NCBI RefSeq assembly: GCF_000718165.1
Contig: NZ_JOEY01000011.1
Location: 1-64,000 of the forward strand
DNA: 64,000 nt
From: Streptomyces fulvoviolaceus
Lineage (GTDB): Bacteria; Actinomycetota; Actinomycetes; Streptomycetales; Streptomycetaceae
Direction: 5' to 3'
The number at the start of each line of letters is the position of its first letter. Positions within the stretch are counted from its first letter, which is position 1. The notes below the pieces were generated by a model, which did not search any database, had not been told where the DNA came from, and worked only from the letters and a program-made list of their open reading frames with translations. This document shows, piece after piece, positions 1-64,000 of this stretch. The translations under genes and the position numbers were made by a program.

Positions 1-123
1 CTCGTACAGTGCCTGGATCAGTACGTTCGGCACACCGCTCAGCCCGAAGCCGCCCGCCGCGAGCGACGCGCCGTCCGGCACATCGGCCACGGCCTCCAGG
101 GCCGTGGCGACCACCTTGTCCAT
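1..123 (-). CDS. pcaI: 3-oxoadipate CoA-transferase subunit A, N-terminal part
   Basis: Only the first 41 codons are inside the window; the gene continues past base 1. The visible N-terminus begins MDKVVATALEAV and carries the GGFGLSGVPN segment characteristic of the alpha subunit of class I CoA-transferases (3-oxoadipate or 3-oxoacid:succinyl-CoA). These enzymes activate beta-ketoadipate in the last steps of protocatechuate breakdown. It is divergent from the PcaV-like MarR regulator, the arrangement I recall for the S. coelicolor pca operon, which is why I prefer the 3-oxoadipate enzyme over a generic ketoacid transferase. The ATG at 121-123 is the only plausible start. The A/B subunit pairing cannot be checked here. 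Confidence 0.8.
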   Translation of the reverse strand, partial: MDKVVATALEAVADVPDGASLAAGGFGLSGVPNVLIQALYE

Positions 124-173
124 CCGTGAAGCCCCATCCAGTCCGAGCACCCGTCGTGGCCGAGAAGGCCAGT

Positions 174-197
174 AATTAGTCAGGGCACTGATTATTT
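174..197. promoter_or_regulatory. candidate PcaV operator between pcaI and pcaV
   Basis: An AT-rich imperfect inverted repeat in otherwise GC-rich DNA: TCAG at 180-183 and CTGA at 188-191 around a 4-base spacer, with arms extending to ten positions of which eight pair. It lies in the 224-bp divergent gap, where a MarR repressor controlling both genes would bind. The assignment to PcaV is inference from position and symmetry. Confidence 0.5.
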
Positions 198-347
198 CAG
201 CGAGGTGTCCTTCACGCTGCCACCGGAGGCGCTGGGCGTCAAGACCCCGGAGAAACAGGAGGTCAGATCACATTGCAGAGTCGGAGACAGTCGTAGGGTC
301 GCCGGGTATTGTTCAGTGCACCAACGAATCCGACCTCGGGAGCGCAC

Positions 348-812
348 ATGGCCGCGGTGGACCTCACCACCCACCCCGGGCACCTGGCCCGGCGGCTGCA
401 GCAGGCCCACTACCTGCTGTGGAACACGATGGTCTCCGAGGAGATCACCTCGCCGCAGTTCGCGGTCCTGAACGCGCTCGTCGCCGAGCCGGGCCTGGAC
501 CAGCGCACGGTGGGGGAGCGGGTGGGGCTCGACCGGTCCACGATCGCCGAGGTGATAAGCCGACTGGGCCGCCGCGGGCTCCTCGACAAGGTACGCGACC
601 CGCAGGACGGCCGTCGGTTCCTGCTGCGGCTGACCGACGAGGGGGTGCGCACCCACCGCAAGCTGACCGTGCGCACGGCCCGGATGAACCAGGTCTTCCT
701 GGCCCCGCTCTCCGCCGACGAGCAGACGCTGTTCTTCGACCTCATCCGGCGGGTCTCAGACGCGGCCGAGGGGCTCCGCAACCCGGTGGAACCCCTCGCC
801 GTCCGGTCGTGA
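348..812 (+). CDS. pcaV: PcaV-like MarR-family repressor of protocatechuate catabolism
   Basis: 154-aa winged-helix MarR protein. The DNA-recognition region (about residues 55-95, with DRSTIAEVISRLGRRG) and the wing containing the D-x-R-D-G-R-type motif (DPQDGRR) are clear. Arg15 is present when numbering from the ATG at 348; in S. coelicolor PcaV this arginine is known to contact protocatechuate and to be needed for repression. I chose 348 because a GGGAG stands just upstream and residues align with PcaV; an in-frame TTG at 309 would add 13 unlikely residues. Divergent pcaI and the shared palindrome at 174-197 support a role as ligand-released repressor of the pca genes and itself. Confidence 0.85.
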   Translation: MAAVDLTTHPGHLARRLQQAHYLLWNTMVSEEITSPQFAVLNALVAEPGLDQRTVGERVGLDRSTIAEVISRLGRRGLLDKVRDPQDGRRFLLRLTDEGVRTHRKLTVRTARMNQVFLAPLSADEQTLFFDLIRRVSDAAEGLRNPVEPLAVRS

Positions 813-819
813 CCGGCGG

Positions 820-1824
820 TCACTTCTCCGCGAACACCACCCATACCTGGCCCTTCGCGAAGTTCACCGGCATGCCGTCCTTCGTCGTGAACGACGTGCC
901 GTCCGTGGCCTTCTCGCGCTTCCAGTTCACGTCGTAGGCCCGTCCGCCGCGCAGCACCTGCGCCCTCCCCGAGCCGACCGTCTCGGTGTACGGCGTGTTG
1001 GCGCCGAGGAAGTCGTGGAAGGCGGACGGGCGGATCGTCACGTACTGCACGACGACCGTCGCCGGCACCACCCGCTTCCCGTCGGTCGTCACGGTCGGCG
1101 TCCCGTCCATCGAGACCAGCCAGCGGGCCCGGTTCGCCGACCAGGTGAAGGTGAAGCTGGCAGCCGGGTAGCGCACGGTCCGCGAGGTCTCCGCCTTGCC
1201 GCCCGACGGTGCGGCGCCGTACTGGAAGCCGGTCGTCAGGGCGTCGGCGCCGGGTGCGGAGGAGATCAGCCGCTCCGGGCGCAGGTAGAGGTTGTGCGGA
1301 GCGGGCTTGGCGCTGTCGCGGTAGTAGGCGCCGGAGACCTTGCCGGGGGTCTGGGGGGTCAGCGGGGCCCTGTTGATCAGCGGCATGAGCTTGCCCTGGG
1401 CGCCGGAGAAGGCGAGCACCGGCTTGTCGAACTGCCGCAGCAGTTCCAGGTCCGACTCGCGCGCACTGCGCACGGGTCCGACGTCCTTCGGCAGCTTGGT
1501 CGCGAACACCGCCATCAGCCGGCTCAGCCCACCCTCGACCTGCTCGGCGTAGACGATGTCCGCGGATCTGATACCGGTCTGTGGTCGGGCCCCGGGCGCG
1601 TTGTCGATCTTCACGGCCAGTACGGAGGGGGCGGAGAGGTCGTCGCTGCCGTCGCCGTCCTGGCCCGGGGGCGAGGTCTGGAGCTGTCCCCGCCCGTCGT
1701 CGATCGGGGCGTGCTGTCCCGTGCAGCCCGCCGCCAGGCCGCCCGTCACCATGGCGGCCAGCAGCGCCACCGTCGTCGTGGCGCGCCGCGTGTGCGCCTT
1801 GTGTCCCATGCCCACTGTGGCCAC
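820..1824 (-). CDS. DUF3048 (YerB-like) lipoprotein
   Basis: About 334 aa from the GTG at 1824 (later in-frame starts: GTG 1815, ATG 1809). A twin-Arg-containing N-terminus, a hydrophobic stretch (residues about 18-30) and a lipobox LAAGC with Cys34 indicate an exported lipoprotein. The rest matches the DUF3048 family: VLAVKIDNAPGARPQ near residue 70 and GPVRSARESD near 115 are its conserved blocks. DUF3048 proteins such as B. subtilis YerB are surface proteins of unknown biochemical function. It ends 8 bp from pcaV (convergent) and shows no functional link with its neighbours. Confidence 0.85.
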   Translation of the reverse strand: MATVGMGHKAHTRRATTTVALLAAMVTGGLAAGCTGQHAPIDDGRGQLQTSPPGQDGDGSDDLSAPSVLAVKIDNAPGARPQTGIRSADIVYAEQVEGGLSRLMAVFATKLPKDVGPVRSARESDLELLRQFDKPVLAFSGAQGKLMPLINRAPLTPQTPGKVSGAYYRDSAKPAPHNLYLRPERLISSAPGADALTTGFQYGAAPSGGKAETSRTVRYPAASFTFTWSANRARWLVSMDGTPTVTTDGKRVVPATVVVQYVTIRPSAFHDFLGANTPYTETVGSGRAQVLRGGRAYDVNWKREKATDGTSFTTKDGMPVNFAKGQVWVVFAEK

Positions 1825-1914
1825 CCATCGAGTTTCTTCGATTGTGTCCTTATGCGTTCATTGGTGGCCATACCCGAGCGAATCTGATTGCCCGCGTTCT
1901 GTACGCCGATCGGC

Positions 1915-2982
1915 TCAGGTGGTGCCGAGGATCTCCGTGAGGTCGTAGCGGACGGGCTCCTCCAGCTGTGCGTACGTGCAGCTCTCCGGTGTCCGGTCCG
2001 GGCGCCAGCGGCGGAAGCGGGCCGTGTGCCGGAACCGCACGCCGTTCTCCATGTGGTCGTACGCCACCTCGGCCACCCACTCCGGACGCAGCGGCACCCA
2101 GGACAGGTCCTTCTTGCCCGACCAGCGGCTTGGCGCGCCGGGCAGCCGGGCGCCCTCGTGGGCCGCCTCGTCGGACCAGGCCGCCCAGGGATGCCCCGTC
2201 GCGTCCGCCATGCGCAGCGGTTCCAGCTCCTCGATCAGCTCGGCGCGCCGTTTCATGGGGAAGGCGGCGGACACGCCCGCATGCTGGAGGGCGCCCTGGT
2301 CGTCGTGGAGCCCGAGCAGGAGCGAGCCGACCACCGGACCGCTCTTGTGGAGGCGGTAGCCCGCGACGACGACGTCCGCCGTGCGTTCGTGCTTGATCTT
2401 GAACATGGCGCGCTCGTCCTGGAGATAGCGCAGAGTGAGCGGCTTGGCGATGACCCCGTCCAGGCCCGCCCCCTCGTACTGCTCGAACCACTGCCGGGCC
2501 ACGTCGATGTCGGTCGTCGCCGGGGCGAGATGGACGGGCGGGGCGCTGCCGGACAGGGCTCGGGTCAGCAGGGCCCGCCGGTCGGTCAGCGGCACGTCCA
2601 GCAAGGATTCGTCCGCCAGCGCCAGCAGGTCGAAGGCCACGAAGGAGGCCGGGGTCCGCTCTGCGAGGGTCCGCACCCGGGAGGCCGCCGGGTGGATGCG
2701 CTCGGTCAGCGCGTCGAAGTCGAGCCGGCCGTCCCGCGCGATGACGATCTCCCCGTCCATGACGCACCGCTCGGGGAGTCTTGCGGTGAGCGCCGCCACC
2801 AGCTCGGGAAAGTACCTGGTCAGCGACTTGCCCGTACGGCTGCCGAGCTCGACCTCGTCCCCGTCGCGGAACACGATCGCCCGGAACCCGTCCCACTTCG
2901 CCTCGTACTGCATGTCCGGCGGGATCTTCGCCACCGACTTGGCGAGCATGGGTTTCACGGGCGGCATCACCGGCAGATCCAT
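1915..2982 (-). CDS. ligC: stand-alone ATP-dependent DNA ligase (LigC type)
   Basis: 355 aa, the size of mycobacterial LigC. The nucleotidyltransferase motif I is E-A-K-W-D-G-F-R with the adenylated lysine at Lys29; later motifs include the FDLLAL and GVIAKP blocks around residues 130-185, and an OB-fold C-terminus follows. It seals nicks and double-strand-break ends with ATP. The divergent gene at 3579 encodes the LigD-type polymerase domain, so ligase and end-joining polymerase are encoded on separate polypeptides 0.6 kb apart, with a VOC gene between. No Ku gene is inside the window. A GTG or later start is possible but the ATG at 2982 gives the normal family N-terminus. Confidence 0.88.
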   Translation of the reverse strand: MDLPVMPPVKPMLAKSVAKIPPDMQYEAKWDGFRAIVFRDGDEVELGSRTGKSLTRYFPELVAALTARLPERCVMDGEIVIARDGRLDFDALTERIHPAASRVRTLAERTPASFVAFDLLALADESLLDVPLTDRRALLTRALSGSAPPVHLAPATTDIDVARQWFEQYEGAGLDGVIAKPLTLRYLQDERAMFKIKHERTADVVVAGYRLHKSGPVVGSLLLGLHDDQGALQHAGVSAAFPMKRRAELIEELEPLRMADATGHPWAAWSDEAAHEGARLPGAPSRWSGKKDLSWVPLRPEWVAEVAYDHMENGVRFRHTARFRRWRPDRTPESCTYAQLEEPVRYDLTEILGTT

Positions 2983-3147
2983 GTCCCGACTCTATGAGCC
3001 GTACGTGGCGTCCGCCTGTTGAGCTCATCTCCACAAAGTCCAGGTCAGGGGTACCGATGGCCGCCGTATCGCACGAAGCGGCTGCGTCACCGCCCGACCG
3101 GGAGGACGATGGAGCCGACGAGGCCCCCACGGCGGAGGAGGCACGAC

Positions 3148-3516
3148 ATGGCAGGCGAACCGACCTTCTTCGAGGTCGGCGTGGCCGACGCCCGGCGCGG
3201 TCGCGCCTTCTACGGCGCCCTGTTCGGATGGGAGTTTGAACCCGGTCCGGGAGGCCGAGGTTTCGCTCTCACCACCGACGGCCTGCCGGGCGGTATTCAC
3301 GGCGGTGACGAGGGCGCGTCTCCCTACCTCTTCTTCCGCGTCGACGACCTGGACACGGCGGTCGCCAAGGTTCGCGAGCTGGGCGGCACGACCGAAGACC
3401 TCGGCGAGGAGGGCGACGAGGACGCGGAGTCGGTCGCCCGGTTCGGCCGCTTCAAGCTGTGCCGTGACGACCAAGGCTCCAGGTTCGGGCTGCATCAGCC
3501 ACCCAAGGGCCAGTAA
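3148..3516 (+). CDS. VOC (glyoxalase/bleomycin-resistance fold) protein
   Basis: 122 aa, a single VOC-superfamily unit of two beta-alpha-beta-beta-beta modules (FFEVGVADARRGRAFYGALFGW near the start, then YLFFRVDDLDTAVAKVRELGG). Start chosen at the ATG at 3148 behind a GAGGAGG ribosome site; the open frame extends to 3019 but without protein-like sequence. Proteins of this kind bind a metal or small molecule; the substrate is not predictable. It sits between the two end-joining genes on the same strand as the polymerase, probably by chance. Confidence 0.85.
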   Translation: MAGEPTFFEVGVADARRGRAFYGALFGWEFEPGPGGRGFALTTDGLPGGIHGGDEGASPYLFFRVDDLDTAVAKVRELGGTTEDLGEEGDEDAESVARFGRFKLCRDDQGSRFGLHQPPKGQ

Positions 3517-3578
3517 TCCGTGGGGCGACAGCGGCGCCCGGTATGCGAGGTTTGCGCGGTACGCCTACCGTGGCTCGC

Positions 3579-4595
3579 ATGGGTGACGCGGTGGAACTGG
3601 AGGTGGGTGGGCGGACGGTCCGGCTGTCCAGCCCGGACAAGGTCTTCTTCCCGGAGCGCGGATTCACCAAGCTCGACCTCGCCCGCTACTACCAGGCCGT
3701 CGCCCCCGGCATCCTCCGTGCCCTGCGCAGCCGCCCCACCACCCTGGAGCGCTATCCGGACGGCGTGAGCGGCGAGTCCTTCTTCCAGAAGCGGGCGCCG
3801 AAGAACATGCCCGACTGGATCCCGACCGCCCACATCACCTTCCCCAGCGGCCGCAGCGCGGACGAGATGTGCCCGACCGAGGAGGCCGCCGTCCTGTGGG
3901 CCGCCCAGTACGGCACGCTCACCTTCCACCCCTGGCCCGTACGCCGCGACGACGTCGACCGCCCCGACGAACTCCGCATCGACCTCGACCCGCAGCCCGG
4001 CACGGACTACGACGACGCCGTCCGCGCCGCGTATGAACTACGGGCCGTGCTGGAGGAGTTCGGCGGGCTGCGGGGCTGGCCCAAGACGTCCGGCGGCCGG
4101 GGCCTGCACGTCTTCGTACCGATCGAACCGCGCTGGACCTTCACCCAGGTGCGGCGGGCCGCGATCGCCGTCGGGCGCGAGATGGAACGCCGGATGCCGG
4201 ACCGGGTGACCATCAAGTGGTGGAAGGAGGAACGGGGCGAGCGCATCTTCGTCGACTACAACCAGACGGCCCGCGACCGCACGATCGCCTCCGCCTATTC
4301 CGTACGGCCGAGCCCGCACGCTCCTGTCTCCGCACCCCTGCGCTGGGAGGAGGTGGGCGACGCGCATCCCCGGGACTTCGACCTCGCGACCATGCCCGCG
4401 CGCTTCGCCGAACTCGGCGACGTGCACGCGGACATGGACGATCACGCGTTCTCCCTTGACGCCCTCCTGGAGCTGGCCCGCCGTGACGAGCACGACCACG
4501 GGCTCGGTGATCTGCCGTACCCGCCCGAGTATCCGAAGATGCCGGGGGAGCCCAAGCGGGTACAGCCGAGCCGCGCCAAGAAGGAGCCGTCGTAA
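3579..4595 (+). CDS. ligD: NHEJ polymerase (LigD polymerase domain, stand-alone)
   Basis: 338 aa corresponding to only the primase/polymerase domain of LigD; the ligase and phosphoesterase domains are absent. Features: LSSPDKVFFPERGFTK at residues 17-31, the metal-binding D135-L-D137 in RIDLDP, and SGGRGLHVFVP (about 171-181) with the active-site His. In Ku-dependent end joining this domain adds ribonucleotides or fills gaps at breaks. The start at 3579 (MGDAVELE) has no Shine-Dalgarno, and a TACGCT-like hexamer lies about 15-20 bases upstream, fitting leaderless initiation; the frame is open from 3543. The likely partner ligase is the LigC-like gene at 1915-2982. Confidence 0.9.
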   Translation: MGDAVELEVGGRTVRLSSPDKVFFPERGFTKLDLARYYQAVAPGILRALRSRPTTLERYPDGVSGESFFQKRAPKNMPDWIPTAHITFPSGRSADEMCPTEEAAVLWAAQYGTLTFHPWPVRRDDVDRPDELRIDLDPQPGTDYDDAVRAAYELRAVLEEFGGLRGWPKTSGGRGLHVFVPIEPRWTFTQVRRAAIAVGREMERRMPDRVTIKWWKEERGERIFVDYNQTARDRTIASAYSVRPSPHAPVSAPLRWEEVGDAHPRDFDLATMPARFAELGDVHADMDDHAFSLDALLELARRDEHDHGLGDLPYPPEYPKMPGEPKRVQPSRAKKEPS

Positions 4596-4610
4596 GGCAT
4601 TTCGCGGGTG

Positions 4611-6809
4611 CTACAGCTCCTTGATCCTGATGTCCCGGTACGAGACCACATCCGTCGTGCCGTGCACCTGGAGGCCGATGTAGCCGGAGGCGAACCGACG
4701 CCCGTCCGTGCCCGGGTCGTCCGAGCGGGGCGGGTGGAAGTCCTGGCCGCCGATGTTGTCGAACTCGTTGATCAGCACGCCGTTGCGGTAGACCGAGTAG
4801 TGCTGGTCGACCACGCGGATCTCGTAGTCGTTCCAGGTGCCCTTCTGCGTGACGCCCGCGCCGGCGAGTCCCACGCGGTCGAAGCCGTAGATCGAGCCCG
4901 TCTTGTACATGTCGCCGTCGGGCCGGTCGAGCACCTGCACCTCGTGCCCGTACTTGATGGCGACCCACTCCGGCCGCGACTCCTCCGGGTGGTCGTGGAC
5001 CCACGGGAACCGCACGAACACACCGGAGTTGGCGTTCCCGGTGTCGGGCGCGTCGTCCCGCCACTGGAGCTTGAGCGAGAAGTCGCCGTACTTGCGCTCC
5101 GGGAACCAGAGCATGCCCAGGCCGGCCTTGGTGGTGCCGCTGGTGATGGACCCGTCGGCGTTCGGTGCGAACGAACCGCCGCCCACCTGCTGCCACTTGG
5201 CGAAGGAGTCAGCGCTGCCGTCGAGGATCGTGCGGTAGCCCTCGGTCTGGCCGGGCTTGCCGATCCCGGACTCCTGGGCGGCCTCCTGGATCACGTCGTA
5301 CTCGCGCTCGTCGATGACCCCTTCCTTGAACAGCCCGTCCAGGACCGTCTTCACGTGCTTCAGGAACAGCGCGTGGGAGGTCCACTCCTTCTCGTCCTCG
5401 ATCAACTCGCCGATCCGGCAACGGTTGTTGGTCACCCGGTTCGGCACACCCGAGTCGACCGTGCCGACGATGACCGTCAACCGCTCGTCGTATTCGGGGC
5501 AGTTGGGGGCCGGGACCTGACTGGACACCACCGTGAAGGTCACGGTGCGTGCCGTGGAGGTGTTGCCCGCCTTGTCGGTCGCCCGGTACGCCAGGGTGTG
5601 CGTGCCGGCGCGGTCGACGACCACAGGCGCGGTGTACGCCAGGTAGGGGCCGCCGTCGAGGGAGTACTCGACGCCCGCGACGCCCGAACCGCCCTCGTCC
5701 GTGGCGCTCACGGTCACCTTGGCGTTGCCGATGTAGGCCCCGTCGGAATTCTTCGTCCCGTCGACGGTCACGCCGGTCACCGGCGGCGTGGTGTCCTGCG
5801 GTGCCGCCGCGACCACCGTGAACTGGACGCTCTTCTCGGCCGCGACGTTGCCCGCCTTGTCGGTGGCCCGGTAGCGCACGGTGTGGGCGCCGAGCTGATG
5901 CACCATCACGGGCATGGTGTACGGCTGCCAGGCACCGTCGTTGACGGCGTACTCGATGCTGTTGACCCCGGATCCGGTGTCGGAGGCGGACACCGTCACC
6001 GTCGCCATGTCGATGTACGCGCCGTCCGCGTTCTGCTCGCCCGTCACCGTCGCCGAGGTGTCCGGCGGTGCGGTGTCGTCGGAGGACGGGGCGACGACCG
6101 TGAACTCGGCGCTCTTCTCGGCGGAGACGTTGCCCGCCTTGTCGAGCGCCCGGTAGCGGATCTTGTGGCTGCCGACCTGGTCGACGACGACCGGGGTGGT
6201 GTAAGGCTGCCAGGCGCCGGTGTCGCCGATCGCGTACTCGACACGGTCGACTCCGGAACCGCCCTCTTCGTCGGTGGCGCTGATCGCGACACTCGCCGAG
6301 CCGACGTACTCGCCCTGCGCGTTCTGTGTGCCGGTCACCTGCGCCGCCGTCTCGGGCGCAGTCGTGTCCTCGCCGGTGCCCTCGGTCACGACGAGGATCC
6401 CCTGCATCTGACCATGACCCGGGATGGTGCAGTGGTAGAAGTAGCGGCCCGGGGTCAGGGTGACCTCGGCGGTGTGGCGGCCGCCCATGTCGTCGTTCGG
6501 GTTGGCGAGGATGTTCAGCTCGACGTCGTTGTTGAACTCGGGGTCCGACGTCACGAACGTCAACGTGTGGGGCATGCCCGTGGTGTTGCCGGCAGCCACG
6601 CTGTTCTCGAAGACGATCGTCGCCTGCCCTGCCACCGCCGTCGTCGGTGCCGAGGTGTACTTGGTGATGTCGTCGCCGGCGGTCCAGGTGAGGACTTGGG
6701 CGGCTTCGGTTTCGGAGGGCTGCGCGGAGACACCGGGTGCCGCCTGAAGTCCGAGCATCATCAGTACGGCCGCCAACAAGGCCGTCCAGATTCTTCGTTG
6801 CCGTGTCAC
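4611..6809 (-). CDS. secreted cupredoxin - OmpL47 repeat - DUF1080 (3-keto-glycoside hydrolase) protein
   Basis: 732 aa from the GTG at 6809, one base after the upstream stop and behind a GGGGTGGT site. Signal peptide residues 1-29. Residues 35-143 form a type-1 copper (plastocyanin-like) domain with ligands His81, Cys127, His132 and Met135 (YFYHCTIPGHGQM). Three Ig-like OmpL47/chitobiase-type repeats follow (about 148-240, 245-335, 340-430), each with YRA.DKAGN. A linker leads to a C-terminal DUF1080 / 3-keto-disaccharide-hydrolase jelly roll (about 540-732, with GVFVRFPW and WNDYEIRV). The partner gene encodes a PQQ sugar dehydrogenase, so an extracellular role in sugar oxidation and cleavage is inferred. 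The copper domain may accept electrons. Confidence 0.88.
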   Translation of the reverse strand: MTRQRRIWTALLAAVLMMLGLQAAPGVSAQPSETEAAQVLTWTAGDDITKYTSAPTTAVAGQATIVFENSVAAGNTTGMPHTLTFVTSDPEFNNDVELNILANPNDDMGGRHTAEVTLTPGRYFYHCTIPGHGQMQGILVVTEGTGEDTTAPETAAQVTGTQNAQGEYVGSASVAISATDEEGGSGVDRVEYAIGDTGAWQPYTTPVVVDQVGSHKIRYRALDKAGNVSAEKSAEFTVVAPSSDDTAPPDTSATVTGEQNADGAYIDMATVTVSASDTGSGVNSIEYAVNDGAWQPYTMPVMVHQLGAHTVRYRATDKAGNVAAEKSVQFTVVAAAPQDTTPPVTGVTVDGTKNSDGAYIGNAKVTVSATDEGGSGVAGVEYSLDGGPYLAYTAPVVVDRAGTHTLAYRATDKAGNTSTARTVTFTVVSSQVPAPNCPEYDERLTVIVGTVDSGVPNRVTNNRCRIGELIEDEKEWTSHALFLKHVKTVLDGLFKEGVIDEREYDVIQEAAQESGIGKPGQTEGYRTILDGSADSFAKWQQVGGGSFAPNADGSITSGTTKAGLGMLWFPERKYGDFSLKLQWRDDAPDTGNANSGVFVRFPWVHDHPEESRPEWVAIKYGHEVQVLDRPDGDMYKTGSIYGFDRVGLAGAGVTQKGTWNDYEIRVVDQHYSVYRNGVLINEFDNIGGQDFHPPRSDDPGTDGRRFASGYIGLQVHGTTDVVSYRDIRIKEL

Positions 6810-6810
6810 G

Positions 6811-9306
6811 TCACCACCCCCTCGCCAGCTGGTCGGCGGCCGGTGTGGGGCCGCCGCCCTTGTAAGTGACCCGCCACAGCGCCGACTTGGAGTCCGAGGT
6901 GAAGAAGCCGCGGCCGTAGTCGAGGACATAGAGCGCGCCGTCCGGACCGAACTTCCAGTCCATGAGGTTCTTGATGCCGTCGTTGCCGATCGGCACGATC
7001 TTCTTCAGCGACTCCGAGTGCACCGGCAGGCCGCCGTCACCCTGCGTCTTCGGGTCGGTGAGCACGGCGTTGCGCGGCTGGTCGGCGTCGTAGAAGTCGC
7101 CCACGAACCACTTGCCGTCCCAGTAGGAGGGCCACTTGACGTCACTGGTGGCCGAGACGGTGTCGTACCGGTAGACCGGCCCGTTCATCGCGGCCTGGCC
7201 GCCGCCCTTGAGCCACGGCAGCAGGTAGCTGGCCTCCTCCTGCTTGTAGGAGGGGATGCCGTTCGCGTCCCGCGGGTAGTCCGGTGCGCCGCCCTGGGGC
7301 GAGTACCAGATGTTGTTGCCGGTGACCGGCGGGAGGTTGACCAGGCCGTCGTTGTTCGGTGACTCGTTCTTCGGGTGGTCGCAGTCGTACCAGCCCAGCG
7401 GCTGCGAGGGATCCGGCAGGTTGCGGTCCCGGTAGGGCTGCTTGTTGCCCATGCAGTACGGCCAACCCCGGTTGCTCGCCTTGGTGATGACGGCGAAGGT
7501 GTCGTACTTGGCGGGGCCCCAGGTCGTCGACGGCGCGCTCGCGTCGGGGCCGACCCACCCGGCGTACAGGACGTCGGTCTTCTGGTCGACGAAGATGCGG
7601 GCGGGGTTCCTGACCCCCATCACATAGATCTCGCCGCGCGTCTTGCCGCCGCCCTCGTCGGTCTCCTCGCCGGTGAAGAGGTTGCCGTCGGGGAGCGTGT
7701 ACGTCCCGTCGGGCTCCGGGTGGATGCGCAGGATCTTGCCGTTGAGGTTGTTGGTGTTGCCGGCGGTGCGGCGGGCGTCCGCGAAGGAGACGCCCTTGTA
7801 GCTCGGCTCCGGGTTGTTGCCGGAGTAACCGCCGCTGAAGCCACTGGAGTTGTTGTCACCCGTCGCGATGTACAGGTTGCCCTGGGAGTCCCAGGTCATC
7901 CCGCCGCCCGCGTGGCAGCAACTGTGCACCTGTACCGGCCACTTGAGGAGCACCTTCTCGCTGCTCAGATCCAGCTTGTTGGTGGCGAGGTCGAGCGTGA
8001 AGCGGGAGACGCGCCGCTCGGCGATCCGGGTGTCGCGGTTGAGCTGCGAGTGGGGTGTGTAGTGCAGATACACCCAGCCGTTCTGCTCGAAGCGCGGATC
8101 GAGCTCGATGCCGAGGAGCCCTTCCTCGACCTTGACCAGCTCGTCGCCGCCGCCCTTGTTGCCGAAGACGGTCAACGCTCCCGCCGACGTGACCTTCTTG
8201 GTCGCGGGGTCGTAGACGTGGATCTCGCCCTTGCCCTTGCCGATGTCCGGGTTGTTCCAGTCGGTGATCACGGGCTGGGAGGAGTCGGCGCCGCCCCGGC
8301 CGATGTAGAGGACGCGTCCGTCGGGCGCGGTGACCAGACCGTGCGGCTCGCCTATCTGGTCGTTCTGACCGGCCTGGTTGGGCTGAGTGAGGCGCTCCGC
8401 CTTGTAGTTGGCGTTGATGGTCGCCTTGCAGTCGGCCTGTACCAGCCGGGTGGTCCACAGCAGGGCGCCGCGCAGATGGGCACGGAAGTCGGTCTCGTCG
8501 TACGACGACACCGTGCCGCCCATGCCGGTGTAGAAGGAGCGGCCGCCGTCGTAGTCGCGGCACCAACTCACCGGATGATCCCAGCCGTTGGCGCTCGCAC
8601 CGGGCTGGTACGTCGACTCGCGCACCCGGGCGACGGTGTGCACGTCACCGGACGGGTTCTTCGTCCAGTTGAACCACTGGTCCGGGCGCTTCCACTGCAC
8701 CGGCAGGTCCTTCGTCGCCGGATGCTGACGGTCGCCCACCTCAACCACCGCACGCTGCACGGCCGTTGGACTCGACGCGGCCGGGCGGGCGCCGACGAGA
8801 CCGGTGAACCAGTCCGAGTACGGCTCGGTGCGCGCCGCGTCATGAAGGCCGACGAAACCGCCGCCCGCCTCCATGTACGCCTCCAGACCGGCCTCCTGCT
8901 CCGGGTCCAGGACGTCGCCGCCGCCGGTCGGGAACGCGATCGCGTTGTAACGGCCCAGCCTGGTCTCGTCGGTGAAGACCGAGGCGTCGTCCGTGGCCTC
9001 GACCTCGAAGCGCTGGTTCGTCGGGCCCGACAGGCCGATCTTCTCGATCGCCGCGATGGCGGCGTTCACGAGCGGCGACTCGTCCCCGGCCGCAGCGGAC
9101 CCGTAGAAGATCAGCACGCGCACATCCGCGCCGCCCGGCGGCGACTTGACGGACATCGTTGTCGAAGACGGTTCCGGAGCCGGCAGCGCGCCGGCGGCGG
9201 GCCCCGACATCAGTCCGGCCCCGACGACCCCCGCGGCCACGGTGGCCACCCAGGCCCGTCTTCTCCTGGTCCCTCTGCTTCTCGCGCTCAACCCTCGTAA
9301 GTGCAT
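6811..9306 (-). CDS. secreted ThuA domain - PQQ-dependent glucose/sorbosone dehydrogenase fusion
   Basis: 831 aa. The ATG at 9306 has a strong GAGGAGG site; an open frame upstream to 9369 is ignored. Residues 1-40 are a basic-then-hydrophobic signal peptide. A ThuA-like (class I amidotransferase fold) domain covers about 60-280 (VRVLIFYGSAA, GGGFVGLHDA). A six-bladed glucose/sorbosone-dehydrogenase propeller covers about 300-825 (EPHGLVTAPDGRVLYIGR, LLGIELDP, HSCCHAGGGMTWD, GKILRI, GVRNPARI). Quinoprotein dehydrogenases of this type oxidise sugars outside the cell; ThuA proteins are associated with 3-keto-sugar metabolism. It is transcribed before the cupredoxin-DUF1080 gene with a 1-base gap, so one operon. 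Confidence 0.9.
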   Translation of the reverse strand: MHLRGLSARSRGTRRRRAWVATVAAGVVGAGLMSGPAAGALPAPEPSSTTMSVKSPPGGADVRVLIFYGSAAAGDESPLVNAAIAAIEKIGLSGPTNQRFEVEATDDASVFTDETRLGRYNAIAFPTGGGDVLDPEQEAGLEAYMEAGGGFVGLHDAARTEPYSDWFTGLVGARPAASSPTAVQRAVVEVGDRQHPATKDLPVQWKRPDQWFNWTKNPSGDVHTVARVRESTYQPGASANGWDHPVSWCRDYDGGRSFYTGMGGTVSSYDETDFRAHLRGALLWTTRLVQADCKATINANYKAERLTQPNQAGQNDQIGEPHGLVTAPDGRVLYIGRGGADSSQPVITDWNNPDIGKGKGEIHVYDPATKKVTSAGALTVFGNKGGGDELVKVEEGLLGIELDPRFEQNGWVYLHYTPHSQLNRDTRIAERRVSRFTLDLATNKLDLSSEKVLLKWPVQVHSCCHAGGGMTWDSQGNLYIATGDNNSSGFSGGYSGNNPEPSYKGVSFADARRTAGNTNNLNGKILRIHPEPDGTYTLPDGNLFTGEETDEGGGKTRGEIYVMGVRNPARIFVDQKTDVLYAGWVGPDASAPSTTWGPAKYDTFAVITKASNRGWPYCMGNKQPYRDRNLPDPSQPLGWYDCDHPKNESPNNDGLVNLPPVTGNNIWYSPQGGAPDYPRDANGIPSYKQEEASYLLPWLKGGGQAAMNGPVYRYDTVSATSDVKWPSYWDGKWFVGDFYDADQPRNAVLTDPKTQGDGGLPVHSESLKKIVPIGNDGIKNLMDWKFGPDGALYVLDYGRGFFTSDSKSALWRVTYKGGGPTPAADQLARGW

Positions 9307-9495
9307 GGGCACCTCCTCGGTCACGGCAACAGCGCCATGGAAGCTAGACGCCTTTGCGTCACTCGCCAATACCTATGACCGCAATGGCACGAACTTTGTC
9401 CTGGGTGTGGAAAAACGGGCGAGGGGCCGCTACCGTCTCACAGGTTCATCACAGGTGCGTCTCCGCAAATTCCGTATCAGGGTGGGGAGTTCCGC

Positions 9496-10467
9496 ATGGA
9501 CAGACGCGGGTTCAACCGGCGGGTGCTGCTGGGCGGCGCGGCCGTCGCGACATCGTTGTCCCTGGCCCCGGAGGCCGCGAGCGTCGACTTACCGGCGAAG
9601 ACGGCCCCGGCCGGCGGCGAGGTCAGACACATCAAGCTGTACGCAGAGAAGCTCGCCGACGGGCAGATGGGCTACGGCTTCGAGAAGGGCAAGGCGACGA
9701 TCCCCGGACCGCTCATCGAACTCAACGAGGGCGACACCCTGCACATCGAGTTCGAGAACACCATGGACGTCACTGCGAGCCTGCACGTCCACGGCCTGGA
9801 CTACGAAATCTCCAGCGACGGCACGAAGTTGAACAAGAGCGACGTCGAGCCGGGCGGCACCCGCACCTACACCTGGCGCACGCACGTCCCCGGAAGCCGG
9901 AGCGACGGCACATGGCGGGCGGGCAGCGCGGGCTACTGGCACTACCACGACCACGTGGTGGGCACGGAGCACGGGACGGGCGGCATCCGGAAGGGTCTGT
10001 ACGGCCCGGTCATCGTCCGGCGGCAGGGTGACGTACTGCCCGACCGGACCCACACGATCGTCTTCAACGACATGCTCATCAACAACCAACCAGCGCACTC
10101 CGGCCCCGACTTCGAGGCCACGGTGGGCGATCGCGTCGAGTTCGTGATGATCACGCACGGCGAGTACTACCACACCTTCCATCTGCACGGTCACCGCTGG
10201 GCCGACAACCGCACGGGCATGCTCACCGGCCCCGACGACCCCAGCCAGGTCATCGACAACAAGATCGTGGGCCCGGCGGACTCCTTCGGCTTCCAGGTGA
10301 TCGCGGGGGAGGGAGTCGGAGCGGGCGCGTGGATGTACCACTGCCATGTGCAGAGCCATTCCGACATGGGGATGGTGGGGCTGTTCCTGGTGAAGAAGAC
10401 GGACGGGACGATCCCGGGGTACGAGCCGCATGAGCACGGGGTCCAGGGGACTGCGCACGAGCACTGA
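9496..10467 (+). CDS. small (two-domain) laccase, multicopper oxidase
   Basis: 323 aa, the size of the trimeric Streptomyces small laccases (SLAC/EpoA). A Tat-type N-terminus ([13 protein letters not shown]) directs export. All four copper motifs are present: LHVHG (His97, His99), WHYHDH (149-154), HTFHLHGH in the second half, and [12 protein letters not shown] near the C-terminus with the type-1 Cys and Met. SLACs oxidise phenols and lignin-like substrates with reduction of O2 to water. GGGGAG precedes the ATG by 6-7 bases. The gene is divergent from the sugar-dehydrogenase/cupredoxin operon, which makes an electron-transfer or peroxide-free oxidation partnership conceivable but unproven. 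Confidence 0.95.
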
Positions 10468-10487
10468 GAAATCGTGGGGGGCAGGCC

Positions 10488-10997
10488 CTATTCGGGAGCG
10501 GGTGACGGATCGGGAGGTGACCCACGCGGGTTGATGTCGGCACGCATCGCATCGCGGCACCGCTCGAACTTCGTTTTGACGTCGCTCACATGCCTGCTGT
10601 ACTCGCTCTGCGGGTCCGGGTTGGGCGCACCGTCCCGCAGCCCCTCACGGATGGCATTGCGGAAATCGCGCAGGGTCCGAAAGTAGGTCACCGCCGGAGC
10701 TACGACAGCGCTGGGGGCGTAGAGCTCGAGCTGATGCCGAATCTGGTAACAGCGCGCGAAGATCTCATTGGCCTTGGCGCGCCGGTCCGCATCCGACAAC
10801 CGGCTGTTGGCCGCGACTCCGGAGAGTTCCCACCGTGCCTGGGTGAGCGCCGTGAGGTATTCGGCGTATATCTCGCGTCGGGTTCTGCGCCACTCGGACT
10901 CGTTGTCGTGCCGGGCCTTGCGGATCTCCACCGCGAGCGAGGTGCTCATCGCGATCGCCGCACCTAACAGCGTGGCAACGAGAGTTGTCCAGTCCAC
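10488..10997 (-). CDS. hypothetical protein with one N-terminal membrane segment
   Basis: About 169 aa from the GTG at 10997 (VDWTTLVATLLGAAIA). The first 17 residues form a membrane anchor; the remainder is charged and helix-rich (EWRRTRREIYAEYLTALTQA, then a second helix pair around 70-130), ending in a Pro-rich tail. I do not recognise a named family; small Streptomyces proteins of this plan are usually annotated hypothetical. The open frame continues upstream to 11507 but that part is antisense to the LacI gene. TTTACAGT lies just upstream of the GTG, fitting leaderless transcription. It is convergent with the laccase gene. Confidence 0.65.
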   Translation of the reverse strand: MDWTTLVATLLGAAIAMSTSLAVEIRKARHDNESEWRRTRREIYAEYLTALTQARWELSGVAANSRLSDADRRAKANEIFARCYQIRHQLELYAPSAVVAPAVTYFRTLRDFRNAIREGLRDGAPNPDPQSEYSRHVSDVKTKFERCRDAMRADINPRGSPPDPSPAPE

Positions 10998-11112
10998 CCT
11001 GGCACTGTAAACACGACGAGCCCGGACGGCTGCGCGGATGCTGAACCTCCCCAGGAACACCACGGGACGCACCCCGATATTCGCGCTGCTGCCGTGCCCC
11101 TGCGTGCACGGC

Positions 11113-11124
11113 GAGAGCGCTCTC
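11113..11124. promoter_or_regulatory. LacI-family operator palindrome
   Basis: GAGAGCGCTCTC, a perfect 12-bp palindrome with the central CG step typical of LacI/GalR operators. It is 60 bp upstream of the GTG start of the LacI regulator at 11185, a position for autoregulation. I found no second copy in the neighbouring promoters by eye. Confidence 0.55.
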
Positions 11125-11184
11125 ATGGCGCCCCCCCCACCCCGGGCTATCCTGATCCGGACCCACCGGACAAGGAGCCCCGAA

Positions 11185-12228
11185 GTGACCGACACCGCCC
11201 CGCGCCCCACCCTGGAGGCCGTGGCCGCGCGGGCCGGGGTCTCGCGGGCCACCGTGTCCCGGGTGGTGAACGGCGGGGACGGAGTCAGGGAGCCCCTCGT
11301 CGAGCGGGTGCGGCGGGCGGTCGAGGAGCTCGGGTACGTTCCCAACCAGGCCGCCCGGAGCCTTGTGACGCGACGGCACGACGCGATCGCCGTCGTCGTC
11401 GCCGAACCGGAGACCCGGGTCTTCGCCGACCCCTTCTTCGCGCTGCAACTTCGCGGGATCAGCAAGGAGTTGACGGCCCACGACAACCAGCTCGTGCTGC
11501 TGCTCACCGAGGGCCGTGACGATCACGCCCGCGTCGGCCGGTATCTGGCCGGAGGCCACGTCGACGGCGCCCTCGTCTTCTCGCTGCACCTCGAGGACCC
11601 GCTGCCCGGACTGATCCAACGCGCCGGAATCCCGACCGTGTTCGGCGGCCGGCCAGGCTGGAGCGACGGCTCACAGGACGTCGTCTACGTCGACAGCGAC
11701 AACCGCGGCGGTGCCCGCGAGGCCGTACGGCATCTCGTCGGCCTCGGCCGCACCCGCGTCGCGCACATCACCGGCGCCCTCGACCAGACGTCGGCGGTGG
11801 ACCGGCTCGACGGTTTCCGGGACGTGATGGGTGACGCCGACCCGAAGCTCGTCGTGCAGGGCGACTTCACCCCGGCCGGCGGGGAGCGGGCGATGCGGGA
11901 GATCCTCGACCACTGCCCCGACGTGGACGCCGTCTTCGCCGCGAACGACCTCACCGCCTCCGGCGCCCTGCGCGTGCTGCGGGAACACGGGCGCCGGGTG
12001 CCCGAGGACGTCGCCGTGATCGGCTTCGACGACATGCTGCCCGTCGCCGAACAGACCGATCCGCCGCTGACGACGGTCCGTCAGGACATCGAGGAGATGG
12101 GCCGGTTGATGGCCCGCCTGCTGCTGCGCGGCCTCGACCGCAGCAGCAGCAGCAGCGGCGGTGACGCGGGAGCCGCGCCGGCCGGTGTCGTCCTGCCGAC
12201 GACACTGGTACGCCGCGCCTCGGCGTGA
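11185..12228 (+). CDS. LacI/GalR-family transcriptional regulator
   Basis: 347 aa. N-terminal LacI helix-turn-helix (PTLEAVAARAGVSRATVSRVVNG, residues 7-29, given here as the motif span) with hinge helix ending NQAARSLVTRR; a periplasmic-binding-protein-like effector domain covers about 65-340 (FADPFFALQLRGI, HITGALDQTSAVDRLDGF, FAANDLTASGALRVL, VIGFDDM). Family members repress sugar genes until a sugar binds. GTG at 11185 follows AAGGAG; the frame is open from 11038 but upstream sequence is non-coding and contains the operator. A short Ser run (Ser x5-6) near the C-terminus is encoded by AGC repeats. Target genes are not evident; the sugar-oxidation operon at 4.6-9.3 kb is a guess. Confidence 0.9.
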   Translation: MTDTAPRPTLEAVAARAGVSRATVSRVVNGGDGVREPLVERVRRAVEELGYVPNQAARSLVTRRHDAIAVVVAEPETRVFADPFFALQLRGISKELTAHDNQLVLLLTEGRDDHARVGRYLAGGHVDGALVFSLHLEDPLPGLIQRAGIPTVFGGRPGWSDGSQDVVYVDSDNRGGAREAVRHLVGLGRTRVAHITGALDQTSAVDRLDGFRDVMGDADPKLVVQGDFTPAGGERAMREILDHCPDVDAVFAANDLTASGALRVLREHGRRVPEDVAVIGFDDMLPVAEQTDPPLTTVRQDIEEMGRLMARLLLRGLDRSSSSSGGDAGAAPAGVVLPTTLVRRASA

Positions 12229-12256
12229 CCCCCGGCCCGCCGCCCGGCCACCTCGC

Positions 12257-13048
12257 CTACGACTCCTGCGGCACGCTCTTGATCACCGCGAAGCGCGCAC
12301 CGTACGGGTCGGCGAGCTTGGCGATGCGGCCGACGTCCGGCACGTCGATGGCGGGCAGGCGGACCTTGCCGCCCAGTTCCCGTGCCTTGGCGACCGCGGC
12401 GTCCGTGTCGGCGACCTCGAAGTACGGCAGCCAGTAGGCCCCGGCCTCCGCCTCAAGAGGGTCGTCGGCCAGCGGGACGATGCCGCCGAACATGGCGTCC
12501 TCGCTCTGACCGGCCGGAAGGACGGTCGTGTAGGTGCCGCCGGGGAAGTCGACGCCGAAGGTCTCCAGGCCCAGCGCCGCGTGGTAGAAGAAGGCGGCCA
12601 TGGGCAGGTCCGCCGTGTACAGCTCGACCCAGCACAGCGAGCCGGGCTCCTGCACGACGTCCAGGCCCTTGTTCTGCCGGGGCTGCCAGATACCGAAGGA
12701 CACGCCCGCCTTGTCGCCGAGGATCGCCATGCGGCCCTGGTCCATGACGTCCATGGGCTGCACGAGCACCGAGCCGTGGGCCTGCTCGGCCGCCTTCGCC
12801 GTGGCGTCCGCGTCCGGCGTCTGGAAGTACACGGTCCAGGAGGGCGGGCCCTGGTCCGGTGTGGTCTGCATGCCGCCCGCGGTGGTCCGGCCGGCCAGCT
12901 GGAAGAAGCCGTATCCGCCGGCCTCGGGCCCGCCCGACTGGAACTGCCAGCCGAACAGACCGCCGTAGAAGGAAGTGGCGCCGTCGATGTCGGGGGTACC
13001 GAGATCGATCCAGTTCGGGGCGCCGGTGACATAACGGGTGGTGAGCAT
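12257..13048 (-). CDS. two-module VOC family protein (glyoxalase-like)
   Basis: 263 aa made of two VOC units: residues about 8-120 (PNWIDLGTPDIDGATSFYGGLFGW) and about 135-258 (LCWVELYTADLPMAAFFYHAALG). Internally duplicated proteins of this type are common in Streptomyces and some are hydroxylase- or resistance-like; substrate unknown. Start taken at the ATG at 13048 behind GAGGAGCG rather than at 13171, because the extra N-terminal residues are not protein-like. It is convergent with the LacI regulator. Confidence 0.88.
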   Translation of the reverse strand: MLTTRYVTGAPNWIDLGTPDIDGATSFYGGLFGWQFQSGGPEAGGYGFFQLAGRTTAGGMQTTPDQGPPSWTVYFQTPDADATAKAAEQAHGSVLVQPMDVMDQGRMAILGDKAGVSFGIWQPRQNKGLDVVQEPGSLCWVELYTADLPMAAFFYHAALGLETFGVDFPGGTYTTVLPAGQSEDAMFGGIVPLADDPLEAEAGAYWLPYFEVADTDAAVAKARELGGKVRLPAIDVPDVGRIAKLADPYGARFAVIKSVPQES

Positions 13049-13251
13049 CTCTGCGCTCCTCTGAGGGGTCCCGTTTCCTGCACTGCCGAGTCTTCCACCG
13101 CCCACTGACAATCGCTTGTTCTCGCCGGTTCCGCGCGCCGCCGTGCGCCCTGCTGCCGGGCGGGGGACCATCAGGTCGGCCGGGGGCTCCGAACGGCGGC
13201 GTTGATCCGGCGTTGATCGAACGTTTTTCGCCGCCCGGCACGATCTCGCTC

Positions 13252-13497
13252 ATGCACATCGACACCATCACTCCGGCCGACCTCGGCTGGCAGACGCAGG
13301 CCCTGTGCGCCGAGACCGGGGCGGACTTCTTCTTTCCCGAGCCGGGCAGCTCGGTGCGGGAGGCGAAGCGCATCTGCGGCATGTGCGAGATGCGCTCCGC
13401 CTGTCTCGACTACGCCCTGGCCAACGACGAGCGCTTCGGCGTCTGGGGCGGCCTCTCCGAGAAGGAGCGGCTGCACCTCAGGCGTACACCTCAGTGA
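13252..13497 (+). CDS. WhiB-like [4Fe-4S] regulatory protein
   Basis: 81 aa with the four family cysteines, Cys19, Cys42, Cys45 and Cys51 (spacing C-x22-C-x2-C-x5-C), followed by the GVWGG turn at residues 63-67 and a basic C-terminus (KERLHLRR). Wbl proteins are redox- or NO-sensing partners of the principal sigma factor. The cysteine spacing and sequence do not match WblA, WblC or WblE as I know them, so I give no name. ATG at 13252; no clear Shine-Dalgarno, and a repeated GTTGATC motif (13201 and 13212) lies upstream. Confidence 0.9.
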   Translation: MHIDTITPADLGWQTQALCAETGADFFFPEPGSSVREAKRICGMCEMRSACLDYALANDERFGVWGGLSEKERLHLRRTPQ

Positions 13498-13519
13498 CCC
13501 GGACGTACGCCACGGTGAC

Positions 13520-13795
13520 TCAGGCGTACTCCACGGTGAAGCTCCGCGTCCCGGCCGGTACTTGTACGTCCTGACCGGTCACCGGCAGTTCCTGCCCGTC
13601 GGGCTCGCCGACCGCACTGCCCGGCAGCGTCGTGCGTGAGCCGGCAGCCGAACGGGTCGCGGTGCTCGTCGGCCGCCCAGCCGTGCGGGATGTCCCCATA
13701 TGCCAATGGCTGTACGGGACTTCGTGGGAGTCGGAGGCCATAGGGGGCGCGTGCTGCTCGTTCCAGGCGCCCGGTGCTGCCGCTCGCCAGGCCAT
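13520..13795 (-). CDS. possible small hypothetical protein
   Basis: Open frame of 91 codons from ATG 13795 in the 383-bp space between the WhiB-like gene and the desaturase gene. Third positions are moderately GC-rich, and the last 30 residues (ELPVTGQDVQVPAG, then FTVEYA) look like a beta-strand-containing protein, while the middle is low-complexity Ser/Thr/Arg. A different frame reads more naturally through the middle (IPHGWAADEHRDPFG), so this may be a degraded or frameshifted gene. No ribosome site is convincing. I include it only as a weak call. Confidence 0.3.
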   Translation of the reverse strand: MAWRAAAPGAWNEQHAPPMASDSHEVPYSHWHMGTSRTAGRPTSTATRSAAGSRTTLPGSAVGEPDGQELPVTGQDVQVPAGTRSFTVEYA

Positions 13796-13801
13796 GAAGT
13801 A

Positions 13802-13836
13802 CACCCCCTGCGGGTGCCGTTGCACCGCAGGGGGTG
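13802..13836 (-). terminator. strong hairpin terminator after the desaturase gene
   Basis: CACCCCCTGCGG with GTGC (13802-13817) pairs with GCACCGCAGGGGGTG (13822-13836) around a CGTT loop: 15 pairs with one bulged G. It begins 45 bp beyond the stop of the acyl-ACP desaturase (minus strand). No U-tract, as is usual in Streptomyces. Confidence 0.7.
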
Positions 13837-13880
13837 GTCGCAATTCGCTCTGCAGGACATCGCCACTGCAGGACGGAGGG

Positions 13881-14855
13881 TCAGCCCGCGGCGCGTGCCG
13901 CCATCCGCGCCTTGCGCGCCGCCAGCTTCTCGTCGAACTTCGACGCCTCCGCGTCCAGGCCGTTCATGTACAGGCCGAGCTCCTCCTGAGCCTTCTGGCC
14001 CTCGGGGCTGAGCCCGTCGATCTCCATGATCTTCAGGAAGCGAAGGACGGGGGAGATCACGTCGTCGTGGTGGATGCGCATGTTGTAGACCTCGCCGATC
14101 GCCATCTGCGCGGCGGCCCGCTCGAAGCCGGGCATGCCGTGACCCGGCATCTGGAAGTTCACGACGACGTCGCGTACCGACTGCATGGTCAGGTCGGGGG
14201 CGAGGTCGAAGGCGGCCTTCAGGAGGTTGCGGTAGAAGACCATGTGCAGGTTCTCGTCGGTCGCGATGCGCGCCAGCATCCGGTCGCAGACCGGGTCGCC
14301 GGACTGGTGGCCGGTGTTGCGGTGCGAGACGCGGGTCGCGAGCTCCTGGAAGGAGACGTACGCGACGGTGTGCAGCATCGAGTGCCGGTTGTCGGACTCG
14401 TAGCCGGCGCTCATGTGCTCCATGCGGAACCGCTCGAGCTTGTCGGGGTCCACGGCGCGCGAGGCCAGGAGGTAGTCGCGCATCACGATGCCGTGGCGGT
14501 TCTCCTCGGCGGTCCAGCGGTGCACCCAGGTGCCCCAGGCGCCGTCGCGGCCGAAGAGCGCGGCGATCTCGTGGTGGTAGCTGGGGAGGTTGTCCTCGGT
14601 GAGGAGGTTGACGACCAGCGCGATCTTGCCGATCTCGGTGACCTTGGACTGGCTCGGGTCCCAGGCCTCGCCGTCCTCGAAGAAGCCGGGGAAGTTGCGG
14701 CCGTCGCCCCACGGCACGTACTCGTGGGGCATCCAGTCCTTGGTGACCTTGAGGTGCCGGTTGAGTTCCGTCTCGACCACTTCCTCCAGCGCGTACAGCA
14801 ACTTGGCGTCGGTCCAGACGGAAGGGCTGCCGAGGTGCGGGGAAGTGATCGTCAC
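13881..14855 (-). CDS. acyl-[acyl-carrier-protein] desaturase (soluble di-iron)
   Basis: 324 aa, full length for the actinobacterial DesA/stearoyl-ACP-desaturase family. The di-iron ligands are visible: Glu87, EENRH at 117-121, Glu171 and DENLH at 200-204, i.e. two E/D-E-x-x-H motifs in a four-helix bundle. It introduces a double bond into an ACP-bound (or CoA-bound) fatty acid, needing ferredoxin. GTG start at 14855 with GGAG six bases upstream. The unusual array of palindromes at 14918-14963 lies 63-108 bp upstream, so expression is probably under repressor control; a strong hairpin ends the unit. Confidence 0.92.
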   Translation of the reverse strand: MTITSPHLGSPSVWTDAKLLYALEEVVETELNRHLKVTKDWMPHEYVPWGDGRNFPGFFEDGEAWDPSQSKVTEIGKIALVVNLLTEDNLPSYHHEIAALFGRDGAWGTWVHRWTAEENRHGIVMRDYLLASRAVDPDKLERFRMEHMSAGYESDNRHSMLHTVAYVSFQELATRVSHRNTGHQSGDPVCDRMLARIATDENLHMVFYRNLLKAAFDLAPDLTMQSVRDVVVNFQMPGHGMPGFERAAAQMAIGEVYNMRIHHDDVISPVLRFLKIMEIDGLSPEGQKAQEELGLYMNGLDAEASKFDEKLAARKARMAARAAG

Positions 14856-14917
14856 GGGTACTCCAGAGGGACGCGAACAACAGCGGGGGACAGCCGGCGA
14901 GCGGCGCCGTGCTGGTA

Positions 14918-14963
14918 CCTACGGCATCGTAGGCTACGTATCCGTAGGTTACGAGACCGTAGG
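14918..14963. promoter_or_regulatory. array of three CTACG-N4-CGTAG palindromes, 15-bp period
   Basis: Half-site pairs at 14919-14932, 14934-14947 and 14949-14962: CTACG-GCAT-CGTAG, CTACG-TATC-CGTAG and TTACG-AGAC-CGTAG. The start-to-start distance is exactly 15 bp each time, so the junctions also form CGTAGGCTACG-type palindromes. The array is upstream of the desaturase gene and looks like tandem TetR-type operators. Which regulator binds is unknown; none is encoded next to it. Confidence 0.7.
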
Positions 14964-15017
14964 TTAAGTGTGGCGTAAAGATCCCTGATCAGCGGTGTTC
15001 CCCGGGCATGTCAATCG

Positions 15018-15042
15018 GCCCCGGGAACCGCAGGTCCGGGGC
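15018..15042 (-). terminator. hairpin terminator downstream of the DDAH gene
   Basis: GCCCCGG (15018-15024) and CCGGGGC (15036-15042) form a perfect 7-bp stem with an 11-base loop, 25 bp past the DDAH stop codon at 15067. GC-rich stem without U-run. Confidence 0.5.
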
Positions 15043-15066
15043 TGAAAGGGTGGTGCGGTCGGCTGT

Positions 15067-15843
15067 TCAGGCGTACAGCTCCCGCAGCCGGACCGAGAGG
15101 CATGTCACACAACCTTCGAGCTTCTCGAACTCGCTGATGTCGACCACGACCGGATCGAAGCCGAGGTCGGCGAACAGCTCCGCCGTCTTCGGCGCGCTCG
15201 CCGCCATCAGCAGCTTGGCGCCGCCGAGCAGCACGACGTGGGAGCCGGCCTCCTCGGGCACCGACAGGAAGCGCGGGAACAGCGCGGGCCGGTCCACCTT
15301 GGGGATGTTCCCGATCACCGTCCCGTCGGGCAGTGCGGTCACCGCCGACTTCAGGTGCAGCACCCTGCTCACCGGCACGGCGACGACCTGCGCCCCCAGC
15401 GGCTCGAAGGCGGCCCGCAGCTGCTGGACACCGGCCGCGTTGGTGCGCCCGCCGCGGCCGACGTAGATCGTGTCGCCGATCTTGAGCACGTCGCCGCCGT
15501 CCAGTGTGCCCGGCTCCCAGATCCAGTTGACCGAGCAGCCCAGGCGCGCCACCGCCTCCTCGACCCCCTCGGTCTCGTCCCGCCGGGACTCGGCGCCGGA
15601 GCGGGCGATCAGCGCGACGTTCTTGTACATGACCACGGTGTCCTCGACGAACACCGAGTCCGGGCAGTCGTCGGCCGGGTCCACCTCGATGGTCTCCCAG
15701 CCGTGCGTGCGCAGGGCCTCGACGTACGTCTCCCACTGTTCGACCGCGAGATCGACATCGGCCTTCTCCCGCTCGACGTGCGTCACCAGACCTTCGGCGA
15801 GACGTGGGCTGGGGCGGCGGACGAGGGCCTTCTTGCTGGGCAC
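15067..15843 (-). CDS. ddaH: N(G),N(G)-dimethylarginine dimethylaminohydrolase
   Basis: 258 aa, the length of bacterial DDAH. The amidinotransferase-fold residues are in place: LDGGD at about 114-118, catalytic His163 (VLHLKSAV) and nucleophile Cys248 in GCVTCLS, matching His162 and Cys249 of the Pseudomonas enzyme. It hydrolyses methylarginines to citrulline and methylamines. The GTG at 15843 (GGAG upstream with an 8-base gap) gives the normal N-terminus VPSKKALVRRP; the frame is open to 15906. An exceptionally strong hairpin sits 28 bp upstream of this start. It is followed by a terminator and appears monocistronic. Confidence 0.9.
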   Translation of the reverse strand: MPSKKALVRRPSPRLAEGLVTHVEREKADVDLAVEQWETYVEALRTHGWETIEVDPADDCPDSVFVEDTVVMYKNVALIARSGAESRRDETEGVEEAVARLGCSVNWIWEPGTLDGGDVLKIGDTIYVGRGGRTNAAGVQQLRAAFEPLGAQVVAVPVSRVLHLKSAVTALPDGTVIGNIPKVDRPALFPRFLSVPEEAGSHVVLLGGAKLLMAASAPKTAELFADLGFDPVVVDISEFEKLEGCVTCLSVRLRELYA

Positions 15844-15870
15844 GAGGGGAACTCCGTATCGGCGGGACAG

Positions 15871-15897
15871 GTCCGGCGCCGTGGGGCGGCGCCGGAC
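15871..15897 (-). promoter_or_regulatory. 10-bp perfect hairpin in the ddaH leader
   Basis: GTCCGGCGCC (15871-15880), loop GTGGGGC, GGCGCCGGAC (15888-15897). The stem is perfectly paired and ends 28 bases before the ddaH GTG, so it would be in the mRNA leader or over the promoter. It could be an attenuator, an mRNA-stability element or an operator. Confidence 0.45.
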
Positions 15898-15975
15898 AGC
15901 CATCATGCAGCGCGGGTGCGTGTCGACAAAACCCTCGTTGTCAGGCTGTGGCCCTCCTGAGATCCGAGACCGGGA

Positions 15976-17589
15976 CTAACCCACCGCTTCCGGGGTGGTC
16001 TCCTGGAGTTCGCCGTCGAGGAGGAGCCAGCGCGTGATGCCGATCGACTCCAGGAACGGCAGGTCGTGACTGGCCACGATCAACGCTCCCTCGTACGACT
16101 CCAGAGCGGTCGTCAGCTGCCGGACGCTCGCCATGTCGAGGTTGTTCGTCGGCTCGTCCAGCATCAGCAGCTGTGGCGCGGGCTCGGCCAGCATCAGCGC
16201 GGCCAGCGCCGCCCGGAAACGTTCGCCGCCGGACAGGGTCGCCGCCTTCTGGTCGGCCCGGGCGCCCCGGAACAGGAAGCGGGCGAGACGGGCCCGGATC
16301 CGGTTGTTGGTGGCGGCCGGCGCGAACCGGGCGACGTTCTCGGCCACGGTCCGCTCGTCGTCCAGCACGTCCAGCCGCTGCGGCAGGAACCGCATCGGGA
16401 CGTGCGCCTTCGCCTCACCCGACACCGGCTCCAACTCCCCGGCGATGGTCCGCAGCAGCGTCGTCTTGCCCGCGCCGTTGCGCCCGATCAGCGCGATCCG
16501 CTCCGGACCCCGCAGATCGAAACCGCCTCGCACGCGTGCGCCGTACGCCAGCTCCAGGTCCAGCAGGGTCAGGACCGTACGACCCGGCGGTACGGCCGTG
16601 TGCGGCAGGTCGACGCGGATCTCGTCGTCGTCCCGTACGGCCTCCGCCGCCTCGTCGAGCCGGTCCTTGGCCTCGGAGAGCCTCTCCTCGTGCATGATGC
16701 GGTGCTTGCCCGCGGACTCCTGAGCCGCGCGCTTGCGTGCCCCCATGACGATCTTCGGTTCGCGCTTCTGCTCGAACATCTTCTGTCCGTACCGCTTGCG
16801 CCGGGCCAACTTGACCTGGGCGTCCGCCAGTTCGCGTTTCTGCTTGCGGAAGTCGGCCTCGGCGACCCGCACCATCCGCTCCGCCGCGTCCTGCTCAACG
16901 GCGAGCGCCTCCTCGTATGAGGAGAAGTTGCCGCCGTGCCAAGTCACCTCCCCGGAGCGCAGGTCCGCGATCTGGTCGACCAGTTCGAGGAGTTCGCGGT
17001 CGTGGCTGACCACGACCATGACCCCGGGCCACGACGCGACCGCCGCGTACAGCCGCCTGCGTGCGTACAGATCAAGGTTGTTGGTGGGTTCGTCGAGGAG
17101 CAGGGCCTCCGGCCGTCGTAGCAGTAGTGCGGCCAGTCGCAGCAGCACCGACTCGCCGCCCGACACCTCGCCGATGGTGCGGTCCAACTCGATGTGGCCG
17201 AGCCCGAGTTCGCCGAGGGTCGCGAGAGCTCGCTCTTCCACGTCCCAGTCGTCGCCGACCGTCTCGAAGTGCTCCTCGGCCACGTCGCCCGCCTCGATGG
17301 CGTGCAGCGCGGCGCGTCGATCGGCGATGCCCAGGGCCTGGTCGACCTTGAGGTCGGTGTCGAGCGTGACGTTCTGCGGGAGGTAGCCGACCTCGCCCGC
17401 CACCCGGACGGTGCCGTCGGCCGGGGCGAGCTCACCGGCGATCAGCTTCAACAGGGTTGACTTCCCCGACCCGTTGACGCCGACGAGCCCGGTTCTGCCG
17501 GGGCCGAAGGCGGCGTCGAGGCCCTCGAAGACGGGGGTGCCGTCGGGCCAGGAGAAGGCGAGGGAGGTGAGTGTGATGGATGTAGACAT
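15976..17589 (-). CDS. ABC-F family ATPase (ribosome-acting, possible resistance factor)
   Basis: 537 aa with two ATP-binding domains and no membrane segments, the ABC-F plan. Walker A motifs GVNGSGKST (about 37-45) and GRNGAGKTT; signatures VSGGE and LSGGER; Walker B with DEPTNNLD twice. The linker (about 235-330) is long, highly charged and coiled-coil (KQKRELADAQVKLARRKRYG), as in ABC-F proteins that enter the ribosomal E site. Members confer resistance to macrolides, lincosamides or pleuromutilins, or act as translation factors; substrate not predictable. ATG at 17589 follows GGAG. A 150-base upstream leader with inverted repeats suggests attenuation control. Confidence 0.88.
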   Translation of the reverse strand: MSTSITLTSLAFSWPDGTPVFEGLDAAFGPGRTGLVGVNGSGKSTLLKLIAGELAPADGTVRVAGEVGYLPQNVTLDTDLKVDQALGIADRRAALHAIEAGDVAEEHFETVGDDWDVEERALATLGELGLGHIELDRTIGEVSGGESVLLRLAALLLRRPEALLLDEPTNNLDLYARRRLYAAVASWPGVMVVVSHDRELLELVDQIADLRSGEVTWHGGNFSSYEEALAVEQDAAERMVRVAEADFRKQKRELADAQVKLARRKRYGQKMFEQKREPKIVMGARKRAAQESAGKHRIMHEERLSEAKDRLDEAAEAVRDDDEIRVDLPHTAVPPGRTVLTLLDLELAYGARVRGGFDLRGPERIALIGRNGAGKTTLLRTIAGELEPVSGEAKAHVPMRFLPQRLDVLDDERTVAENVARFAPAATNNRIRARLARFLFRGARADQKAATLSGGERFRAALAALMLAEPAPQLLMLDEPTNNLDMASVRQLTTALESYEGALIVASHDLPFLESIGITRWLLLDGELQETTPEAVG

Positions 17590-17748
17590 ACGGGGTCTCC
17601 GCGGTTGCTCGAGGCGATCAGGGGCAAACGCGTATCGAGACACCTGCGACCGAACGGGGAGAGGCCCCGGGGGGCATGAGAAAAGCCCCGTGCCCAAGGA
17701 CGGCTCGAATGCCGAGGTCGCACGCAGCGCACACACCTCATGTGTGTG
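17590..17748 (-). promoter_or_regulatory. structured leader upstream of the ABC-F gene
   Basis: Contains a perfect 7-bp inverted repeat CACACAC / GTGTGTG (17730-17748) whose loop includes an ATG on the minus strand, and further down a GGGGC / GCCCC hairpin (about 17674-17693). The ATG opens a frame starting MRCVRCVRPRH that overlaps the ABC-F start region. Long leaders with uORFs and terminator/antiterminator hairpins are a known control mode for ABC-F resistance genes, so this may be a ribosome-mediated attenuator; evidence here is only structural. Confidence 0.35.
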
Positions 17749-17887
17749 ACGCGGTGTCTCAGGACCTCAGACGAGCAACGTCCTTCTCCAATCGGCGGCA
17801 ACAGGACCGTCATCAACGGTATGAGCGGCCTCAACGGCTGTCAACGAATTAACGTGGGACCCGCCCTCATCGCCCGAAGGAGGCCCC

Positions 17888-18559
17888 GTGCCCAACGGCT
17901 CGCTCTCGCTGCCGGCCCGGCTCTACCTGCTGGCCTGGGACACCCGGAGGACGGAGGTCACGGGCACCGCCCAGCTGCCCCACCTGATCCGGGCCGGTGC
18001 CCTCACCGAGCTGGCCCAGCGCGGTCTGCTCGTCGACGAGGACGGCATCGCCACGCCGGTCGACATGGACGCGAGCACCGGGGACGCCGTCCTCGACGGG
18101 CTCCTGGAACTGGTCCGCGAGTCCCGGCCGCGCCGGTGGCGGATCTGGGTGACGCTGCGGGCGCGGATCACCCTGGACGCCGTACGGGAGCAGCTGACCG
18201 CGGCGGGATATCTGCGGGCGGAGCAGAAGCGGGCCCTCGGGATCTTTCCGACGGTGAAGTACGCCCTGGAGCGGGTCGCCGTGGTGGAGGCGCTGCAGGA
18301 CGAGGCGCGGCAGGTCCTGGAGGGGTCGGTACCGGCCGGGGAGGTCTCCGACCGGGACGCGGCCGCCGTGGTGCTCGCGGCCGCCGCCGAGCTGCGCACA
18401 CTGGTGTCCCGCAAGGACCGGGGGCGCCACGAGGCGCGCATCGAGGAGCTGACCGAGCGCAGCAGCGCGGCGGCTCCCGCGCTGCGGGGGATCGTCGGCG
18501 AGGTACGCGCGGCGATGATCGCGGCGGTGGTGGCGACGTCGGTCGCGGGGAGCGGCTGA
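17888..18559 (+). CDS. GPP34 (Golgi phosphoprotein 3-like) family protein
   Basis: 223 aa beginning VPNGSLSLPARLYLLAWD, the conserved N-terminus of actinobacterial GPP34/DUF574 proteins; the two-part helical repeat (HLIRAGALTELAQRGLL, RITLDAVREQLTAAGYL) covers the protein. Eukaryotic GOLPH3 binds phosphatidylinositol-4-phosphate; the bacterial function is not established. GTG at 17888 with a strong AAGGAGG site. Streptomyces genomes carry several paralogues. No operon partner; the next gene starts 63 bp downstream. Confidence 0.88.
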   Translation: MPNGSLSLPARLYLLAWDTRRTEVTGTAQLPHLIRAGALTELAQRGLLVDEDGIATPVDMDASTGDAVLDGLLELVRESRPRRWRIWVTLRARITLDAVREQLTAAGYLRAEQKRALGIFPTVKYALERVAVVEALQDEARQVLEGSVPAGEVSDRDAAAVVLAAAAELRTLVSRKDRGRHEARIEELTERSSAAAPALRGIVGEVRAAMIAAVVATSVAGSG

Positions 18560-18622
18560 GCCGTCACGTCGGTGTCGGATTCCTGCCAGCGCCCGTCTGC
18601 CGCGGCTGGTTGGGTGGAGGTC

Positions 18623-19496
18623 ATGACGAACCACGACACCCTGCGTGATGCCGCCCTCACCTTCCGTTCCCTGCACGTCCCGGGACGGCCGCTCGTCCTG
18701 CCGAACGTCTGGGACACCGCGAGTGCCCGCATCGTCGAGGACGCCGGTGCCGCCGCCGTGGCGACCACGAGCGCCGGGCTCGCCTGGGGCCTGGGTGCGG
18801 CGGACGGCGACCGGTTGGAGCGCGAGGAGGCCCTCGGTGCCGTCGCCAGGATCGCCGCCGTGGTCGGCGTACCCGTCAGCGCGGACATCGAGAGCGGCTA
18901 TGCGAAGGACCCGGCGGGCATCGCGGACACCGTCCGCGCGGTGCTCGCGGCGGGTGCGGTCGGGGTGAACATCGAGGACGCCCTGTACGAGGGCGGGGGC
19001 GATCCGCTGCGGCCGGTCGCCGAGCAGGCCGAGCGCATCGCCGCCGTCCGCGAGGCCGCCGCGGCGGAGGGCGTGCCGCTGTTCGTGAACGCCCGCATCG
19101 ACACCTTCCTGCGTGGCGCCGGGGGAGTGGATCTCACCCTGGAGCGGGCCGCCGCCTTCCTCGCCGCGGGCGCCGACGGGATCTTCGTCCCCGGGGCCGT
19201 CGACCCGGGAACCGTGAAACTCCTCGTCGAAGGAATCGACGCACCGCTGAACGTCATGGCCGGCCCCGGCGCCCCGACCGTCGCCGAACTGGCCGCACTC
19301 GGCGATGGGGGTCCCTCCCGCTCGAGCGAAGCCGAGAGTGGGGGAGCGCGTGAGCGTCGGCTCGGCCATCGCCCAGGCCGCACACGCCCTGGTCCGCCGG
19401 GCGGCGCGGGAGCTGCTGGACGCGGGGACGTACCAGTCACTGGCGGGCGGGCTCGACTACGGAGAGCTCAACACGCTGATGGGACGGACCCGTTAG
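18623..19496 (+). pseudogene. isocitrate lyase / PEP mutase family protein, frameshifted by a short repeat insertion
   Basis: ATG at 18623 behind GGAGG. Residues 1-227 form an intact phosphoenolpyruvate-mutase/isocitrate-lyase-like barrel (VLPNVWDTASARIVEDAGA, then DIESGYAKD and VNIEDALYEGG with acidic Mg-site residues). After the family segment PTVAELAALG the frame is interrupted by a GC-rich element at 19305-19345. The expected C-terminus (VSVGSAIAQAAHALVRRAAREL, ending NTLMGRTR) resumes one frame over, from 19350 to the TAG at 19494. The interval between the two conserved blocks is 46 bases (1 mod 3). Unless this is a sequencing error, the original frame now runs antisense through ssgD to 19927, so the protein has lost its last 48 residues. 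Confidence 0.75.
19305..19345. repeat. short Streptomyces-type dispersed repeat inside the PEP-mutase-like gene
   Basis: About 41 bases running from ATGGGGGTCC to GAGTGGGGGA with GCTCGAGC and a CTCG..CGAG stem in the centre. I recall near-identical units scattered between Streptomyces genes, which supports insertion or expansion of a mobile palindromic repeat here. Exact edges are uncertain by a few bases because the uninterrupted ancestral sequence is not available. Confidence 0.6.
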
Positions 19497-19909
19497 CGCG
19501 CGTCCCGCATCAGCTCCGCCAGGTCGTGGTCGAGGTCGAGCTGGAGATGCTCCAGGCCGACGGGCACCAGCTCGCCCGTCGCCGCCAGGAACCGGCGGAG
19601 CTCGCCCGTGCGGACGTGCACGACGGCGGTGCCCTCGGGGGCGTGGAACTCGAGAACGGTGCGGTCGTAGCCGTAGGGCCGCACCCGCACGTCGCCGTGG
19701 CCCTCGGGCTCCAGCAGGCCGGTGGCGAGAAGCTCGCGGCTGAAGGTCCAGCAGACCTCCACACCCTCCAGCGTGGCCGGGGCGGGGAAGGTCATGCGGA
19801 CGGCGAACGGATCGGTGCGCTCGTAGCGCAGGGTGGCTGGAATGCTCGGCATCCGCGGTGCGGCTGCGACGAGACGGGCCTCGACGGGCTGCTCTATGAC
19901 GGTGGACAA
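19493..19909 (-). CDS. ssgD: SsgA-like protein (sporulation/cell division)
   Basis: 138 aa from the TTG at 19909 (GGAGCAAGG upstream). The SsgA-like-protein core is evident: LRYERTDPFAVRMTF, VCWTFSRELL and the glycine-poor basic segment DVRVRPYGYDRTVLEF, then HLQLDLDHDLAELMRD. SALPs control septum placement and peptidoglycan remodelling in sporulating actinomycetes; the length and neighbourhood match SsgD (SCO6722 from memory), involved in lateral wall integrity. No ATG exists in a suitable place; the open frame to 19996 is not protein-like. The stop codon overlaps that of the convergent broken PEP-mutase gene. Confidence 0.85.
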   Translation of the reverse strand: MSTVIEQPVEARLVAAAPRMPSIPATLRYERTDPFAVRMTFPAPATLEGVEVCWTFSRELLATGLLEPEGHGDVRVRPYGYDRTVLEFHAPEGTAVVHVRTGELRRFLAATGELVPVGLEHLQLDLDHDLAELMRDAR

Positions 19910-20153
19910 CGCCTTGCTCCCTTGTGACGGCGGGCTGGACTTCCGGGGATGAGGCCGGGCACTGCTAGAGACGCCGGAATGAGTCAATCCGTGCACATGA
20001 AATTCGAGTGACCTCCGTCACCGCGTTTCATGCACGGGTGTGATCAGGCCCACCTCCTGTGCCCCGAGGGGCACTTGTGGCGATCGGCGTACCACCCGGC
20101 GGTGGCCGAGGACATCTGGACGGCACCCGGAGCGTGGGCTAGCTTCGCCCGCC

Positions 20154-21257
20154 ATGAGGCGCTTGGGGAACACGCGACGAATGAGACGTACGTTTCGCAC
20201 GGTGGCCGCGGGGGCGGTGTGCTCGGCCGCGCTGGCGGCCCTGACCGCCGTACCCGCTCAGGCGCGGGAGCCGGAGCACCGGGCGCCGCACTGGGAGCTC
20301 AAGGAGACCGGCACCCCCGACGTGCGCTTCCGCGGCCTCTCGGCCGTCAGCCGGGGAACCGCCTGGGTGTCCGGCACCCAGGGCACCGTGCTGCGCACCA
20401 CCGACGGCGGCGCGAGCTGGCGGAACGTCTCGCCGCCGGACACCGCCGACCTGCAGTTCAGGGACATCGAGGCGTTCGACGCCCGCCGGGCCGTGGTGCT
20501 CGCCATCGGCGAGGGCGAGGCGTCCCGCGTGTACCGCACCGACGACGGCGGCGAGACCTGGACCGAGTCCTTCCGCAACACCGACGCCAAGGCCTTCTAC
20601 GACTGCCTCACCTTCTTCGACCGCCGCCACGGCCTCGCCATGAGCGACCCCGTGGACGGAAAGTTCCGCATCCTGTCGACCGGCGACGGCGGCCGCACCT
20701 GGAAAGTCCTGCCGAGCGAGGGCATGCCGGCCGCGCTGGACGGCGAGGCCGGCTTCGCGGCGAGCGGCCAGTGCCTGGTCGGCTCCGGGCCGAAGGACGT
20801 CTGGCTGGCCACCGGCGGGGCCGCACGCGCGCGTGTCCTGCACTCGGCCGACCGCGGACTGACCTGGACGGCCACCGACACACCGATCCCGGCGGGCGAC
20901 CCGGCCAAGGGCGTCTTCGCGCTCGCCTTCCGCGACCGTGCGCACGGACTCGCCGTCGGTGGCGACTACCGCTCGGACCAGGCCTCCCCGCAGGCGGGCG
21001 CCCGCACCGCCGACGGCGGCCGCACCTGGCAGCCCGCCGCCACCGCGCCGCCCGCCTACCGCTCGGGCGTCGCCTGGCTCCCGCGCAGCCGCACGGCCGC
21101 CCTGGCCGTCGGCCCCACCGGCACGGACCTCACGACCGACGGCGGCCGCACCTGGCGGACCGTGGACACGGGCTCGTACGACACCGTGGACTGCACCCCC
21201 GACCTGGGCTGCTGGGCGGCGGGGGAGCAGGGGCGGGTGGCACGCCTGGAGAACTGA
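20154..21257 (+). CDS. secreted BNR/YCF48-like beta-propeller protein
   Basis: 367 aa. Signal peptide of about 35 residues (RRTFRTVAAGAVCSAALAAL, ending AQA). Six Asp-box type motifs are spaced along the chain: RTTDGGASW, RTDDGGETW, STGDGGRTW, HSADRGLTW, RTADGGRTW and TTDGGRTW, indicating a six- or seven-bladed propeller as in YCF48/sialidase-like proteins. Often annotated as oxidoreductase in Streptomyces without evidence of catalysis. Start at 20154 (MRRLGNTRRM) is preceded by TAGCTT at about -10 spacing, fitting a leaderless transcript; ATG 20181 is the alternative. Confidence 0.82.
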   Translation: MRRLGNTRRMRRTFRTVAAGAVCSAALAALTAVPAQAREPEHRAPHWELKETGTPDVRFRGLSAVSRGTAWVSGTQGTVLRTTDGGASWRNVSPPDTADLQFRDIEAFDARRAVVLAIGEGEASRVYRTDDGGETWTESFRNTDAKAFYDCLTFFDRRHGLAMSDPVDGKFRILSTGDGGRTWKVLPSEGMPAALDGEAGFAASGQCLVGSGPKDVWLATGGAARARVLHSADRGLTWTATDTPIPAGDPAKGVFALAFRDRAHGLAVGGDYRSDQASPQAGARTADGGRTWQPAATAPPAYRSGVAWLPRSRTAALAVGPTGTDLTTDGGRTWRTVDTGSYDTVDCTPDLGCWAAGEQGRVARLEN

Positions 21258-21307
21258 CCGCGCGCATGTGGGTACCCGGTCGCCGACGGCGAGAGGAGTG
21301 AGCCCAC

Positions 21308-21634
21308 ATGCCACGTGGTTCGAGTCCCAAGCGGGAACGCCAGTACGAGCACATCAAGAAGAGCGCGCAGGACCGGGGCGAGAGCACCGAACGCGCCGAG
21401 GAGATCGCCGCGAGGACGGTCAACAAGGAGCGCGCCCGTGCCGGCGAGTCCAAGACCGCGAGCCGCACCTCGACCCAGGACATGTCGTCCGGGAAGAGGG
21501 GCGGCCAGCGGTCCGGCAAGGGCTCCCAGGGCCCGACCTACGACCAGCTGTACGAGGAGGCCAAGCGCCATGACGTCCACGGCCGTTCGGACATGAACAA
21601 GAGCCAGTTGAAGCGTGCGCTGGGCGGCAAGTGA
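21308..21634 (+). CDS. small basic Rho-N/SAP-like protein (annotated 'plasmid stabilization' in relatives)
   Basis: 108 aa, highly charged: N-terminal KRERQYEHIKKSAQDRGES and EEIAARTVNKERAR, a Gly/Ser/Lys-rich linker (60-80), and a C-terminal helix-extended-loop-helix (YDQLYEEAKRHDVHGRSDMNKSQLKRAL) resembling SAP/Rho-N nucleic-acid-binding motifs. It is likely a DNA- or RNA-associated stress protein. GAGAGGAGTGAG provides a ribosome site. The hexamer GGGTAC sits 40 bp upstream but no GTTT -35 is seen, so sigma-B control is not supported. Confidence 0.75.
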   Translation: MPRGSSPKRERQYEHIKKSAQDRGESTERAEEIAARTVNKERARAGESKTASRTSTQDMSSGKRGGQRSGKGSQGPTYDQLYEEAKRHDVHGRSDMNKSQLKRALGGK

Positions 21635-21638
21635 GGCC

Positions 21639-21935
21639 TCAGGACGGCGTCTCGCGGTACTGCTCGAGGGCCGGCGCCGTCATCACGGCGACGAACTCGG
21701 TGATGCGGTACACGCACACGTCCGCGGTGACGAAGGGGTCGCCCGCGGCGATCTCCTCGACCCGCTCGCGGTCCTCCGCGACGGCGAGGATCACCCCGCC
21801 GTCGCGGGGGTTCTTGCGCCCGGCCGCCAGGAAGACACCCTCCGCGAACCGTTCGTCCAGCCACGCCCGGTGCGCCTCCAGCACGGCGTCGACCTGATCG
21901 AGCGGGGCGGTGTAGGTCAGCTCCAGTACGAACAT
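21639..21935 (-). CDS. YciI-like protein
   Basis: 98 aa, a complete single-domain YciI/YCII ferredoxin-like fold: MFVLELTYTAP, AHRAWLDERFAEGVFLAAGRK with the conserved His and the Asp-Gly pair (RDGGVILAV), then EEIAAGDPFV. The family is related to muconolactone isomerases and some members have dehalogenase-type catalysis; role here unknown. ATG at 21935. It is convergent with the upstream gene (4-bp gap) and divergent from endonuclease V. Confidence 0.85.
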   Translation of the reverse strand: MFVLELTYTAPLDQVDAVLEAHRAWLDERFAEGVFLAAGRKNPRDGGVILAVAEDRERVEEIAAGDPFVTADVCVYRITEFVAVMTAPALEQYRETPS

Positions 21936-21973
21936 GATCGCGAGCGTACGCGGCCCGTACCCTCGTGCCCATC

Positions 21974-22663
21974 ATGACGACCGTACGCATTCCCGCGGGC
22001 TGGCCCGCGACCGAGGAACAAGCCCGCGCCGTCCAGGACGAGTTGCGCGAGAAGGTGGCACTCGACGAGCCGGGCCCGCCGCCGGGCACCGGCCATGTCA
22101 CCGGCGTCGACGTGGCCTACGACGACGAACGCGACGTCGTCGTGGCCGCCGCCGTCGTCCTGGACGCGGCGAGCCTCGACGTCGTCGCCGAGGCCACGGC
22201 CGTCGGGCGGATCTCCTTCCCGTACGTGCCCGGCCTGCTCGCCTTCCGTGAGATCCCCACGGTCCTCGCCGCCCTCGACGCCCTGCCGTGTGCGCCGGGC
22301 CTCGTCGTCTGCGACGGCTACGGCCTGGCCCACCCGCGCCGCTTCGGCCTCGCCAGCCACCTCGGCGTCCTCACCGGTCTGCCCACGATCGGCGTCGCCA
22401 AGAACCCGTTCACCTTCACCTACGACGACCCGGACGCCCGGCGTGGCGCGTGGGCGTCGCTCATGGCGGGTGAGGAGGAGGTCGGCCGCGCCCTGCGCAC
22501 GAGGGAGGCGGTGAAGCCGGTCTTCGTCTCCGTCGGGCACCGCGTGAGCCTCGACAACGCCTGTGCGCACACCCTCGCGCTCACCCCGGCGTACCGCCTG
22601 CCGGAGACGACCAGGAAGGCGGACGCCCTGTGCCGGCGCGCGCTGCGGGAGGCGACTGCCTGA
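21974..22663 (+). CDS. nfi: endonuclease V (deoxyinosine 3'-endonuclease)
   Basis: 229 aa. Family motifs: GVDVAY with Asp46, FPYVPGLLAFRE with Glu93 and the PYIP-type wedge, and VVCDGYGLAHPRR with Asp114, corresponding to the E. coli catalytic Asp35/Glu89/Asp110. GVAKNPF follows at about 143. It cleaves DNA (or RNA) 3' to deaminated adenine. ATG at 21974 chosen; a GTG at 21965 adds three residues. Short 38-bp divergent gap to the YciI gene. Confidence 0.92.
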   Translation: MTTVRIPAGWPATEEQARAVQDELREKVALDEPGPPPGTGHVTGVDVAYDDERDVVVAAAVVLDAASLDVVAEATAVGRISFPYVPGLLAFREIPTVLAALDALPCAPGLVVCDGYGLAHPRRFGLASHLGVLTGLPTIGVAKNPFTFTYDDPDARRGAWASLMAGEEEVGRALRTREAVKPVFVSVGHRVSLDNACAHTLALTPAYRLPETTRKADALCRRALREATA

Positions 22664-22668
22664 GGTGA

Positions 22669-22695
22669 CTGAGTACGTCGTCTGAGTACCTGTAC
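22669..22695 (+). promoter_or_regulatory. direct repeat CTGAGTAC x2 plus TGTAC upstream of a small membrane-protein gene
   Basis: CTGAGTAC occurs at 22669-22676 and again at 22682-22689 (13-bp period), followed by TGTAC at 22691-22695, 40 bp before the small ORF. The regular spacing suggests a binding site or an unusual promoter for that gene. Function inferred only from position. Confidence 0.3.
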
Positions 22696-22734
22696 GGATG
22701 TGCGGGCCCCGGAGTGATCGGCAGGCTGTTCCGC

Positions 22735-22893
22735 ATGACGACGCACCGCATGACCCACCGCTCCCCGAAGCCCCTCGCCGACCCGAACCGCCCCGTCGAG
22801 CGCGCCGTGACGACCGCGCTGATCCTCGCCGTGCTCGCGGGGCTCGGCTGGATCGCCGGGATGATCTACACGGTGGCGGGCTGGTCCCTCTAG
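22735..22893 (+). CDS. small single-pass membrane protein (52 aa)
   Basis: Starts MTTHRMTHRSPKP and continues into a basic/proline N-terminus, then one transmembrane helix (about residues 25-49, ALILAVLAGLGWIAGMIYTV) and a stop right after GWSL. Codons are strongly GC3-biased throughout, supporting real coding. ATG at 22735 (second ATG at 22750). It has the look of the small conserved Streptomyces membrane proteins with an RPVERAVTTALIL-type N-terminal block; no function is known to me. It is flanked by nfi and a convergent reductase-like gene. Confidence 0.65.
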   Translation: MTTHRMTHRSPKPLADPNRPVERAVTTALILAVLAGLGWIAGMIYTVAGWSL

Positions 22894-22921
22894 GCCTGGA
22901 CGGGACCAGCCCCAGGCGGGG

Positions 22922-24100
22922 TTACCGACTCGCTGCCACCCGGAACGTGATCCCCGCCCGCCGCAACCGCTCGATCAGCGCATCCCCCATCGCCACCGCC
23001 GTCGTGACCTGCCCGGCGGTCGGCGGCAGCTCGTCGAGGGCAAGGGACAGTGCCGACTCGGCGAACATCTTCGCCGTCTCGTCGTACCCGGGGTCGCCGC
23101 CCGCGACCTCGGTGAACACCTGCCTGCCGCCGCCCTCGCCGACGAAGCGGACGGAGAACCAGCTCTTCGCGCGCTTGTCCGCGTCCGGCCCGTCCCCGGG
23201 CTTGAGCCGGTCGGACAACCAGCGCCGCGCGGGCGGCAGTTGGGCCGCCGCGAACAGCGCGCCCACGGCCGCGACCCCGCCCACGGCGACGGGCAGATGA
23301 CGTACGGCCGCGTAGTGGCGGTAGCGGAAGTCGGGACCGTAGCGCTTCAGGGCCTTCGCGGACCGCTGCACGATCTGCGCGTCGATGGTCGGCAGCGGCA
23401 GGGCCCAGGCGCCGACCTCCTGGGCATACCGCGGCGCACCGGTCGGCGCGGAGGCCCTGCGTCCCACCAGGCGCGGCTCGTGCCGCCCGCGCTCCCGTGC
23501 GGCGGCGATCATCTGCCGCCCGCGCGCGAACTGGTTCAGCGCCGAGGCGAACGTCCCGCCCGAGAAGGTCGCGTCCGCGGTCACGAACCCGTCGACCCTG
23601 AGCGGCACGCCCTCCGGGAGCTGCCGGACCGTGAAGTACGCCCCCAGGTCGTGCGGGATCGAGTCGAACCCGCACGCGTGCACCAGCCGCGCGCCCGTCT
23701 CACGCGCGCGTGCGTCGTGCCGGACGTACATCAGGTCCACGAACTCCGGCTCACCGGTGAGGTCGAGATAGTCCGCACCGGTCTCCGCGCAGGCGGCGAC
23801 GAGCTCCTCGCCGTACGTGACATAGGGACCCACCGTCGTGGCCACCACGCGCGCGTGCTCGGAGAGTTCCCGCAGCGAGGCCGGGTCGGACACGTCGGCA
23901 TGCAGTACGCCGATCTCCTCGCCGCCGGGCAGCCGCTCGCGCAGCGCCCGCAGCTTCTCCTCGCTGCGGCCGGCGATCGCCCAGCGCAGTCCCTCGGGCG
24001 CGTGCGCGGCGAGGTACTCCGCGGTGAGCGTCCCGACGAAACCCGTGGCTCCGAAGAGCACGATGTCGTAGGGACGGTCCGTCCTGTTCAGCCTGCTCAT
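22922..24100 (-). CDS. saccharopine-dehydrogenase-like NADP-binding protein (trans-acting enoyl reductase family)
   Basis: 392 aa with an N-terminal Rossmann motif FGATGFVG (16-23) and a second conserved block DYLDLTGEPEFV (110-121), followed by HACGFDSIPHDLGAYF (about 140-155). This is the family of mycobacterial Rv2449c/Rv2953, the latter a trans-acting enoyl reductase in phenolic lipid synthesis; most members are uncharacterised. A weak hydrophobic segment near 270-290 (VGGVAAVGALFAAAQL) may associate with membranes. ATG at 24100. Divergent from the YjbR-like gene. Confidence 0.82.
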   Translation of the reverse strand: MSRLNRTDRPYDIVLFGATGFVGTLTAEYLAAHAPEGLRWAIAGRSEEKLRALRERLPGGEEIGVLHADVSDPASLRELSEHARVVATTVGPYVTYGEELVAACAETGADYLDLTGEPEFVDLMYVRHDARARETGARLVHACGFDSIPHDLGAYFTVRQLPEGVPLRVDGFVTADATFSGGTFASALNQFARGRQMIAAARERGRHEPRLVGRRASAPTGAPRYAQEVGAWALPLPTIDAQIVQRSAKALKRYGPDFRYRHYAAVRHLPVAVGGVAAVGALFAAAQLPPARRWLSDRLKPGDGPDADKRAKSWFSVRFVGEGGGRQVFTEVAGGDPGYDETAKMFAESALSLALDELPPTAGQVTTAVAMGDALIERLRRAGITFRVAASR

Positions 24101-24192
24101 GACACTCCTGGGTCCCGCCGCACGCGCCGTTGTCGGTGGCCGAGGCTAGCGTGAGGAGTGCGGAGCCCGACGACGAGCCCGGAGGTAGGACG

Positions 24193-24573
24193 GTGGCCGT
24201 GCCCAAGATTGCCCTGAAGAAGTGGGAGAAAGTGCGCGAGTTCGCGCTCGCGCTGCCGGGCGCCGCCGAGGAGTTCCCCTGGGGTGAGACCGTCGCCAAG
24301 GTCAACAAGAAGGTGTTCGTCTTCCTCGGTGTCTCCGACGGCAGCTACCCGATGGGCGTCACCGTGAAGCTCAAGGACGAGTCCGTCCACGCCCACGCGC
24401 TGACCTGCCCCGGCGCCGAGCCCGCCGGGTACGGATTGGGCAAGGCTGGCTGGGTGAGTATCCCGCTGGCGGAGCAGGGCGCCCCGGCCGCCGAGCTGCT
24501 GTGCGACTGGGTGGAGGAGAGCTACCGCACGATCGCGCCGAAACGGCTGATAGCGGAGCTGGACGAGCGCTGA
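24193..24573 (+). CDS. MmcQ/YjbR-family protein
   Basis: 126 aa, complete YjbR fold: WEKVREFALALPGAAEEFPWGETVAKV, KVFVFLG, then GLGKAGWVSIPL and a C-terminal helix DWVEESYRTIAPKR. The family has a CyaY-like DNA-binding-type fold with no assigned biochemical role. GTG at 24193 preceded by GGAGGTAGGA; the open frame begins at 24130. Confidence 0.85.
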   Translation: MAVPKIALKKWEKVREFALALPGAAEEFPWGETVAKVNKKVFVFLGVSDGSYPMGVTVKLKDESVHAHALTCPGAEPAGYGLGKAGWVSIPLAEQGAPAAELLCDWVEESYRTIAPKRLIAELDER

Positions 24574-24598
24574 GCGCCTCGGGTCCCGATAATTGGCT

Positions 24599-24606
24599 AA
24601 GCGCTT
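24599..24606. promoter_or_regulatory. AAGCGCTT core, possible fatty-acid TetR operator
   Basis: GGCTAAGCGCTTGCTCG lies 84-91 bp upstream of the first gene of the beta-oxidation operon. The 8-bp core AAGCGCTT is palindromic. Motifs of this shape precede acyl-CoA dehydrogenase operons controlled by TetR regulators in actinobacteria; assignment is by position and resemblance. Confidence 0.4.
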
Positions 24607-24689
24607 GCTCGCTCAGACCTTGTGTCGGCTGCGCCACGTTCTTAGCATCGCTGGTGTTACATCAGTTGTGTCACGCCAATGGGGGCTGG

Positions 24690-25841
24690 ATGACAACGGC
24701 AAAGGCGCCAGGGCACGGCCCGCTCGCCGGCGTACGCGTGGTCGAGCTGGCCGGCATCGGGCCCGGCCCGTTCGCCGCCATGCTCCTCGCCGACCTGGGC
24801 GCCGACGTGGTCCGCGTCGACCGGCCCGGCGGCTCGGGACTCTCGATCGACCCCGCCTACGACGTCACCAACCGCAACAAGCGCTCGGTGATCATCGACC
24901 TGAAGGCCGCCGACGGTCCCGCCCGCGTCCTCGACCTCGCCGCCCGCGCCGACATCCTCGTCGAGGGCAACCGCCCCGGAGTCGCCGAACGCCTGGGCGT
25001 CGGCCCCGAGGACTGCCACGCGCGCAACCCGCGGCTCGTCTACGGCCGGATGACCGGTTGGGGCCAGGAAGGGCCGCTGGCCGACCGTGCGGGGCACGAC
25101 ATCGCCTACATCGCGCTCACCGGCACCCTCGGCATGATCGGCGAGCCTGACCGGCCACCCGGCGTACCCGCCAACCTGCTCGGCGACTACGCGGGCGGCT
25201 CCCTCTACCTGGTCGTCGGCGTCCTCGCCGCCCTCCACCACGCGCGCGCGACCGGCGTCGGCCAGGTCGTCGACACCGCCATCGTCGACGGCACCGCCCA
25301 CCTCACCGCGATGATCCACGGCATGGTCGCCGCCGGCGGCTGGCAGGACCGGCGCGGCGCCAACCTCCTGGACGGCGGCTGCCCCTACTACGGCACATAC
25401 GAGACCGCCGACGGGAAGTACATGGCGGTGGGCGCCCTGGAACCGCAGTTCTACGACGAGTTCGTGACCCTTCTCGGTGTCCCGGACCACTCCGAGTCCC
25501 GCAAGGACTGGACCCGCTGGGGCGAACTGCGTGAGGCGGTGACGGCCCGCTTCAAGTCCCGCACCAGGGACGAGTGGACGACGGTCTTCGAGGGCACCGA
25601 CGCGTGCGTGGCGCCCGTGCTGTCCCTGCGGGAGGCCCCGCACCACCCGCACCTCGCCGCCCGCGGCACCTTCACCGACCACGGCGGCATCACCCAGCCC
25701 GCCCCCGCGCCCCGCTTCTCCGGGACGCCGACGGAGATCCGCACCGGCCCGGCCCGACCCGGCGCGGACACCGAAGGCGTCGCGCACGACTGGGACGTAC
25801 CCGACCTCCTGAAGGGCCACGAACTGAAGGGCCACGAATGA
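24690..25841 (+). CDS. CaiB/BaiF family alpha-methylacyl-CoA racemase
   Basis: 383 aa. The racemase catalytic set known from the M. tuberculosis enzyme is present: His136 (AGHDIAYIALTG), Asp166 (LLGDYAGG) and Glu252 (GALEPQFYDEF). It epimerises 2-methylacyl-CoA esters so branched acids can enter beta-oxidation. ATG at 24690 after GGGGGCTGG; an open frame upstream to 24501 overlaps yjbR and is not real. First gene of a four-gene operon; its TGA overlaps the next ATG (ATGA). The last 30 bases are a perfect 15-bp tandem duplication giving LKGHE twice. Confidence 0.9.
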   Translation: MTTAKAPGHGPLAGVRVVELAGIGPGPFAAMLLADLGADVVRVDRPGGSGLSIDPAYDVTNRNKRSVIIDLKAADGPARVLDLAARADILVEGNRPGVAERLGVGPEDCHARNPRLVYGRMTGWGQEGPLADRAGHDIAYIALTGTLGMIGEPDRPPGVPANLLGDYAGGSLYLVVGVLAALHHARATGVGQVVDTAIVDGTAHLTAMIHGMVAAGGWQDRRGANLLDGGCPYYGTYETADGKYMAVGALEPQFYDEFVTLLGVPDHSESRKDWTRWGELREAVTARFKSRTRDEWTTVFEGTDACVAPVLSLREAPHHPHLAARGTFTDHGGITQPAPAPRFSGTPTEIRTGPARPGADTEGVAHDWDVPDLLKGHELKGHE

Positions 25842-26980
25842 AGCGGCAGATCTTCGCCCCCGAGCACGACGCGTTCCGCGAGACGGTCCGCGCCTTCCTG
25901 GCCAGGGAGGTCCTGCCGTACTACGAGCAGTGGGAGAAGGACGGCATCGTCTCCCGCGACGCCTGGCGCGCGGCCGGCAAGCAGGGCCTGCTCGGGCTCG
26001 CCGTGCCCGAGGAGTACGGCGGGGGCGGCACCCCCGACTTCCGCTACAGCGCCGTACTCGCCGAGGAGTTCACGCGCGCGGGTGCCCCCGGGCTTGCGCT
26101 CGGCCTGCACAACGACATCATCGGCCCGTATCTGACCGGCCTGGCCACCGAGGAGCAGAAGCGGCGCTGGCTGCCCGGCTTCTGCGACGGCACGCTGATC
26201 ACCGCCATCGCGATGACCGAACCCGGCGCGGGCTCCGACCTGCAGGGCATCCGGACGCACGCCGAGGACAAGGGCGACCACTGGCTGCTGAACGGCTCCA
26301 AGACGTTCATCTCCAACGGCATCCTCGCCGACCTGGTGGTCGTGGTGGCGAAGACGACTCCGGAGGGCGGTGCCCGCGGACTGTCCCTGCTGGTCGTGGA
26401 GCGCGGCGCGGACGGTTTCGAGCGCGGCCGTAACCTCGACAAGATCGGCCAGAAGGCCCAGGACACGGCAGAGTTGTTCTTCCACGACGTCCGCGTGCCC
26501 AAGGAGAACCTCCTCGGCGAGCTCAACGGCGCCTTCGTCCACCTGATGACGAACCTCGCCCAGGAGCGCCTGAGCATCGCCGTCTCCGCGATCGCCGCCG
26601 CGGAACACCTCCTGGAGATCACCACGGAGTACGTCAAGGAACGTGAGGCCTTCGGCCGGCCGCTGGCCACCAAGCAGCACATCCGGTTCGAGATAGCCGA
26701 GATGGCCACCGAGTGCGCCGTCACCCGTACGTTCCTCGACCGCTGCATCGAGGATCACTCGAACGGGCAACTCGACGCCGTGCACGCCTCCATGGCCAAG
26801 TGGTGGGCCACCGAGCTGCAGAAGCGGGTCGCCGACCGCTGCCTCCAACTGCACGGCGGCTACGGCTACATGACCGAGTACCCCATCGCCCGGGCCTTCA
26901 CGGACGGCCGTATCCAGACCATCTACGGCGGGACGACCGAGATCATGAAGGAGATCATCGGCCGTTCCCTGTTGGGCTGA
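25838..26980 (+). CDS. acyl-CoA dehydrogenase (long-chain / LCAD-like)
   Basis: 380 aa, complete three-domain ACAD: N-terminal helices, beta-domain with [14 protein letters not shown] (121-134) and [13 protein letters not shown], and the C-terminal helical bundle. The C-terminal segment reads [11 protein letters not shown], with Gly where medium-chain enzymes have the catalytic Glu, whereas AQERLSIA supplies Glu243 at the position used by long-chain and isovaleryl dehydrogenases. So LCAD-type catalysis is predicted. FAD-dependent first step of beta-oxidation. Translationally coupled to the racemase gene. Confidence 0.92.
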
Positions 26981-27003
26981 CCCTCACCCCGAAAGGCTTT
27001 CCA

Positions 27004-28218
<1,215 letters not shown>

Positions 28219-28259
28219 ATTCCAGCGGCTTTCAAGAGACTTCTACGGAGACCCCCGCC

Positions 28260-30434
28260 ATGACGCAGAGCACCACCATCCGCTGGGAACAGGACCGCAC
28301 CGGCGTCGTCACCCTCGTCCTCGACGACCCGAACCAGTCCGCGAACACCATGAACCAGGCGTTCCGCGACTCCCTCGCCGTGATCACCGACCGCCTGGAG
28401 GCCGAGAAGGACTCCATCCGCGGCATCATCTTCACCTCCGCCAAGAAGACCTTCTTCGCCGGCGGTGACCTGCGCGACCTCATCCGGGTCACCCCCGAGA
28501 CCGCCCAGGAGCTGTTCGACGGCGGCATGGCCATCAAGCGCAACCTGCGCCGCATCGAGACGCTGGGCAAGCCGGTCGTCGCGGCGATGAACGGCGCGGC
28601 CCTGGGCGGCGGTTACGAGATCGCCCTCGCCTGCCACCACCGCATCGCCCTCGACGCACCCGGCTCCAAGATCGGCTGCCCCGAGGTCACCCTCGGCCTG
28701 CTCCCCGGAGGCGGCGGCGTCGCCCGCACCGTACGCCTGCTCGGCATCGCCGACGCCCTGCTGAAGGTGCTTCTCCAGGGCGCCCAGTACACCCCGCAGC
28801 GCGCCCTGCAGAACGGCCTCGTCCACGAAGTGGCCGCCACACAGGAGGAGTTGCTGGCCAAGGCCCGCGCCTTCATCGAGGCCAACCCCGAGTCCCAGCA
28901 GCCCTGGGACAAGCCGGGCTACCGGATCCCCGGCGGCACGCCCGCCAACCCGAAGTTCGCGGCGAACCTGCCCGCCTTCCCCGCCACCCTGCGCAAGCAG
29001 ACGGGCGGCGCCCCCTACCCGGCCCCGCGCAACATCCTCGCGGCCGCCGTCGAGGGCTCCCAGGTCGACTTCGAGACCGCGCAGGTCATCGAGGGGCGGT
29101 ACTTCGTGGAGCTGGCGGCGGGCCAGACCTCGAAGAACATGATCCAGGCGTTCTTCTTCGACCTCCAGGCCGTCAACTCCGGTGCCAACCGCCCCAAGGG
29201 CATCGAACCGCGGCCGGTCCGCAAGGTCGCCGTGCTCGGTGCCGGGATGATGGGCGCGGGCATCGCGTACTCGTGCGCCCGCGCGGGCATCGAGGTCGTC
29301 CTGAAGGACGTGTCGGCGGAGGCGGCCGCCAAGGGCAAGGGCTACTCCGAGAAGCTGTGCGCGAAGGCCGTCTCCCGGGGCCGTACGACCCAGGAGAAGG
29401 CGGACGCGCTGCTGGCCCGCATCACGCCGACGGCCGACCCCCAGGACCTGGCCGGCTGTGACGCGGTCATCGAGGCCGTCTTCGAGGACACGTCGCTCAA
29501 GCACAAGGTCTTCCAGGAGATCCAGCACATCGTCGAGCCGGACGCGCTGCTGTGCTCGAACACCTCGACGCTGCCGATCACCGCGCTCGCCGAGGGCGTG
29601 GAGCGCCAGGGCGACTTCATCGGACTGCACTTCTTCTCGCCCGTCGACAAGATGCCGCTCGTCGAGATCATCAAGGGCGAGCGGACGGGGGACGAGGCGC
29701 TGGCCCGCGCCTTCGACCTGGTGCGGCAGATCAAGAAGACGCCGATCGTGGTGAACGACTCGCGCGGCTTCTTCACCTCCCGTGTCATCGGCCACTTCAT
29801 CAACGAGGGCGTCGCGATGGTCGGCGAGGGCATCGAGCCCGCGTCGATCGAACAGGCGGCGGCCCAGGCGGGCTACCCGGCCAAGGTGCTGTCCCTGATG
29901 GACGAACTGACGCTGACGCTCCCGCGCAAGATCCGCAACGAGTCGAAGCGGGCGGTGGAGGAATCGGGCGGCACCTGGGTGTCCCACCCCGCCGAGGCCG
30001 TCATCGACCGCATGGTCGACGAGTTCGGCCGGCCGGGCCGCAGCGGAGGCGCGGGCTTCTACGAGTACGGCGAGGACGGCAAGCGGGCGAGGCTGTGGCC
30101 GGGCCTGCGGGAGCACTTCACCCGTGAGGGCGCGGAGATCCCCTTCCGGGACATGCAGGAACGCATGCTCTTCTCCGAGGCGCTCGACACGGTCAAGCTC
30201 GTCGAGGAGGGGGTCCTGACGTCCGTCGCCGACGCCAACATCGGCTCGATCTTCGGCATCGGCTTCCCGGGCTGGACGGGTGGCGTGCTGCAGTACATCA
30301 ACGGCTACGAGGGTGGCCTGCCCGGATTCGTGGCACGCGCGCGTGAGCTCGCCGAGCGGTACGGGGAGCGGTTCACGCCGCCCGCGCTGCTGGTGGAGAA
30401 GGCGGAGAAGGGGGAGCGGTTCGGGGACGCGTGA
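28260..30434 (+). CDS. fadB: multifunctional enoyl-CoA hydratase / 3-hydroxyacyl-CoA dehydrogenase
   Basis: 724 aa. N-terminal crotonase domain (1-190) with oxyanion-loop FFAGGDL, and both catalytic glutamates Glu120 (LGGGYE) and Glu142 (CPEVTLG). NAD-binding domain from about 320 with VLGAGMMGAGIA (325-336); the dehydrogenase His is in GLHFFSPVDKMPLVE, then C-terminal duplicated helical domains. Performs hydration and oxidation in beta-oxidation and partners FadA encoded 41 bp upstream. ATG at 28260 after CGGAG. The operon ends here, before a very large palindromic element. Confidence 0.94.
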   Translation: MTQSTTIRWEQDRTGVVTLVLDDPNQSANTMNQAFRDSLAVITDRLEAEKDSIRGIIFTSAKKTFFAGGDLRDLIRVTPETAQELFDGGMAIKRNLRRIETLGKPVVAAMNGAALGGGYEIALACHHRIALDAPGSKIGCPEVTLGLLPGGGGVARTVRLLGIADALLKVLLQGAQYTPQRALQNGLVHEVAATQEELLAKARAFIEANPESQQPWDKPGYRIPGGTPANPKFAANLPAFPATLRKQTGGAPYPAPRNILAAAVEGSQVDFETAQVIEGRYFVELAAGQTSKNMIQAFFFDLQAVNSGANRPKGIEPRPVRKVAVLGAGMMGAGIAYSCARAGIEVVLKDVSAEAAAKGKGYSEKLCAKAVSRGRTTQEKADALLARITPTADPQDLAGCDAVIEAVFEDTSLKHKVFQEIQHIVEPDALLCSNTSTLPITALAEGVERQGDFIGLHFFSPVDKMPLVEIIKGERTGDEALARAFDLVRQIKKTPIVVNDSRGFFTSRVIGHFINEGVAMVGEGIEPASIEQAAAQAGYPAKVLSLMDELTLTLPRKIRNESKRAVEESGGTWVSHPAEAVIDRMVDEFGRPGRSGGAGFYEYGEDGKRARLWPGLREHFTREGAEIPFRDMQERMLFSEALDTVKLVEEGVLTSVADANIGSIFGIGFPGWTGGVLQYINGYEGGLPGFVARARELAERYGERFTPPALLVEKAEKGERFGDA

Positions 30435-30455
30435 CGGGGGTGCGGGTGGGGTGGG

Positions 30456-30643
30456 TTTCGCCCCCGCCGCCCTTACCCGTTCCCGACCTTGGGGGCTCCG
30501 CCCCCAAACCCCCGCTCCTCAAACGCCGGAGGGGCTGATTTCAGCCCGTCCGGCGTTTGAGGACGAGGCCGTTCAGGCCGAAGCGGGGGGTCTGGGGGCG
30601 GCAGCCCCCAGGGACGGGACGGGAAGGGGCGGCGGGGGCGAAA
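30456..30643. repeat. 188-bp compound palindrome of dispersed Streptomyces type
   Basis: Nested inverted repeats fill the fadB to decarboxylase gap. Outer arms TTTCGCCCCCGCCGCCC at 30456-30472 and its near-complement at 30627-30643; TTGGGGGC-TCC-GCCCCCAA at 30489-30507; a 14-bp perfect stem CCTCAAACGCCGGA / TCCGGCGTTTGAGG (30517-30530 / 30549-30562) with an inner GGGCTG / CAGCCC; CTGGGGGC-GGCA-GCCCCCAG at 30592-30611. I recall very similar units between many Streptomyces genes. It likely also terminates fadB transcription. No gene is seen in the 319-bp gap. Confidence 0.7.
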
Positions 30644-30753
30644 AACCGCCGTACGCGCCCCGTACCGCTGAGCGACACGACGCGCTTGCTCCCCGGGGGA
30701 CGGAACGCAGACGCTGACCCGCGAACCGGTCCCCGCCCCACCGAGGAGCCCCC

Positions 30754-32382
30754 ATGGGTCACCGTCCCGCCCTCGCCGTCCTGGACATCCTCCGCGGCGA
30801 GGGCGTGGACCGGATCTTCGGCAACCCCGGCACCACGGAACTGCCCTTCCTGGCCGCGCTGCAGGACGCCGACGACGCCCCCGAGTACGTCCTCGGCGTC
30901 CACGAGGGTGCCGTCGTCTCCATGGCCGACGGCTACGCCCGCGGCACCGGCCGCCCCGCCTTCGTCAGCCTGCACGTCGCCGCGGGCCTCGCCAACGGCC
31001 TGATCGGCCTCCTCAACGCCCGCCGCTCCCGCACCCCGCTCGTCGTGACGGCAGGGCAGCAGGACCGCCGCCACCTCCAGCAGGACCCCATGCTCTCGGG
31101 CGACCTCGTCGGCCTCGCGGCGTCCGCGGTGAAGGCGACGTACGACATCCAGCACGCCCGCGACCTCCCGCTCGCCCTGCGCCGCGCCTTCGCCCTGGCG
31201 CTACGGCCGCCCGCCGGCCCCGTGTTCCTCTCCGTCCCCATGGACCTGCTCACGGAGGACACGGAGGTGGAGGTCCCGCCTCGCACCTCCACGCCCCCGC
31301 TCGGCCCGGCCCCGGGCCTGGAACGTGCGGCCGTTCTCCTCGGTGCCGCCGCCCGCCCCGCGATCGTCGCCGGTGACGGCGTGGGCCGCGAGGACGCGTT
31401 CGGCGCGCTAGTGCGCGCGGCGGAGGCCTGCGGTGCGCACGTCCACCACCAGCCGATGGCCGACTGCCTCGACTTCCCGACCACCCACCCCCTGTACGCC
31501 GGGGCGCTGCCCCCGCGCCACGACGCCATCCGGGCCGCGCTCAGCCCGTACGACACCGTGCTGATCGCCGGCGCGCACGCCTTCACCCCCCACCACTACA
31601 GCCCCGGCCCCCCTCTGCCCCCCGGCCTCACCGTCGTCCAGCTCGACTCGGACCCGGACGAGATCGGCCGTAACTTCGCCGCCGACGCCGGACTCGTGGG
31701 CGCGCTCGGCCCGTCCCTGCACCGCCTCGCCGACCTGCTGCGCGAACAGGTCCCCGCCCACACCGCCAAGGGCCGCATCCTGCGTGCCGGTGAACACCAC
31801 GCGGCCGAGCGCGACCGCGCCGAGTCCGCGGCCCGCGCCGCCTACTCCCCGGCACCCCTCGCCCCCTGGGCCGCCGCACACGCCGTGGCCCGCGGCCTCC
31901 CGCCGAACACCGTGGTCGTCGAAGAGGCCATCACCGTGGGCCTGTTGCTGCGCCGTCTCGTTCGGCTCGACCGCCCCGGCAGCTACACCCACACCGTCGG
32001 CGGCGGCCTGGGCTGGGGGATCGGCGCGGCCGTCGGACGCGCGCTCGCCGAACCGGGGCGGCCGGTCGTCGCCGTCCTGGGCGACGGCTGCACGCTGTTC
32101 GGCCTGCAGGGACTGTGGAGCGCCGCACGGCAGTCGGCCCCCGTGCTGTTCGTGGTGATGAACAACGGCGTCTACCGCACGCTCCAGGACACCTACGAGA
32201 CGATGGGCGGCCTGGGTGTGTGCCCCGGCACCGAACTGGGGCCGCTGGACTTCACACAGGCGGCCCGGTTCTTCGGGGTCGACGCGGTTCGGGCCGAGAG
32301 CGCGGACCACTTGCGCGAACTGGTGGCCGGGGCAGGGCAATTGACAGGGCCGCTGCTGGTCGACGTACCCGTTCGCGCATAG
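30754..32382 (+). CDS. thiamine-diphosphate enzyme, benzoylformate-decarboxylase-like
   Basis: 542 aa with the three ThDP-enzyme domains. ThDP-activating Glu51 is in GVHEGAVV; the Mg/ThDP motif starts LGDGC and ends VMNNGVY in the C-terminal domain. FGNPGTTELPF resembles the benzoylformate decarboxylase segment FGNPGSNELP (Ser26 there, Thr here), and SLHVAAG has a His (74) where that enzyme has His70. It probably decarboxylates a 2-oxo acid; the Ser-to-Thr change means the substrate may differ. ATG at 30754; GAGGAGCCC upstream. Followed 80 bp later by an IclR regulator on the same strand. Confidence 0.85.
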   Translation: MGHRPALAVLDILRGEGVDRIFGNPGTTELPFLAALQDADDAPEYVLGVHEGAVVSMADGYARGTGRPAFVSLHVAAGLANGLIGLLNARRSRTPLVVTAGQQDRRHLQQDPMLSGDLVGLAASAVKATYDIQHARDLPLALRRAFALALRPPAGPVFLSVPMDLLTEDTEVEVPPRTSTPPLGPAPGLERAAVLLGAAARPAIVAGDGVGREDAFGALVRAAEACGAHVHHQPMADCLDFPTTHPLYAGALPPRHDAIRAALSPYDTVLIAGAHAFTPHHYSPGPPLPPGLTVVQLDSDPDEIGRNFAADAGLVGALGPSLHRLADLLREQVPAHTAKGRILRAGEHHAAERDRAESAARAAYSPAPLAPWAAAHAVARGLPPNTVVVEEAITVGLLLRRLVRLDRPGSYTHTVGGGLGWGIGAAVGRALAEPGRPVVAVLGDGCTLFGLQGLWSAARQSAPVLFVVMNNGVYRTLQDTYETMGGLGVCPGTELGPLDFTQAARFFGVDAVRAESADHLRELVAGAGQLTGPLLVDVPVRA

Positions 32383-32462
32383 GCGACGCACCGATCCGGC
32401 ATCGCAGACTCACAGCAACGCGCATCTTGTCACCCCCACCCGTCGACCCCGACCATCGGTCC

Positions 32463-33203
32463 ATGAAGGACGGTCCGCTGCCGAAGTCGGTGCTCGCCCG
32501 CGGGGTGGCGCTGCTGCGCGTCTGCGGCGACGCCGAGACGACGCTCAGCCTTGCCGAACTGGCCCTGCGCACCGGGCTGCCCAAACCCACCGCACACCGC
32601 CTGATCGGCGAACTGGTCCGTCTCGGCCTGGTCGAGCGCACCCCGGAGGGCAGCTACCGCATAGGGCTCGGGCTGTTCGTGCTGGGCCAGTCGGCGCCCG
32701 CCGTGCGCGAACTGCGGGACGCCGCACTGCCGTACCTCGGCGACCTGCACGAGGCGACGCACGAGAACGTGCACCTGGCCGTCCCGGACGGCACCGACAC
32801 CCTCTTCCTGGAGAAGGTCACCGGTCGCCGCGCCACCCCGATCGTCTCCCGCACCGGCGGCCGGCTGCCCGCCCACTGCACCGCGACCGGCAAGGTCTTC
32901 CTGGCCCTGGACCCCTGCCTCCCGCGCCGCGCGCTGCCCCGGCTGACCCCGCGCACCATGGTCCTGCCCGGCCAGCTCGCCCGCGATCTCGCCCTGACCC
33001 GGGCCCGTGGCTACGGAGTCAACCTGGAGGAGGCCGAGATCGGCGTCTCGGCCGTCGCCGCGCCCATCTACGCCCACGGCCGCGACTCCCGCCCGATCGC
33101 CGCGATCTCCGTCACCGGCGGCACCCGCCGCCTCGACGTGGACCGGATCGGGGCGCGGTTGTGCGCGGTGGCGAGGGCACTGACCCGGACGCTGTCGGCC
33201 TAA
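32463..33203 (+). CDS. IclR-family transcriptional regulator
   Basis: 246 aa. Winged helix at about 8-65 (SLAELALRTGLPKPTAHRLIGELVRLG) and an IclR effector domain at about 80-240 (LHEATHENVHLAV, RLPAHCTATGKVFLA, GVNLEEAEIGVSAVAAPI). IclR regulators control aromatic or small-acid catabolism. Its position between the decarboxylase and the sugar-type ABC transporter suggests it controls one or both. No Shine-Dalgarno is visible before the ATG at 32463. Its stop overlaps that of the convergent ABC ATPase by 4 bp. Confidence 0.9.
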   Translation: MKDGPLPKSVLARGVALLRVCGDAETTLSLAELALRTGLPKPTAHRLIGELVRLGLVERTPEGSYRIGLGLFVLGQSAPAVRELRDAALPYLGDLHEATHENVHLAVPDGTDTLFLEKVTGRRATPIVSRTGGRLPAHCTATGKVFLALDPCLPRRALPRLTPRTMVLPGQLARDLALTRARGYGVNLEEAEIGVSAVAAPIYAHGRDSRPIAAISVTGGTRRLDVDRIGARLCAVARALTRTLSA

Positions 33204-34669
33204 CCCGATGCGGATGTTCCCTGCTGCATCGCCACGGCCAGCGCATGCTCCGTGAGCCGCTCCCCGTGCACCTCACCGGTGAGCCGCCCGCGGACGAACA
33301 CCAGCACCCGGTCGCACACCTCCGTCAGCTCGGCGAGGTCGGTCGACGCGATCAGCACGGCCGCACCGCCCGCCGCCAACTCCCCGACGATACGGTGCAT
33401 TTCGCCTCGCACGCCGACGTCGACGCCCCGCGTCGGATCGTCCAGGACCACGATCCTCGGCTCGGTCGCGAGCCACTTCGCGAAGACGACCTTCTGCTGG
33501 TTGCCGCCGGACAGCCGGGCCACCAGGTCGTACGGCCCTCCGCGCAGCCGCAGACGCTCCGTCAGATCGACGGTGCGCCGCACAAGTTCGGACCGCGAGG
33601 GCACGAACCCGCCCCGCCCCAGCGCCAGCCAGCTCACCGCGGTGGTGTTCTCCCACACCGTACGGTCCACCATCAGCCCGTACCGTTTCCGGTCGCTCGG
33701 CACGAAGGCGACGCCCGCCCGGACCGCGTCCCGCAGCGAGTGCGGCCGGCCGTGGCCGCCGATGTCCACCCGGCCCGCCGAGACCGCCGTACGCCCGCAC
33801 ACCACCTCCAACGCGCTGAGATGCCCGGCCCCTTGGAGTCCGGCGACCCCGACGACCTCACCGGCCCGTACGGTGAAGGTCACGTCCGCGAGCTTCCCCG
33901 GCACGCTCACCTCGGACAGCACCACCGGCGGCGGCAGATCGACCACGGTGCGCGACCGACGTGGCGGCTGCTCGGGGCGGCCGCCCAGCATCGCCGACAC
34001 CAGCTCGGGCACGTCGACCTCCTGTCGGCGCACCCCGGCCAGCGCGACCTGCCCGTCCCGCAGGACGGTCACGCGCTGCGCGAAGCGCATCACCTCCTCC
34101 AGGAAGTGGGTGACGTACAGGACGGCGATGCCCCGCCCGGTGAGGGTGTGCAGGACCCGTTCGAGACGGTCCACGGCGGCGGCCGGGAGCGCCGAGGTGG
34201 GCTCGTCGAGGATCAGCAGCCGGGGCCGGCGCAGCACGGCCCGGGCGATCTCGGTCAACTGCTGGTCGGCGAGGGTGAGTTCACCGAGCTCCATACCGAG
34301 GTCGGCGTCCAGGCCCAGTTCGGCGAGGACCGGCCGGGCCGCTCGATCCATGGCGCCCCGGTCGAGCAGGCCGAGGCGGCGCGGCGGCTGGTGCGGGAAG
34401 AGGTTCTCCCGCACGGTGAGGTCGGGGAACAGGCTCAACTCCTGGGACACGGCGGCGATCCGGGTGTCCTTGGCCAGCCGCACCGCCCCCTCGTCGGCCG
34501 CCAGCGCCCCGGACAGGATCCTCACCAGCGTCGACTTGCCCGCGCCGTTCTCGCCGACCAGGGCGTGCACCTCACCGCCGCGCAGCCGGATACCCGCCCC
34601 GTCCAGAGCCCGGACGCCGCCGTACGACTTGACCAGGCCCTGTGCCACGAGGATGTCGCCGTACGTCAT
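33200..34669 (-). CDS. ribose-type sugar ABC importer, ATP-binding subunit (double NBD)
   Basis: 489 aa, two fused ATPase domains as in RbsA/XylG. First NBD is intact: GENGAGKST (39-47), signature LTLADQQLTEIARAVLRR-like region and ILDEPTSAL. The second NBD has the usual degenerate Walker A (GLQGAGHLS, Lys replaced) and an intact LSGGNQQKVVFAKWL signature. It starts 1 bp after the binding-protein gene stops, so it is the last gene of the permease - binding protein - ATPase operon. Substrate probably a pentose or other small polyol; not determinable. Confidence 0.9.
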   Translation of the reverse strand: MTYGDILVAQGLVKSYGGVRALDGAGIRLRGGEVHALVGENGAGKSTLVRILSGALAADEGAVRLAKDTRIAAVSQELSLFPDLTVRENLFPHQPPRRLGLLDRGAMDRAARPVLAELGLDADLGMELGELTLADQQLTEIARAVLRRPRLLILDEPTSALPAAAVDRLERVLHTLTGRGIAVLYVTHFLEEVMRFAQRVTVLRDGQVALAGVRRQEVDVPELVSAMLGGRPEQPPRRSRTVVDLPPPVVLSEVSVPGKLADVTFTVRAGEVVGVAGLQGAGHLSALEVVCGRTAVSAGRVDIGGHGRPHSLRDAVRAGVAFVPSDRKRYGLMVDRTVWENTTAVSWLALGRGGFVPSRSELVRRTVDLTERLRLRGGPYDLVARLSGGNQQKVVFAKWLATEPRIVVLDDPTRGVDVGVRGEMHRIVGELAAGGAAVLIASTDLAELTEVCDRVLVFVRGRLTGEVHGERLTEHALAVAMQQGTSASG

Positions 34670-34670
34670 C

Positions 34671-35729
34671 TCAGCGCGCGTCCTTCAGGGGATGCATCTG
34701 CCCTTCCTGGTCGCCGAGGAGCTTGTCGATCGTCGGCTTGTACCAGTCGTACGCCGCCTTCGCGGACTTCTGCCGGGTGATGATCTCGTCGATGTTGGAG
34801 GAGTCGACGACCCCGCCGGGAGACAGGAACCACCCGTCGGGCAGCTTGCCGTCCTTCTCGCGCACCGACTCGATCAGCATCGCCGTGGACAAATAGCCCT
34901 TGAGGAAGTGCTGCGGGTCGATGGTGACGAAGTTCGAGCCGTCCTTGACCGCGTCGAGCGTCTTCGGGTCGACGTCGAAGCCGGCGGTCAGCCACTTGCC
35001 GTTCTTCGCCTTCTTGATCTTGGCGAGGTTGTAGCTGTCGGCGTCGCCGACACCGAGGAAGGCGAGCGCGTTCGGGTGCGCGTTGACCTGTGAGGACCAG
35101 GAGCTGTAGTTCTGACCGGGATCGCTGTACGTCTGGAAGGGGCCGACGATCTTGACGTTCGGCGCCTCCTTCTCGAACGTGTCGGCGATGCCCTTCGCCC
35201 GGTTGTCCAGCACCGGCGTCCCGGGGTTGGGCACCCCGATGGCGACCTCGCCCTTCGGGTCGTCGCCCAGCTTCTTCAGTGCCTCCTTCGCCATCAACTC
35301 GCCCAGCGCGTAGTTGTCGTTGCCGACGTAGAAGGTGACCTTGCTGCCGTCGGTGGGGGAGGTGTCCAGGGCGACGATCGGGATGCCCTTGTCCACGGCC
35401 TGGGCGGCGGGGCGGGTGAAGATCGGCGGGTCGAGGTTCTCCAGGACGATGCCGTCCTTGGCGCGGGTGGTGAGGTTCTGGAAGAGCTGCACCTCGGCGG
35501 GCCCGTCCGTGTTGGGCGGGCCGACGGCCTTGAAGTTCACGTCTCCCGCGTGGCTCGCGGCGCTCTCGGCACCGAGCACCATCTCGTGGGCGAAGTTGAG
35601 CGAGATGTTGGCCACGGCGATGCCCATGTTGAGCTCACCGCCGCCCTTGCCACTGGAGGCGCTCTCCCCGCACGCGACGGCGGTCAGCAGGACCAGCGCG
35701 GCGGGCAGCGTCAGCATTCGGCGGTGCAT
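34671..35729 (-). CDS. sugar ABC transporter substrate-binding lipoprotein (RbsB-like)
   Basis: 352 aa. Signal sequence with a lipobox ending at Cys20 (TAVACGES). Periplasmic-binding-protein family 1 fold: IAVANISLNFAHEMVLGAE, GIVLENLDPP, IPIVALDTSP, YVGNDNYALGELMAKEAL, KWLTAGFDVDP. Binds a sugar outside the membrane for the cognate importer. ATG at 35729 behind GGAGG is preferred over the GTG at 35753. Middle gene of the operon; the gap to the permease gene is 91 bp. Confidence 0.9.
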   Translation of the reverse strand: MHRRMLTLPAALVLLTAVACGESASSGKGGGELNMGIAVANISLNFAHEMVLGAESAASHAGDVNFKAVGPPNTDGPAEVQLFQNLTTRAKDGIVLENLDPPIFTRPAAQAVDKGIPIVALDTSPTDGSKVTFYVGNDNYALGELMAKEALKKLGDDPKGEVAIGVPNPGTPVLDNRAKGIADTFEKEAPNVKIVGPFQTYSDPGQNYSSWSSQVNAHPNALAFLGVGDADSYNLAKIKKAKNGKWLTAGFDVDPKTLDAVKDGSNFVTIDPQHFLKGYLSTAMLIESVREKDGKLPDGWFLSPGGVVDSSNIDEIITRQKSAKAAYDWYKPTIDKLLGDQEGQMHPLKDAR

Positions 35730-35820
35730 CACGGCCTCCAAGGAGCGGCTCACGGGGGTGGATCGGGGGCTTCGCGCGCGGGGGGTTGGGCTGGGTCACT
35801 GCTCAGGCTTGTCGGGGCGT

Positions 35821-36852
35821 TCACTTGTCACGGCGGCGTCCGGTCCGCCGCAGCACGCTGTCGGCCGCGACGGCGACGAGGATGACCCCGCCGGTCGCGA
35901 ACGACGTCCAGTTGATGGGTATTTCGAAGAACACGAGCCCGGCGGCGACGACCGAAAGGATCATTGCCCCGGCCACCGCGCCGACGACCGAGCCGCGTCC
36001 CCCGGCCAGCGGGGTGCCGCCGATGATGCAGGCGGCGATGGCCTGGAGTTCGTAGCCCTGTCCCAGCGTCGGGTCGCCGGCGCCGTAGAAGGCGAGGGCC
36101 AGCGCGGCGGCGCACGCCGTGGTCAGCCCGGACAGGCCCAGGGCCTGGATGCGGGTGCGGACCACCGGGATGCCGCTGAAGGCGGCGGCGTCCGGATTGG
36201 AGCCGATCGCCCGCACCCGAGCGCCGAAACGGGTGCGGGCGAGCACCACCGCCAGCACGGCCACCACCGTGAGCAGCACCCACAGCGCGAACGGCACGCC
36301 GCCGGGATCCCCGCCCGCGAAGGTGAAGAACGAGTCGTTCAGCGGCAGGTCCGTGATCTGCTTGCCGTCCGCGAGCGCGAGCCCGACACCCCGGTAGAGC
36401 ATCAGCGTGCCCAGCGTCACGATGAACGACGGCAGCGCGAGCAGCGTCGTGACCAGCGCGTTGAACACCCCCAGGGCGATGCCGGTGACCAGCATCACCG
36501 GCACCGCCAGCCAGGGCGTCGTCCCGTCCCGGACCACCAACGCCCCGACGACCAGACACATCGCGTACGTGCCGCCCACCGACAGATCGACCTCGCGCAT
36601 GGCGAGCGCGAAGACCATCCCGCAGGCCATCAGCGAGATGTAGACGGAGTTGTGGGCGGTGGACAGCAGGTTGTCGGTGTCGAGGAAGTCCGGGTACGGG
36701 ATGCCGATCCCGGCGATCAGCAGCCCCAGCACGATCAGTACGCCGAGCTCGTCCCGTACCAGCCGGCGCGGCAACGGCCGCCACCGGCGCGGCCCGCCAC
36801 CCTGATCGCGGGCGCGCTCGGCGTCGTCCACGGCACGCTCGGTCTCGGTCAT
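35821..36852 (-). CDS. sugar ABC transporter permease (RbsC-like)
   Basis: 343 aa with a polar N-terminal 35 residues and about ten hydrophobic helices. Contains the branched-chain/ribose permease blocks MREVDLSVGGTYAM, LPSFIVTLGTLMLYRGV, GSNPDAAAFSGIPV and IIGGTPLAGGRGSVVGAVAGA. One permease subunit probably homodimerises. ATG at 36852 follows GGAG; first gene of the importer operon. It is divergent from an SDR dehydrogenase, with a palindrome in the 146-bp gap that may control both. Confidence 0.9.
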   Translation of the reverse strand: MTETERAVDDAERARDQGGGPRRWRPLPRRLVRDELGVLIVLGLLIAGIGIPYPDFLDTDNLLSTAHNSVYISLMACGMVFALAMREVDLSVGGTYAMCLVVGALVVRDGTTPWLAVPVMLVTGIALGVFNALVTTLLALPSFIVTLGTLMLYRGVGLALADGKQITDLPLNDSFFTFAGGDPGGVPFALWVLLTVVAVLAVVLARTRFGARVRAIGSNPDAAAFSGIPVVRTRIQALGLSGLTTACAAALALAFYGAGDPTLGQGYELQAIAACIIGGTPLAGGRGSVVGAVAGAMILSVVAAGLVFFEIPINWTSFATGGVILVAVAADSVLRRTGRRRDK

Positions 36853-36973
36853 CGGGCACGGCTCCGGTACGACAGCAGCTGGGACCTGACTTGGGGTCGC
36901 CCGCAGCGTCGGCCCCACGGCCCCGGACAGCAACAAGGGCGTTCCAGCGAGTGAAATGGGCCCTTGCCGAGCG

Positions 36974-36987
36974 GCTGACCGGTCAGC
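36974..36987. promoter_or_regulatory. GCTGACC/GGTCAGC palindrome between importer operon and SDR gene
   Basis: A perfect 14-bp palindrome ending 11 bp before the SDR start. A second pair, CAAGGGC at 36934-36940 and GCCCTTG at 36960-36966, lies in the same divergent gap. The close distance to the SDR ATG (no Shine-Dalgarno) suggests a repressor site over the promoter. Confidence 0.45.
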
Positions 36988-36998
36988 ACACTCGGCGC

Positions 36999-37724
36999 AT
37001 GGAGACGCGTACCGCCCTGGTGACCGGAGCGGCACAGGGCCTCGGGCAGGAGTTCGCCGTCGCGCTCGCCGGGCGCGGCTACCGGGTCGCCGGCCTCGAT
37101 CTCATCCCCCAGCCGGGGACCGCCGGAATGATCCTGGACTACGTGGAGTTGGTCGGAGACGTCAGCGACGCCGCCACCGTCGAGGAGGGGTTGGAGCGCG
37201 TCATCGACCAGTTCGGCGCGCTGCACGTCGTCGTGAACAACGCGGGCGTGTACCCCGCGAAACCCTTCGAGGAGACGACAGTTGAGGACTGGCGCCGGGT
37301 CATGCGCGTCAACCTGGAGGCGCCGTTCCTGGTGACCCGGGCTGCCCTGCCGTATCTGAAGGCGGCCGGCTGGGGCCGGATCGTCAACATCGCCTCGGCG
37401 GCCGTGTTCACCGCGCCCCCCACGATGGTCCCGTACGTCGCCTCGAAGATGGGCCTGATCGGCTTCACCCGCGCCCTGGCCTCGGCGCTGGCCCCGTACG
37501 ACATCACGGTCAACGCGATCGCGCCCAGCATGGTCCGCACCGCCACGGCCGAGCGGACGGTCGGCGCGGACGGCGGCTTCGAGGCCGTACGCGACGGGCA
37601 GGCCGTGGCGAGGATCCAGGAGCCGGCCGACCTGGTCTCGACGCTCCTCTATGTGGTGGACGAGGCAAGCGGCTTCCTGACCGGCCAGACCCTCAACGTG
37701 TCAGGCGGATCCGCCTACCTCTGA
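36999..37724 (+). CDS. SDR-family NAD(P)-dependent oxidoreductase
   Basis: 241 aa classical short-chain dehydrogenase: cofactor motif TGAAQGLG (10-17), NNAGVYP, catalytic Ser in IASAAVF, Tyr-x-x-x-Lys as YVASK, and NVSGG near the C-terminus. An Asp in GLDLIPQ after beta-2 favours NAD+. Likely oxidises a sugar or hydroxy acid brought in by the divergent ABC importer. ATG at 36999, probably leaderless. Ends overlapping the convergent MerR gene by 10 bp. Confidence 0.9.
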   Translation: METRTALVTGAAQGLGQEFAVALAGRGYRVAGLDLIPQPGTAGMILDYVELVGDVSDAATVEEGLERVIDQFGALHVVVNNAGVYPAKPFEETTVEDWRRVMRVNLEAPFLVTRAALPYLKAAGWGRIVNIASAAVFTAPPTMVPYVASKMGLIGFTRALASALAPYDITVNAIAPSMVRTATAERTVGADGGFEAVRDGQAVARIQEPADLVSTLLYVVDEASGFLTGQTLNVSGGSAYL

Positions 37725-38425
37725 GGGTCTGAGGTCCACTCCCGCAGTTCTTCCTTGAGCGACCGCTGAAAGGTCGTCAACAGGGCCTGCACGACCAGGG
37801 GTTCCATGTGCGCGGACAGGGACTTCACGTCCTGAGCGTCGCGTTCGGAGACCTCGCCCCGGAAGAGCTCCGCCAACTCGTGGGCGGCGGCCCGCGAGTG
37901 CTCGATGAGGACCTTCCGCGAGGCGAGGATCGCCTCCTGCGACAGCGGTACGTCGAGCAGCCGCACGCCCAGCCGGAGCAGCCCCAGGTCGACGCGATAC
38001 GCATCCCCGTCCCCCGTGACCACGGTCATCGCGGCGAGCCGCTCGATCTCGTCGTCGCTCAGGACCCGCCCCGCCCGCCGCCCGAGCTCCTCCCGCGACA
38101 CCGTCTCCACAACGTCGGGCGCCCAGGAGGCCACCACGGCCTGGTGGATGGCGAGGCCGTGCGCGCTCAGATCCGCCGGCAGCTGCTGCATGTACCGCTC
38201 GATCGCCGCCAGCGTCATCCCCTGGTGCTGCAGCTCCTCGATCAGCGCCAGCCGCGCCAGGTGCTCCCCGCCGTAGTGCCCCACGCGCCGCGCACCGATC
38301 ACCGGCGGCGGCAGCAGCCCCCTGGTCCCGTAGAAACGGACCGTACGGACCGTGACCCCCGCCCGCGCGGCCAGCTCGTCGATCGTGAGGGTCGGCTCCC
38401 CGATGTCGGTGGGTTCGGTCGTCAT
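37715..38425 (-). CDS. MerR-family transcriptional regulator
   Basis: 236 aa. N-terminal MerR domain: LTIDELAARAGVTVRTVRFYGTRGLL (residues 13-38) and wing RVGHYGGEHLARLALI, then a 150-residue helical effector region without the cysteine pairs of metal sensors. Ligand unknown. ATG at 38425. A near-perfect palindrome (38441-38461) begins 16 bp upstream, in the divergent gap shared with the macro-domain gene, so it likely controls both itself and the macro-domain/kinase pair. Confidence 0.88.
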   Translation of the reverse strand: MTTEPTDIGEPTLTIDELAARAGVTVRTVRFYGTRGLLPPPVIGARRVGHYGGEHLARLALIEELQHQGMTLAAIERYMQQLPADLSAHGLAIHQAVVASWAPDVVETVSREELGRRAGRVLSDDEIERLAAMTVVTGDGDAYRVDLGLLRLGVRLLDVPLSQEAILASRKVLIEHSRAAAHELAELFRGEVSERDAQDVKSLSAHMEPLVVQALLTTFQRSLKEELREWTSDPQR

Positions 38426-38440
38426 GTGCAGCAGTATCGC

Positions 38441-38461
38441 TGTCACACCGGTGGTGTGACA
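38441..38461. promoter_or_regulatory. MerR-type operator TGTCACACC-GGT-GGTGTGACA
   Basis: Nine-base arms pair perfectly around a 3-base spacer, between the divergent MerR gene and the macro-domain gene. A second weaker pair, GACACCA (38458-38464) and TGGTGTC (38494-38500), overlaps the start of the macro-domain gene. MerR proteins bind such dyads between -10 and -35 elements. Confidence 0.65.
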
Positions 38462-38500
38462 CCAGGGGCCACTGTCAGTGGGGGCCTCTACGGTGGTGTC

Positions 38501-38989
38501 ATGTCGGGGATCTTGTACATCCGGGGTGACGCCACCGTTCCGTCGGTGAAGGGCGTCAAGCTGATCGCCCATGTCTGCAACGACATCGGGGGGTGGGGGA
38601 AGGGCTTCGTCCTGGCGATATCGCGGCGCTGGCCGGAGCCGGAGAAGGCGTACCGCGCCTGGCACCGCGCCCGCGCGTCGAACGACTTCGGGCTGGGCGC
38701 GGTCCAGTTCGTCCAGGTCGAGCCCTACGTGTGGGTGGCCAACATGGTCGGCCAGCGCGGCATCCGGACCGGGAGCAGGGGCGTCCCGGTTCGCTATGAG
38801 GCGATCGACACAGCACTGGGAGGGCTGGCGGAGAAAGCGGTCGAACTCGACGCGTCCGTGCACCTGCCGCGGATAGGGTGCGGTCTGGCCGGGGGCAAGT
38901 GGTCCCGCGTCGAGCCGTTGATCATCGAGCGGTTGGCGAAGCAGGGCATCGCCGTCACGGTCTACGACCACGGGGAGGCCCGGAGTTGA
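38501..38989 (+). CDS. macro-domain protein (ADP-ribose-binding/hydrolase family)
   Basis: 162 aa, a single macro domain: ILYIRGDATVP at the start, LIAHVCNDIGGWGKGFVLAISRRWP (ligand-binding loop with the Asn-Asp and Gly cluster) and HLPRIGCGLAGGKW (second loop). The arrangement is closest to TARG1/Poa1p-type proteins; the Asp used by human TARG1 in that second loop is Ala here, so phosphatase-like or other ADP-ribose chemistry is as likely as glycosidic hydrolysis. ATG at 38501. The stop overlaps the next start (TTGA), coupling it to a PfkB kinase. Regulated probably by the divergent MerR protein. Confidence 0.82.
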   Translation: MSGILYIRGDATVPSVKGVKLIAHVCNDIGGWGKGFVLAISRRWPEPEKAYRAWHRARASNDFGLGAVQFVQVEPYVWVANMVGQRGIRTGSRGVPVRYEAIDTALGGLAEKAVELDASVHLPRIGCGLAGGKWSRVEPLIIERLAKQGIAVTVYDHGEARS

Positions 38990-39888
38990 GCAAGGACACC
39001 GATGTCCTGGTACTGGGCGGCGCAGGCGTCGACACCATCGTGTACGTGCCTGAGTTGCCGCTGCCGTACGCCGACAGCTACATGATCGACTCCGGCATCC
39101 GCACCCGCGCCGGACAGACCGGGGACTTCGTCGCCGTAGGCCTGAGCGCCCTTGGCCTGCGCACCCACCACCTCGACCTGCTCGGCGATGACCCCGAGGG
39201 CGACCTGGTCCGCGCCCTGCACCGGGACCGGGGCATCGAGCTCACTGCCGTGCCCCAGCCCGCGGGGACCAAGCGCGCGGTGAACCTCGTAGGCCCCGAC
39301 GGCCGGCGCCTGTCCCTGTACGACACCAGCCGCGCCCACGCCGAGGACAGACTGCCGGAGCAGACCGTCTGGACCCTGGCCGAGGCGAGCCGTCACGTCC
39401 ACGTCTCGATCACTCACCCGTGCGCCCACGCCCTGCCCACCCTGCGCGAGACGGGTGTCACCATCTCCACCGACCTGCACGACTGGGACGGCGAGAACCC
39501 GTACCACGAGCCCTTCGCGTACACAGCCGACGTCGTCTTCCTCTCCGCGACCGCCCTGACCGACCCCGAGCGGACCATGCGCCACATCACCGAGCGGGGC
39601 AGAGCCGAGGTGGTCGTCGCCACCGACGGAGCCAAGGGCGCGTACCTGCTGGCCGACGGCGAGCTGACCCGCGTCCCGGCGGTGGCGCCGCCGAAGCCCG
39701 TGGTGGACACCAACGGCGCCGGCGACGCCTTCGCGGCCGCATTCCTCTACGGCCGGCTGACCGGCGAACCACCGCACCGGTGCGCCCTGTACGGCGCGGT
39801 GGCCGGCGCCCACGCCTGCACGATCCCGTCGACAGAGACGGACGCAATAGACCTGAACGAACTACTAACGCGCACTGCCACCCCCTAA
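38986..39888 (+). CDS. PfkB-family carbohydrate/nucleoside kinase
   Basis: 300 aa from the TTG at 38986 (CCGGAG upstream), overlapping the macro-domain stop by 4 bases. Ribokinase fold: LVLGGAGVDTIVYV, RAGQTGDFVAVGLSALG, GLRTHHLDLLGDD, ATDGAKGAYL, and the PfkB signature DTNGAGDAF with the catalytic Asp near residue 246. It phosphorylates a sugar or nucleoside hydroxyl. Coupling to an ADP-ribose-related protein suggests a ribose, ADP-ribose or nucleoside derivative; that is inference. The stop TAA lies inside the CCCCTAAGGGG of a dispersed repeat, so the last codons derive from it. Confidence 0.85.
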   Translation: MSKDTDVLVLGGAGVDTIVYVPELPLPYADSYMIDSGIRTRAGQTGDFVAVGLSALGLRTHHLDLLGDDPEGDLVRALHRDRGIELTAVPQPAGTKRAVNLVGPDGRRLSLYDTSRAHAEDRLPEQTVWTLAEASRHVHVSITHPCAHALPTLRETGVTISTDLHDWDGENPYHEPFAYTADVVFLSATALTDPERTMRHITERGRAEVVVATDGAKGAYLLADGELTRVPAVAPPKPVVDTNGAGDAFAAAFLYGRLTGEPPHRCALYGAVAGAHACTIPSTETDAIDLNELLTRTATP

Positions 39889-39930
39889 GGGGCGCGGGGA
39901 ACTGCGCGACAAGCCACGACGCACCCGCAG
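39882..39930. repeat. 49-bp dispersed intergenic repeat, copy 1
   Basis: Begins CCCCTAAGGGGCGCGGGG and ends CACCCGCAG; about 90% identical to the copy at 50441-50490. I recall this unit downstream of many Streptomyces genes. Its first palindrome provides the kinase stop codon. Confidence 0.7.
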
Positions 39931-39968
39931 CCGCCCGACAACACAAGGCGGCACAACCCGCGGCGCGC

Positions 39969-41465
39969 TCAGCGCTCGTGCACGTCATTCGTCGCGGCGA
40001 TCTTCTTCCACGACCTCGGCTGCACGGGCGGCGCAACCACCCCCTTCGCGATGGACGCACCCCGCGCCGCGGGAGCCGCCGGCTTCGACGGCTGGAACAG
40101 CCACGTGTCGAACACCGCCGACAGCGACTGCCCCGACACCTCATCGGCGTACTTCTGGAAGTCGGCCACCGACGCGTTCCCGTACGCGTACTTCTCCGGC
40201 CACCCCTTCAGAACAGCGAAGAACGCCGCGTCCCCGATCTCGTTCCGCAGCGCCTGCAGAGCCAGCGCACCCCGGTCGTAGACGGCGATGTCGAACTGGT
40301 TCTCCGGCCCCGGATCCCCGGGCTCGACCGTCCAGAACGCGTCGTCGGCCGGATGCGCGGCGTACACGTAGTCGGCGAGTTCCTGCGCCGTACCCTCACC
40401 CTCGTGCTCGGACCACAGCCACTGCGCGTACCGCGCGAAGCCCTCGTTGATCCAGATGTCCTTCCATCCGGCGACGGACACGAGGTCTCCGTACCACTGG
40501 TGGGCCAGCTCGTGCACGACGACGGAGACGTTGGACCCGTTGGCGAACTGCCGCGGGCTGTAGAAGGGCCGGGTCTGCGTCTCCAGCGCGTACCCCGTGT
40601 CGGTGTTCGGCACATACCCGCCCAGCGCGTTGTACGGATACGGCCCGAAGTACCCGCTCAGCCAGTCCGCGATCTCCCCGGTCCGCTCGACGCTCGCCCG
40701 CGCCGCACCGTCGTTGTCGCCGAGATCCTTGCTGTAGGCGTTGATGACCGGAATCCCGCTCTCGGTCGTCCCGGTGGTGATGTCGAACTTGCCGACGGCC
40801 AACGTCGCGAGGTACGTGGCCTGCGGCTTGTTGGACCGCCAGTTGTAGCGGGTCCAGCCCAGCCGTGAACTCGTCGACTGGAGCGTGCCGTTGGAGATGG
40901 CCTGACTGCCGTCCGGGACAAGGACGGACACGTCGTACGTCGCCTTGTCGAGCGGATGGTCGTTGCTCGGGAACCACCACCAGGCCGACTCCGGCTCGTT
41001 CGCCCCGACACCGCCGTCCGGAGTCCGGTGCCAGCTCGTGAAGCCGTACGCCTGCTCGGACGAGGGCACCCCGCTGTAGCGCACCACGACGGTGACGGCC
41101 GAACCCTTGGCCAGCGGCGTCTTCGGCGTGATCTCCAGCTCGTGCTCGCCCGAGGTCGCGAAGGACGCCTTCACGCCGTTCACCCGCACCTCGCTCACGT
41201 CCAGCAGGAAGTCCAGGTTGAACCGGGACAGGTCCTGCGTGGTGCGGGCCAGCAGAGTCGCCGTGCCCTCCAACTCGTCCGTGGCCGGCTGGTACTTCAG
41301 CCGCAGGTCATAGTGGGAGACGTCGTATCCGCCATTGCCGTAGGCCGGGTAATAGGGGTCGCCGATGCCCGGTGCGCCGGGGGAGTAGCTCGCGGCCGAC
41401 GCCGGGATCGCCAGCAGGACGGACGCGGCGGCGAGTGCGCCGGGTGCCAGGATTCTGCGGTGCAC
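39969..41465 (-). CDS. secreted M1-family zinc aminopeptidase
   Basis: 498 aa, signal peptide about 1-25 (LAAASVLLAIPASAAS). Zinc site HELAH at 318-322 with third ligand Glu341 in NEGFA, 18 residues downstream; the GAMEN-like exopeptidase loop is replaced by TGYALETQ (290-297). N-terminal beta-saddle and catalytic domain only, shorter than PepN. GTG at 41465 follows TTGGAGC and is preferred over 41489. Cleaves N-terminal residues from peptides outside the cell. Divergent from the S15 peptidase gene. Confidence 0.9.
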   Translation of the reverse strand: MHRRILAPGALAAASVLLAIPASAASYSPGAPGIGDPYYPAYGNGGYDVSHYDLRLKYQPATDELEGTATLLARTTQDLSRFNLDFLLDVSEVRVNGVKASFATSGEHELEITPKTPLAKGSAVTVVVRYSGVPSSEQAYGFTSWHRTPDGGVGANEPESAWWWFPSNDHPLDKATYDVSVLVPDGSQAISNGTLQSTSSRLGWTRYNWRSNKPQATYLATLAVGKFDITTGTTESGIPVINAYSKDLGDNDGAARASVERTGEIADWLSGYFGPYPYNALGGYVPNTDTGYALETQTRPFYSPRQFANGSNVSVVVHELAHQWYGDLVSVAGWKDIWINEGFARYAQWLWSEHEGEGTAQELADYVYAAHPADDAFWTVEPGDPGPENQFDIAVYDRGALALQALRNEIGDAAFFAVLKGWPEKYAYGNASVADFQKYADEVSGQSLSAVFDTWLFQPSKPAAPAARGASIAKGVVAPPVQPRSWKKIAATNDVHER

Positions 41466-41670
41466 GAAAGCTCCAAGTCGTAGGGGCACGAAGTCTGTTC
41501 GAACCCTATTCAGTCCCTGTGAGCCCGCACGTGTCCACGGCCGCCCCTGTCACACGATCGCCATTCGGCCGTCATGGGCGATCAGGCGCCCCACGCACCT
41601 TTCCAGCCACACTCCCTCTGCCCCAAGCGGCCCTCTTTTGTACGGGAGTTGACCGCGTTACCGTCCGCGC

Positions 41671-43626
41671 ATGTCGATACGCACGCGCTTCACGATCTGG
41701 AGACCACTCGCGACGGCGGCCACAGCCGCCCTGCTGGCCACGTTCCTCACGCCCGCGGCCGCACAGGCCGCCCCGCGCGAGAGCCAACCCGTCTACTCGT
41801 ACGAGAACGCCGTCCGCGAAGCCGTCTGGGTGGACACCGGACTCGACGGCGACAGCGACGGAAAGACAGACCGCGTCGCCGTCGACATCGTCCGGCCCCG
41901 CGAACCCGCCCAACAGGGCCGCAAAGTCCCGGTCATCATGGACGCCAGCCCGTACTACTCGTGCTGCGGCCGCGGCAACGAGAGCCAACTGAAGACGTAC
42001 GACGCGAACGGCAACGTCGTCCAGATGCCGCTGTTCTACGACAACTACTTCGTGCCTCGCGGCTACGCCTTCGTCGGCGTCGACCTCGCCGGCACCAACC
42101 GCTCCGACGGCTGCGTGGACGTCGGCGGCCGCTCCGACATCCAGTCCGCGAAGGCAGTGGTCGACTGGCTGAATGGCCGAGCCACTGCCTACACGACCCG
42201 CAGCGGCACGACACGATCCAAAGCCACCTGGACCAACGGCAAGACCGGCATGATCGGCAAGAGCTGGGACGGCACCATAGCCAACGGCGTCGCCGCCACC
42301 GGCGTGAAGGGCCTGAAGACCATCGTCCCGATCAGTGCCATCTCCACCTGGTACGACTACTACTTCTCCAAGGGCGCCCCGCTCTACGACTCCGGCCCCG
42401 ACTGGCTCTCCGACTACGTCGACAGCCCCGACGCCCGCGCCAAGTGCGCCGCCGTCCAGCAGAAACTCGTCGACCAGGCGCCCCGCACCGGCGACTGGAC
42501 CCCGCTGTGGACCGAGCGCGACTACGTGAAGGACGCGAGCAAGGTCAAGGCGAGCGTCTTCCTGATCCACGGCATGCAGGACCTCAACGTCCGTATGCAG
42601 CACGTCGGTCCGTGGTGGGACGCGCTCGCCAGGAACGGCGTCGAGCGCAAGGTCTGGCTCTCCCAGACCGGCCACGTCGACCCCTTCGACTTCCGCCGTG
42701 CCACCTGGGTCGACACCCTGCACCGCTGGTTCGATCACGAACTCCTCGGCTACGACAACGGCATCGACCGCGAGCCCATGGCCGACATCGAGCGCCACCC
42801 CGACCAGTGGGTCACCTCGAAGTCCTGGCCGCCGCGCGGCACGGCCACCACGACCCTGCGCCCCGCCGAGGGCACCCAGGAGGGCGTCGGCACCCTCGGC
42901 CTGGCCAAGGGCACCGGTACCGAGACCTTCACCGACAACCCGGCGCTGAGCGAGACCGACTGGGCCGCGCAGATCGACACCTCCACGCCCGACAAGGCGG
43001 GCTTCGCCACCGGCCCGCTCACCAAGGACCTGCGCCTGTCCGGCTCCTCGAAGGTCACCGTCACCGCGACCCCGACCACCTCGACGGCCCACCTGTCCGC
43101 CGTCCTCGTGGACCTCGGCCCCGACACCATCCGCGACTACGGCGCGAGCGGCGAGGGCATCAGCACGCTCACCGACCGCACCTGCTGGGGCGTCAGCACG
43201 ACGGGCGACAGCGCCTGCTTCAAGGAGACGCAGGCGAAGACCGCCGCCGTCGACTACACGGTCGTCAGCCGCGGTTGGGCCGACCTCGGCAACCACGCCA
43301 ACCCCGGAAAGGGCGTCCCGCTCACCCCGGGCAAGGCGTACACGATCACCCTCGACCTGGGCGCCACCGACCACGTCGTCCCCGCCGGTCACCGCCTCGC
43401 CCTGATCGTCGCGGGCACGGACAAGGACCTGATCGACCCGCCGTCCACCACACCCACGCTGAAGATCGACCTGTCCCGTACGTCCGCGCGCGTCCCGCTG
43501 GTCGGTGGCGCGTCGGCGTTCGCGTACGCCACCGAGGGCGCCGCGACCGCCGTACCGGAGGCCACGCCACTCGAAGGCGTGACGGCACCGCGGACCGTCC
43601 AGCGCGTTCCGGGAGGAGCCGAGTGA
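41671..43626 (+). CDS. secreted Xaa-Pro dipeptidyl-peptidase-like (S15/CocE) hydrolase
   Basis: 651 aa, signal peptide ending AQAAP (about 34). Alpha/beta-hydrolase with nucleophile Ser198 in GKSWDG, acid Asp in IHGMQDLNV and His in QTGHVDP; a C-terminal jelly-roll domain (about 440-600) is typical of PepX/CocE. An Asp/Gly segment [16 protein letters not shown] near 57-72 is found in secreted Xaa-Pro peptidases. Start ATG 41671; GTTGACCG and TTACCG just upstream could be a promoter for a leaderless mRNA. Its TGA overlaps the next GTG. Confidence 0.9.
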
Positions 43627-44867
43627 TCCGAGCCCTCACCCTGACCACGGCGGCCCTGGCCGCATCCCTGGTCGCCGTACCGGCCCAGGCGGCCGACGCC
43701 CCGCCCCGCACCGGCTTCGAGGAGTCGAACGGCGCCCGCTGGACCGGTGAGACGGAGGAGCAGGGCTTCCTGACCGCCGTCGACGAGGCGAGCGACCGCG
43801 TCTCCGTCGCCCGCATCGGTACGACGAAGCAGGGCCGCCCGCTTCAACTCGTCCGGGTCGGCACGCGGAACGCCCCGAACAAGGTGCTGCTCGTGTGCAG
43901 CCAGCACGGCGACGAACCCTCCGGCCGCGAGGCCTGCCTCACCAGGGTCCGCGACCTGGCGTATGCGAACGACACGCAGACCCGGCGCTTCCTGGACCGC
44001 ACCACTGTCCTCGTCGTGCCCACCGCCAACCCCGACGGACGCGCCGCCGACACACGGGGCAACAGCGACGGCGTCGACATCAACCGCGACCACCTCGCGC
44101 TGCAGACGGCCGAGGCGCGGGCCATGGCGGCGGTCATCCGCGACCAACAGCCCGACGTCATCTACGACTTGCACGAATACACGCCCACGCCCCTGTACTA
44201 CGACAAGGACCTCTTCGACCTCTGGCCCCGCAACCTCAACACGGACGAGGCCGTCCACGACGAGGCCGAGACCCTGTCCGAGGCGTACGTACGGCCCGCA
44301 GCGCAGAGCGCCGGGTACACGACCGGCACGTACGGCATCTGGACCGACCCCGTCACCGGCGACCCGATCAAACAGGTCGCCGGCGACGGCCAGGAACGCA
44401 TCCTGCGGAACATGTCCGGCGTGAAGCACGCACTGGGCCTGCTGATCGAGAGCCGCGTCGATCCTCTGACGGACACGGACGAGGCAACCAACAACCTGCG
44501 CCGGGTGAACTCCCAACTGGCAGCGCTGAAAGGCCTGTTCGGGTTCGCCGACGAGCGTCGCGGCCAGGTCGAGGCCGCGACGACCGCCGCCCGGCACGAG
44601 GGCTACGCCGACACCGGCCCCGTCTACCTCGGCGGCGCCGACAACGACCCCGCCGAACCGACCGAGGTGATCCAGGACCCGCCCTGCGGCTACCGGCTCA
44701 CCGCCGACCAGTACACGGAGGTCAAGGACGAGCTCGCCCTGCACGGCGTGAAGACGAAGGGCACGTACGTCCCGCTCCGTCAGCCCCTGCGCGCCCTCGT
44801 CCCCCTGCTCCTCGACGAACGCGCTCCGTACCACCTCACGGTCGGGGAGCCCGACACCGGCTGTTGA
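43623..44867 (+). CDS. secreted M14-family zinc carboxypeptidase
   Basis: 414 aa from the GTG at 43623 (GGGAGGAG upstream), overlapping the S15 stop by 4 bases (GTGA). Signal peptide ends AQAAD (about 25). Zinc ligands His95 and Glu98 in [13 protein letters not shown] and the later His in DLHEYTP; the substrate-binding [12 protein letters not shown] and DINRD blocks follow, and the catalytic Glu is probably in LIESR. With the S15 and M1 genes it forms a peptide-digesting set. A longer upstream frame (41574) overlaps S15 and is not used. Confidence 0.9.
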
Positions 44868-44955
44868 ATCGGTCTAGATCTGCGGCACCTGTGGTAGGTC
44901 CTGGGGAACTGTGTGAAACCCGGCGTATCCACCGCCCCTGGGGAAGGTGCCGCAG

Positions 44956-46656
44956 ATGACTGAAGACCTGAAGAAGAGAGGCGGCCGGGAAGGCCCGTCG
45001 GGCGTTCTCGGCCACGAGACCGACCGGGTGGTGTTCGGCGTCACCGCCGCCATCACCGTGGCCTTCGTGATCTGGGGCTGGGCGGCGACGGACTCGCTGG
45101 AGGACGTCTCCACGAAGATGCTCAACGGGCTGATCCACAACGGCGGCTGGGCCTTCATGCTGGCCGCCTCGTGTTTCGTGGTCTTCGCCCTGTGGCTCGC
45201 GATCAGCCGCTACGGCCGCATCCACCTCGGAGCCGAGGGCGAGGAACCCGAGTTCAAGACCGTGTCCTGGGTCGCGATGATGTTCAGCGCGGGCATGGGC
45301 ATCGGCCTGATGTTCTACGGCGTCAGCGAGCCGCTCTCGCACTACACGACCCCGCCCCCGGGCACGACCCCCGCCGACTCCGCCGAACGCATGGAAACGG
45401 CGATGGCCACCACCCTCTTCCACTGGACGCTGCACCCCTGGGCGATCTACGCGGTGGTCGGCCTCGCCATCGCCTACAGCACCTTCCGCAAGCGCCGGCG
45501 CCAGACCATCAGCGCGGTCTTCACCCCGCTCATCGGGGAGAAGCACGCGAACGGCAACGCGGGCCGGGTGATCGACATCCTCGCGATCATCGCCACCGTC
45601 TTCGGTTCCGCCGCCTCGCTGGGCCTCGGTGCCCTCCAGATCGGCTCCGGCTTTCAGGAGCTGGACTGGATGGACGACGTGAGCACCGGCCTGCTCGTCA
45701 GCATCATCGCCGTCCTGACCCTGGCCTTCGTCGCCTCGGCGGTGTCGGGTATCGAGCGGGGCATCCAGTGGCTGTCCAACATCAACATGGTGCTGGCGCT
45801 GATCCTCGCGCTGTTCGTGTTCATCGCGGGCCCCACGATCATCGTCCTCGACCTGCTGCCCACCTCGATCTTCTCCTACCTCGGCGACCTGCCCCAGCTC
45901 GCCGGCCGCACCGAGGCCAGCGGCGGTGAGGGCGTCGCGGCCTGGCTCGGCAGCTGGACCGTCTTCTACTGGGCCTGGTGGATCTCCTGGACGCCCTTCG
46001 TCGGCATGTTCATCGCCCGCATCAGCCGCGGCCGCACCATCCGGCAGTTCGTCGGCGGCGTCATCCTCGTACCCAGCACCGTCAGCCTCGTCTGGTTCGC
46101 GGTCTTCGGCGGTACCGCGATGAAGCTGAAGGAGGGCGGCGCGCTCGGCGGCGAGGACACCCCCGAGGGCCAACTCTTCGGCGTCCTCCAGGAGTTTCCC
46201 GTCGCCACCGCCACCAGCCTGCTCGTGATGATCCTGGTCGGCATCTTCTTCGTCTCGGGAGCCGACGCCGCCTCCATCGTGATGGGCACGCTCTCCCAGA
46301 AGGGCGCGCTCGAACCCGGCCGCTTCGTCGTCGTGTTCTGGGGCATCGTGACCGGAGCCGTCGCCGCCATCATGCTGCTCGTCGGCAGTGGCCAGGGCGA
46401 CGCGCTCACCGGCCTGCAGAACCTCACGATCCTGGCCGCCGCGCCCTTCGTCCTGGTGATGATCGGCATGTGCGTCGCCCTCATGCGCGACCTGCGCAAG
46501 GACCCGGTCATCGTGCGCGGCGAGATGGGCTCCGAGGCCGTCGGACTCGCCGTGATCGAGGGCCACAAGAAGTACGAGGGCGACTTCGAGATCAAGGTCG
46601 GCCCGGGCGCCGGTACGGAGACGGAAGGCGATCCGCTGGGCCACGACCACGGCTGA
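44956..46656 (+). CDS. BCCT-family betaine/choline/carnitine transporter
   Basis: 566 aa with about twelve transmembrane helices. Family blocks: MMFSAGMGIGLMFYGVSEP (glycine-rich TM3) and WAWWISWTPFVGMFIARISRGRT (aromatic TM8 with the substrate cage tryptophans). The GMGIG form (rather than GMGIN) fits Na+- or proton-coupled uptake of betaine-like compounds. Both ends are charged and cytoplasmic. ATG at 44956 with GGAAGG; GTG at 44947 is an alternative. No regulator adjacent; the TCTAGA-containing 88-bp gap upstream holds its promoter. Confidence 0.93.
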   Translation: MTEDLKKRGGREGPSGVLGHETDRVVFGVTAAITVAFVIWGWAATDSLEDVSTKMLNGLIHNGGWAFMLAASCFVVFALWLAISRYGRIHLGAEGEEPEFKTVSWVAMMFSAGMGIGLMFYGVSEPLSHYTTPPPGTTPADSAERMETAMATTLFHWTLHPWAIYAVVGLAIAYSTFRKRRRQTISAVFTPLIGEKHANGNAGRVIDILAIIATVFGSAASLGLGALQIGSGFQELDWMDDVSTGLLVSIIAVLTLAFVASAVSGIERGIQWLSNINMVLALILALFVFIAGPTIIVLDLLPTSIFSYLGDLPQLAGRTEASGGEGVAAWLGSWTVFYWAWWISWTPFVGMFIARISRGRTIRQFVGGVILVPSTVSLVWFAVFGGTAMKLKEGGALGGEDTPEGQLFGVLQEFPVATATSLLVMILVGIFFVSGADAASIVMGTLSQKGALEPGRFVVVFWGIVTGAVAAIMLLVGSGQGDALTGLQNLTILAAAPFVLVMIGMCVALMRDLRKDPVIVRGEMGSEAVGLAVIEGHKKYEGDFEIKVGPGAGTETEGDPLGHDHG

Positions 46657-46666
46657 GCAGCTGAGT

Positions 46667-47617
46667 TCAGGGGGAGGCGAGCCCGGCCGCCTCCTCCGCA
46701 CAGCCCCAGGCCACCGTCACGCCCCCACCGCCGTGACCGTAGTTGTGCACCAACACCCGCCCGTCCGGCAGCGGTGCACGCTCGAGCCGCACCGAGTCCC
46801 GCACCGGCCGCAGCCCCACCCGGTGCTCCAGCACCCGCGCCCCCGCGATCTCGGGCCGCAGCGCCGCACACCGCCGTACGATCGCCTCGGCCACGGCCGG
46901 ATCCGGCTCCCGTGACCACTCGCCTTCATCCTCCGTGCCGCCCAGCAGGAGCCGCCCCGGCTGCGGGAAGAAGTAAGCCGTCCTGCCGTCGGCGTCCGCC
47001 GAAACGAGCCACGTACGGATCCCGGGGTTCTCCACCACGACCAACTGCCCGCGCACCGGACGCACGGACGCGTCCGGCACGAGCTCGCGGGCGCCGAGCC
47101 CCGTGCAGTTGACCACGACCGGCGCCTCGACCAGAGCGAGGTCGGACACCGTGCGCACCTCGATCGACCCGCCCGCCTCGAGGAACCGCTCCCGCAGCCA
47201 CGGCAGATGGGTCGACATGTCGATGAGCGGCAGCCGGGCCCACACGCCCGTCCCTCCGTACTCCTCGGCCGTCGCCGCCCGCAGCCCCGGCACCCGGGCG
47301 CCCGCCCACGCGATCGCGCCGTCCAGATCGGCCTCGCCCAGTACCCCTTCGACCATGCGTACGCCGGTGACGTCGGGCTGCGCCGCCAACTCCTCGTACA
47401 CGTCAAGGGACCGCAGCGCCCACGCACGGGCCGACGCCACCGGATCGATCCGGTGCGGCCACCACAGCGCCCCCGCAACCCACGAGGTGGTCCGCTCGAC
47501 GGGATCCCGTGTCCACAGCCGTACCCGCCGGCCCCGCTCGGCCAGAACGACGGCCGTCGTCAGCCCGATGACCCCGCCCCCGACCACGACGACGTCGCCG
47601 CTCAGCTCACTGTCCAC
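46667..47617 (-). CDS. D-amino-acid oxidase-like FAD enzyme
   Basis: 316 aa. FAD-binding VVVGGGVIGLTTAVVLAERG (8-27) and the DAO blocks SWVAGALWWP, LPLIDMSTHLPWLRERF, NCTGLGARELV, RPVRGQLVVVENPG and the C-terminal NYGHGGGGVTVAWGCA. Size and motifs fit D-amino-acid or D-aspartate oxidase, producing 2-oxo acid, ammonia and H2O2. GTG at 47617. Convergent with the BCCT gene (11-bp gap). Confidence 0.9.
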   Translation of the reverse strand: MDSELSGDVVVVGGGVIGLTTAVVLAERGRRVRLWTRDPVERTTSWVAGALWWPHRIDPVASARAWALRSLDVYEELAAQPDVTGVRMVEGVLGEADLDGAIAWAGARVPGLRAATAEEYGGTGVWARLPLIDMSTHLPWLRERFLEAGGSIEVRTVSDLALVEAPVVVNCTGLGARELVPDASVRPVRGQLVVVENPGIRTWLVSADADGRTAYFFPQPGRLLLGGTEDEGEWSREPDPAVAEAIVRRCAALRPEIAGARVLEHRVGLRPVRDSVRLERAPLPDGRVLVHNYGHGGGGVTVAWGCAEEAAGLASP

Positions 47618-47683
47618 GCGGGGACGTTAGCGGAATGAGCCATGCCGTGCTCAGACCGCTCCCACTCTGGGGATACTCACATC

Positions 47684-48706
47684 ATGTCTGCCGAATACGC
47701 GACCTTCGGCCTGGCACCGGCGATGCGTGCCGGTGGAGTCCTCGCCAACGGTGACTTCCGGGTACACCGGGACTTCGTGGACTTCATCGTCGACGAACGA
47801 CCGTTGCTCTTCCAGCTCTCAGACCTCGACGCAGTATCCCCACTGGCCTCAGACGTCCCACCCGCCATCTTCACCGCGCAGGTCCGCAGCCTGCTGATGG
47901 AGACGGACGCCCCGCTTCCGGGCGGCCGTTACGTCATCTACGGCTGCCCCGAGTGCGAGGACCTGGCCTGCGGTGCCGTCACCGCCGCCATCGAGCGGGA
48001 CGGCGACGACTACATCTGGCGGGACTTCGCCTGGCAGACCGACGAACACGCCGATCTGGAGCTCAACGGCTACCACGGCATCGGCCCCTTCCGTTTCCAC
48101 GGCTCCGAGTACCGCGAGGCCCTCATCTCCCTTCTCGGTGAGGAGGCCGACAGCCCGCGCCGCAGGGTCCTGCTGATCGGCGCCCGTGTAGCCGTCCTGG
48201 CCAAACTGGCCGCCGCCCTGCGCATCATCGGCATCGGCGCCGACATCACCCGGGAGGTGGGCGACGTCCCCGCCGACGAACTGCGCGCCTACGGCGCCGT
48301 CGCCTTCGGCCGCGCGATCACCGAGGAGGAACGTGCCGCCGTACGCCGCTCCTTCGACCGCGCCGGCGTCGACGTGGCCTACGTCGACGGCCTCGCTCCG
48401 ATCGTCCCGCTCCTCGTGGCGCAGATAGAGCACGCCCTGGACCGCAGGCCGGTGGAACAGCGCCGCCTCACCCGCCTGGTGACCGCCGACGGCGAGGCGG
48501 GCGTCGAGGTCACCTCACCGTGCCGGGTGCGTCTCACGGCGTACCGGCTCGACCGCCTTTACCGCACCCACGCCCAGGAGGTCTTCGACGGCGTACTGGA
48601 AGCCGGCCGCCATCGCATTTCCCTGGATGCGAAAGCGGTGAAGGGGGAGTCCTTCGTGGTGGCGCGGAGCTCGGGGAGTGTGCTGGTGGAGGCGATGGAG
48701 CGCTGA
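47684..48706 (+). CDS. hypothetical protein (possible oxidoreductase)
   Basis: 340 aa. N-terminal half (1-150) contains YVIYGCPECEDLACGAVTAAIERDGDDYIWRDF-type sequence with two close cysteines (CPEC) and an aromatic FAWQTDEH segment; this block recurs in actinobacterial proteins of unknown function. The C-terminal half has RRVLLIGARVAVLAKLAAAL, which resembles a Rossmann strand-turn-helix (motif given only by its ends, about 162-181), followed by helical repeats. I cannot assign a reaction. ATG at 47684 is the better start; GGGGA is 11 bases upstream. Confidence 0.7.
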   Translation: MSAEYATFGLAPAMRAGGVLANGDFRVHRDFVDFIVDERPLLFQLSDLDAVSPLASDVPPAIFTAQVRSLLMETDAPLPGGRYVIYGCPECEDLACGAVTAAIERDGDDYIWRDFAWQTDEHADLELNGYHGIGPFRFHGSEYREALISLLGEEADSPRRRVLLIGARVAVLAKLAAALRIIGIGADITREVGDVPADELRAYGAVAFGRAITEEERAAVRRSFDRAGVDVAYVDGLAPIVPLLVAQIEHALDRRPVEQRRLTRLVTADGEAGVEVTSPCRVRLTAYRLDRLYRTHAQEVFDGVLEAGRHRISLDAKAVKGESFVVARSSGSVLVEAMER

Positions 48707-48779
48707 CGGCGGGGCACGGGGTGGTGCGCGGAAACCGGGGCGCGTCCGGCCTCGGCGGGCGATTAGGATCGACCTCCTG

Positions 48780-50420
48780 ATGACTGCCACCCTCGTCGCC
48801 AAGAACCTCGCCGCCGGCCACGGCGACCGCACCCTGTTCGCCGGGCTCGACCTCGTCGTCGCGCCCGGAGACGTGATCGGCCTGGTCGGAGCCAACGGCG
48901 CGGGCAAGTCCACGCTGCTCAGGATGCTCGCCGGGCTCACCACGCCGGAGGAGGGCGAGCTCAGGCTGTCCCCGCCGACGGCGAGCGTCGGCCATCTGCC
49001 CCAGGAGCCGGAACGCCGGCCGGGCGAGACCGTACGGGATTTCCTGGCCCGCCGCACAGGCGTCGCCGAGGCCCAGCGGGTGATGGACGAGGCGACACAG
49101 GCGCTGGTGGACGGGGCGCCGGGCGCGGACGACGCGTACGCGACGAGCCTGGAGCGCTGGCTCGACCTCGGCGGCGCCGACCTCGACGAGCGGGCCGAGG
49201 AGGTCGCCGACTCGCTGGGCCTGGCGGTCGACCTGGACCTGCCGATGACGTCCCTGTCCGGCGGCCAGGCGGCGAGGGCCGGTCTCGCCTCCCTCCTCCT
49301 CTCCCGCTACGACGTCTTCCTGCTCGACGAGCCGACCAACGACCTGGATCTGGACGGTCTGGAGCGTCTGGAGCGGTTTGTGAAAGGCCTCCGCGCCGGC
49401 ACCGTCGTCGTCAGCCACGACCGCGAGTTCCTCACCCGCACCGTCACCAAGGTCCTCGAACTCGATCTCGCACAGCAGCAGATCACCCTCTACGGCGGCG
49501 GCTACGAGGCCTACCTGGAGGAGCGGGAGGTGTCCCGCCGGCACGCCCGCGACGACTTCGAGGAGTACGCCGACAAGCGGTCCGCACTCCAGGACCGGGC
49601 GCAGATGCAGCGCTCCTGGATGGACAAGGGCGTGAAGAACGCCCGCCGCAAGGCGAACAACGACAACGACAAGATCGGCCGCAAGTTCCGCTCCGAGGCC
49701 AGCGAGAAGCAGGCCGCCAAGGCCCGCCAGACCCAGCGCATGATCGAACGCCTCGACGTCGTCGAGGAGCCGCGCAAGGAGTGGGAACTGCGCATGGAGA
49801 TCGCGTCGGCACCGCGCTCGGGGTCCGTGGTCGCCACGCTCCGGGACGCCGAGGTACGGCGGGGCGACTTCGCCCTCGGGCCGGTCTCGCTCCAGATCGA
49901 CTGGGCGGACCGGATCGCGGTGACGGGAGCCAACGGTGCCGGCAAGTCCACGCTGCTGGGCGCCCTGCTCGGCCGGGTCCCGCTCGACTCGGGCAACGCC
50001 TCGCTCGGCTCCGGCGTCCTGATCGGCGAGGTCGACCAGGCCCGCAAGCTCTTCCACGGCCCGGAGGCCCTGCTCGACGCGTTCTGCGCGGCGGTTCCGG
50101 ACACCGAACCGGCCGAGGTCCGCACCCTCCTGGCCAAGTTCGGCCTGAAGTCCCACCACGTCCTGCGCCCGGCAGCCGGCCTCTCCCCGGGCGAGCGCAC
50201 GAGGGCCGGACTGGCGCTGCTGCAGGGGAGGGGCGTCAACCTCCTCGTACTGGACGAGCCGACCAACCACCTGGACCTACCGGCCATCGAGCAGCTGGAG
50301 TCCGCACTGGACGCCTACGAGGGCACGCTCCTCCTGGTCACCCACGACCGCCGCATGCTGGACGCGGTCCACGTGACCCGCCGCCTGGAGGTAGCGGACG
50401 GCAAAGTAACGGAACGTTGA
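48780..50420 (+). CDS. ABC-F family ATPase
   Basis: 546 aa, two NBDs without membrane segments. Walker A GANGAGKST in both halves (about 38-46 and 383-391), signatures LSGGQ and LSPGER, Walker B with DEPTNDLD and DEPTNHLD. The linker (about 240-330) is long and basic (KNARRKANNDNDKIGRKFR), typical of an arm that contacts the ribosome. Translation factor or drug-resistance protein. ATG at 48780 has TTAGGAT about 12 bases upstream, fitting a leaderless message, unlike the other ABC-F gene at 15976 which has a long leader. Confidence 0.9.
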   Translation: MTATLVAKNLAAGHGDRTLFAGLDLVVAPGDVIGLVGANGAGKSTLLRMLAGLTTPEEGELRLSPPTASVGHLPQEPERRPGETVRDFLARRTGVAEAQRVMDEATQALVDGAPGADDAYATSLERWLDLGGADLDERAEEVADSLGLAVDLDLPMTSLSGGQAARAGLASLLLSRYDVFLLDEPTNDLDLDGLERLERFVKGLRAGTVVVSHDREFLTRTVTKVLELDLAQQQITLYGGGYEAYLEEREVSRRHARDDFEEYADKRSALQDRAQMQRSWMDKGVKNARRKANNDNDKIGRKFRSEASEKQAAKARQTQRMIERLDVVEEPRKEWELRMEIASAPRSGSVVATLRDAEVRRGDFALGPVSLQIDWADRIAVTGANGAGKSTLLGALLGRVPLDSGNASLGSGVLIGEVDQARKLFHGPEALLDAFCAAVPDTEPAEVRTLLAKFGLKSHHVLRPAAGLSPGERTRAGLALLQGRGVNLLVLDEPTNHLDLPAIEQLESALDAYEGTLLLVTHDRRMLDAVHVTRRLEVADGKVTER

Positions 50421-50440
50421 TATCGCCCTGACTGGGAGCG

Positions 50441-50490
50441 CCCCTCAGGGGCGCGGGGAACTGCGCGACCAGCCACAACCGGACCCGCAG
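50441..50490. repeat. 50-bp dispersed intergenic repeat, copy 2
   Basis: Begins CCCCTCAGGGGCGCGGGG and ends GGACCCGCAG. Same family as 39882-39930; it fills most of the gap between two convergent genes and its terminal palindrome could act as a bidirectional terminator. Confidence 0.7.
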
Positions 50491-50503
50491 TTCCCCACAA
50501 CCT

Positions 50504-52873
50504 CTACCGCCCCTTGTTCTTGGGATTGAGCAACCCGGCCTTGCGCAGAGCATCGGCCATCGCACTGTTGGCCGGCGGCGGCGCAGCCTGCCGCGAACCA
50601 CCACCGCCCTGCCGCTGGGGCTGCCGCCGCTGCTGAGGCGGACGCTCACCCCGCTGCTGTCGCCGCTCACCGCCGGAGGCCTCCGCCTCGTCGTCCAGCC
50701 GGAGCGTCAGCGAGATCCGCTTGCGCGGGATGTCGACATCGAGGACCTTCACCTTGACGATGTCGCCGGGCTTCACCACGTCCCGAGGATCCTTGACGAA
50801 CGTCTTCGACAGCGCGGACACGTGCGCCAGACCGTCCTGGTGCACACCGATGTCGATGAACGCCCCGAAGGCCGCCACGTTCGTCACGACCCCTTCCAGG
50901 ACCATCCCGGACGACAGGTCGGAGATCTTCTCCACGCCCTCCTTGAAGGTGGCCGTTTTGAAGGCGGGCCGCGGGTCGCGCCCGGGCTTCTCCAACTCCT
51001 TGAGGATGTCCGTCACGGTCGGCAGACCGAACGTCTCGTCCACGAAGTCCTGCGGCTTGAGCGAGCGCAGCACACCCGTGTTGCCGACGAGCGCGGCCAC
51101 CTCCTGGCCGGCGGTCTTCACCATGCGCCGGACGACCGGGTACGCCTCGGGGTGCACGCTGGACGAGTCCAGCGGGTCGTCGCCGCCACGGATCCGCAGG
51201 AAGCCCGCGCACTGCTCGTACGCCTTCGGGCCGAGCCGGGCCACGCCCTTCAGCTGGGTGCGCGACTTGAACGGGCCGTTGGTGTCCCGGTGCGACACGA
51301 TGTTCTCGGCGAGCCCGGAGGTGATGCCGGAGACCCGGGCGAGCAGCGGGGCCGACGCGGTGTTGACGTCGACACCCACGCCGTTCACACAGTCCTCCAC
51401 CACCGCGTCCAGCGAACGCGACAGCTTCACCTCGGACAGGTCGTGCTGGTACTGGCCGACACCGATCGACTTCGGGTCGATCTTCACCAGCTCCGCGAGG
51501 GGGTCCTGCAGCCGGCGCGCGATCGACACCGCGCCGCGCAGCGACACGTCCATGTCGGGCAGCTCCTGCGAGGCGAAGGCCGAGGCCGAGTACACGGAGG
51601 CGCCCGCCTCGGACACCATGACCTTGGTGAGCTTCAACTCCGGGTGCTTGGTGATGAGTTCACCGGCGAGCTTGTCGGTCTCGCGGGACGCCGTGCCGTT
51701 GCCGATCGCGACCAGCTCGACCTCGTGCTGCTTGGCCAGCCGGGCCAGCTTGGCGATCGCCTCGTCCCATTTGTTGGCCGGGACGTGCGGGTAGATGACG
51801 TCGGTCGCCACCACCTTGCCGGTCGCGTCGACGACGGCGACCTTCACGCCCGTACGGAACCCGGGGTCCAGGCCCAGGGTCGCGCGCGTGCCGGCCGGGG
51901 AGGCGAGCAGCAGGTCGCGGAGGTTCGCCGCGAAGACGTTGACCGCCTCGTCCTCGGCGGCGGTGCGCAGCCGCAGCCGCAGGTCGATGCCGAGGTGCAC
52001 GAGAATCCGGGTGCGCCAGGCCCAACGGACCGTGTCCGTCAGCCACTTGTCGCCGGGACGGCCGCGGTCGGCGATCGCGAACTTGTGGGCGACGATCCCC
52101 TCGTAGGACGAAGGACCCTCGGTCGCCTCCTCCGGCTCCAGGACGAGGTCGAGGACCTCCTCCTTCTCGCCGCGCAGCATCGCGAGGATGCGGTGCGAGG
52201 GCAGCTCGGTGAACGGCTCGGCGGAGTCGAAGTAGTCGGAGAACTTGGCGCCCGCCTCCTCCTTGCCGTCCCGCACCTTGGCGGCCAGCCGTCCGCGGAC
52301 CCACATGCGCTCGCGCAGCTCACCGATCAGGTCGGCATCCTCCGAGAACCGCTCGGTGAGGATCGCGCGGGCGCCGTCGAGGGCGGCCTGCGGATCGGCC
52401 ACGCCCTTGTCGGCGTCGACGAACGCGGTGGCAGCGGCGAGCGGCGCGACGGTCGGGTCGCCGAGCAGGCCCTCGGCCAGCGGCTCCAGACCGGCCTCGC
52501 GCGCGATCTGCGCCTTCGTACGCCGCTTGGGCTTGTACGGCAGGTAGATGTCCTCCAGGCGCGCCTTGGTCTCCGCGCCCCGGATCTGCGCCTCCAGCTC
52601 GTCGGTGAGCTTGCCCTGCTCGCGCACCGAGTCGAGGATCGCCGTCCGCCGCTCCTCCAACTCCCGCAGATAGCGCAGCCGCTCCTCGAGCGTGCGCAGC
52701 TGCGCGTCGTCGAGCATCTCGGTCGCTTCCTTGCGGTAGCGGGCGATGAAGGGAACCGTTGAACCGCCGTCGAGCAGTTCCACGGCAGCCTTGACCTGCC
52801 GCTCCCGTACGCCGAGCTCCTCGGCGATCCTGCCTTCGATGGACCCAACGTCGATGGGCGTGCGTGTCGTCAC
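50504..52873 (-). CDS. tex: Tex-family RNA-binding transcription accessory protein
   Basis: 789 aa. Order: N-terminal helical region ([27 protein letters not shown], about 18-45), YqgF/RNase-H-like domain ([18 protein letters not shown], around 330), helix-hairpin-helix domain ([21 protein letters not shown]), and a C-terminal S1 domain (about 650-720, [24 protein letters not shown]). The last 60 residues are Gln/Arg/Gly-rich, extending the usual family C-terminus. Tex affects transcription and RNA processing. GTG at 52873 gives the normal start; the frame is open to 52894. Confidence 0.92.
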
Positions 52874-52953
52874 GATCCCGTACCGCCTTCTCACTGAGGT
52901 TGCGCGGCAATTGTGGCAGGTGGCACGGACACTCGGGGATCAGGGCGCGGTCA

Positions 52954-53085
52954 TCAGGCCCTGCGGCGCCGGGTGGAGCCCGAGGCACCACCGAAAAGCC
53001 GGGCCAGCGCCCGGAAGGGCAGCGTCACGACGGTGGCGATGGCCCCACCGATCTGGCGCAGTACGTCAGCGATTGCACGGAACAC
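52954..53085 (-). CDS. LPFR-motif small protein
   Basis: 43 aa: VFRAIADVLRQIGGAIATV, then TLPFRALARLFGGASGS and an Arg-rich tail. The LPFRAL(A/G)RLFGG core defines the actinobacterial LPFR small-protein family, of unknown function; amphipathic/hydrophobic N-terminal helix suggests membrane association. GTG at 53085 with AAGGGGA upstream; stop TGA at 52954-52956. It lies 80 bp before tex on the same strand. Short genes like this are easily missed. Confidence 0.7.
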   Translation of the reverse strand: MFRAIADVLRQIGGAIATVVTLPFRALARLFGGASGSTRRRRA

Positions 53086-53181
53086 GAGAATCCCCTTTCC
53101 TCTCCCGGCCACCACGACCGGAGGAGGACCGAGTACCTCGCCCGCGGCCCGGCATGCGCCATCGCCCCGCGGCACCTCCGA

Positions 53182-54051
53182 TCAGCGCTTGCCGAACAGG
53201 CCCGCCGGGTAGGCGCCGGCGGTGAGTACGGCGCCCGCGAACTTCCTGCCGAGCTCGGTCAGGCGGGCGACGCCGTCCGCGCCCAGGTGCTCGTAGGGAG
53301 CCCGGTCCAGCGTGTCGGTCTCCCGTTCGATCTCCTCGCGCAGCGCGGCGCCCTGCTCCGTCAGCTCGCCGTCCGCGTCCAGCAGTCCGCGCTCCCGCAG
53401 CCGTCCGGCCGCCGCTTCCCATTCCTCCCGGGTCCAGCCGCGCGTGACGGACACCCACTTCGGTGTCATTCCCCTGCCGGTCGCGGCATGGGTCACCAGG
53501 GCTTCCAGACCGTCGAGCCCGGCGGCCATCAGCGCGGCGAGGTGCCCGTCGCCCCGGTGCTCGCGCAGCAGCGTGGCCGCGTGCCAGTAGGCCAGGTGCG
53601 GCTCCTCGGGCACCGGCAGGTCGGCGTGCGCGGAGTACAGCGGCCGGGCGCTGCGCGAACAGGCCCCGGCGGCACGCAGGGCGAGCCGCGCGGCCTCCGC
53701 CATCTCCGCCGAGGCCAACGCCTCCTCGCCCAGCAGACGACGCAGCGTCGAGTCGACGGCACGCGCGCGTGCGGCGAGAACCTGCTCGGGCGTGGCGACC
53801 GACCAGACCGCGGGCACGTGCTCGGCCACCAGCTCGTGCTTGTAGTTGTAGAACGTCGCCGTCACCGTGCCGGCCCCGACCGGCCCCATCGCGGCCGCGC
53901 GCACCGCGAAGTTCACGGCCCGGGGATGGGTGACGCCGACCGAGCCCAGCTCACGGTCCAGGTCGGGCGAGAAGTAGTGCGTGGCGTGCAGGGTGTTGAG
54001 CGTGTTCTGGCAGTGGCGGCCCGCGCGAGGGTCCAGGACGGCGGTAGTCAT
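53182..54051 (-). CDS. SCO6745-family protein (helical regulator-like)
   Basis: 289 aa beginning MTTAVLDPRAGRHCQNTLN. The first 190 residues are helical with conserved ATHYFSPDLDRELG and TFYNYKHELVAEHVPAVWSV; the C-terminal part (about 205-285) reads like a winged-helix/MarR-like region (TREEWEAAAGRLRERGLLDADGELTEQGAALREEIE). It corresponds to the uncharacterised SCO6745 family named from S. coelicolor. A perfect 16-bp palindrome stands 12 bp upstream of the ATG at 54051, so transcription is tightly regulated. Confidence 0.85.
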   Translation of the reverse strand: MTTAVLDPRAGRHCQNTLNTLHATHYFSPDLDRELGSVGVTHPRAVNFAVRAAAMGPVGAGTVTATFYNYKHELVAEHVPAVWSVATPEQVLAARARAVDSTLRRLLGEEALASAEMAEAARLALRAAGACSRSARPLYSAHADLPVPEEPHLAYWHAATLLREHRGDGHLAALMAAGLDGLEALVTHAATGRGMTPKWVSVTRGWTREEWEAAAGRLRERGLLDADGELTEQGAALREEIERETDTLDRAPYEHLGADGVARLTELGRKFAGAVLTAGAYPAGLFGKR

Positions 54052-54062
54052 GGACCACACGC

Positions 54063-54078
54063 TACCGACCGGTCGGTA
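54063..54078. promoter_or_regulatory. TACCGACCGGTCGGTA palindrome (TetR-type operator)
   Basis: Perfect 16-bp palindrome at 12-27 bp upstream of the SCO6745-family start, in the divergent gap with the GlxA-like regulator. The ACCGACCGGTCGGT core is the commonest TetR-repressor operator shape in actinobacteria. No TetR gene is adjacent. Confidence 0.65.
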
Positions 54079-54166
54079 CTCGGGCGGTGGGCGGTCCCGG
54101 CCGATGGCGGAAAAGGTGGGGACATCGTCATTGCGGCTGTCCCGCCGCCCGCAAAGAATCGACCGC

Positions 54167-55126
54167 ATGGCCCAGCGAACCGTTCTCGTCCTCCTCTTCG
54201 ACGACGTGCAGAGCCTCGATGTCACCGGCCCTCTGGAGGTCTTCGCGGGCGCCGAGCAGCACACCCCGGGTACGTACCGCATCCGTACGGCGTCCCTGGA
54301 CGGGGCTCCCGTGCGGACCTCCAGCGGCCTGACCCTCGTACCGGACGAATCGTCGGCAGAGGCCCGTGAACCGCACACCTTGCTGGTCCCGGGCGGCGAG
54401 GGCACCCGCCACCCCGACCCGCGCCTGATCGACTGGCTGCGTGAGAACGGCTCGCGCGCCGAGCGCCTGGTCTCCGTGTGCACCGGTGCGTTCCTGCTCG
54501 CCGGGGCGGGCCTCCTGGACGGCCGCCGTGCCACGACCCACTGGGCGTACTGCGACACGCTCGCCCGTGCCCACCCGGCCGTCGAGGTCGACCCCGACCC
54601 CATCTACATCCGCGACGGCCGGATCGCCACCTCCGCCGGCGTCACCTCGGGCATCGACCTCGCCCTCGCGCTGGTCGAGGAGGACCTGGGCCGGGACGTG
54701 GCCCTCGCGATCGCCCGTCACCTGGTCGTCTTCCTGCGCAGGCCGGGCAACCAGGCCCAGTTCAGCGCCCAGCTCGCCGCCCAGACCGCCCAGCGCGACC
54801 CGCTCCGGGAGGTCCAGCAGTGGATCACCGAGCACCCCGCCGACGACCTGACCGTCGAGTCCCTCGCCGCCCGGGCCAACCTCTCGCCTCGCCACTTCGC
54901 CCGCGCCTTCCAGGCCGAGACCGGCATGCCCCCCGGCCGGTTCGTCGACCGGGTCCGCCTCGAACACGCCCGCCGTCTCCTGGAGGACACCGGCGGCGGC
55001 ATCGAGGAGATCTCCCGCACCAGCGGCTACGGCACCCCCGAGGCCATGCGCCGGGCCTTCGTCAGAACCCTCGGAACAGCCCCGGCCGAGTACCGCCGCC
55101 GCTTCCGCTCCACGCCCGTTCACTGA
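54167..55126 (+). CDS. GlxA-family regulator (DJ-1/PfpI domain + AraC HTH)
   Basis: 319 aa. N-terminal class I glutaminase-amidotransferase-like/DJ-1 domain (1-190) with Cys105 in VCTGAFLLAGAGLL and ATTHWAYC; C-terminal AraC/XylS double helix-turn-helix (about 215-315: SLAARANLSPRHFARAFQAETGMPPGRFV and ISRTSGYGTPEAMRRAF, quoted only as landmarks). These transcriptional activators respond to small metabolites. ATG at 54167; AAGAAT is about 12 bases upstream. The stop lies in the first unit of a 5-bp tandem repeat that leads to the following DJ-1 gene, so the two are likely co-transcribed and possibly functionally linked. Confidence 0.9.
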   Translation: MAQRTVLVLLFDDVQSLDVTGPLEVFAGAEQHTPGTYRIRTASLDGAPVRTSSGLTLVPDESSAEAREPHTLLVPGGEGTRHPDPRLIDWLRENGSRAERLVSVCTGAFLLAGAGLLDGRRATTHWAYCDTLARAHPAVEVDPDPIYIRDGRIATSAGVTSGIDLALALVEEDLGRDVALAIARHLVVFLRRPGNQAQFSAQLAAQTAQRDPLREVQQWITEHPADDLTVESLAARANLSPRHFARAFQAETGMPPGRFVDRVRLEHARRLLEDTGGGIEEISRTSGYGTPEAMRRAFVRTLGTAPAEYRRRFRSTPVH

Positions 55127-55166
55127 ACTGAACAGAACTGGACTGAACCGATCCGAACCGAGCTGA
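55122..55166. repeat. 5-bp tandem repeat (ACTGA-like, nine units)
   Basis: ACTGA, ACTGA, ACAGA, ACTGG, ACTGA, ACCGA, TCCGA, ACCGA, GCTGA in strict 5-bp register, immediately followed by AAGGA, the ribosome site of the next gene. The first unit contains the TGA stop of the GlxA-like gene. It fills almost the whole intergenic space. Confidence 0.75.
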
Positions 55167-55176
55167 AAGGAATCCG

Positions 55177-55812
55177 ATGCAGATCGCGATGGTCGTCTAC
55201 GACCGCTTCACCGCCCTCGACGTCGTGGGGCCCTACGAGATCCTCAGCCGCCTCCCGGACGTACGGGTCGACTTCGTCGCCGAGCAGACGGGCCCGGTCC
55301 GCACCGAGACGGGATTCCTCGCACTGACGGCGGACAAGGCCTTCGACGAGGTCCCGCATCCCGACGTCGTCGTGGTGTCGGGGGGACCCGGCACCTTCGC
55401 CCAGCTCGAGAACGAGGTCCTCCTGCAGTGGCTCCGGGCCGCCGACGCGACCAGCACCTGGACGACCTCCGTCTGCTCGGGGTCGCTGTTGCTCGCCGCC
55501 GCGGGCCTCCTGGAGGGACGCCGGGCGACCTCCCACTGGGTGGCTCTCGACCTGCTGAAGGAGTTCGGTGCCGAGCCGACGGGCGAGCGGGTCGTGACCC
55601 AGGGCAAGTACGTCACGGCGGCCGGCGTCTCCTCGGGCATCGACATGGCCCTCACCCTGGTCGGCAGGATCGCCGGCGACGAACACGCCCAGGCCGTACA
55701 GCTGTTGACCGAGTACGACCCGCAGCCGCCCTACGACGCCGGATCCCCCGGGAAGGCACCCGCGCACCTCGTCGAGGAGTTCCGCACGAACAGCCGCTTC
55801 ACCCTCGCGTAG
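55177..55812 (+). CDS. DJ-1/PfpI family protein (isonitrile-hydratase-like)
   Basis: 211 aa, a stand-alone DJ-1/PfpI domain: VVYDRFTALDVVGPYEIL with Glu21, VSGGPGTF, and the nucleophile elbow SVCSGSLLLAAAG with Cys100, followed by ATSHWVALDLL. The Cys/Glu pair and the SHW segment match isonitrile hydratase (InhA) relatives, but the reaction is not fixed. ATG at 55177 with AAAGGAA. It is paralogous to the N-terminal half of the preceding regulator. The 3' end overlaps the convergent crotonase gene by 14 bp. Confidence 0.88.
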   Translation: MQIAMVVYDRFTALDVVGPYEILSRLPDVRVDFVAEQTGPVRTETGFLALTADKAFDEVPHPDVVVVSGGPGTFAQLENEVLLQWLRAADATSTWTTSVCSGSLLLAAAGLLEGRRATSHWVALDLLKEFGAEPTGERVVTQGKYVTAAGVSSGIDMALTLVGRIAGDEHAQAVQLLTEYDPQPPYDAGSPGKAPAHLVEEFRTNSRFTLA

Positions 55813-56548
55813 TCCAGGTGAAGCTCGGCCGCCTGCGCTCCAGGAACGCGGCGACGCCCTCCGCGGTGTCGCCGCTGTCGCGCGCCTGCTCGCTCCAGTA
55901 GGCGTCCCGGTCCGTGAGCCCGTTCGCGAACTCCTTCGCCGCGGCCTGCGTCAGCTGCGAGCGGGAGACCAGGATCCGGGTGAACTCCCCGACCCGCTTG
56001 TCGAGTTCGCCCTCCGGCAGTACCTCGTCGACCAGTCCCGTGTGCAGCGCGCGCTCCGCGTCGATCAACTCGCCCGAGAACAGCAGGTACTTGGCGGCCG
56101 AGGGACCCACCAGCGACACCAACCGCCGGGTGGAGGAGGCCGGATAGACGATCCCGAGCTTCGCCGGCGTCACCCCGAACAGCGAGCCCTCCGCGGCGAA
56201 CCGCAGATCACAGGCCGCCGCGAGCTGCGACCCACCGCCCACGCAGTGGCCCCGGACCGCGGCCAGCGTGGGCTTCGGAAACGCCGCGAGGGCCTCCTCG
56301 GCGAGCACTGCGAGCCCCTGCGCCTCCTCCGGCGACTCCCGCAGCGTGGAGATGTCGGCGCCCGCACAGAACGTGCCGCCCTCACCGGTCAGCACGAGAG
56401 CCCGTACGTCCGCATCCGCGGCCAGGGTGTCGAGGAGCGGCGGCAGCGCTCGCCACATCGCGGCCGTCATGGCATTGCGCTTGGCCGGATGGTGGACCAC
56501 GACAGTGGCGACCGAGTCGGCGACGGTGTGCAACAGCTGCGGCTCCAT
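55799..56548 (-). CDS. crotonase-family protein lacking both hydratase glutamates
   Basis: 249 aa crotonase fold: oxyanion-hole segment GGTFCAGADISTL (about 57-69) and GHCVGGGSQLAAACDLRFA (100-118). In enoyl-CoA hydratase the two catalytic glutamates occur in GGGCEL and PEIKLG; here they are Gln108 (GGGSQL) and Ala129 (TPAKLG). So it binds a CoA ester but is unlikely to hydrate enoyl-CoA; decarboxylase, isomerase or hydrolase activity is possible. Compare fadB in this window where both Glu are kept. ATG at 56548. Annotated usually as enoyl-CoA hydratase/isomerase family. Confidence 0.88.
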   Translation of the reverse strand: MEPQLLHTVADSVATVVVHHPAKRNAMTAAMWRALPPLLDTLAADADVRALVLTGEGGTFCAGADISTLRESPEEAQGLAVLAEEALAAFPKPTLAAVRGHCVGGGSQLAAACDLRFAAEGSLFGVTPAKLGIVYPASSTRRLVSLVGPSAAKYLLFSGELIDAERALHTGLVDEVLPEGELDKRVGEFTRILVSRSQLTQAAAKEFANGLTDRDAYWSEQARDSGDTAEGVAAFLERRRPSFTWTTRG

Positions 56549-56600
56549 GAGTCGGATGCTAGCCGCACCCCTCGGCCGCACGATCAAGAAGGGGGTCGTA

Positions 56601-56672
56601 GCTCCAGGAGCCCCGCAGGGCCGGGCTCCAGGAGCCCCGCAGGGCCGGGCTCCAGGAGCCCCGCATGGCCGC
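56601..56672. repeat. three tandem copies of a 24-bp unit
   Basis: Units at 56601-56624, 56625-56648 and 56649-56672. Copies 1 and 2 are identical, copy 3 differs at 2 positions (CATGGCCGC for CAGGGCCGG). Each starts GCTCCAGGAGCCCC, containing the palindrome CTCC-A-GGAG. It is 52 bp upstream of the crotonase gene start. The 357-bp gap (56549-56905) contains no supported gene; besides the repeat I see only the presumed promoter regions of the two flanking divergent genes. Confidence 0.85.
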
Positions 56673-56905
56673 AGACAAGAGCGAGACCGTGGCCACGCTC
56701 ACGAACAAGCCGAACGGGCGGAACGAATCGAACGGCTCCGCGGTCAAACCCGTACAACCCGAATAGTTCGCAAAGACGGCACAAGGGGGACAGGAACAGT
56801 CCCACAACTGACCGCGTCATACGCCAACGGTCAGAAGTGCTCGATACTTGCTGACTTCTGTTCAGTTCTCCGGGGCGAAGCGGCGCACTCCCAACACTCG
56901 ACTGT

Positions 56906-57451
56906 GTGGTGACAATCGAGCGCAAGGGTGGCGACCGGACGATGGAGAACCACGGGCGCGGGTCCGGCCCACGCCCAGCGGGCGGCGGAGAAGAGCCCCT
57001 CGAACCGAGCACACCGGATCCGCTGCCGTACGAGGGTGTGTGGCGGTTCACCGCCACCGCCGTCGACGCGTCGGTCCCGCAGGCGCGGCATGCCGTACGG
57101 GACCTGCTGTTCCGCCAGGGTGTGCCGGTCTCGGACGATCTGGTCCAGGGCCTCCTGCTGATCGTCTCGGAACTGGTCACGAACGCCGTCCGGCACGCGG
57201 CGCTGCTGTCGCCGATGCTCGCGGTGGAGGTCGCCGTCGGCGCCGAGTGGGTGCGGGTGTCCGTCGAGGACAACCACCCCTACCGCCCCACCGCCCTGGA
57301 GGCCGACCACGGCCAGACCGGCGGACGGGGCCTGCTCCTGGTGCGCGAGGTCACCCGGGAGGCGGGCGGGGTGTGCGACGTCGAGCACACGTCGAGCGGC
57401 GGCAAGGTGATCTGGGCCGCCCTGCCGCTCAAACCCGTGCGGGTGTCGTGA
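56906..57451 (+). CDS. anti-sigma-factor-like ATP-binding protein (HATPase_c)
   Basis: 181 aa from GTG 56906 (ATG 56942 is the main alternative). After a 45-residue Pro/Gly-rich N-terminus comes a single GHKL ATPase domain: LLLIVSELVTNAVRHA (N box with Asn), VSVEDNHPYRP (G1-like, Asp) and GQTGGRGLLLVREV (G2). This is the RsbW/SpoIIAB-like single-domain family, which in Streptomyces is very expanded and lacks histidine-kinase parts. Partner sigma or anti-anti-sigma factors are not encoded nearby. Convergent with idi (6-bp gap). Confidence 0.85.
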   Translation: MVTIERKGGDRTMENHGRGSGPRPAGGGEEPLEPSTPDPLPYEGVWRFTATAVDASVPQARHAVRDLLFRQGVPVSDDLVQGLLLIVSELVTNAVRHAALLSPMLAVEVAVGAEWVRVSVEDNHPYRPTALEADHGQTGGRGLLLVREVTREAGGVCDVEHTSSGGKVIWAALPLKPVRVS

Positions 57452-57457
57452 CGCCTC

Positions 57458-58051
57458 TCACCAGCCGGCCGACGGGCCCGTCAGCTCCCTGACGGCGGGA
57501 CGGGCCGCGTCCAGGACGGTCATGAACCACGAGGAGAAGGTGTCCTTCGCATGCCGCTCCGCCAGCTCGGCGGGCGTCACGAAGGCCGTCGCGCCGACCT
57601 CCTCCGGGTCCGGCCCGAGCTTGGACTGCACGAGCCCGACGAAGAGGTGGTTGTACTCCTGCTCGACCAGGCCCGAGTCCGGGTCCGGATGGTTGTAGCG
57701 GACGGTGCCCGCCTCGGCGAGCAGCGACGGGGAGACGCCGAGCTCCTCGTACGTGCGCCGGGCCGCCGCCGCGAAGGGCGCCTCGCCCGGGTAGGGGTGG
57801 CCGCAGCAGGTGTTGGACCACACACCGGGGGAGTGGTACTTGCCCAGCGCCCGCTGCTGGAGCAGCAGCCGGCCCTGCTCGTCGAAGAGGAACACGGAGA
57901 AGGCGCGGTGCAGCTGGCCCGGCGCCTGGTGGGCGGCGAGCTTCTCCGCGGTGCCGATCGTGACGCCGTTCTCGTCGACCAGTTCCAGCAGGATCGCGTC
58001 TGCGGTGCCGTTCGACGCGCTGTGCGTCGCGGTGGCAGGTGTGATCGGCAT
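57458..58051 (-). CDS. idi: isopentenyl-diphosphate delta-isomerase type I
   Basis: 197 aa Nudix-fold enzyme. Active-site residues by comparison with E. coli Idi: His41, His48 (QLHRAF), Cys83-Gly-His85 in NTCCGHP, and Glu130/Glu132 in VEQEYNHLFVG; TYEELGV carries the Nudix-derived acidic residues. It interconverts IPP and DMAPP, feeding terpenoid and hopanoid synthesis. ATG at 58051 chosen because AAGG stands 6 bases upstream; ATGs at 58057 and 58066 are alternatives. No other isoprenoid genes are in the window. Confidence 0.93.
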   Translation of the reverse strand: MPITPATATHSASNGTADAILLELVDENGVTIGTAEKLAAHQAPGQLHRAFSVFLFDEQGRLLLQQRALGKYHSPGVWSNTCCGHPYPGEAPFAAAARRTYEELGVSPSLLAEAGTVRYNHPDPDSGLVEQEYNHLFVGLVQSKLGPDPEEVGATAFVTPAELAERHAKDTFSSWFMTVLDAARPAVRELTGPSAGW

Positions 58052-58237
58052 ACCCATCCTTCGCATCGGTTTTTCGCGCCTCAAGTCTGCCGCACAAATA
58101 CGGCGCTCCCGGCAGTTGATCGTGCCCGGCGCGGCGGACGGGGAACCGTCCGGGGCGGCGCTGTGAGGTTGAGGACGCAACGGCGAGCCGGATCGCTGCA
58201 TTCCGCCAGTACCGGATTTTCCGGCCTTACCGGACTC

Positions 58238-59173
58238 TCAGTGGCACAGCCGCGCCTCGTGCTCCGCGTGCCCGCTGGGTTCCAGCTGGAAGGTGCAGTG
58301 CTCCACGTCGAAGTGGTCGCCCAGGCAGCCCTGGAGCTCGTGCAGCATCTTCTCGTGGCCGATCGCGCTGAGGACGTCGGAGCGCACGACCACGTGCGCG
58401 GACAGGACCGGCATCCCGGAGGTGATCGTCCAGGCGTGCAGGTCGTGGATGTCCTCGACGCCGTCGAGAGCCAGTATGTGGGCCCGTACCTCGGAGATGT
58501 CGACGTCCTTGGGGGCCGCCTCCAGCAGGACGTCCAGGGTCTCGCGCAGCAGCTTGAAGGTGCGCGGCACGATCATCAGGCCGATCACGAGCGAGGCGAT
58601 CGGGTCGGCGGTCTGCCAGCCGGTGGTGAGGATCACCGTCGCCGAGATCAGCACCGCGACCGAGCCCAGCGCGTCCGCCGCGACCTCCAGGAACGCGCCG
58701 CGTACGTTCAGGCTCTCCTTCTGACCGCGCATGAGCAGCGTGAGAGAGATCATGTTCGCGACCAGACCGATCGCGCCGAACACGATGGTCAGCCCGCCCT
58801 CGGTGTCGGCCGGCGTGACGAACCGATGGATCGCCTCGTACAGGACATAACCGCCGACCCCGAGCAGCAGCAGACAGTTCGCGAGGGCGGCGAGGATCTC
58901 GGCGCGGGCGAGGCCGAAGGTGCGGTTCCCGCTCGGCGGGAGGTTCGCGAAGTGGATCGCGAGAAGGGCCATGCCCAGGCCCAGCGCGTCCGTCGCCATG
59001 TGCGCCGAGTCCGCGACCAGCGCGAGCGAGTCGGCGACCACACCGCCGACGATCTCGACCACCATGACGGTGAGCGTGATCGACAGCGCGACCCGCAGCC
59101 TGCCCCGGTAGGCGGCGGTCGCCGTACCGCCGGCGGGCGCGTGCGTGTGTCCGTGGTCGTGCCCAGCCCCCAT
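58238..59173 (-). CDS. cation diffusion facilitator (CzcD/ZitB-like metal exporter)
   Basis: 311 aa. His-rich N-terminus (GAGHDHGHTHAPAGG), six transmembrane helices and a C-terminal cytoplasmic ferredoxin-like domain (about 215-300). Metal site A: DSLALVADSAHMATDALGLG with the conserved HxxxD; site in TM5: EVAADALGSVAVL. The C-terminus ends with a His-rich FQLEPSGHAEHEARLCH. It exports Zn2+, Co2+ or Cd2+ in exchange for H+. ATG at 59173. No metal regulator adjacent. Confidence 0.92.
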   Translation of the reverse strand: MGAGHDHGHTHAPAGGTATAAYRGRLRVALSITLTVMVVEIVGGVVADSLALVADSAHMATDALGLGMALLAIHFANLPPSGNRTFGLARAEILAALANCLLLLGVGGYVLYEAIHRFVTPADTEGGLTIVFGAIGLVANMISLTLLMRGQKESLNVRGAFLEVAADALGSVAVLISATVILTTGWQTADPIASLVIGLMIVPRTFKLLRETLDVLLEAAPKDVDISEVRAHILALDGVEDIHDLHAWTITSGMPVLSAHVVVRSDVLSAIGHEKMLHELQGCLGDHFDVEHCTFQLEPSGHAEHEARLCH

Positions 59174-59277
59174 GGAAGCCGCCTCCTACGCGTTGATCCG
59201 GAACAGCCTGTCCGGGATCACAGTGAACTACGGGTAGGGGGTATCGGGCAACGCGGCACTGAACACCGTTGTCATGT

Positions 59278-59312
59278 GCCCTGACCTGCGCAAACGATTT
59301 GCAGGTCAGGGC
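59278..59312 (-). terminator. terminator downstream of galE
   Basis: GCCCTGACCTGC (59278-59289) pairs perfectly with GCAGGTCAGGGC (59301-59312); inside, AAA and TTT (59292-59294 / 59298-59300) extend the stem. It ends 10 bp past the galE stop. The stem is 12-15 bp long, without a U-tract. Confidence 0.75.
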
Positions 59313-59321
59313 GCCCTCAGT

Positions 59322-60293
59322 TCACTTGCCGTGGTGCAGCAGCCAGCCCCGCCAGGCCGACTCGACCATCTCGCGCACCCCGCGCCGGGCACTCCAGCCG
59401 AGCGTCTCGGCGGCCCGGACGGCCGAGGCCACCGAGACCGGTGCGTCGCCGGGGCGCCGGGCCTCCACGAGGGGCGGTCGTCGGTCACCGCTCACCTCGC
59501 CGATGACCGTGATCAGCTCGCGCACGGAGACGCCTTCGCCGCGACCGATGTTGACCGTGAGGTCGCCCTGCAGGTCCCCTTCGGCCAGCCGTCGGGCCGC
59601 CGCCAGATGCGCCTCCGCGAGATCGGCGACGTGAATGTAGTCACGGATGCACGTGCCGTCCGGCGTCGGATAGTCGTCGCCGAAGATCCGCGGGGCCTCG
59701 TCACGGGTGAGCCGGTCGAAGACCATCGGAACTATGTTGAAGACGCCGGTGTCGGCCAGTTCGGGTGCGGCCGCGCCCGCCACGTTGAAGTAGCGCAGGC
59801 ACACGGTCGAGATGCCGTGCGCCCGGCCAGCCGCCCGCACCAGCCACTCCCCGGCGAGCTTCGTCTCGCCGTACGGGTTCACGGGCGCGCACGGAGTGTC
59901 CTCCGTGATCAGTGCCACATCCGGGTTGCCGTAGACGGCCGCCGACGAGGAGAAGAGGAAGCGCTTGACCCCGGCCTCGGCGACCGCCTCCAGGAGCGTG
60001 CCGAGACCGCCCAGGTTCTCCTGGTAGTACCGGGTCGGCTGCGCCACGGACTCGGCGACCTGTTTGCGCGCCGCCAGGTGCACCACACCCGTCACCGCGT
60101 GCTCGGCCAGCACCCGCTTCAGCAGGTCGCCGTCGAGCGACGAGCCCTGCACGAGCGGGACCTCGGCCGGCAGTCGCGCGGGGAAGCCGGCGGAGAGATC
60201 GTCCAGTACGAGGACCCGCTCTCCGGCGTCGGTCATGGCCCGCGCCACATGGGCCCCGATGTATCCGGCACCGCCGGTGATCAGCCATGTCAT
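59322..60293 (-). CDS. galE: UDP-glucose 4-epimerase
   Basis: 323 aa extended SDR. NAD-binding GGAGYIG (7-13), substrate segment SSSAAVYG (115-122) and catalytic Tyr141-x3-Lys145 in YGETK; RYFNVAGA and RDYIHVADLAEAH follow. It interconverts UDP-glucose and UDP-galactose (or the N-acetyl forms) for cell-wall polysaccharides. ATG at 60293. Divergent from the CDP-alcohol phosphatidyltransferase operon, with which it may share a cell-envelope role. Confidence 0.92.
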   Translation of the reverse strand: MTWLITGGAGYIGAHVARAMTDAGERVLVLDDLSAGFPARLPAEVPLVQGSSLDGDLLKRVLAEHAVTGVVHLAARKQVAESVAQPTRYYQENLGGLGTLLEAVAEAGVKRFLFSSSAAVYGNPDVALITEDTPCAPVNPYGETKLAGEWLVRAAGRAHGISTVCLRYFNVAGAAAPELADTGVFNIVPMVFDRLTRDEAPRIFGDDYPTPDGTCIRDYIHVADLAEAHLAAARRLAEGDLQGDLTVNIGRGEGVSVRELITVIGEVSGDRRPPLVEARRPGDAPVSVASAVRAAETLGWSARRGVREMVESAWRGWLLHHGK

Positions 60294-60581
60294 GGTCGCC
60301 CACCCTATGCCGACCCGACGGCGGCCGACCCCGATGTCCCGGATGCCCGGTCTGTGAGCGCGGTTTGTGGGCGAGGCCCGTGATCACCGATGATGATCGC
60401 GGCAAAGGCCGGGGGAGGCAGCGCTGATCGGCCCGTGAACGGGCGGTGAACGCAGCCTTCCTCGTATCCGATAGCCTCTGCCGACATGCCGCCCGCCTGG
60501 TGCAGCCCGACCACGCCAAGGGGCGCCCCCACCGTGAACACGACCGGCGCCCGCGCGTCGGCACCCAGGGAGTGAGTTCGG

Positions 60582-62366
60582 TTGTCGACCGCCATCCTCA
60601 CCGGTCAGCCGGTCCCCGGATCGTCGATCGAGGGTGATCTGCGGGCCCTCGGATACGACGTACGGATCGCCTCCGACGCCTCCGACACCGAGACGCTGCT
60701 CGCCCAGGTCCCCGGCGACCAGCGGGCCGCCGTGGTCGACGCCCGCTTCGTGGGCCACCTGCACGCCCTGCGCCTCGGGCTCACCGACCCCCGCTTCCCG
60801 CTCGCCGCGATCCCGGGCGCTGTGACGGCCCAGCCGGCCGGCCGCCAGGCCCTGACGCGGGCGATGGCCCGGGAGAGCTCGGCGGGCAATGGAACGACGC
60901 TCGTGGACAGCCTCGCGGACCGCATAGTCACCGCGCTCGACACCGACGGCGCCGACGTCCACCGCCCCGAGCTCGGCAGCCTGGTCGCCGCGGTCCCCGC
61001 CGACCCGCAGGCCCGCAACGAGGCACGGCAGGCCGTGGCGAACGTCGACGACGAGGCCGTACGCCTGAAGTCGGCCGTGAAGTCCCGCGACGGCTTCTTC
61101 ACCACCTTCTGCATCAGCCCGTACTCCCGCTACATCGCGCGCTGGTGCGCCCGCCGGGGCCTGACCCCGAACCAGGTCACCACCGTCTCCCTGCTCACCG
61201 CGCTGATCGCGGCGGGCTGCGCGGCCACCGGTACCCGGGTCGGCTTCATCGCGGCGGGCGTCCTGCTGATCGCGTCCTTCGTCCTGGACTGCGTCGACGG
61301 CCAGATCGCCCGCTACTCCCTGCAGTACTCCACGCTCGGCGCCTGGCTCGACGCCACCTTCGACCGGGCCAAGGAGTACGCCTACTACGCGGGCCTCGCG
61401 CTCGGAGCGGCCCGCGGCGGCGACGACGTATGGGCGCTGGCGCTCGGCGCGATGGTCCTGCAGACCTGCCGGCACGTCGTCGACTTCTCCTTCAACGAGG
61501 CGAACCACGACGCCACCGCCAACACCAGCCCCACCGCCGCCCTCTCCGGCAAGCTCGACAGCGTCGGCTGGACGGTGTGGGTGCGGCGCATGATCGTGCT
61601 GCCGATCGGCGAGCGCTGGGCGATGATCGCGGTGCTCACGGCGGTCACGACTCCGCGTATCACCTTCTACGTCCTTCTCGTCGGCTGTGCCTTCGCGGCG
61701 ACGTACACCACGGCGGGCCGGGTGCTCCGGTCGCTGACGCGCAAGGCGCAGCGCACGGACCGGGCGGCGCAGGCGCTGGCGGATCTCGCGGACAACGGGC
61801 CGCTGGCCTCGCTCGTGGCGCGTGCCACCCGCGCCCGCCTGGGCACCCCGTTGCTGGTGGCGGCGGCCGGGACCGCCGTCCTCGCCGTGTCCCTCTTCTC
61901 CGGGGCGGCCTGGGCGCCCGTCGCGGGTGCCGTCGTCTACACGGTCACCGCCGGTCAGGCGCTGTACCGCCCCCTCAAGGGCGCCCTCGACTGGCTCGTC
62001 CCCCCGCTCTTCCGCGTCGCCGAATACGGCACCGTCCTGGTCCTGGCGGCCCAAGCGGACGTGAACGGAGCCCTTCCTGCGGCTTTCGGGCTGGTGGCGG
62101 CCGTCGCCTACCATCACTACGACACGGTGTACCGCATCCGCGGCAACGCCGGAGCGCCCCCGGCCTGGCTGGTGCGCGCCATCGGGGGGCACGAAGGGCG
62201 GACGCTGCTCGTCACCGTCCTGGCCGCCGCGCTCACCGCTTCGCAGTTCAAGGTCGCGCTCACGGTTCTCGCCGTGGCCGTCGCCCTGGTGGTGCTCGTC
62301 GAGAGCATCCGCTTCTGGGTGTCCTCCGGGGCACCCGCCGTACACGATGAAGGAGAACCCGCATGA
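60582..62366 (+). CDS. CDP-alcohol phosphatidyltransferase with N-terminal DUF5941-type region
   Basis: 594 aa from the TTG at 60582 (GGGAG upstream). Residues 1-165 are a soluble alpha/beta region without a recognisable catalytic motif. The CDP-alcohol phosphatidyltransferase signature is exact: D236-x2-D239-G-x2-A-R244-x8-G253-x3-D257-x3-D261, followed by about six to eight membrane helices to residue 590. It would transfer a phosphoalcohol from a CDP donor to a lipid or polyol. The stop overlaps the next ATG (ATGA). The 288-bp upstream gap has GATAGCCT as a possible -10 and the palindrome GCCCGT-GA-ACGGGC at 60431-60444. Acceptor and product unknown. Confidence 0.85.
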   Translation: MSTAILTGQPVPGSSIEGDLRALGYDVRIASDASDTETLLAQVPGDQRAAVVDARFVGHLHALRLGLTDPRFPLAAIPGAVTAQPAGRQALTRAMARESSAGNGTTLVDSLADRIVTALDTDGADVHRPELGSLVAAVPADPQARNEARQAVANVDDEAVRLKSAVKSRDGFFTTFCISPYSRYIARWCARRGLTPNQVTTVSLLTALIAAGCAATGTRVGFIAAGVLLIASFVLDCVDGQIARYSLQYSTLGAWLDATFDRAKEYAYYAGLALGAARGGDDVWALALGAMVLQTCRHVVDFSFNEANHDATANTSPTAALSGKLDSVGWTVWVRRMIVLPIGERWAMIAVLTAVTTPRITFYVLLVGCAFAATYTTAGRVLRSLTRKAQRTDRAAQALADLADNGPLASLVARATRARLGTPLLVAAAGTAVLAVSLFSGAAWAPVAGAVVYTVTAGQALYRPLKGALDWLVPPLFRVAEYGTVLVLAAQADVNGALPAAFGLVAAVAYHHYDTVYRIRGNAGAPPAWLVRAIGGHEGRTLLVTVLAAALTASQFKVALTVLAVAVALVVLVESIRFWVSSGAPAVHDEGEPA

Positions 62367-63115
62367 TCGGCCTCGTGCTCGCGGCCGGCGCCGGACGGCG
62401 TCTGCGCCCCTACACCGACAGCCTGCCCAAGGCGCTGGTGCCGGTGGGGCCCGCGGGTATAGAGGGCGAACCCACGGTTCTCGACCTGACGCTCGGCAAC
62501 TTCGCCGAGATCGGCCTGACCGAGGTCGCGATCATCGTCGGCTACCGCAAGGAAGCCGTGTACGAGCGCAAGGCGGCGCTGGAGGCGAAGTACGGCCTCA
62601 AGCTCACCCTCATCGACAACGACAAGGCCGAGGAGTGGAACAACGCCTACTCCCTCTGGTGCGGCCGTGACGCCCTCAAGGACGGCGTGATCCTCGCCAA
62701 CGGCGACACCGTCCACCCGGTCTCCGTCGAGAAGACGCTCCTCGCCGCCCGCGGCGAGGGCAAGCGGATCATCCTCGCCCTCGACACCGTGAAGTCCCTC
62801 GCGGACGAGGAGATGAAGGTCGTCGTGGACCCCGCCAAGGGCGTCCGGAAGATCACCAAGCTGATGGACCCGGCCGAGGCCACCGGCGAGTACATCGGTG
62901 TCACCCTCATCGAGGGCGACGCCGCCCCCGAACTGGCCGACGCGCTCAAGACGGTGTGGGAGACCGACCCGCAGCAGTTCTACGAGCACGGCTACCAGGA
63001 GCTCGTGAACCGCGGCTTCCAGATCGATGTGGCGCCGATCGGCGACGTCAAGTGGGTCGAGATCGACAACCACGACGATCTCGCCAAGGGACGGGAGATC
63101 GCGTGCCAGTACTGA
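62363..63115 (+). CDS. NTP-transferase family protein (phosphocholine cytidylyltransferase-like)
   Basis: 250 aa. Nucleotidyltransferase A fold: LAAGAGRRLRPYTDSLPKAL (5-24, NTP-binding loop and the conserved Lys) and later ANGDTVHP, with the metal-binding Asp. C-terminal part ends VKWVEIDNHDDLAKG, as in CTP:phosphocholine or inositol-phosphate cytidylyltransferases. It would form CDP-activated alcohol for the preceding transferase. Overlaps its neighbours on both sides (4 bp upstream, 13 bp downstream), so strict co-translation is expected. Confidence 0.88.
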   Translation: MIGLVLAAGAGRRLRPYTDSLPKALVPVGPAGIEGEPTVLDLTLGNFAEIGLTEVAIIVGYRKEAVYERKAALEAKYGLKLTLIDNDKAEEWNNAYSLWCGRDALKDGVILANGDTVHPVSVEKTLLAARGEGKRIILALDTVKSLADEEMKVVVDPAKGVRKITKLMDPAEATGEYIGVTLIEGDAAPELADALKTVWETDPQQFYEHGYQELVNRGFQIDVAPIGDVKWVEIDNHDDLAKGREIACQY

Positions 63116-64000
63116 CCCGGCTGATCCCCTCCCCGCTCGTCGTCGACATCCGCTCGGGTGCCATCGACGACCTGGCCTGCGTGCTCGCCGACGAGCGGAT
63201 CTCGCACTCCGGCAAGCTCGCGATCGCCGTCAGCGGCGGCTCGGGTGCGAAGCTGCGCGAGCGGCTCGAACCGACTCTCCCCGGCGCCACCTGGTACGAG
63301 GTCGGGGGCGGCACCCTCGACGACGCCGTACAGCTGGCCGGTGACATAAAGGCCGGCCACTACGACGCGGTCGTGGGCCTCGGCGGCGGCAAGATCATCG
63401 ACTGCGCCAAGTTCGCCGCGGCACGGGTCGGCCTCCCGCTGGTCGCCGTACCGACGAACCTCGCGCACGACGGCCTGTGTTCGCCGGTCGCGACCCTCGA
63501 CAACGACGCGGGCCGCGGCTCCTACGGCGTGCCCAACCCGATCGCCGTCGTCATCGACCTGGACGTCATCCGTGAGGCCCCGGTGCGCTTCGTGCGCGCG
63601 GGCATCGGCGACGCGATCTCCAACATCTCCGCGATCGCGGACTGGGAACTCGCCAACCGCGTCAAGGGCGAGAAGATCGACGGCCTCGCCGCCGCGATCG
63701 CCCGGCAGGCGGGGGAGGCGGTGCTCCGGCACCCGGGCGGCATCGGGGACACCGACTTCCTCCAGGTGCTCGCCGAGGCGCTCGTCCTCAGCGGTATCGC
63801 CATGTCGGTGTCGGGTGACTCCCGACCCTCCTCCGGCGCCTGCCACGAGATCAACCACGCCTTCGACCTGCTCTTCCCCAAGCGCGCCGCCGCCCACGGA
63901 GAGCAGTGCGGACTGGGTGCGGCCTTCGCGATGTACCTGCGGGGCGCGCACGAGGAGTCGGCGTACATGGCCGAGGTGCTGCGCCGGCACGGGCTGCCGG
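63103..64000 (+). CDS. sn-glycerol-1-phosphate dehydrogenase-like protein, N-terminal 299 residues
   Basis: Starts at GTG 63103 (GGGAG upstream) inside the end of the cytidylyltransferase gene and runs off the right edge. It is of the AraM/EgsA type: nucleotide-binding GLGGGKIID (92-100), NLAHDG, metal ligands predicted at Asp170 (GIGDAI), His248 (SGACHEINHAFD) and His265 (AAHGEQCG). Such enzymes reduce dihydroxyacetone phosphate to glycerol-1-phosphate, the archaeal stereoisomer; a few bacterial members exist. In context it may supply the alcohol phosphate for a CDP-activated intermediate. Other iron-containing dehydrogenases of this fold are the main alternative. Confidence 0.8.
   Translation, partial: MPVLTRLIPSPLVVDIRSGAIDDLACVLADERISHSGKLAIAVSGGSGAKLRERLEPTLPGATWYEVGGGTLDDAVQLAGDIKAGHYDAVVGLGGGKIIDCAKFAAARVGLPLVAVPTNLAHDGLCSPVATLDNDAGRGSYGVPNPIAVVIDLDVIREAPVRFVRAGIGDAISNISAIADWELANRVKGEKIDGLAAAIARQAGEAVLRHPGGIGDTDFLQVLAEALVLSGIAMSVSGDSRPSSGACHEINHAFDLLFPKRAAAHGEQCGLGAAFAMYLRGAHEESAYMAEVLRRHGLP

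Follow-up and report, generated by a model that had tools for sequence, protein, structure and literature searches.

We propose, with slightly better than even confidence, that a seven-gene operon of Streptomyces fulvoviolaceus makes and exports a glycerol-phosphate-containing, teichoic-acid-type envelope polymer from a donor based on sn-glycerol-1-phosphate (G1P). The operon begins near the end of the window (the whole stretch of 64,000 nucleotides that was analysed) and continues beyond it.

In the proposed pathway, an enzyme resembling G1P dehydrogenase (G1PDH) would convert dihydroxyacetone phosphate to G1P. A nucleotidyltransferase (NTPT) would then use G1P and CTP to form CDP-glycerol, of opposite hand to the product of Bacillus TagD. 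The CDP-alcohol phosphotransferase AP1 would take glycerol-1-phosphate (Gro1P) off CDP-glycerol and attach it to an acceptor, either lipid-linked or a glycan. A second such protein, AP2, in which the usual catalytic base is missing, perhaps shares this step. A GT2 enzyme would add sugar, and a TagGH-like ABC exporter would carry the product out. A preliminary description had already sketched the core of this route: make G1P, activate it with CTP and transfer it. Each of these steps is consistent with the homologies below, whereas the extent of three genes is corrected here. The literature, as far as searched, contains no assays of any enzyme of the operon.

The gene cluster and its upstream region

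AP1 (60582-62366, TTG start, 594 aa), NTPT (62363-63115, 250 aa) and the dehydrogenase gene (63103-64164, GTG start, 353 aa) lie on the forward strand, the last running past the window end at 64000. Their coordinates agree with the overlaps first described, 4 bp between AP1 and NTPT and 13 bp (63103-63115) between NTPT and the dehydrogenase gene. These genes had been taken for a three-gene unit; they are present, but they open a larger cluster. The sequence past 64000, which the preliminary description had suggested reading, holds AP2 (64142-64921), a GT2 glycosyltransferase gene (64927-65799), a TagG-like permease gene (65896-66825) and a TagH-like ATPase gene (66818-67597), all on the forward strand of contig C11 and beyond the window. 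The seven co-directional genes span 60582-67597 and are predicted to be co-transcribed. Terpenoid genes come after the cluster.

Pfam matches are above cut-off for AP1 (PF01066 and PF19365), NTPT (PF00483) and the dehydrogenase (PF13685/PF00465). All 40 genomes examined from the genus, the own genome included, encode the dehydrogenase, and the listed misses contain none of that genus; across the class it was detected in 102 of 394 genomes (E<=1e-20). Hence the three-gene unit is not a chance arrangement.

A galE-like epimerase gene (59322-60293, reverse strand) provides context. It is divergent to AP1, as described earlier, but does not always keep this place: no galE match adjoins AP1 in 14 of the 77 named loci. 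The galE/AP1 intergenic region contains a PHO box (60434-60451, reverse strand) with two direct repeat units and an 11-nt period (GTTCACC-N4-GTTCACG), 131-148 bases upstream of the AP1 start. The box stands between two divergent genes. With at most two mismatches it is present in 59 of the 77 named Streptomyces loci versus 38 of 4916 control windows, and it was found in 11 of the 14 loci without galE. In more distant Streptomyces it is weaker (at most two mismatches in 4 of 12 further loci). The box suggests that PhoP, predicted to bind here, may adjust the operon to phosphate supply.

Conservation of the NTPT-dehydrogenase module

NTPT and the dehydrogenase form a module: of 134 distinct loci, 130 have the two genes side by side, and 127 show the 13-bp overlap. 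We compared module, TagD and TagF across 394 genomes of the class, 100 with the module and 294 without, using association tests that ignore relatedness. Strong TagD was found in none of the 100 module genomes but in 30 of the 294 others, while strong full-length TagF occurs in 91 module genomes versus 50 others. The line for strong TagD, 109 bits, was set in this analysis at a score gap (109.0 to 85.9); just 4 of the 394 genomes pass the curated TagD cut-off. Weak matches to the TagD model are common (70 module genomes, 89 others). When Streptomyces is left out, the counts for strong TagD are 0/60 versus 30/294 (p=0.004; the test ignores relatedness). Strong TagF without strong TagD and without the module occurs in 32 genomes, and 9 of the 100 module genomes have no strong TagF. 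Both types were seen in a single family (f7), in which only three genomes carry the module. In S. fulvoviolaceus itself the best TagD match is weak (60.9 bits versus a cut-off of 165.4; contig C14, 121551-121919), and the sole PF04464 match lies at position 139106 of contig C17, away from the operon.

The TagD/TagF pattern points to CDP-glycerol for teichoic-acid-type polymers, and G1P is probably the source of that CDP-glycerol. The pair would be a portable supply module for CDP-glycerol, replacing G3P and TagD in these actinobacteria, and could in addition supply TagF-type transferases encoded at other sites in the genome.

Alternatively, the same donor could provide Gro1P as single side-chain groups on a glycan, with no backbone polymer. 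Of the seven operon genes, one codes for a GT2 enzyme and none for a TagF polymerase, TagB or TagD. Single transfers are usual for CDP-alcohol phosphotransferases of this fold, and one locus (L149) joins the pair with a GlfT2-like gene, a LicD-like gene and TagGH. However, the frequency of strong TagF in module genomes argues for a polymer, as does a locus with the pair inside a TagF cluster (L152), although chain length is unreadable from sequence. We consider single side chains rather unlikely.

Candidate substrates and product

The dehydrogenase profile scores 186-216 bits against 4rgq/4rfl/5fb3 and 120 against 9h4x; other glycerol dehydrogenases reach at most 77.5 bits, apart from the top match, 3ce9 (220 bits), which was deposited as a glycerol dehydrogenase. 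The preliminary label of a G1PDH-like enzyme is thus supported, in that the protein matches G1PDH better than it does other iron-type enzymes, but at 247-248 bits it misses the cut-off of the NCBIfam G1PDH equivalog NF002022 (413 bits). Hence we claim that it works like a G1PDH, not that it is one. Its catalytic region is related to the EgsA/AraM G1PDHs, with aligned Asp/His/His positions, and the motif HGEQ[CV] occurs in 113 of 145 homologues. Unlike EgsA/AraM, it falls below the equivalog cut-off and is coupled to a nucleotidyltransferase instead of PcrB/GGGP synthase.

AP1 consists of an N-terminal region (~13-155), a PF01066 membrane domain and a C-terminal DUF5941 (393-594). The intact DxxDGxxAR signature noted earlier extends to the complete pattern D..DG..AR.{8}G...D...D (DCVDGQIARYSLQYSTLGAWLDATFD), with PF01066 above cut-off. 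The N-terminal region, previously called unexplained, most resembles a cytidylyltransferase domain that has degenerated. AP2 also matches PF01066 above cut-off, yet its signature is incomplete: the fourth Asp is Ala in this genome, and 124 distinct AP2 proteins have Ala (106) or His (18) there and never Asp. A catalytic role for AP2 is therefore doubtful. IPCT-DIPPS and AF2299 of Archaeoglobus, like AP1, combine a nucleotidyltransferase-like domain with a CDP-alcohol phosphotransferase membrane domain. AP1 differs in that its nucleotidyltransferase-like domain seems to be without the N-terminal nucleotide-binding segment and in its extra DUF5941 membrane domain, for which the cluster supplies a likely setting; in addition, the Streptomyces cluster has separate NTPT and export genes.

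The closeness of AP1 and AP2 to IPCT-DIPPS inositol enzymes raises an improbable alternative, in which both the dehydrogenase and NTPT work on a different polyol phosphate (resembling that of inositol, ribitol or erythritol) and yield another CDP-polyol. Database names of some relatives begin 'Bifunctional IPC', and the missed G1PDH cut-off fits as well. The IPCT-DIPPS model NF041135 (cut-off 580 bits) is itself missed by AP1 (57 bits), AP2 (54) and NTPT (41). Against another polyol, the dehydrogenase profile lies far nearer G1PDH than other named iron-type dehydrogenases, 3ce9 excepted, and a glycerol route would be expected to show this exclusion of strong TagD.

The best NCBIfam model for the ATPase is TagH (182.8 bits versus an equivalog cut-off of 320), and the permease is nearest to Wzm/KpsM models, far below cut-off. 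Because the cluster contains a second transferase, a GT2 gene and a TagGH-like exporter, an exported polymer is likelier than the lipid product that had been considered before. That G1P or a CDP derivative enters membrane lipid heads, as phospholipid or archaeal-type ether lipid, is very improbable: none of 21 genomes has a PcrB match that passes the cut-off (a single weak one, in G693, scores 19 bits; the B. subtilis control was detected), and the operon carries the exporter and GT2. In favour of lipids, terpenoid genes come next downstream, one source names relatives phosphatidylglycerophosphate synthase, and B. subtilis AraM feeds an ether lipid, according to the available parts of PMC5059525 and PMC13400652.

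NTPT is the proposed LicC/PntC-like CTP:glycerol-1-phosphate cytidylyltransferase. Among solved structures its profile ranks LicC (a match to just the first 106 of 243 positions), 4jd0 and PntC highest, with 61-73 bits, and all others at 41.4 or below. The inositol-1-phosphate cytidylyltransferases 2xme (32.0 bits) and 4mnd (29.1) rank under several sugar enzymes. All 139 distinct homologues have the nucleotidyltransferase signature loop, and 138 have NN.YS[LM]. The CTP-type activation first described is plausible on this ranking, and its own counter-case, a sugar-1-phosphate substrate, is weakened by the three top relatives standing ahead of the sugar enzymes, though the low scores of 2xme and 4mnd temper this. 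A reading in which NTPT takes a sugar-1-phosphate, the product is an ordinary capsule-like glycan and the dehydrogenase is incidental seems hardly credible: NTPT does belong to Pfam NTP_transferase (largely sugar-nucleotidyltransferases), its best NCBIfam models are AglF, Arch_glmU and RmlA (all far below cut-off) and galE adjoins the operon, but this would leave two CDP-alcohol enzymes without a donor from the operon and sits poorly with an NTPT-dehydrogenase overlap so widely kept.

Comparison with known teichoic-acid systems

The preliminary description regarded Gro1P in a bacterial polymer as unusual. However, B. subtilis lipoteichoic acid is already Gro1P, derived from phosphatidylglycerol (available text of PMC7086022); the unusual part would be cytoplasmic, CDP-activated Gro1P. 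As far as the accessible portions of PMC3196553 and PMC3089915 go, actinobacteria have no clear LtaS orthologues, how they make polyglycerolphosphate lipoteichoic acid is a question raised in print, and the published guess is a pathway shared with wall teichoic acid. A later paper names an LtaS homologue in Bifidobacterium bifidum (PMC12286996, in part), and Thermobifida fusca is a reported lipoteichoic-acid producer (PMC3196553, in part). We found a similar cluster in a genome that encodes a dehydrogenase identical to the T. fusca protein.

The conserved Streptomyces cluster may be the missing route to teichoic acids, and the operon is a specific, testable candidate for actinobacterial lipoteichoic-acid synthesis. 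More tentatively, and with less than even confidence, we suggest that in many actinobacteria the two-gene module supplies mirror-image CDP-glycerol for cytoplasmic synthesis of Gro1P wall and lipoteichoic acids by CDP-alcohol phosphotransferases and TagF-type enzymes. If true, the module would be the LtaS-independent route missing in Streptomyces and Thermobifida, and G1P would have a further use besides archaeal-type lipids and phosphatidylglycerol-derived polymers. The wall and lipid polymers of S. hygroscopicus have nearly the same structure, which would then be explained.

The cluster shares with the Bacillus TagD-TagB/TagF pathway a cytoplasmic CDP-glycerol donor (predicted here), a TagGH-like exporter, a PHO box and an association with TagF-family genes (here elsewhere in the genome). 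In contrast to Bacillus, G1PDH-like and LicC-like enzymes would make the donor instead of G3P and TagD, and CDP-alcohol phosphotransferases take the place of TagB/F in the operon. The predicted Gro1P product would be opposite in hand to Bacillus wall teichoic acid, its mirror image, and should therefore resist the Gro3P-specific phosphodiesterase GlpQ and differ in lectin, phage and antibody recognition. Firmicutes LtaS lipoteichoic acid is Gro1P, as predicted for the cluster, but it is built outside the cell from phosphatidylglycerol (PMC7086022, available text), whereas synthesis by the cluster would be cytoplasmic and CDP-dependent.

Probable operon layout and the CDP-alcohol phosphotransferases

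The preliminary description proposed a three-gene unit, which lies where it was placed on the forward strand: a first CDP-alcohol phosphotransferase (AP1) at 60582-62366 with a TTG start, a LicC/PntC-like nucleotidyltransferase (NTPT, the proposed CTP:glycerol-1-phosphate cytidylyltransferase) at 62363-63115, and an iron-type, EgsA/AraM-related dehydrogenase (G1PDH-like; G1PDH below) at 63103-64164. The overlaps of 4 bp (AP1/NTPT) and 13 bp (NTPT/dehydrogenase) hold as well. The unit opens a row of seven co-directional genes, of which it supplies the first three. The window covers bases 1-64000 of C11, a contig in a genome of 11.58 Mb with Streptomyces as its nearest named relatives, and the dehydrogenase runs beyond the window end. 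Four genes on the same strand follow in the extended locus (L009): a second CDP-alcohol phosphotransferase (AP2, C11 64142-64921), overlapping the dehydrogenase by 23 bp, a glycosyltransferase (GT2, 64927-65799), a TagG-like permease (65896-66825), 96 bases after GT2, and a TagH-like ATPase (66818-67597). Judging by the gene overlaps, all seven genes are probably co-transcribed. The AP1 start codon, its position extrapolated from alignment, is TTG in 70 of 77 named loci, CTG in six and CCC in one.

A 399-base gap separates the TagH-like gene from two squalene/phytoene-synthase-family genes and more terpenoid-type genes. This hopanoid-like stretch (C11:67997-72540; L009:13997-18540) also holds a flavin amine-oxidoreductase-family gene and a frame that, judged by eye, resembles a polyprenyl synthase.

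AP2 scores above the PF01066 cut-off, and the fourth Asp of its signature, usually taken as the catalytic base in this family, is Ala in our genome. Best AP2 hits in 135 loci carry Ala (108), His (15) or Asp (11) at this position, with the motif absent in one; among the matches listed, the Asp-type hits are AP1-type proteins, 30-36% identical. The 124 distinct AP2 proteins above 130 bits have either Ala (106) or His (18). All 14 non-Streptomyces loci of this count and four Streptomyces loci have the His form, the remainder Ala. For AP1 best hits (n=141) the position is Asp in 105 and Ala in one, and the motif is absent in 35. The same genome encodes a second AP2-like protein (C33:147188-147496; L008), 51% identical and likewise with Ala.

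Relatives of the nucleotidyltransferase and the dehydrogenase

We compared an NTPT profile (a 21-row alignment from several families) with solved structures. The best relative is LicC (72.7 bits), in a match limited to the first 106 profile positions. Second comes 4jd0 (65.2 bits), which its record names just nucleotidyl transferase and which is presumably the T. maritima inositol-1-phosphate cytidylyltransferase. PntC is third (61.4 bits), and every other solved relative scores at most 41.4. The named inositol-1-phosphate cytidylyltransferases 2xme (32.0) and 4mnd (29.1) fall below several sugar enzymes. All 139 distinct NTPT homologues have the signature loop, and 138 have NN.YS[LM].

A dehydrogenase profile (20 rows) scores 186-216 bits against G1PDHs, except for the G1PDH 9h4x at 120, and reaches 220 against 3ce9 and at most 77.5 against other glycerol dehydrogenases. 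Its Asp/His/His positions, presumably the metal site of the family, align with those of the M. jannaschii enzyme. HGEQ[CV] occurs in 113 of 145 distinct dehydrogenase proteins and HGELAG in 17. The dehydrogenase lies below the NCBIfam G1PDH cut-off.

Conservation of the pair and co-occurrence with TagF

The dehydrogenase is found in 40/40 genomes of the genus and 102/394 of the class (E<=1e-20). Deduplicating the fetched loci by their first 600 matched bases left 134, mostly from Streptomyces. With gene ends extrapolated from alignments, NTPT lies directly 5' of the dehydrogenase in 130 of them, overlapping by 13 bp in 127; two exceptions end at that point and two (L158, L159) lack NTPT there. 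AP1, AP2 and GT2 accompany the pair in the examined loci of families f89 and f79, and L158 (f99) holds G1PDH, AP2 and GT2. The pair has different gene sets in f6, f7, f81, f86 and f106, with another CDP-alcohol enzyme directly 3' in f6. The AP1 protein of genome G712 is that of Thermomonospora umbrina, and the dehydrogenase of G485 is identical to a Thermobifida fusca one. G485 (L169) contiguously encodes TagG (24% identity), TagH (40%), two AP1-like pieces (33-36%), NTPT (66%), G1PDH (48%), AP2 (51%) and GT2 (57%). G531 (L170) has the same set, except that AP1 matches in its C-terminal part only.

Further context loci were picked from hits, not as a random sample. In L152 the genes accompanying the pair are a GT2-TagF fusion, two more of the PF04464 (TagF) family, TagGH, and those for a GDPD phosphodiesterase and a UDP-galactopyranose mutase. 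Between rne and obg, one Streptomyces has a second pair copy (L161:8752-10538), with partial and full TagF matches about 3 kb and 7 kb away; another has a G1PDH copy lacking NTPT (L159:9390-10448), also before the ribosomal L21 gene, with TagF about 6 kb away. TagF lies 4.6 kb away in L156, and CDP-alcohol enzymes occur with TagF in L166, L167 and L168 and with TagGH in L165. In L149:2168-13610 the pair is near TagGH, a GlfT2-like galactofuranosyltransferase gene and a LicD-like gene, which suggests a galactofuranan carrying glycerol phosphate. Taken together, these loci show the pattern that would be expected of a shared donor supply. In our genome PF04464 is represented by a single gene, a GT2-TagF fusion; it belongs to a second cluster (C17; L164:7732-17148) that also contains a galE-like gene and a further TagGH pair.

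The module (the pair), TagD and TagF were compared over the same 394 genomes; removing weak dehydrogenase hits (G622, G701) left 100 module genomes. We called TagD strong at >=109 bits, our own line at a score gap from 109.0 to 85.9 (30 genomes); only 4/394 reach the curated cut-off of 165.4. Strong TagF (PF04464, E<=1e-60) covers 141 of the 188 genomes with any match. With Fisher tests that ignore shared ancestry, strong TagD occurs in 0/100 module genomes versus 30/294 others (p 1.3e-4), and strong TagF in 91/100 versus 50/294 (p 1e-41). Without the 40 Streptomyces, the values are 0/60 versus 30/294 for TagD (p 0.004, again ignoring ancestry) and 53/60 versus 50/294 for TagF. Strong TagF occurs with neither module nor strong TagD in 32 genomes. 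Weak TagD-model matches (E<=0.001) are common (70/100 module genomes, 89/294 others). Among the 40 Streptomyces, 26 have one and 14 have none; 12 of these 14 have strong TagF. In our genome a weak TagD-like cytidylyltransferase match (60.9 bits) adjoins another CDP-alcohol phosphotransferase; together they are a separate CDP-alcohol locus (C14:121551-122529, L007 region).

Proposed regulation and pathway, and teichoic acids

A PHO box, GTTCACC-GCCC-GTTCACG, lies at 60434-60451 on the reverse strand. It agrees with the motif GTTCACC in 11-nt units (in the available part of PMC4415409) and the two direct repeats described in a portion of PMC7244524. Of 81 loci inspected (L009 and L061-L140), 77 mutually close relatives had a usable AP1 start; 59 have the repeat pair with at most 2 mismatches in 14 positions, versus 38 of 4916 control windows (300 bases, same loci). 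The box is retained in 11/14 loci without the divergent galE and 48/63 with it. Another 12 Streptomyces loci, in which AP1 identity falls as low as 68%, all have their best site between -110 and -160 on the same strand as here, but only four of these sites have at most 2 mismatches. The AP1-side flank matches the box in conservation; the opposite flank does not. These 40 bases (60452-60491) show no conserved reading frame and are perhaps promoter and transcript start. Excerpts of PMC4173021 list SCO6753 as a predicted PhoP target with a PHO box. Because sco6750 is IPP isomerase (PMC6767563, in part), SCO6753 should belong to this operon and, by gene count, should be AP1 or NTPT.

The simplest reading is a pathway under PhoP control in which G1PDH would act first, the cytidylyltransferase second, AP1 would carry out membrane transfer, GT2 would add a sugar and TagGH would export the product. 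For exporters of this type, the accessible part of PMC10269677 describes slower growth and delayed sporulation after deletion of one tagG in S. roseosporus, which also has a second TagGH pair; either pair may correspond to the one described here. In Bacillus, wall teichoic acid is Gro3P from CDP-glycerol and lipoteichoic acid (LTA) is Gro1P from phosphatidylglycerol (PMC7086022, in part). The available sections of PMC3196553 describe a polyglycerolphosphate LTA in S. hygroscopicus, close in structure to its wall teichoic acid, cite LTA in Thermobifida fusca, state that sequenced actinobacteria lack a clear LtaS orthologue, and favor LTA made with the wall-teichoic-acid machinery (tagB/tagF orthologues). 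A predicted CDP-Gro1P route, with the Gro1P configuration of the Streptomyces polymers presumed, would be compatible with all these findings on wall and lipoteichoic acids.
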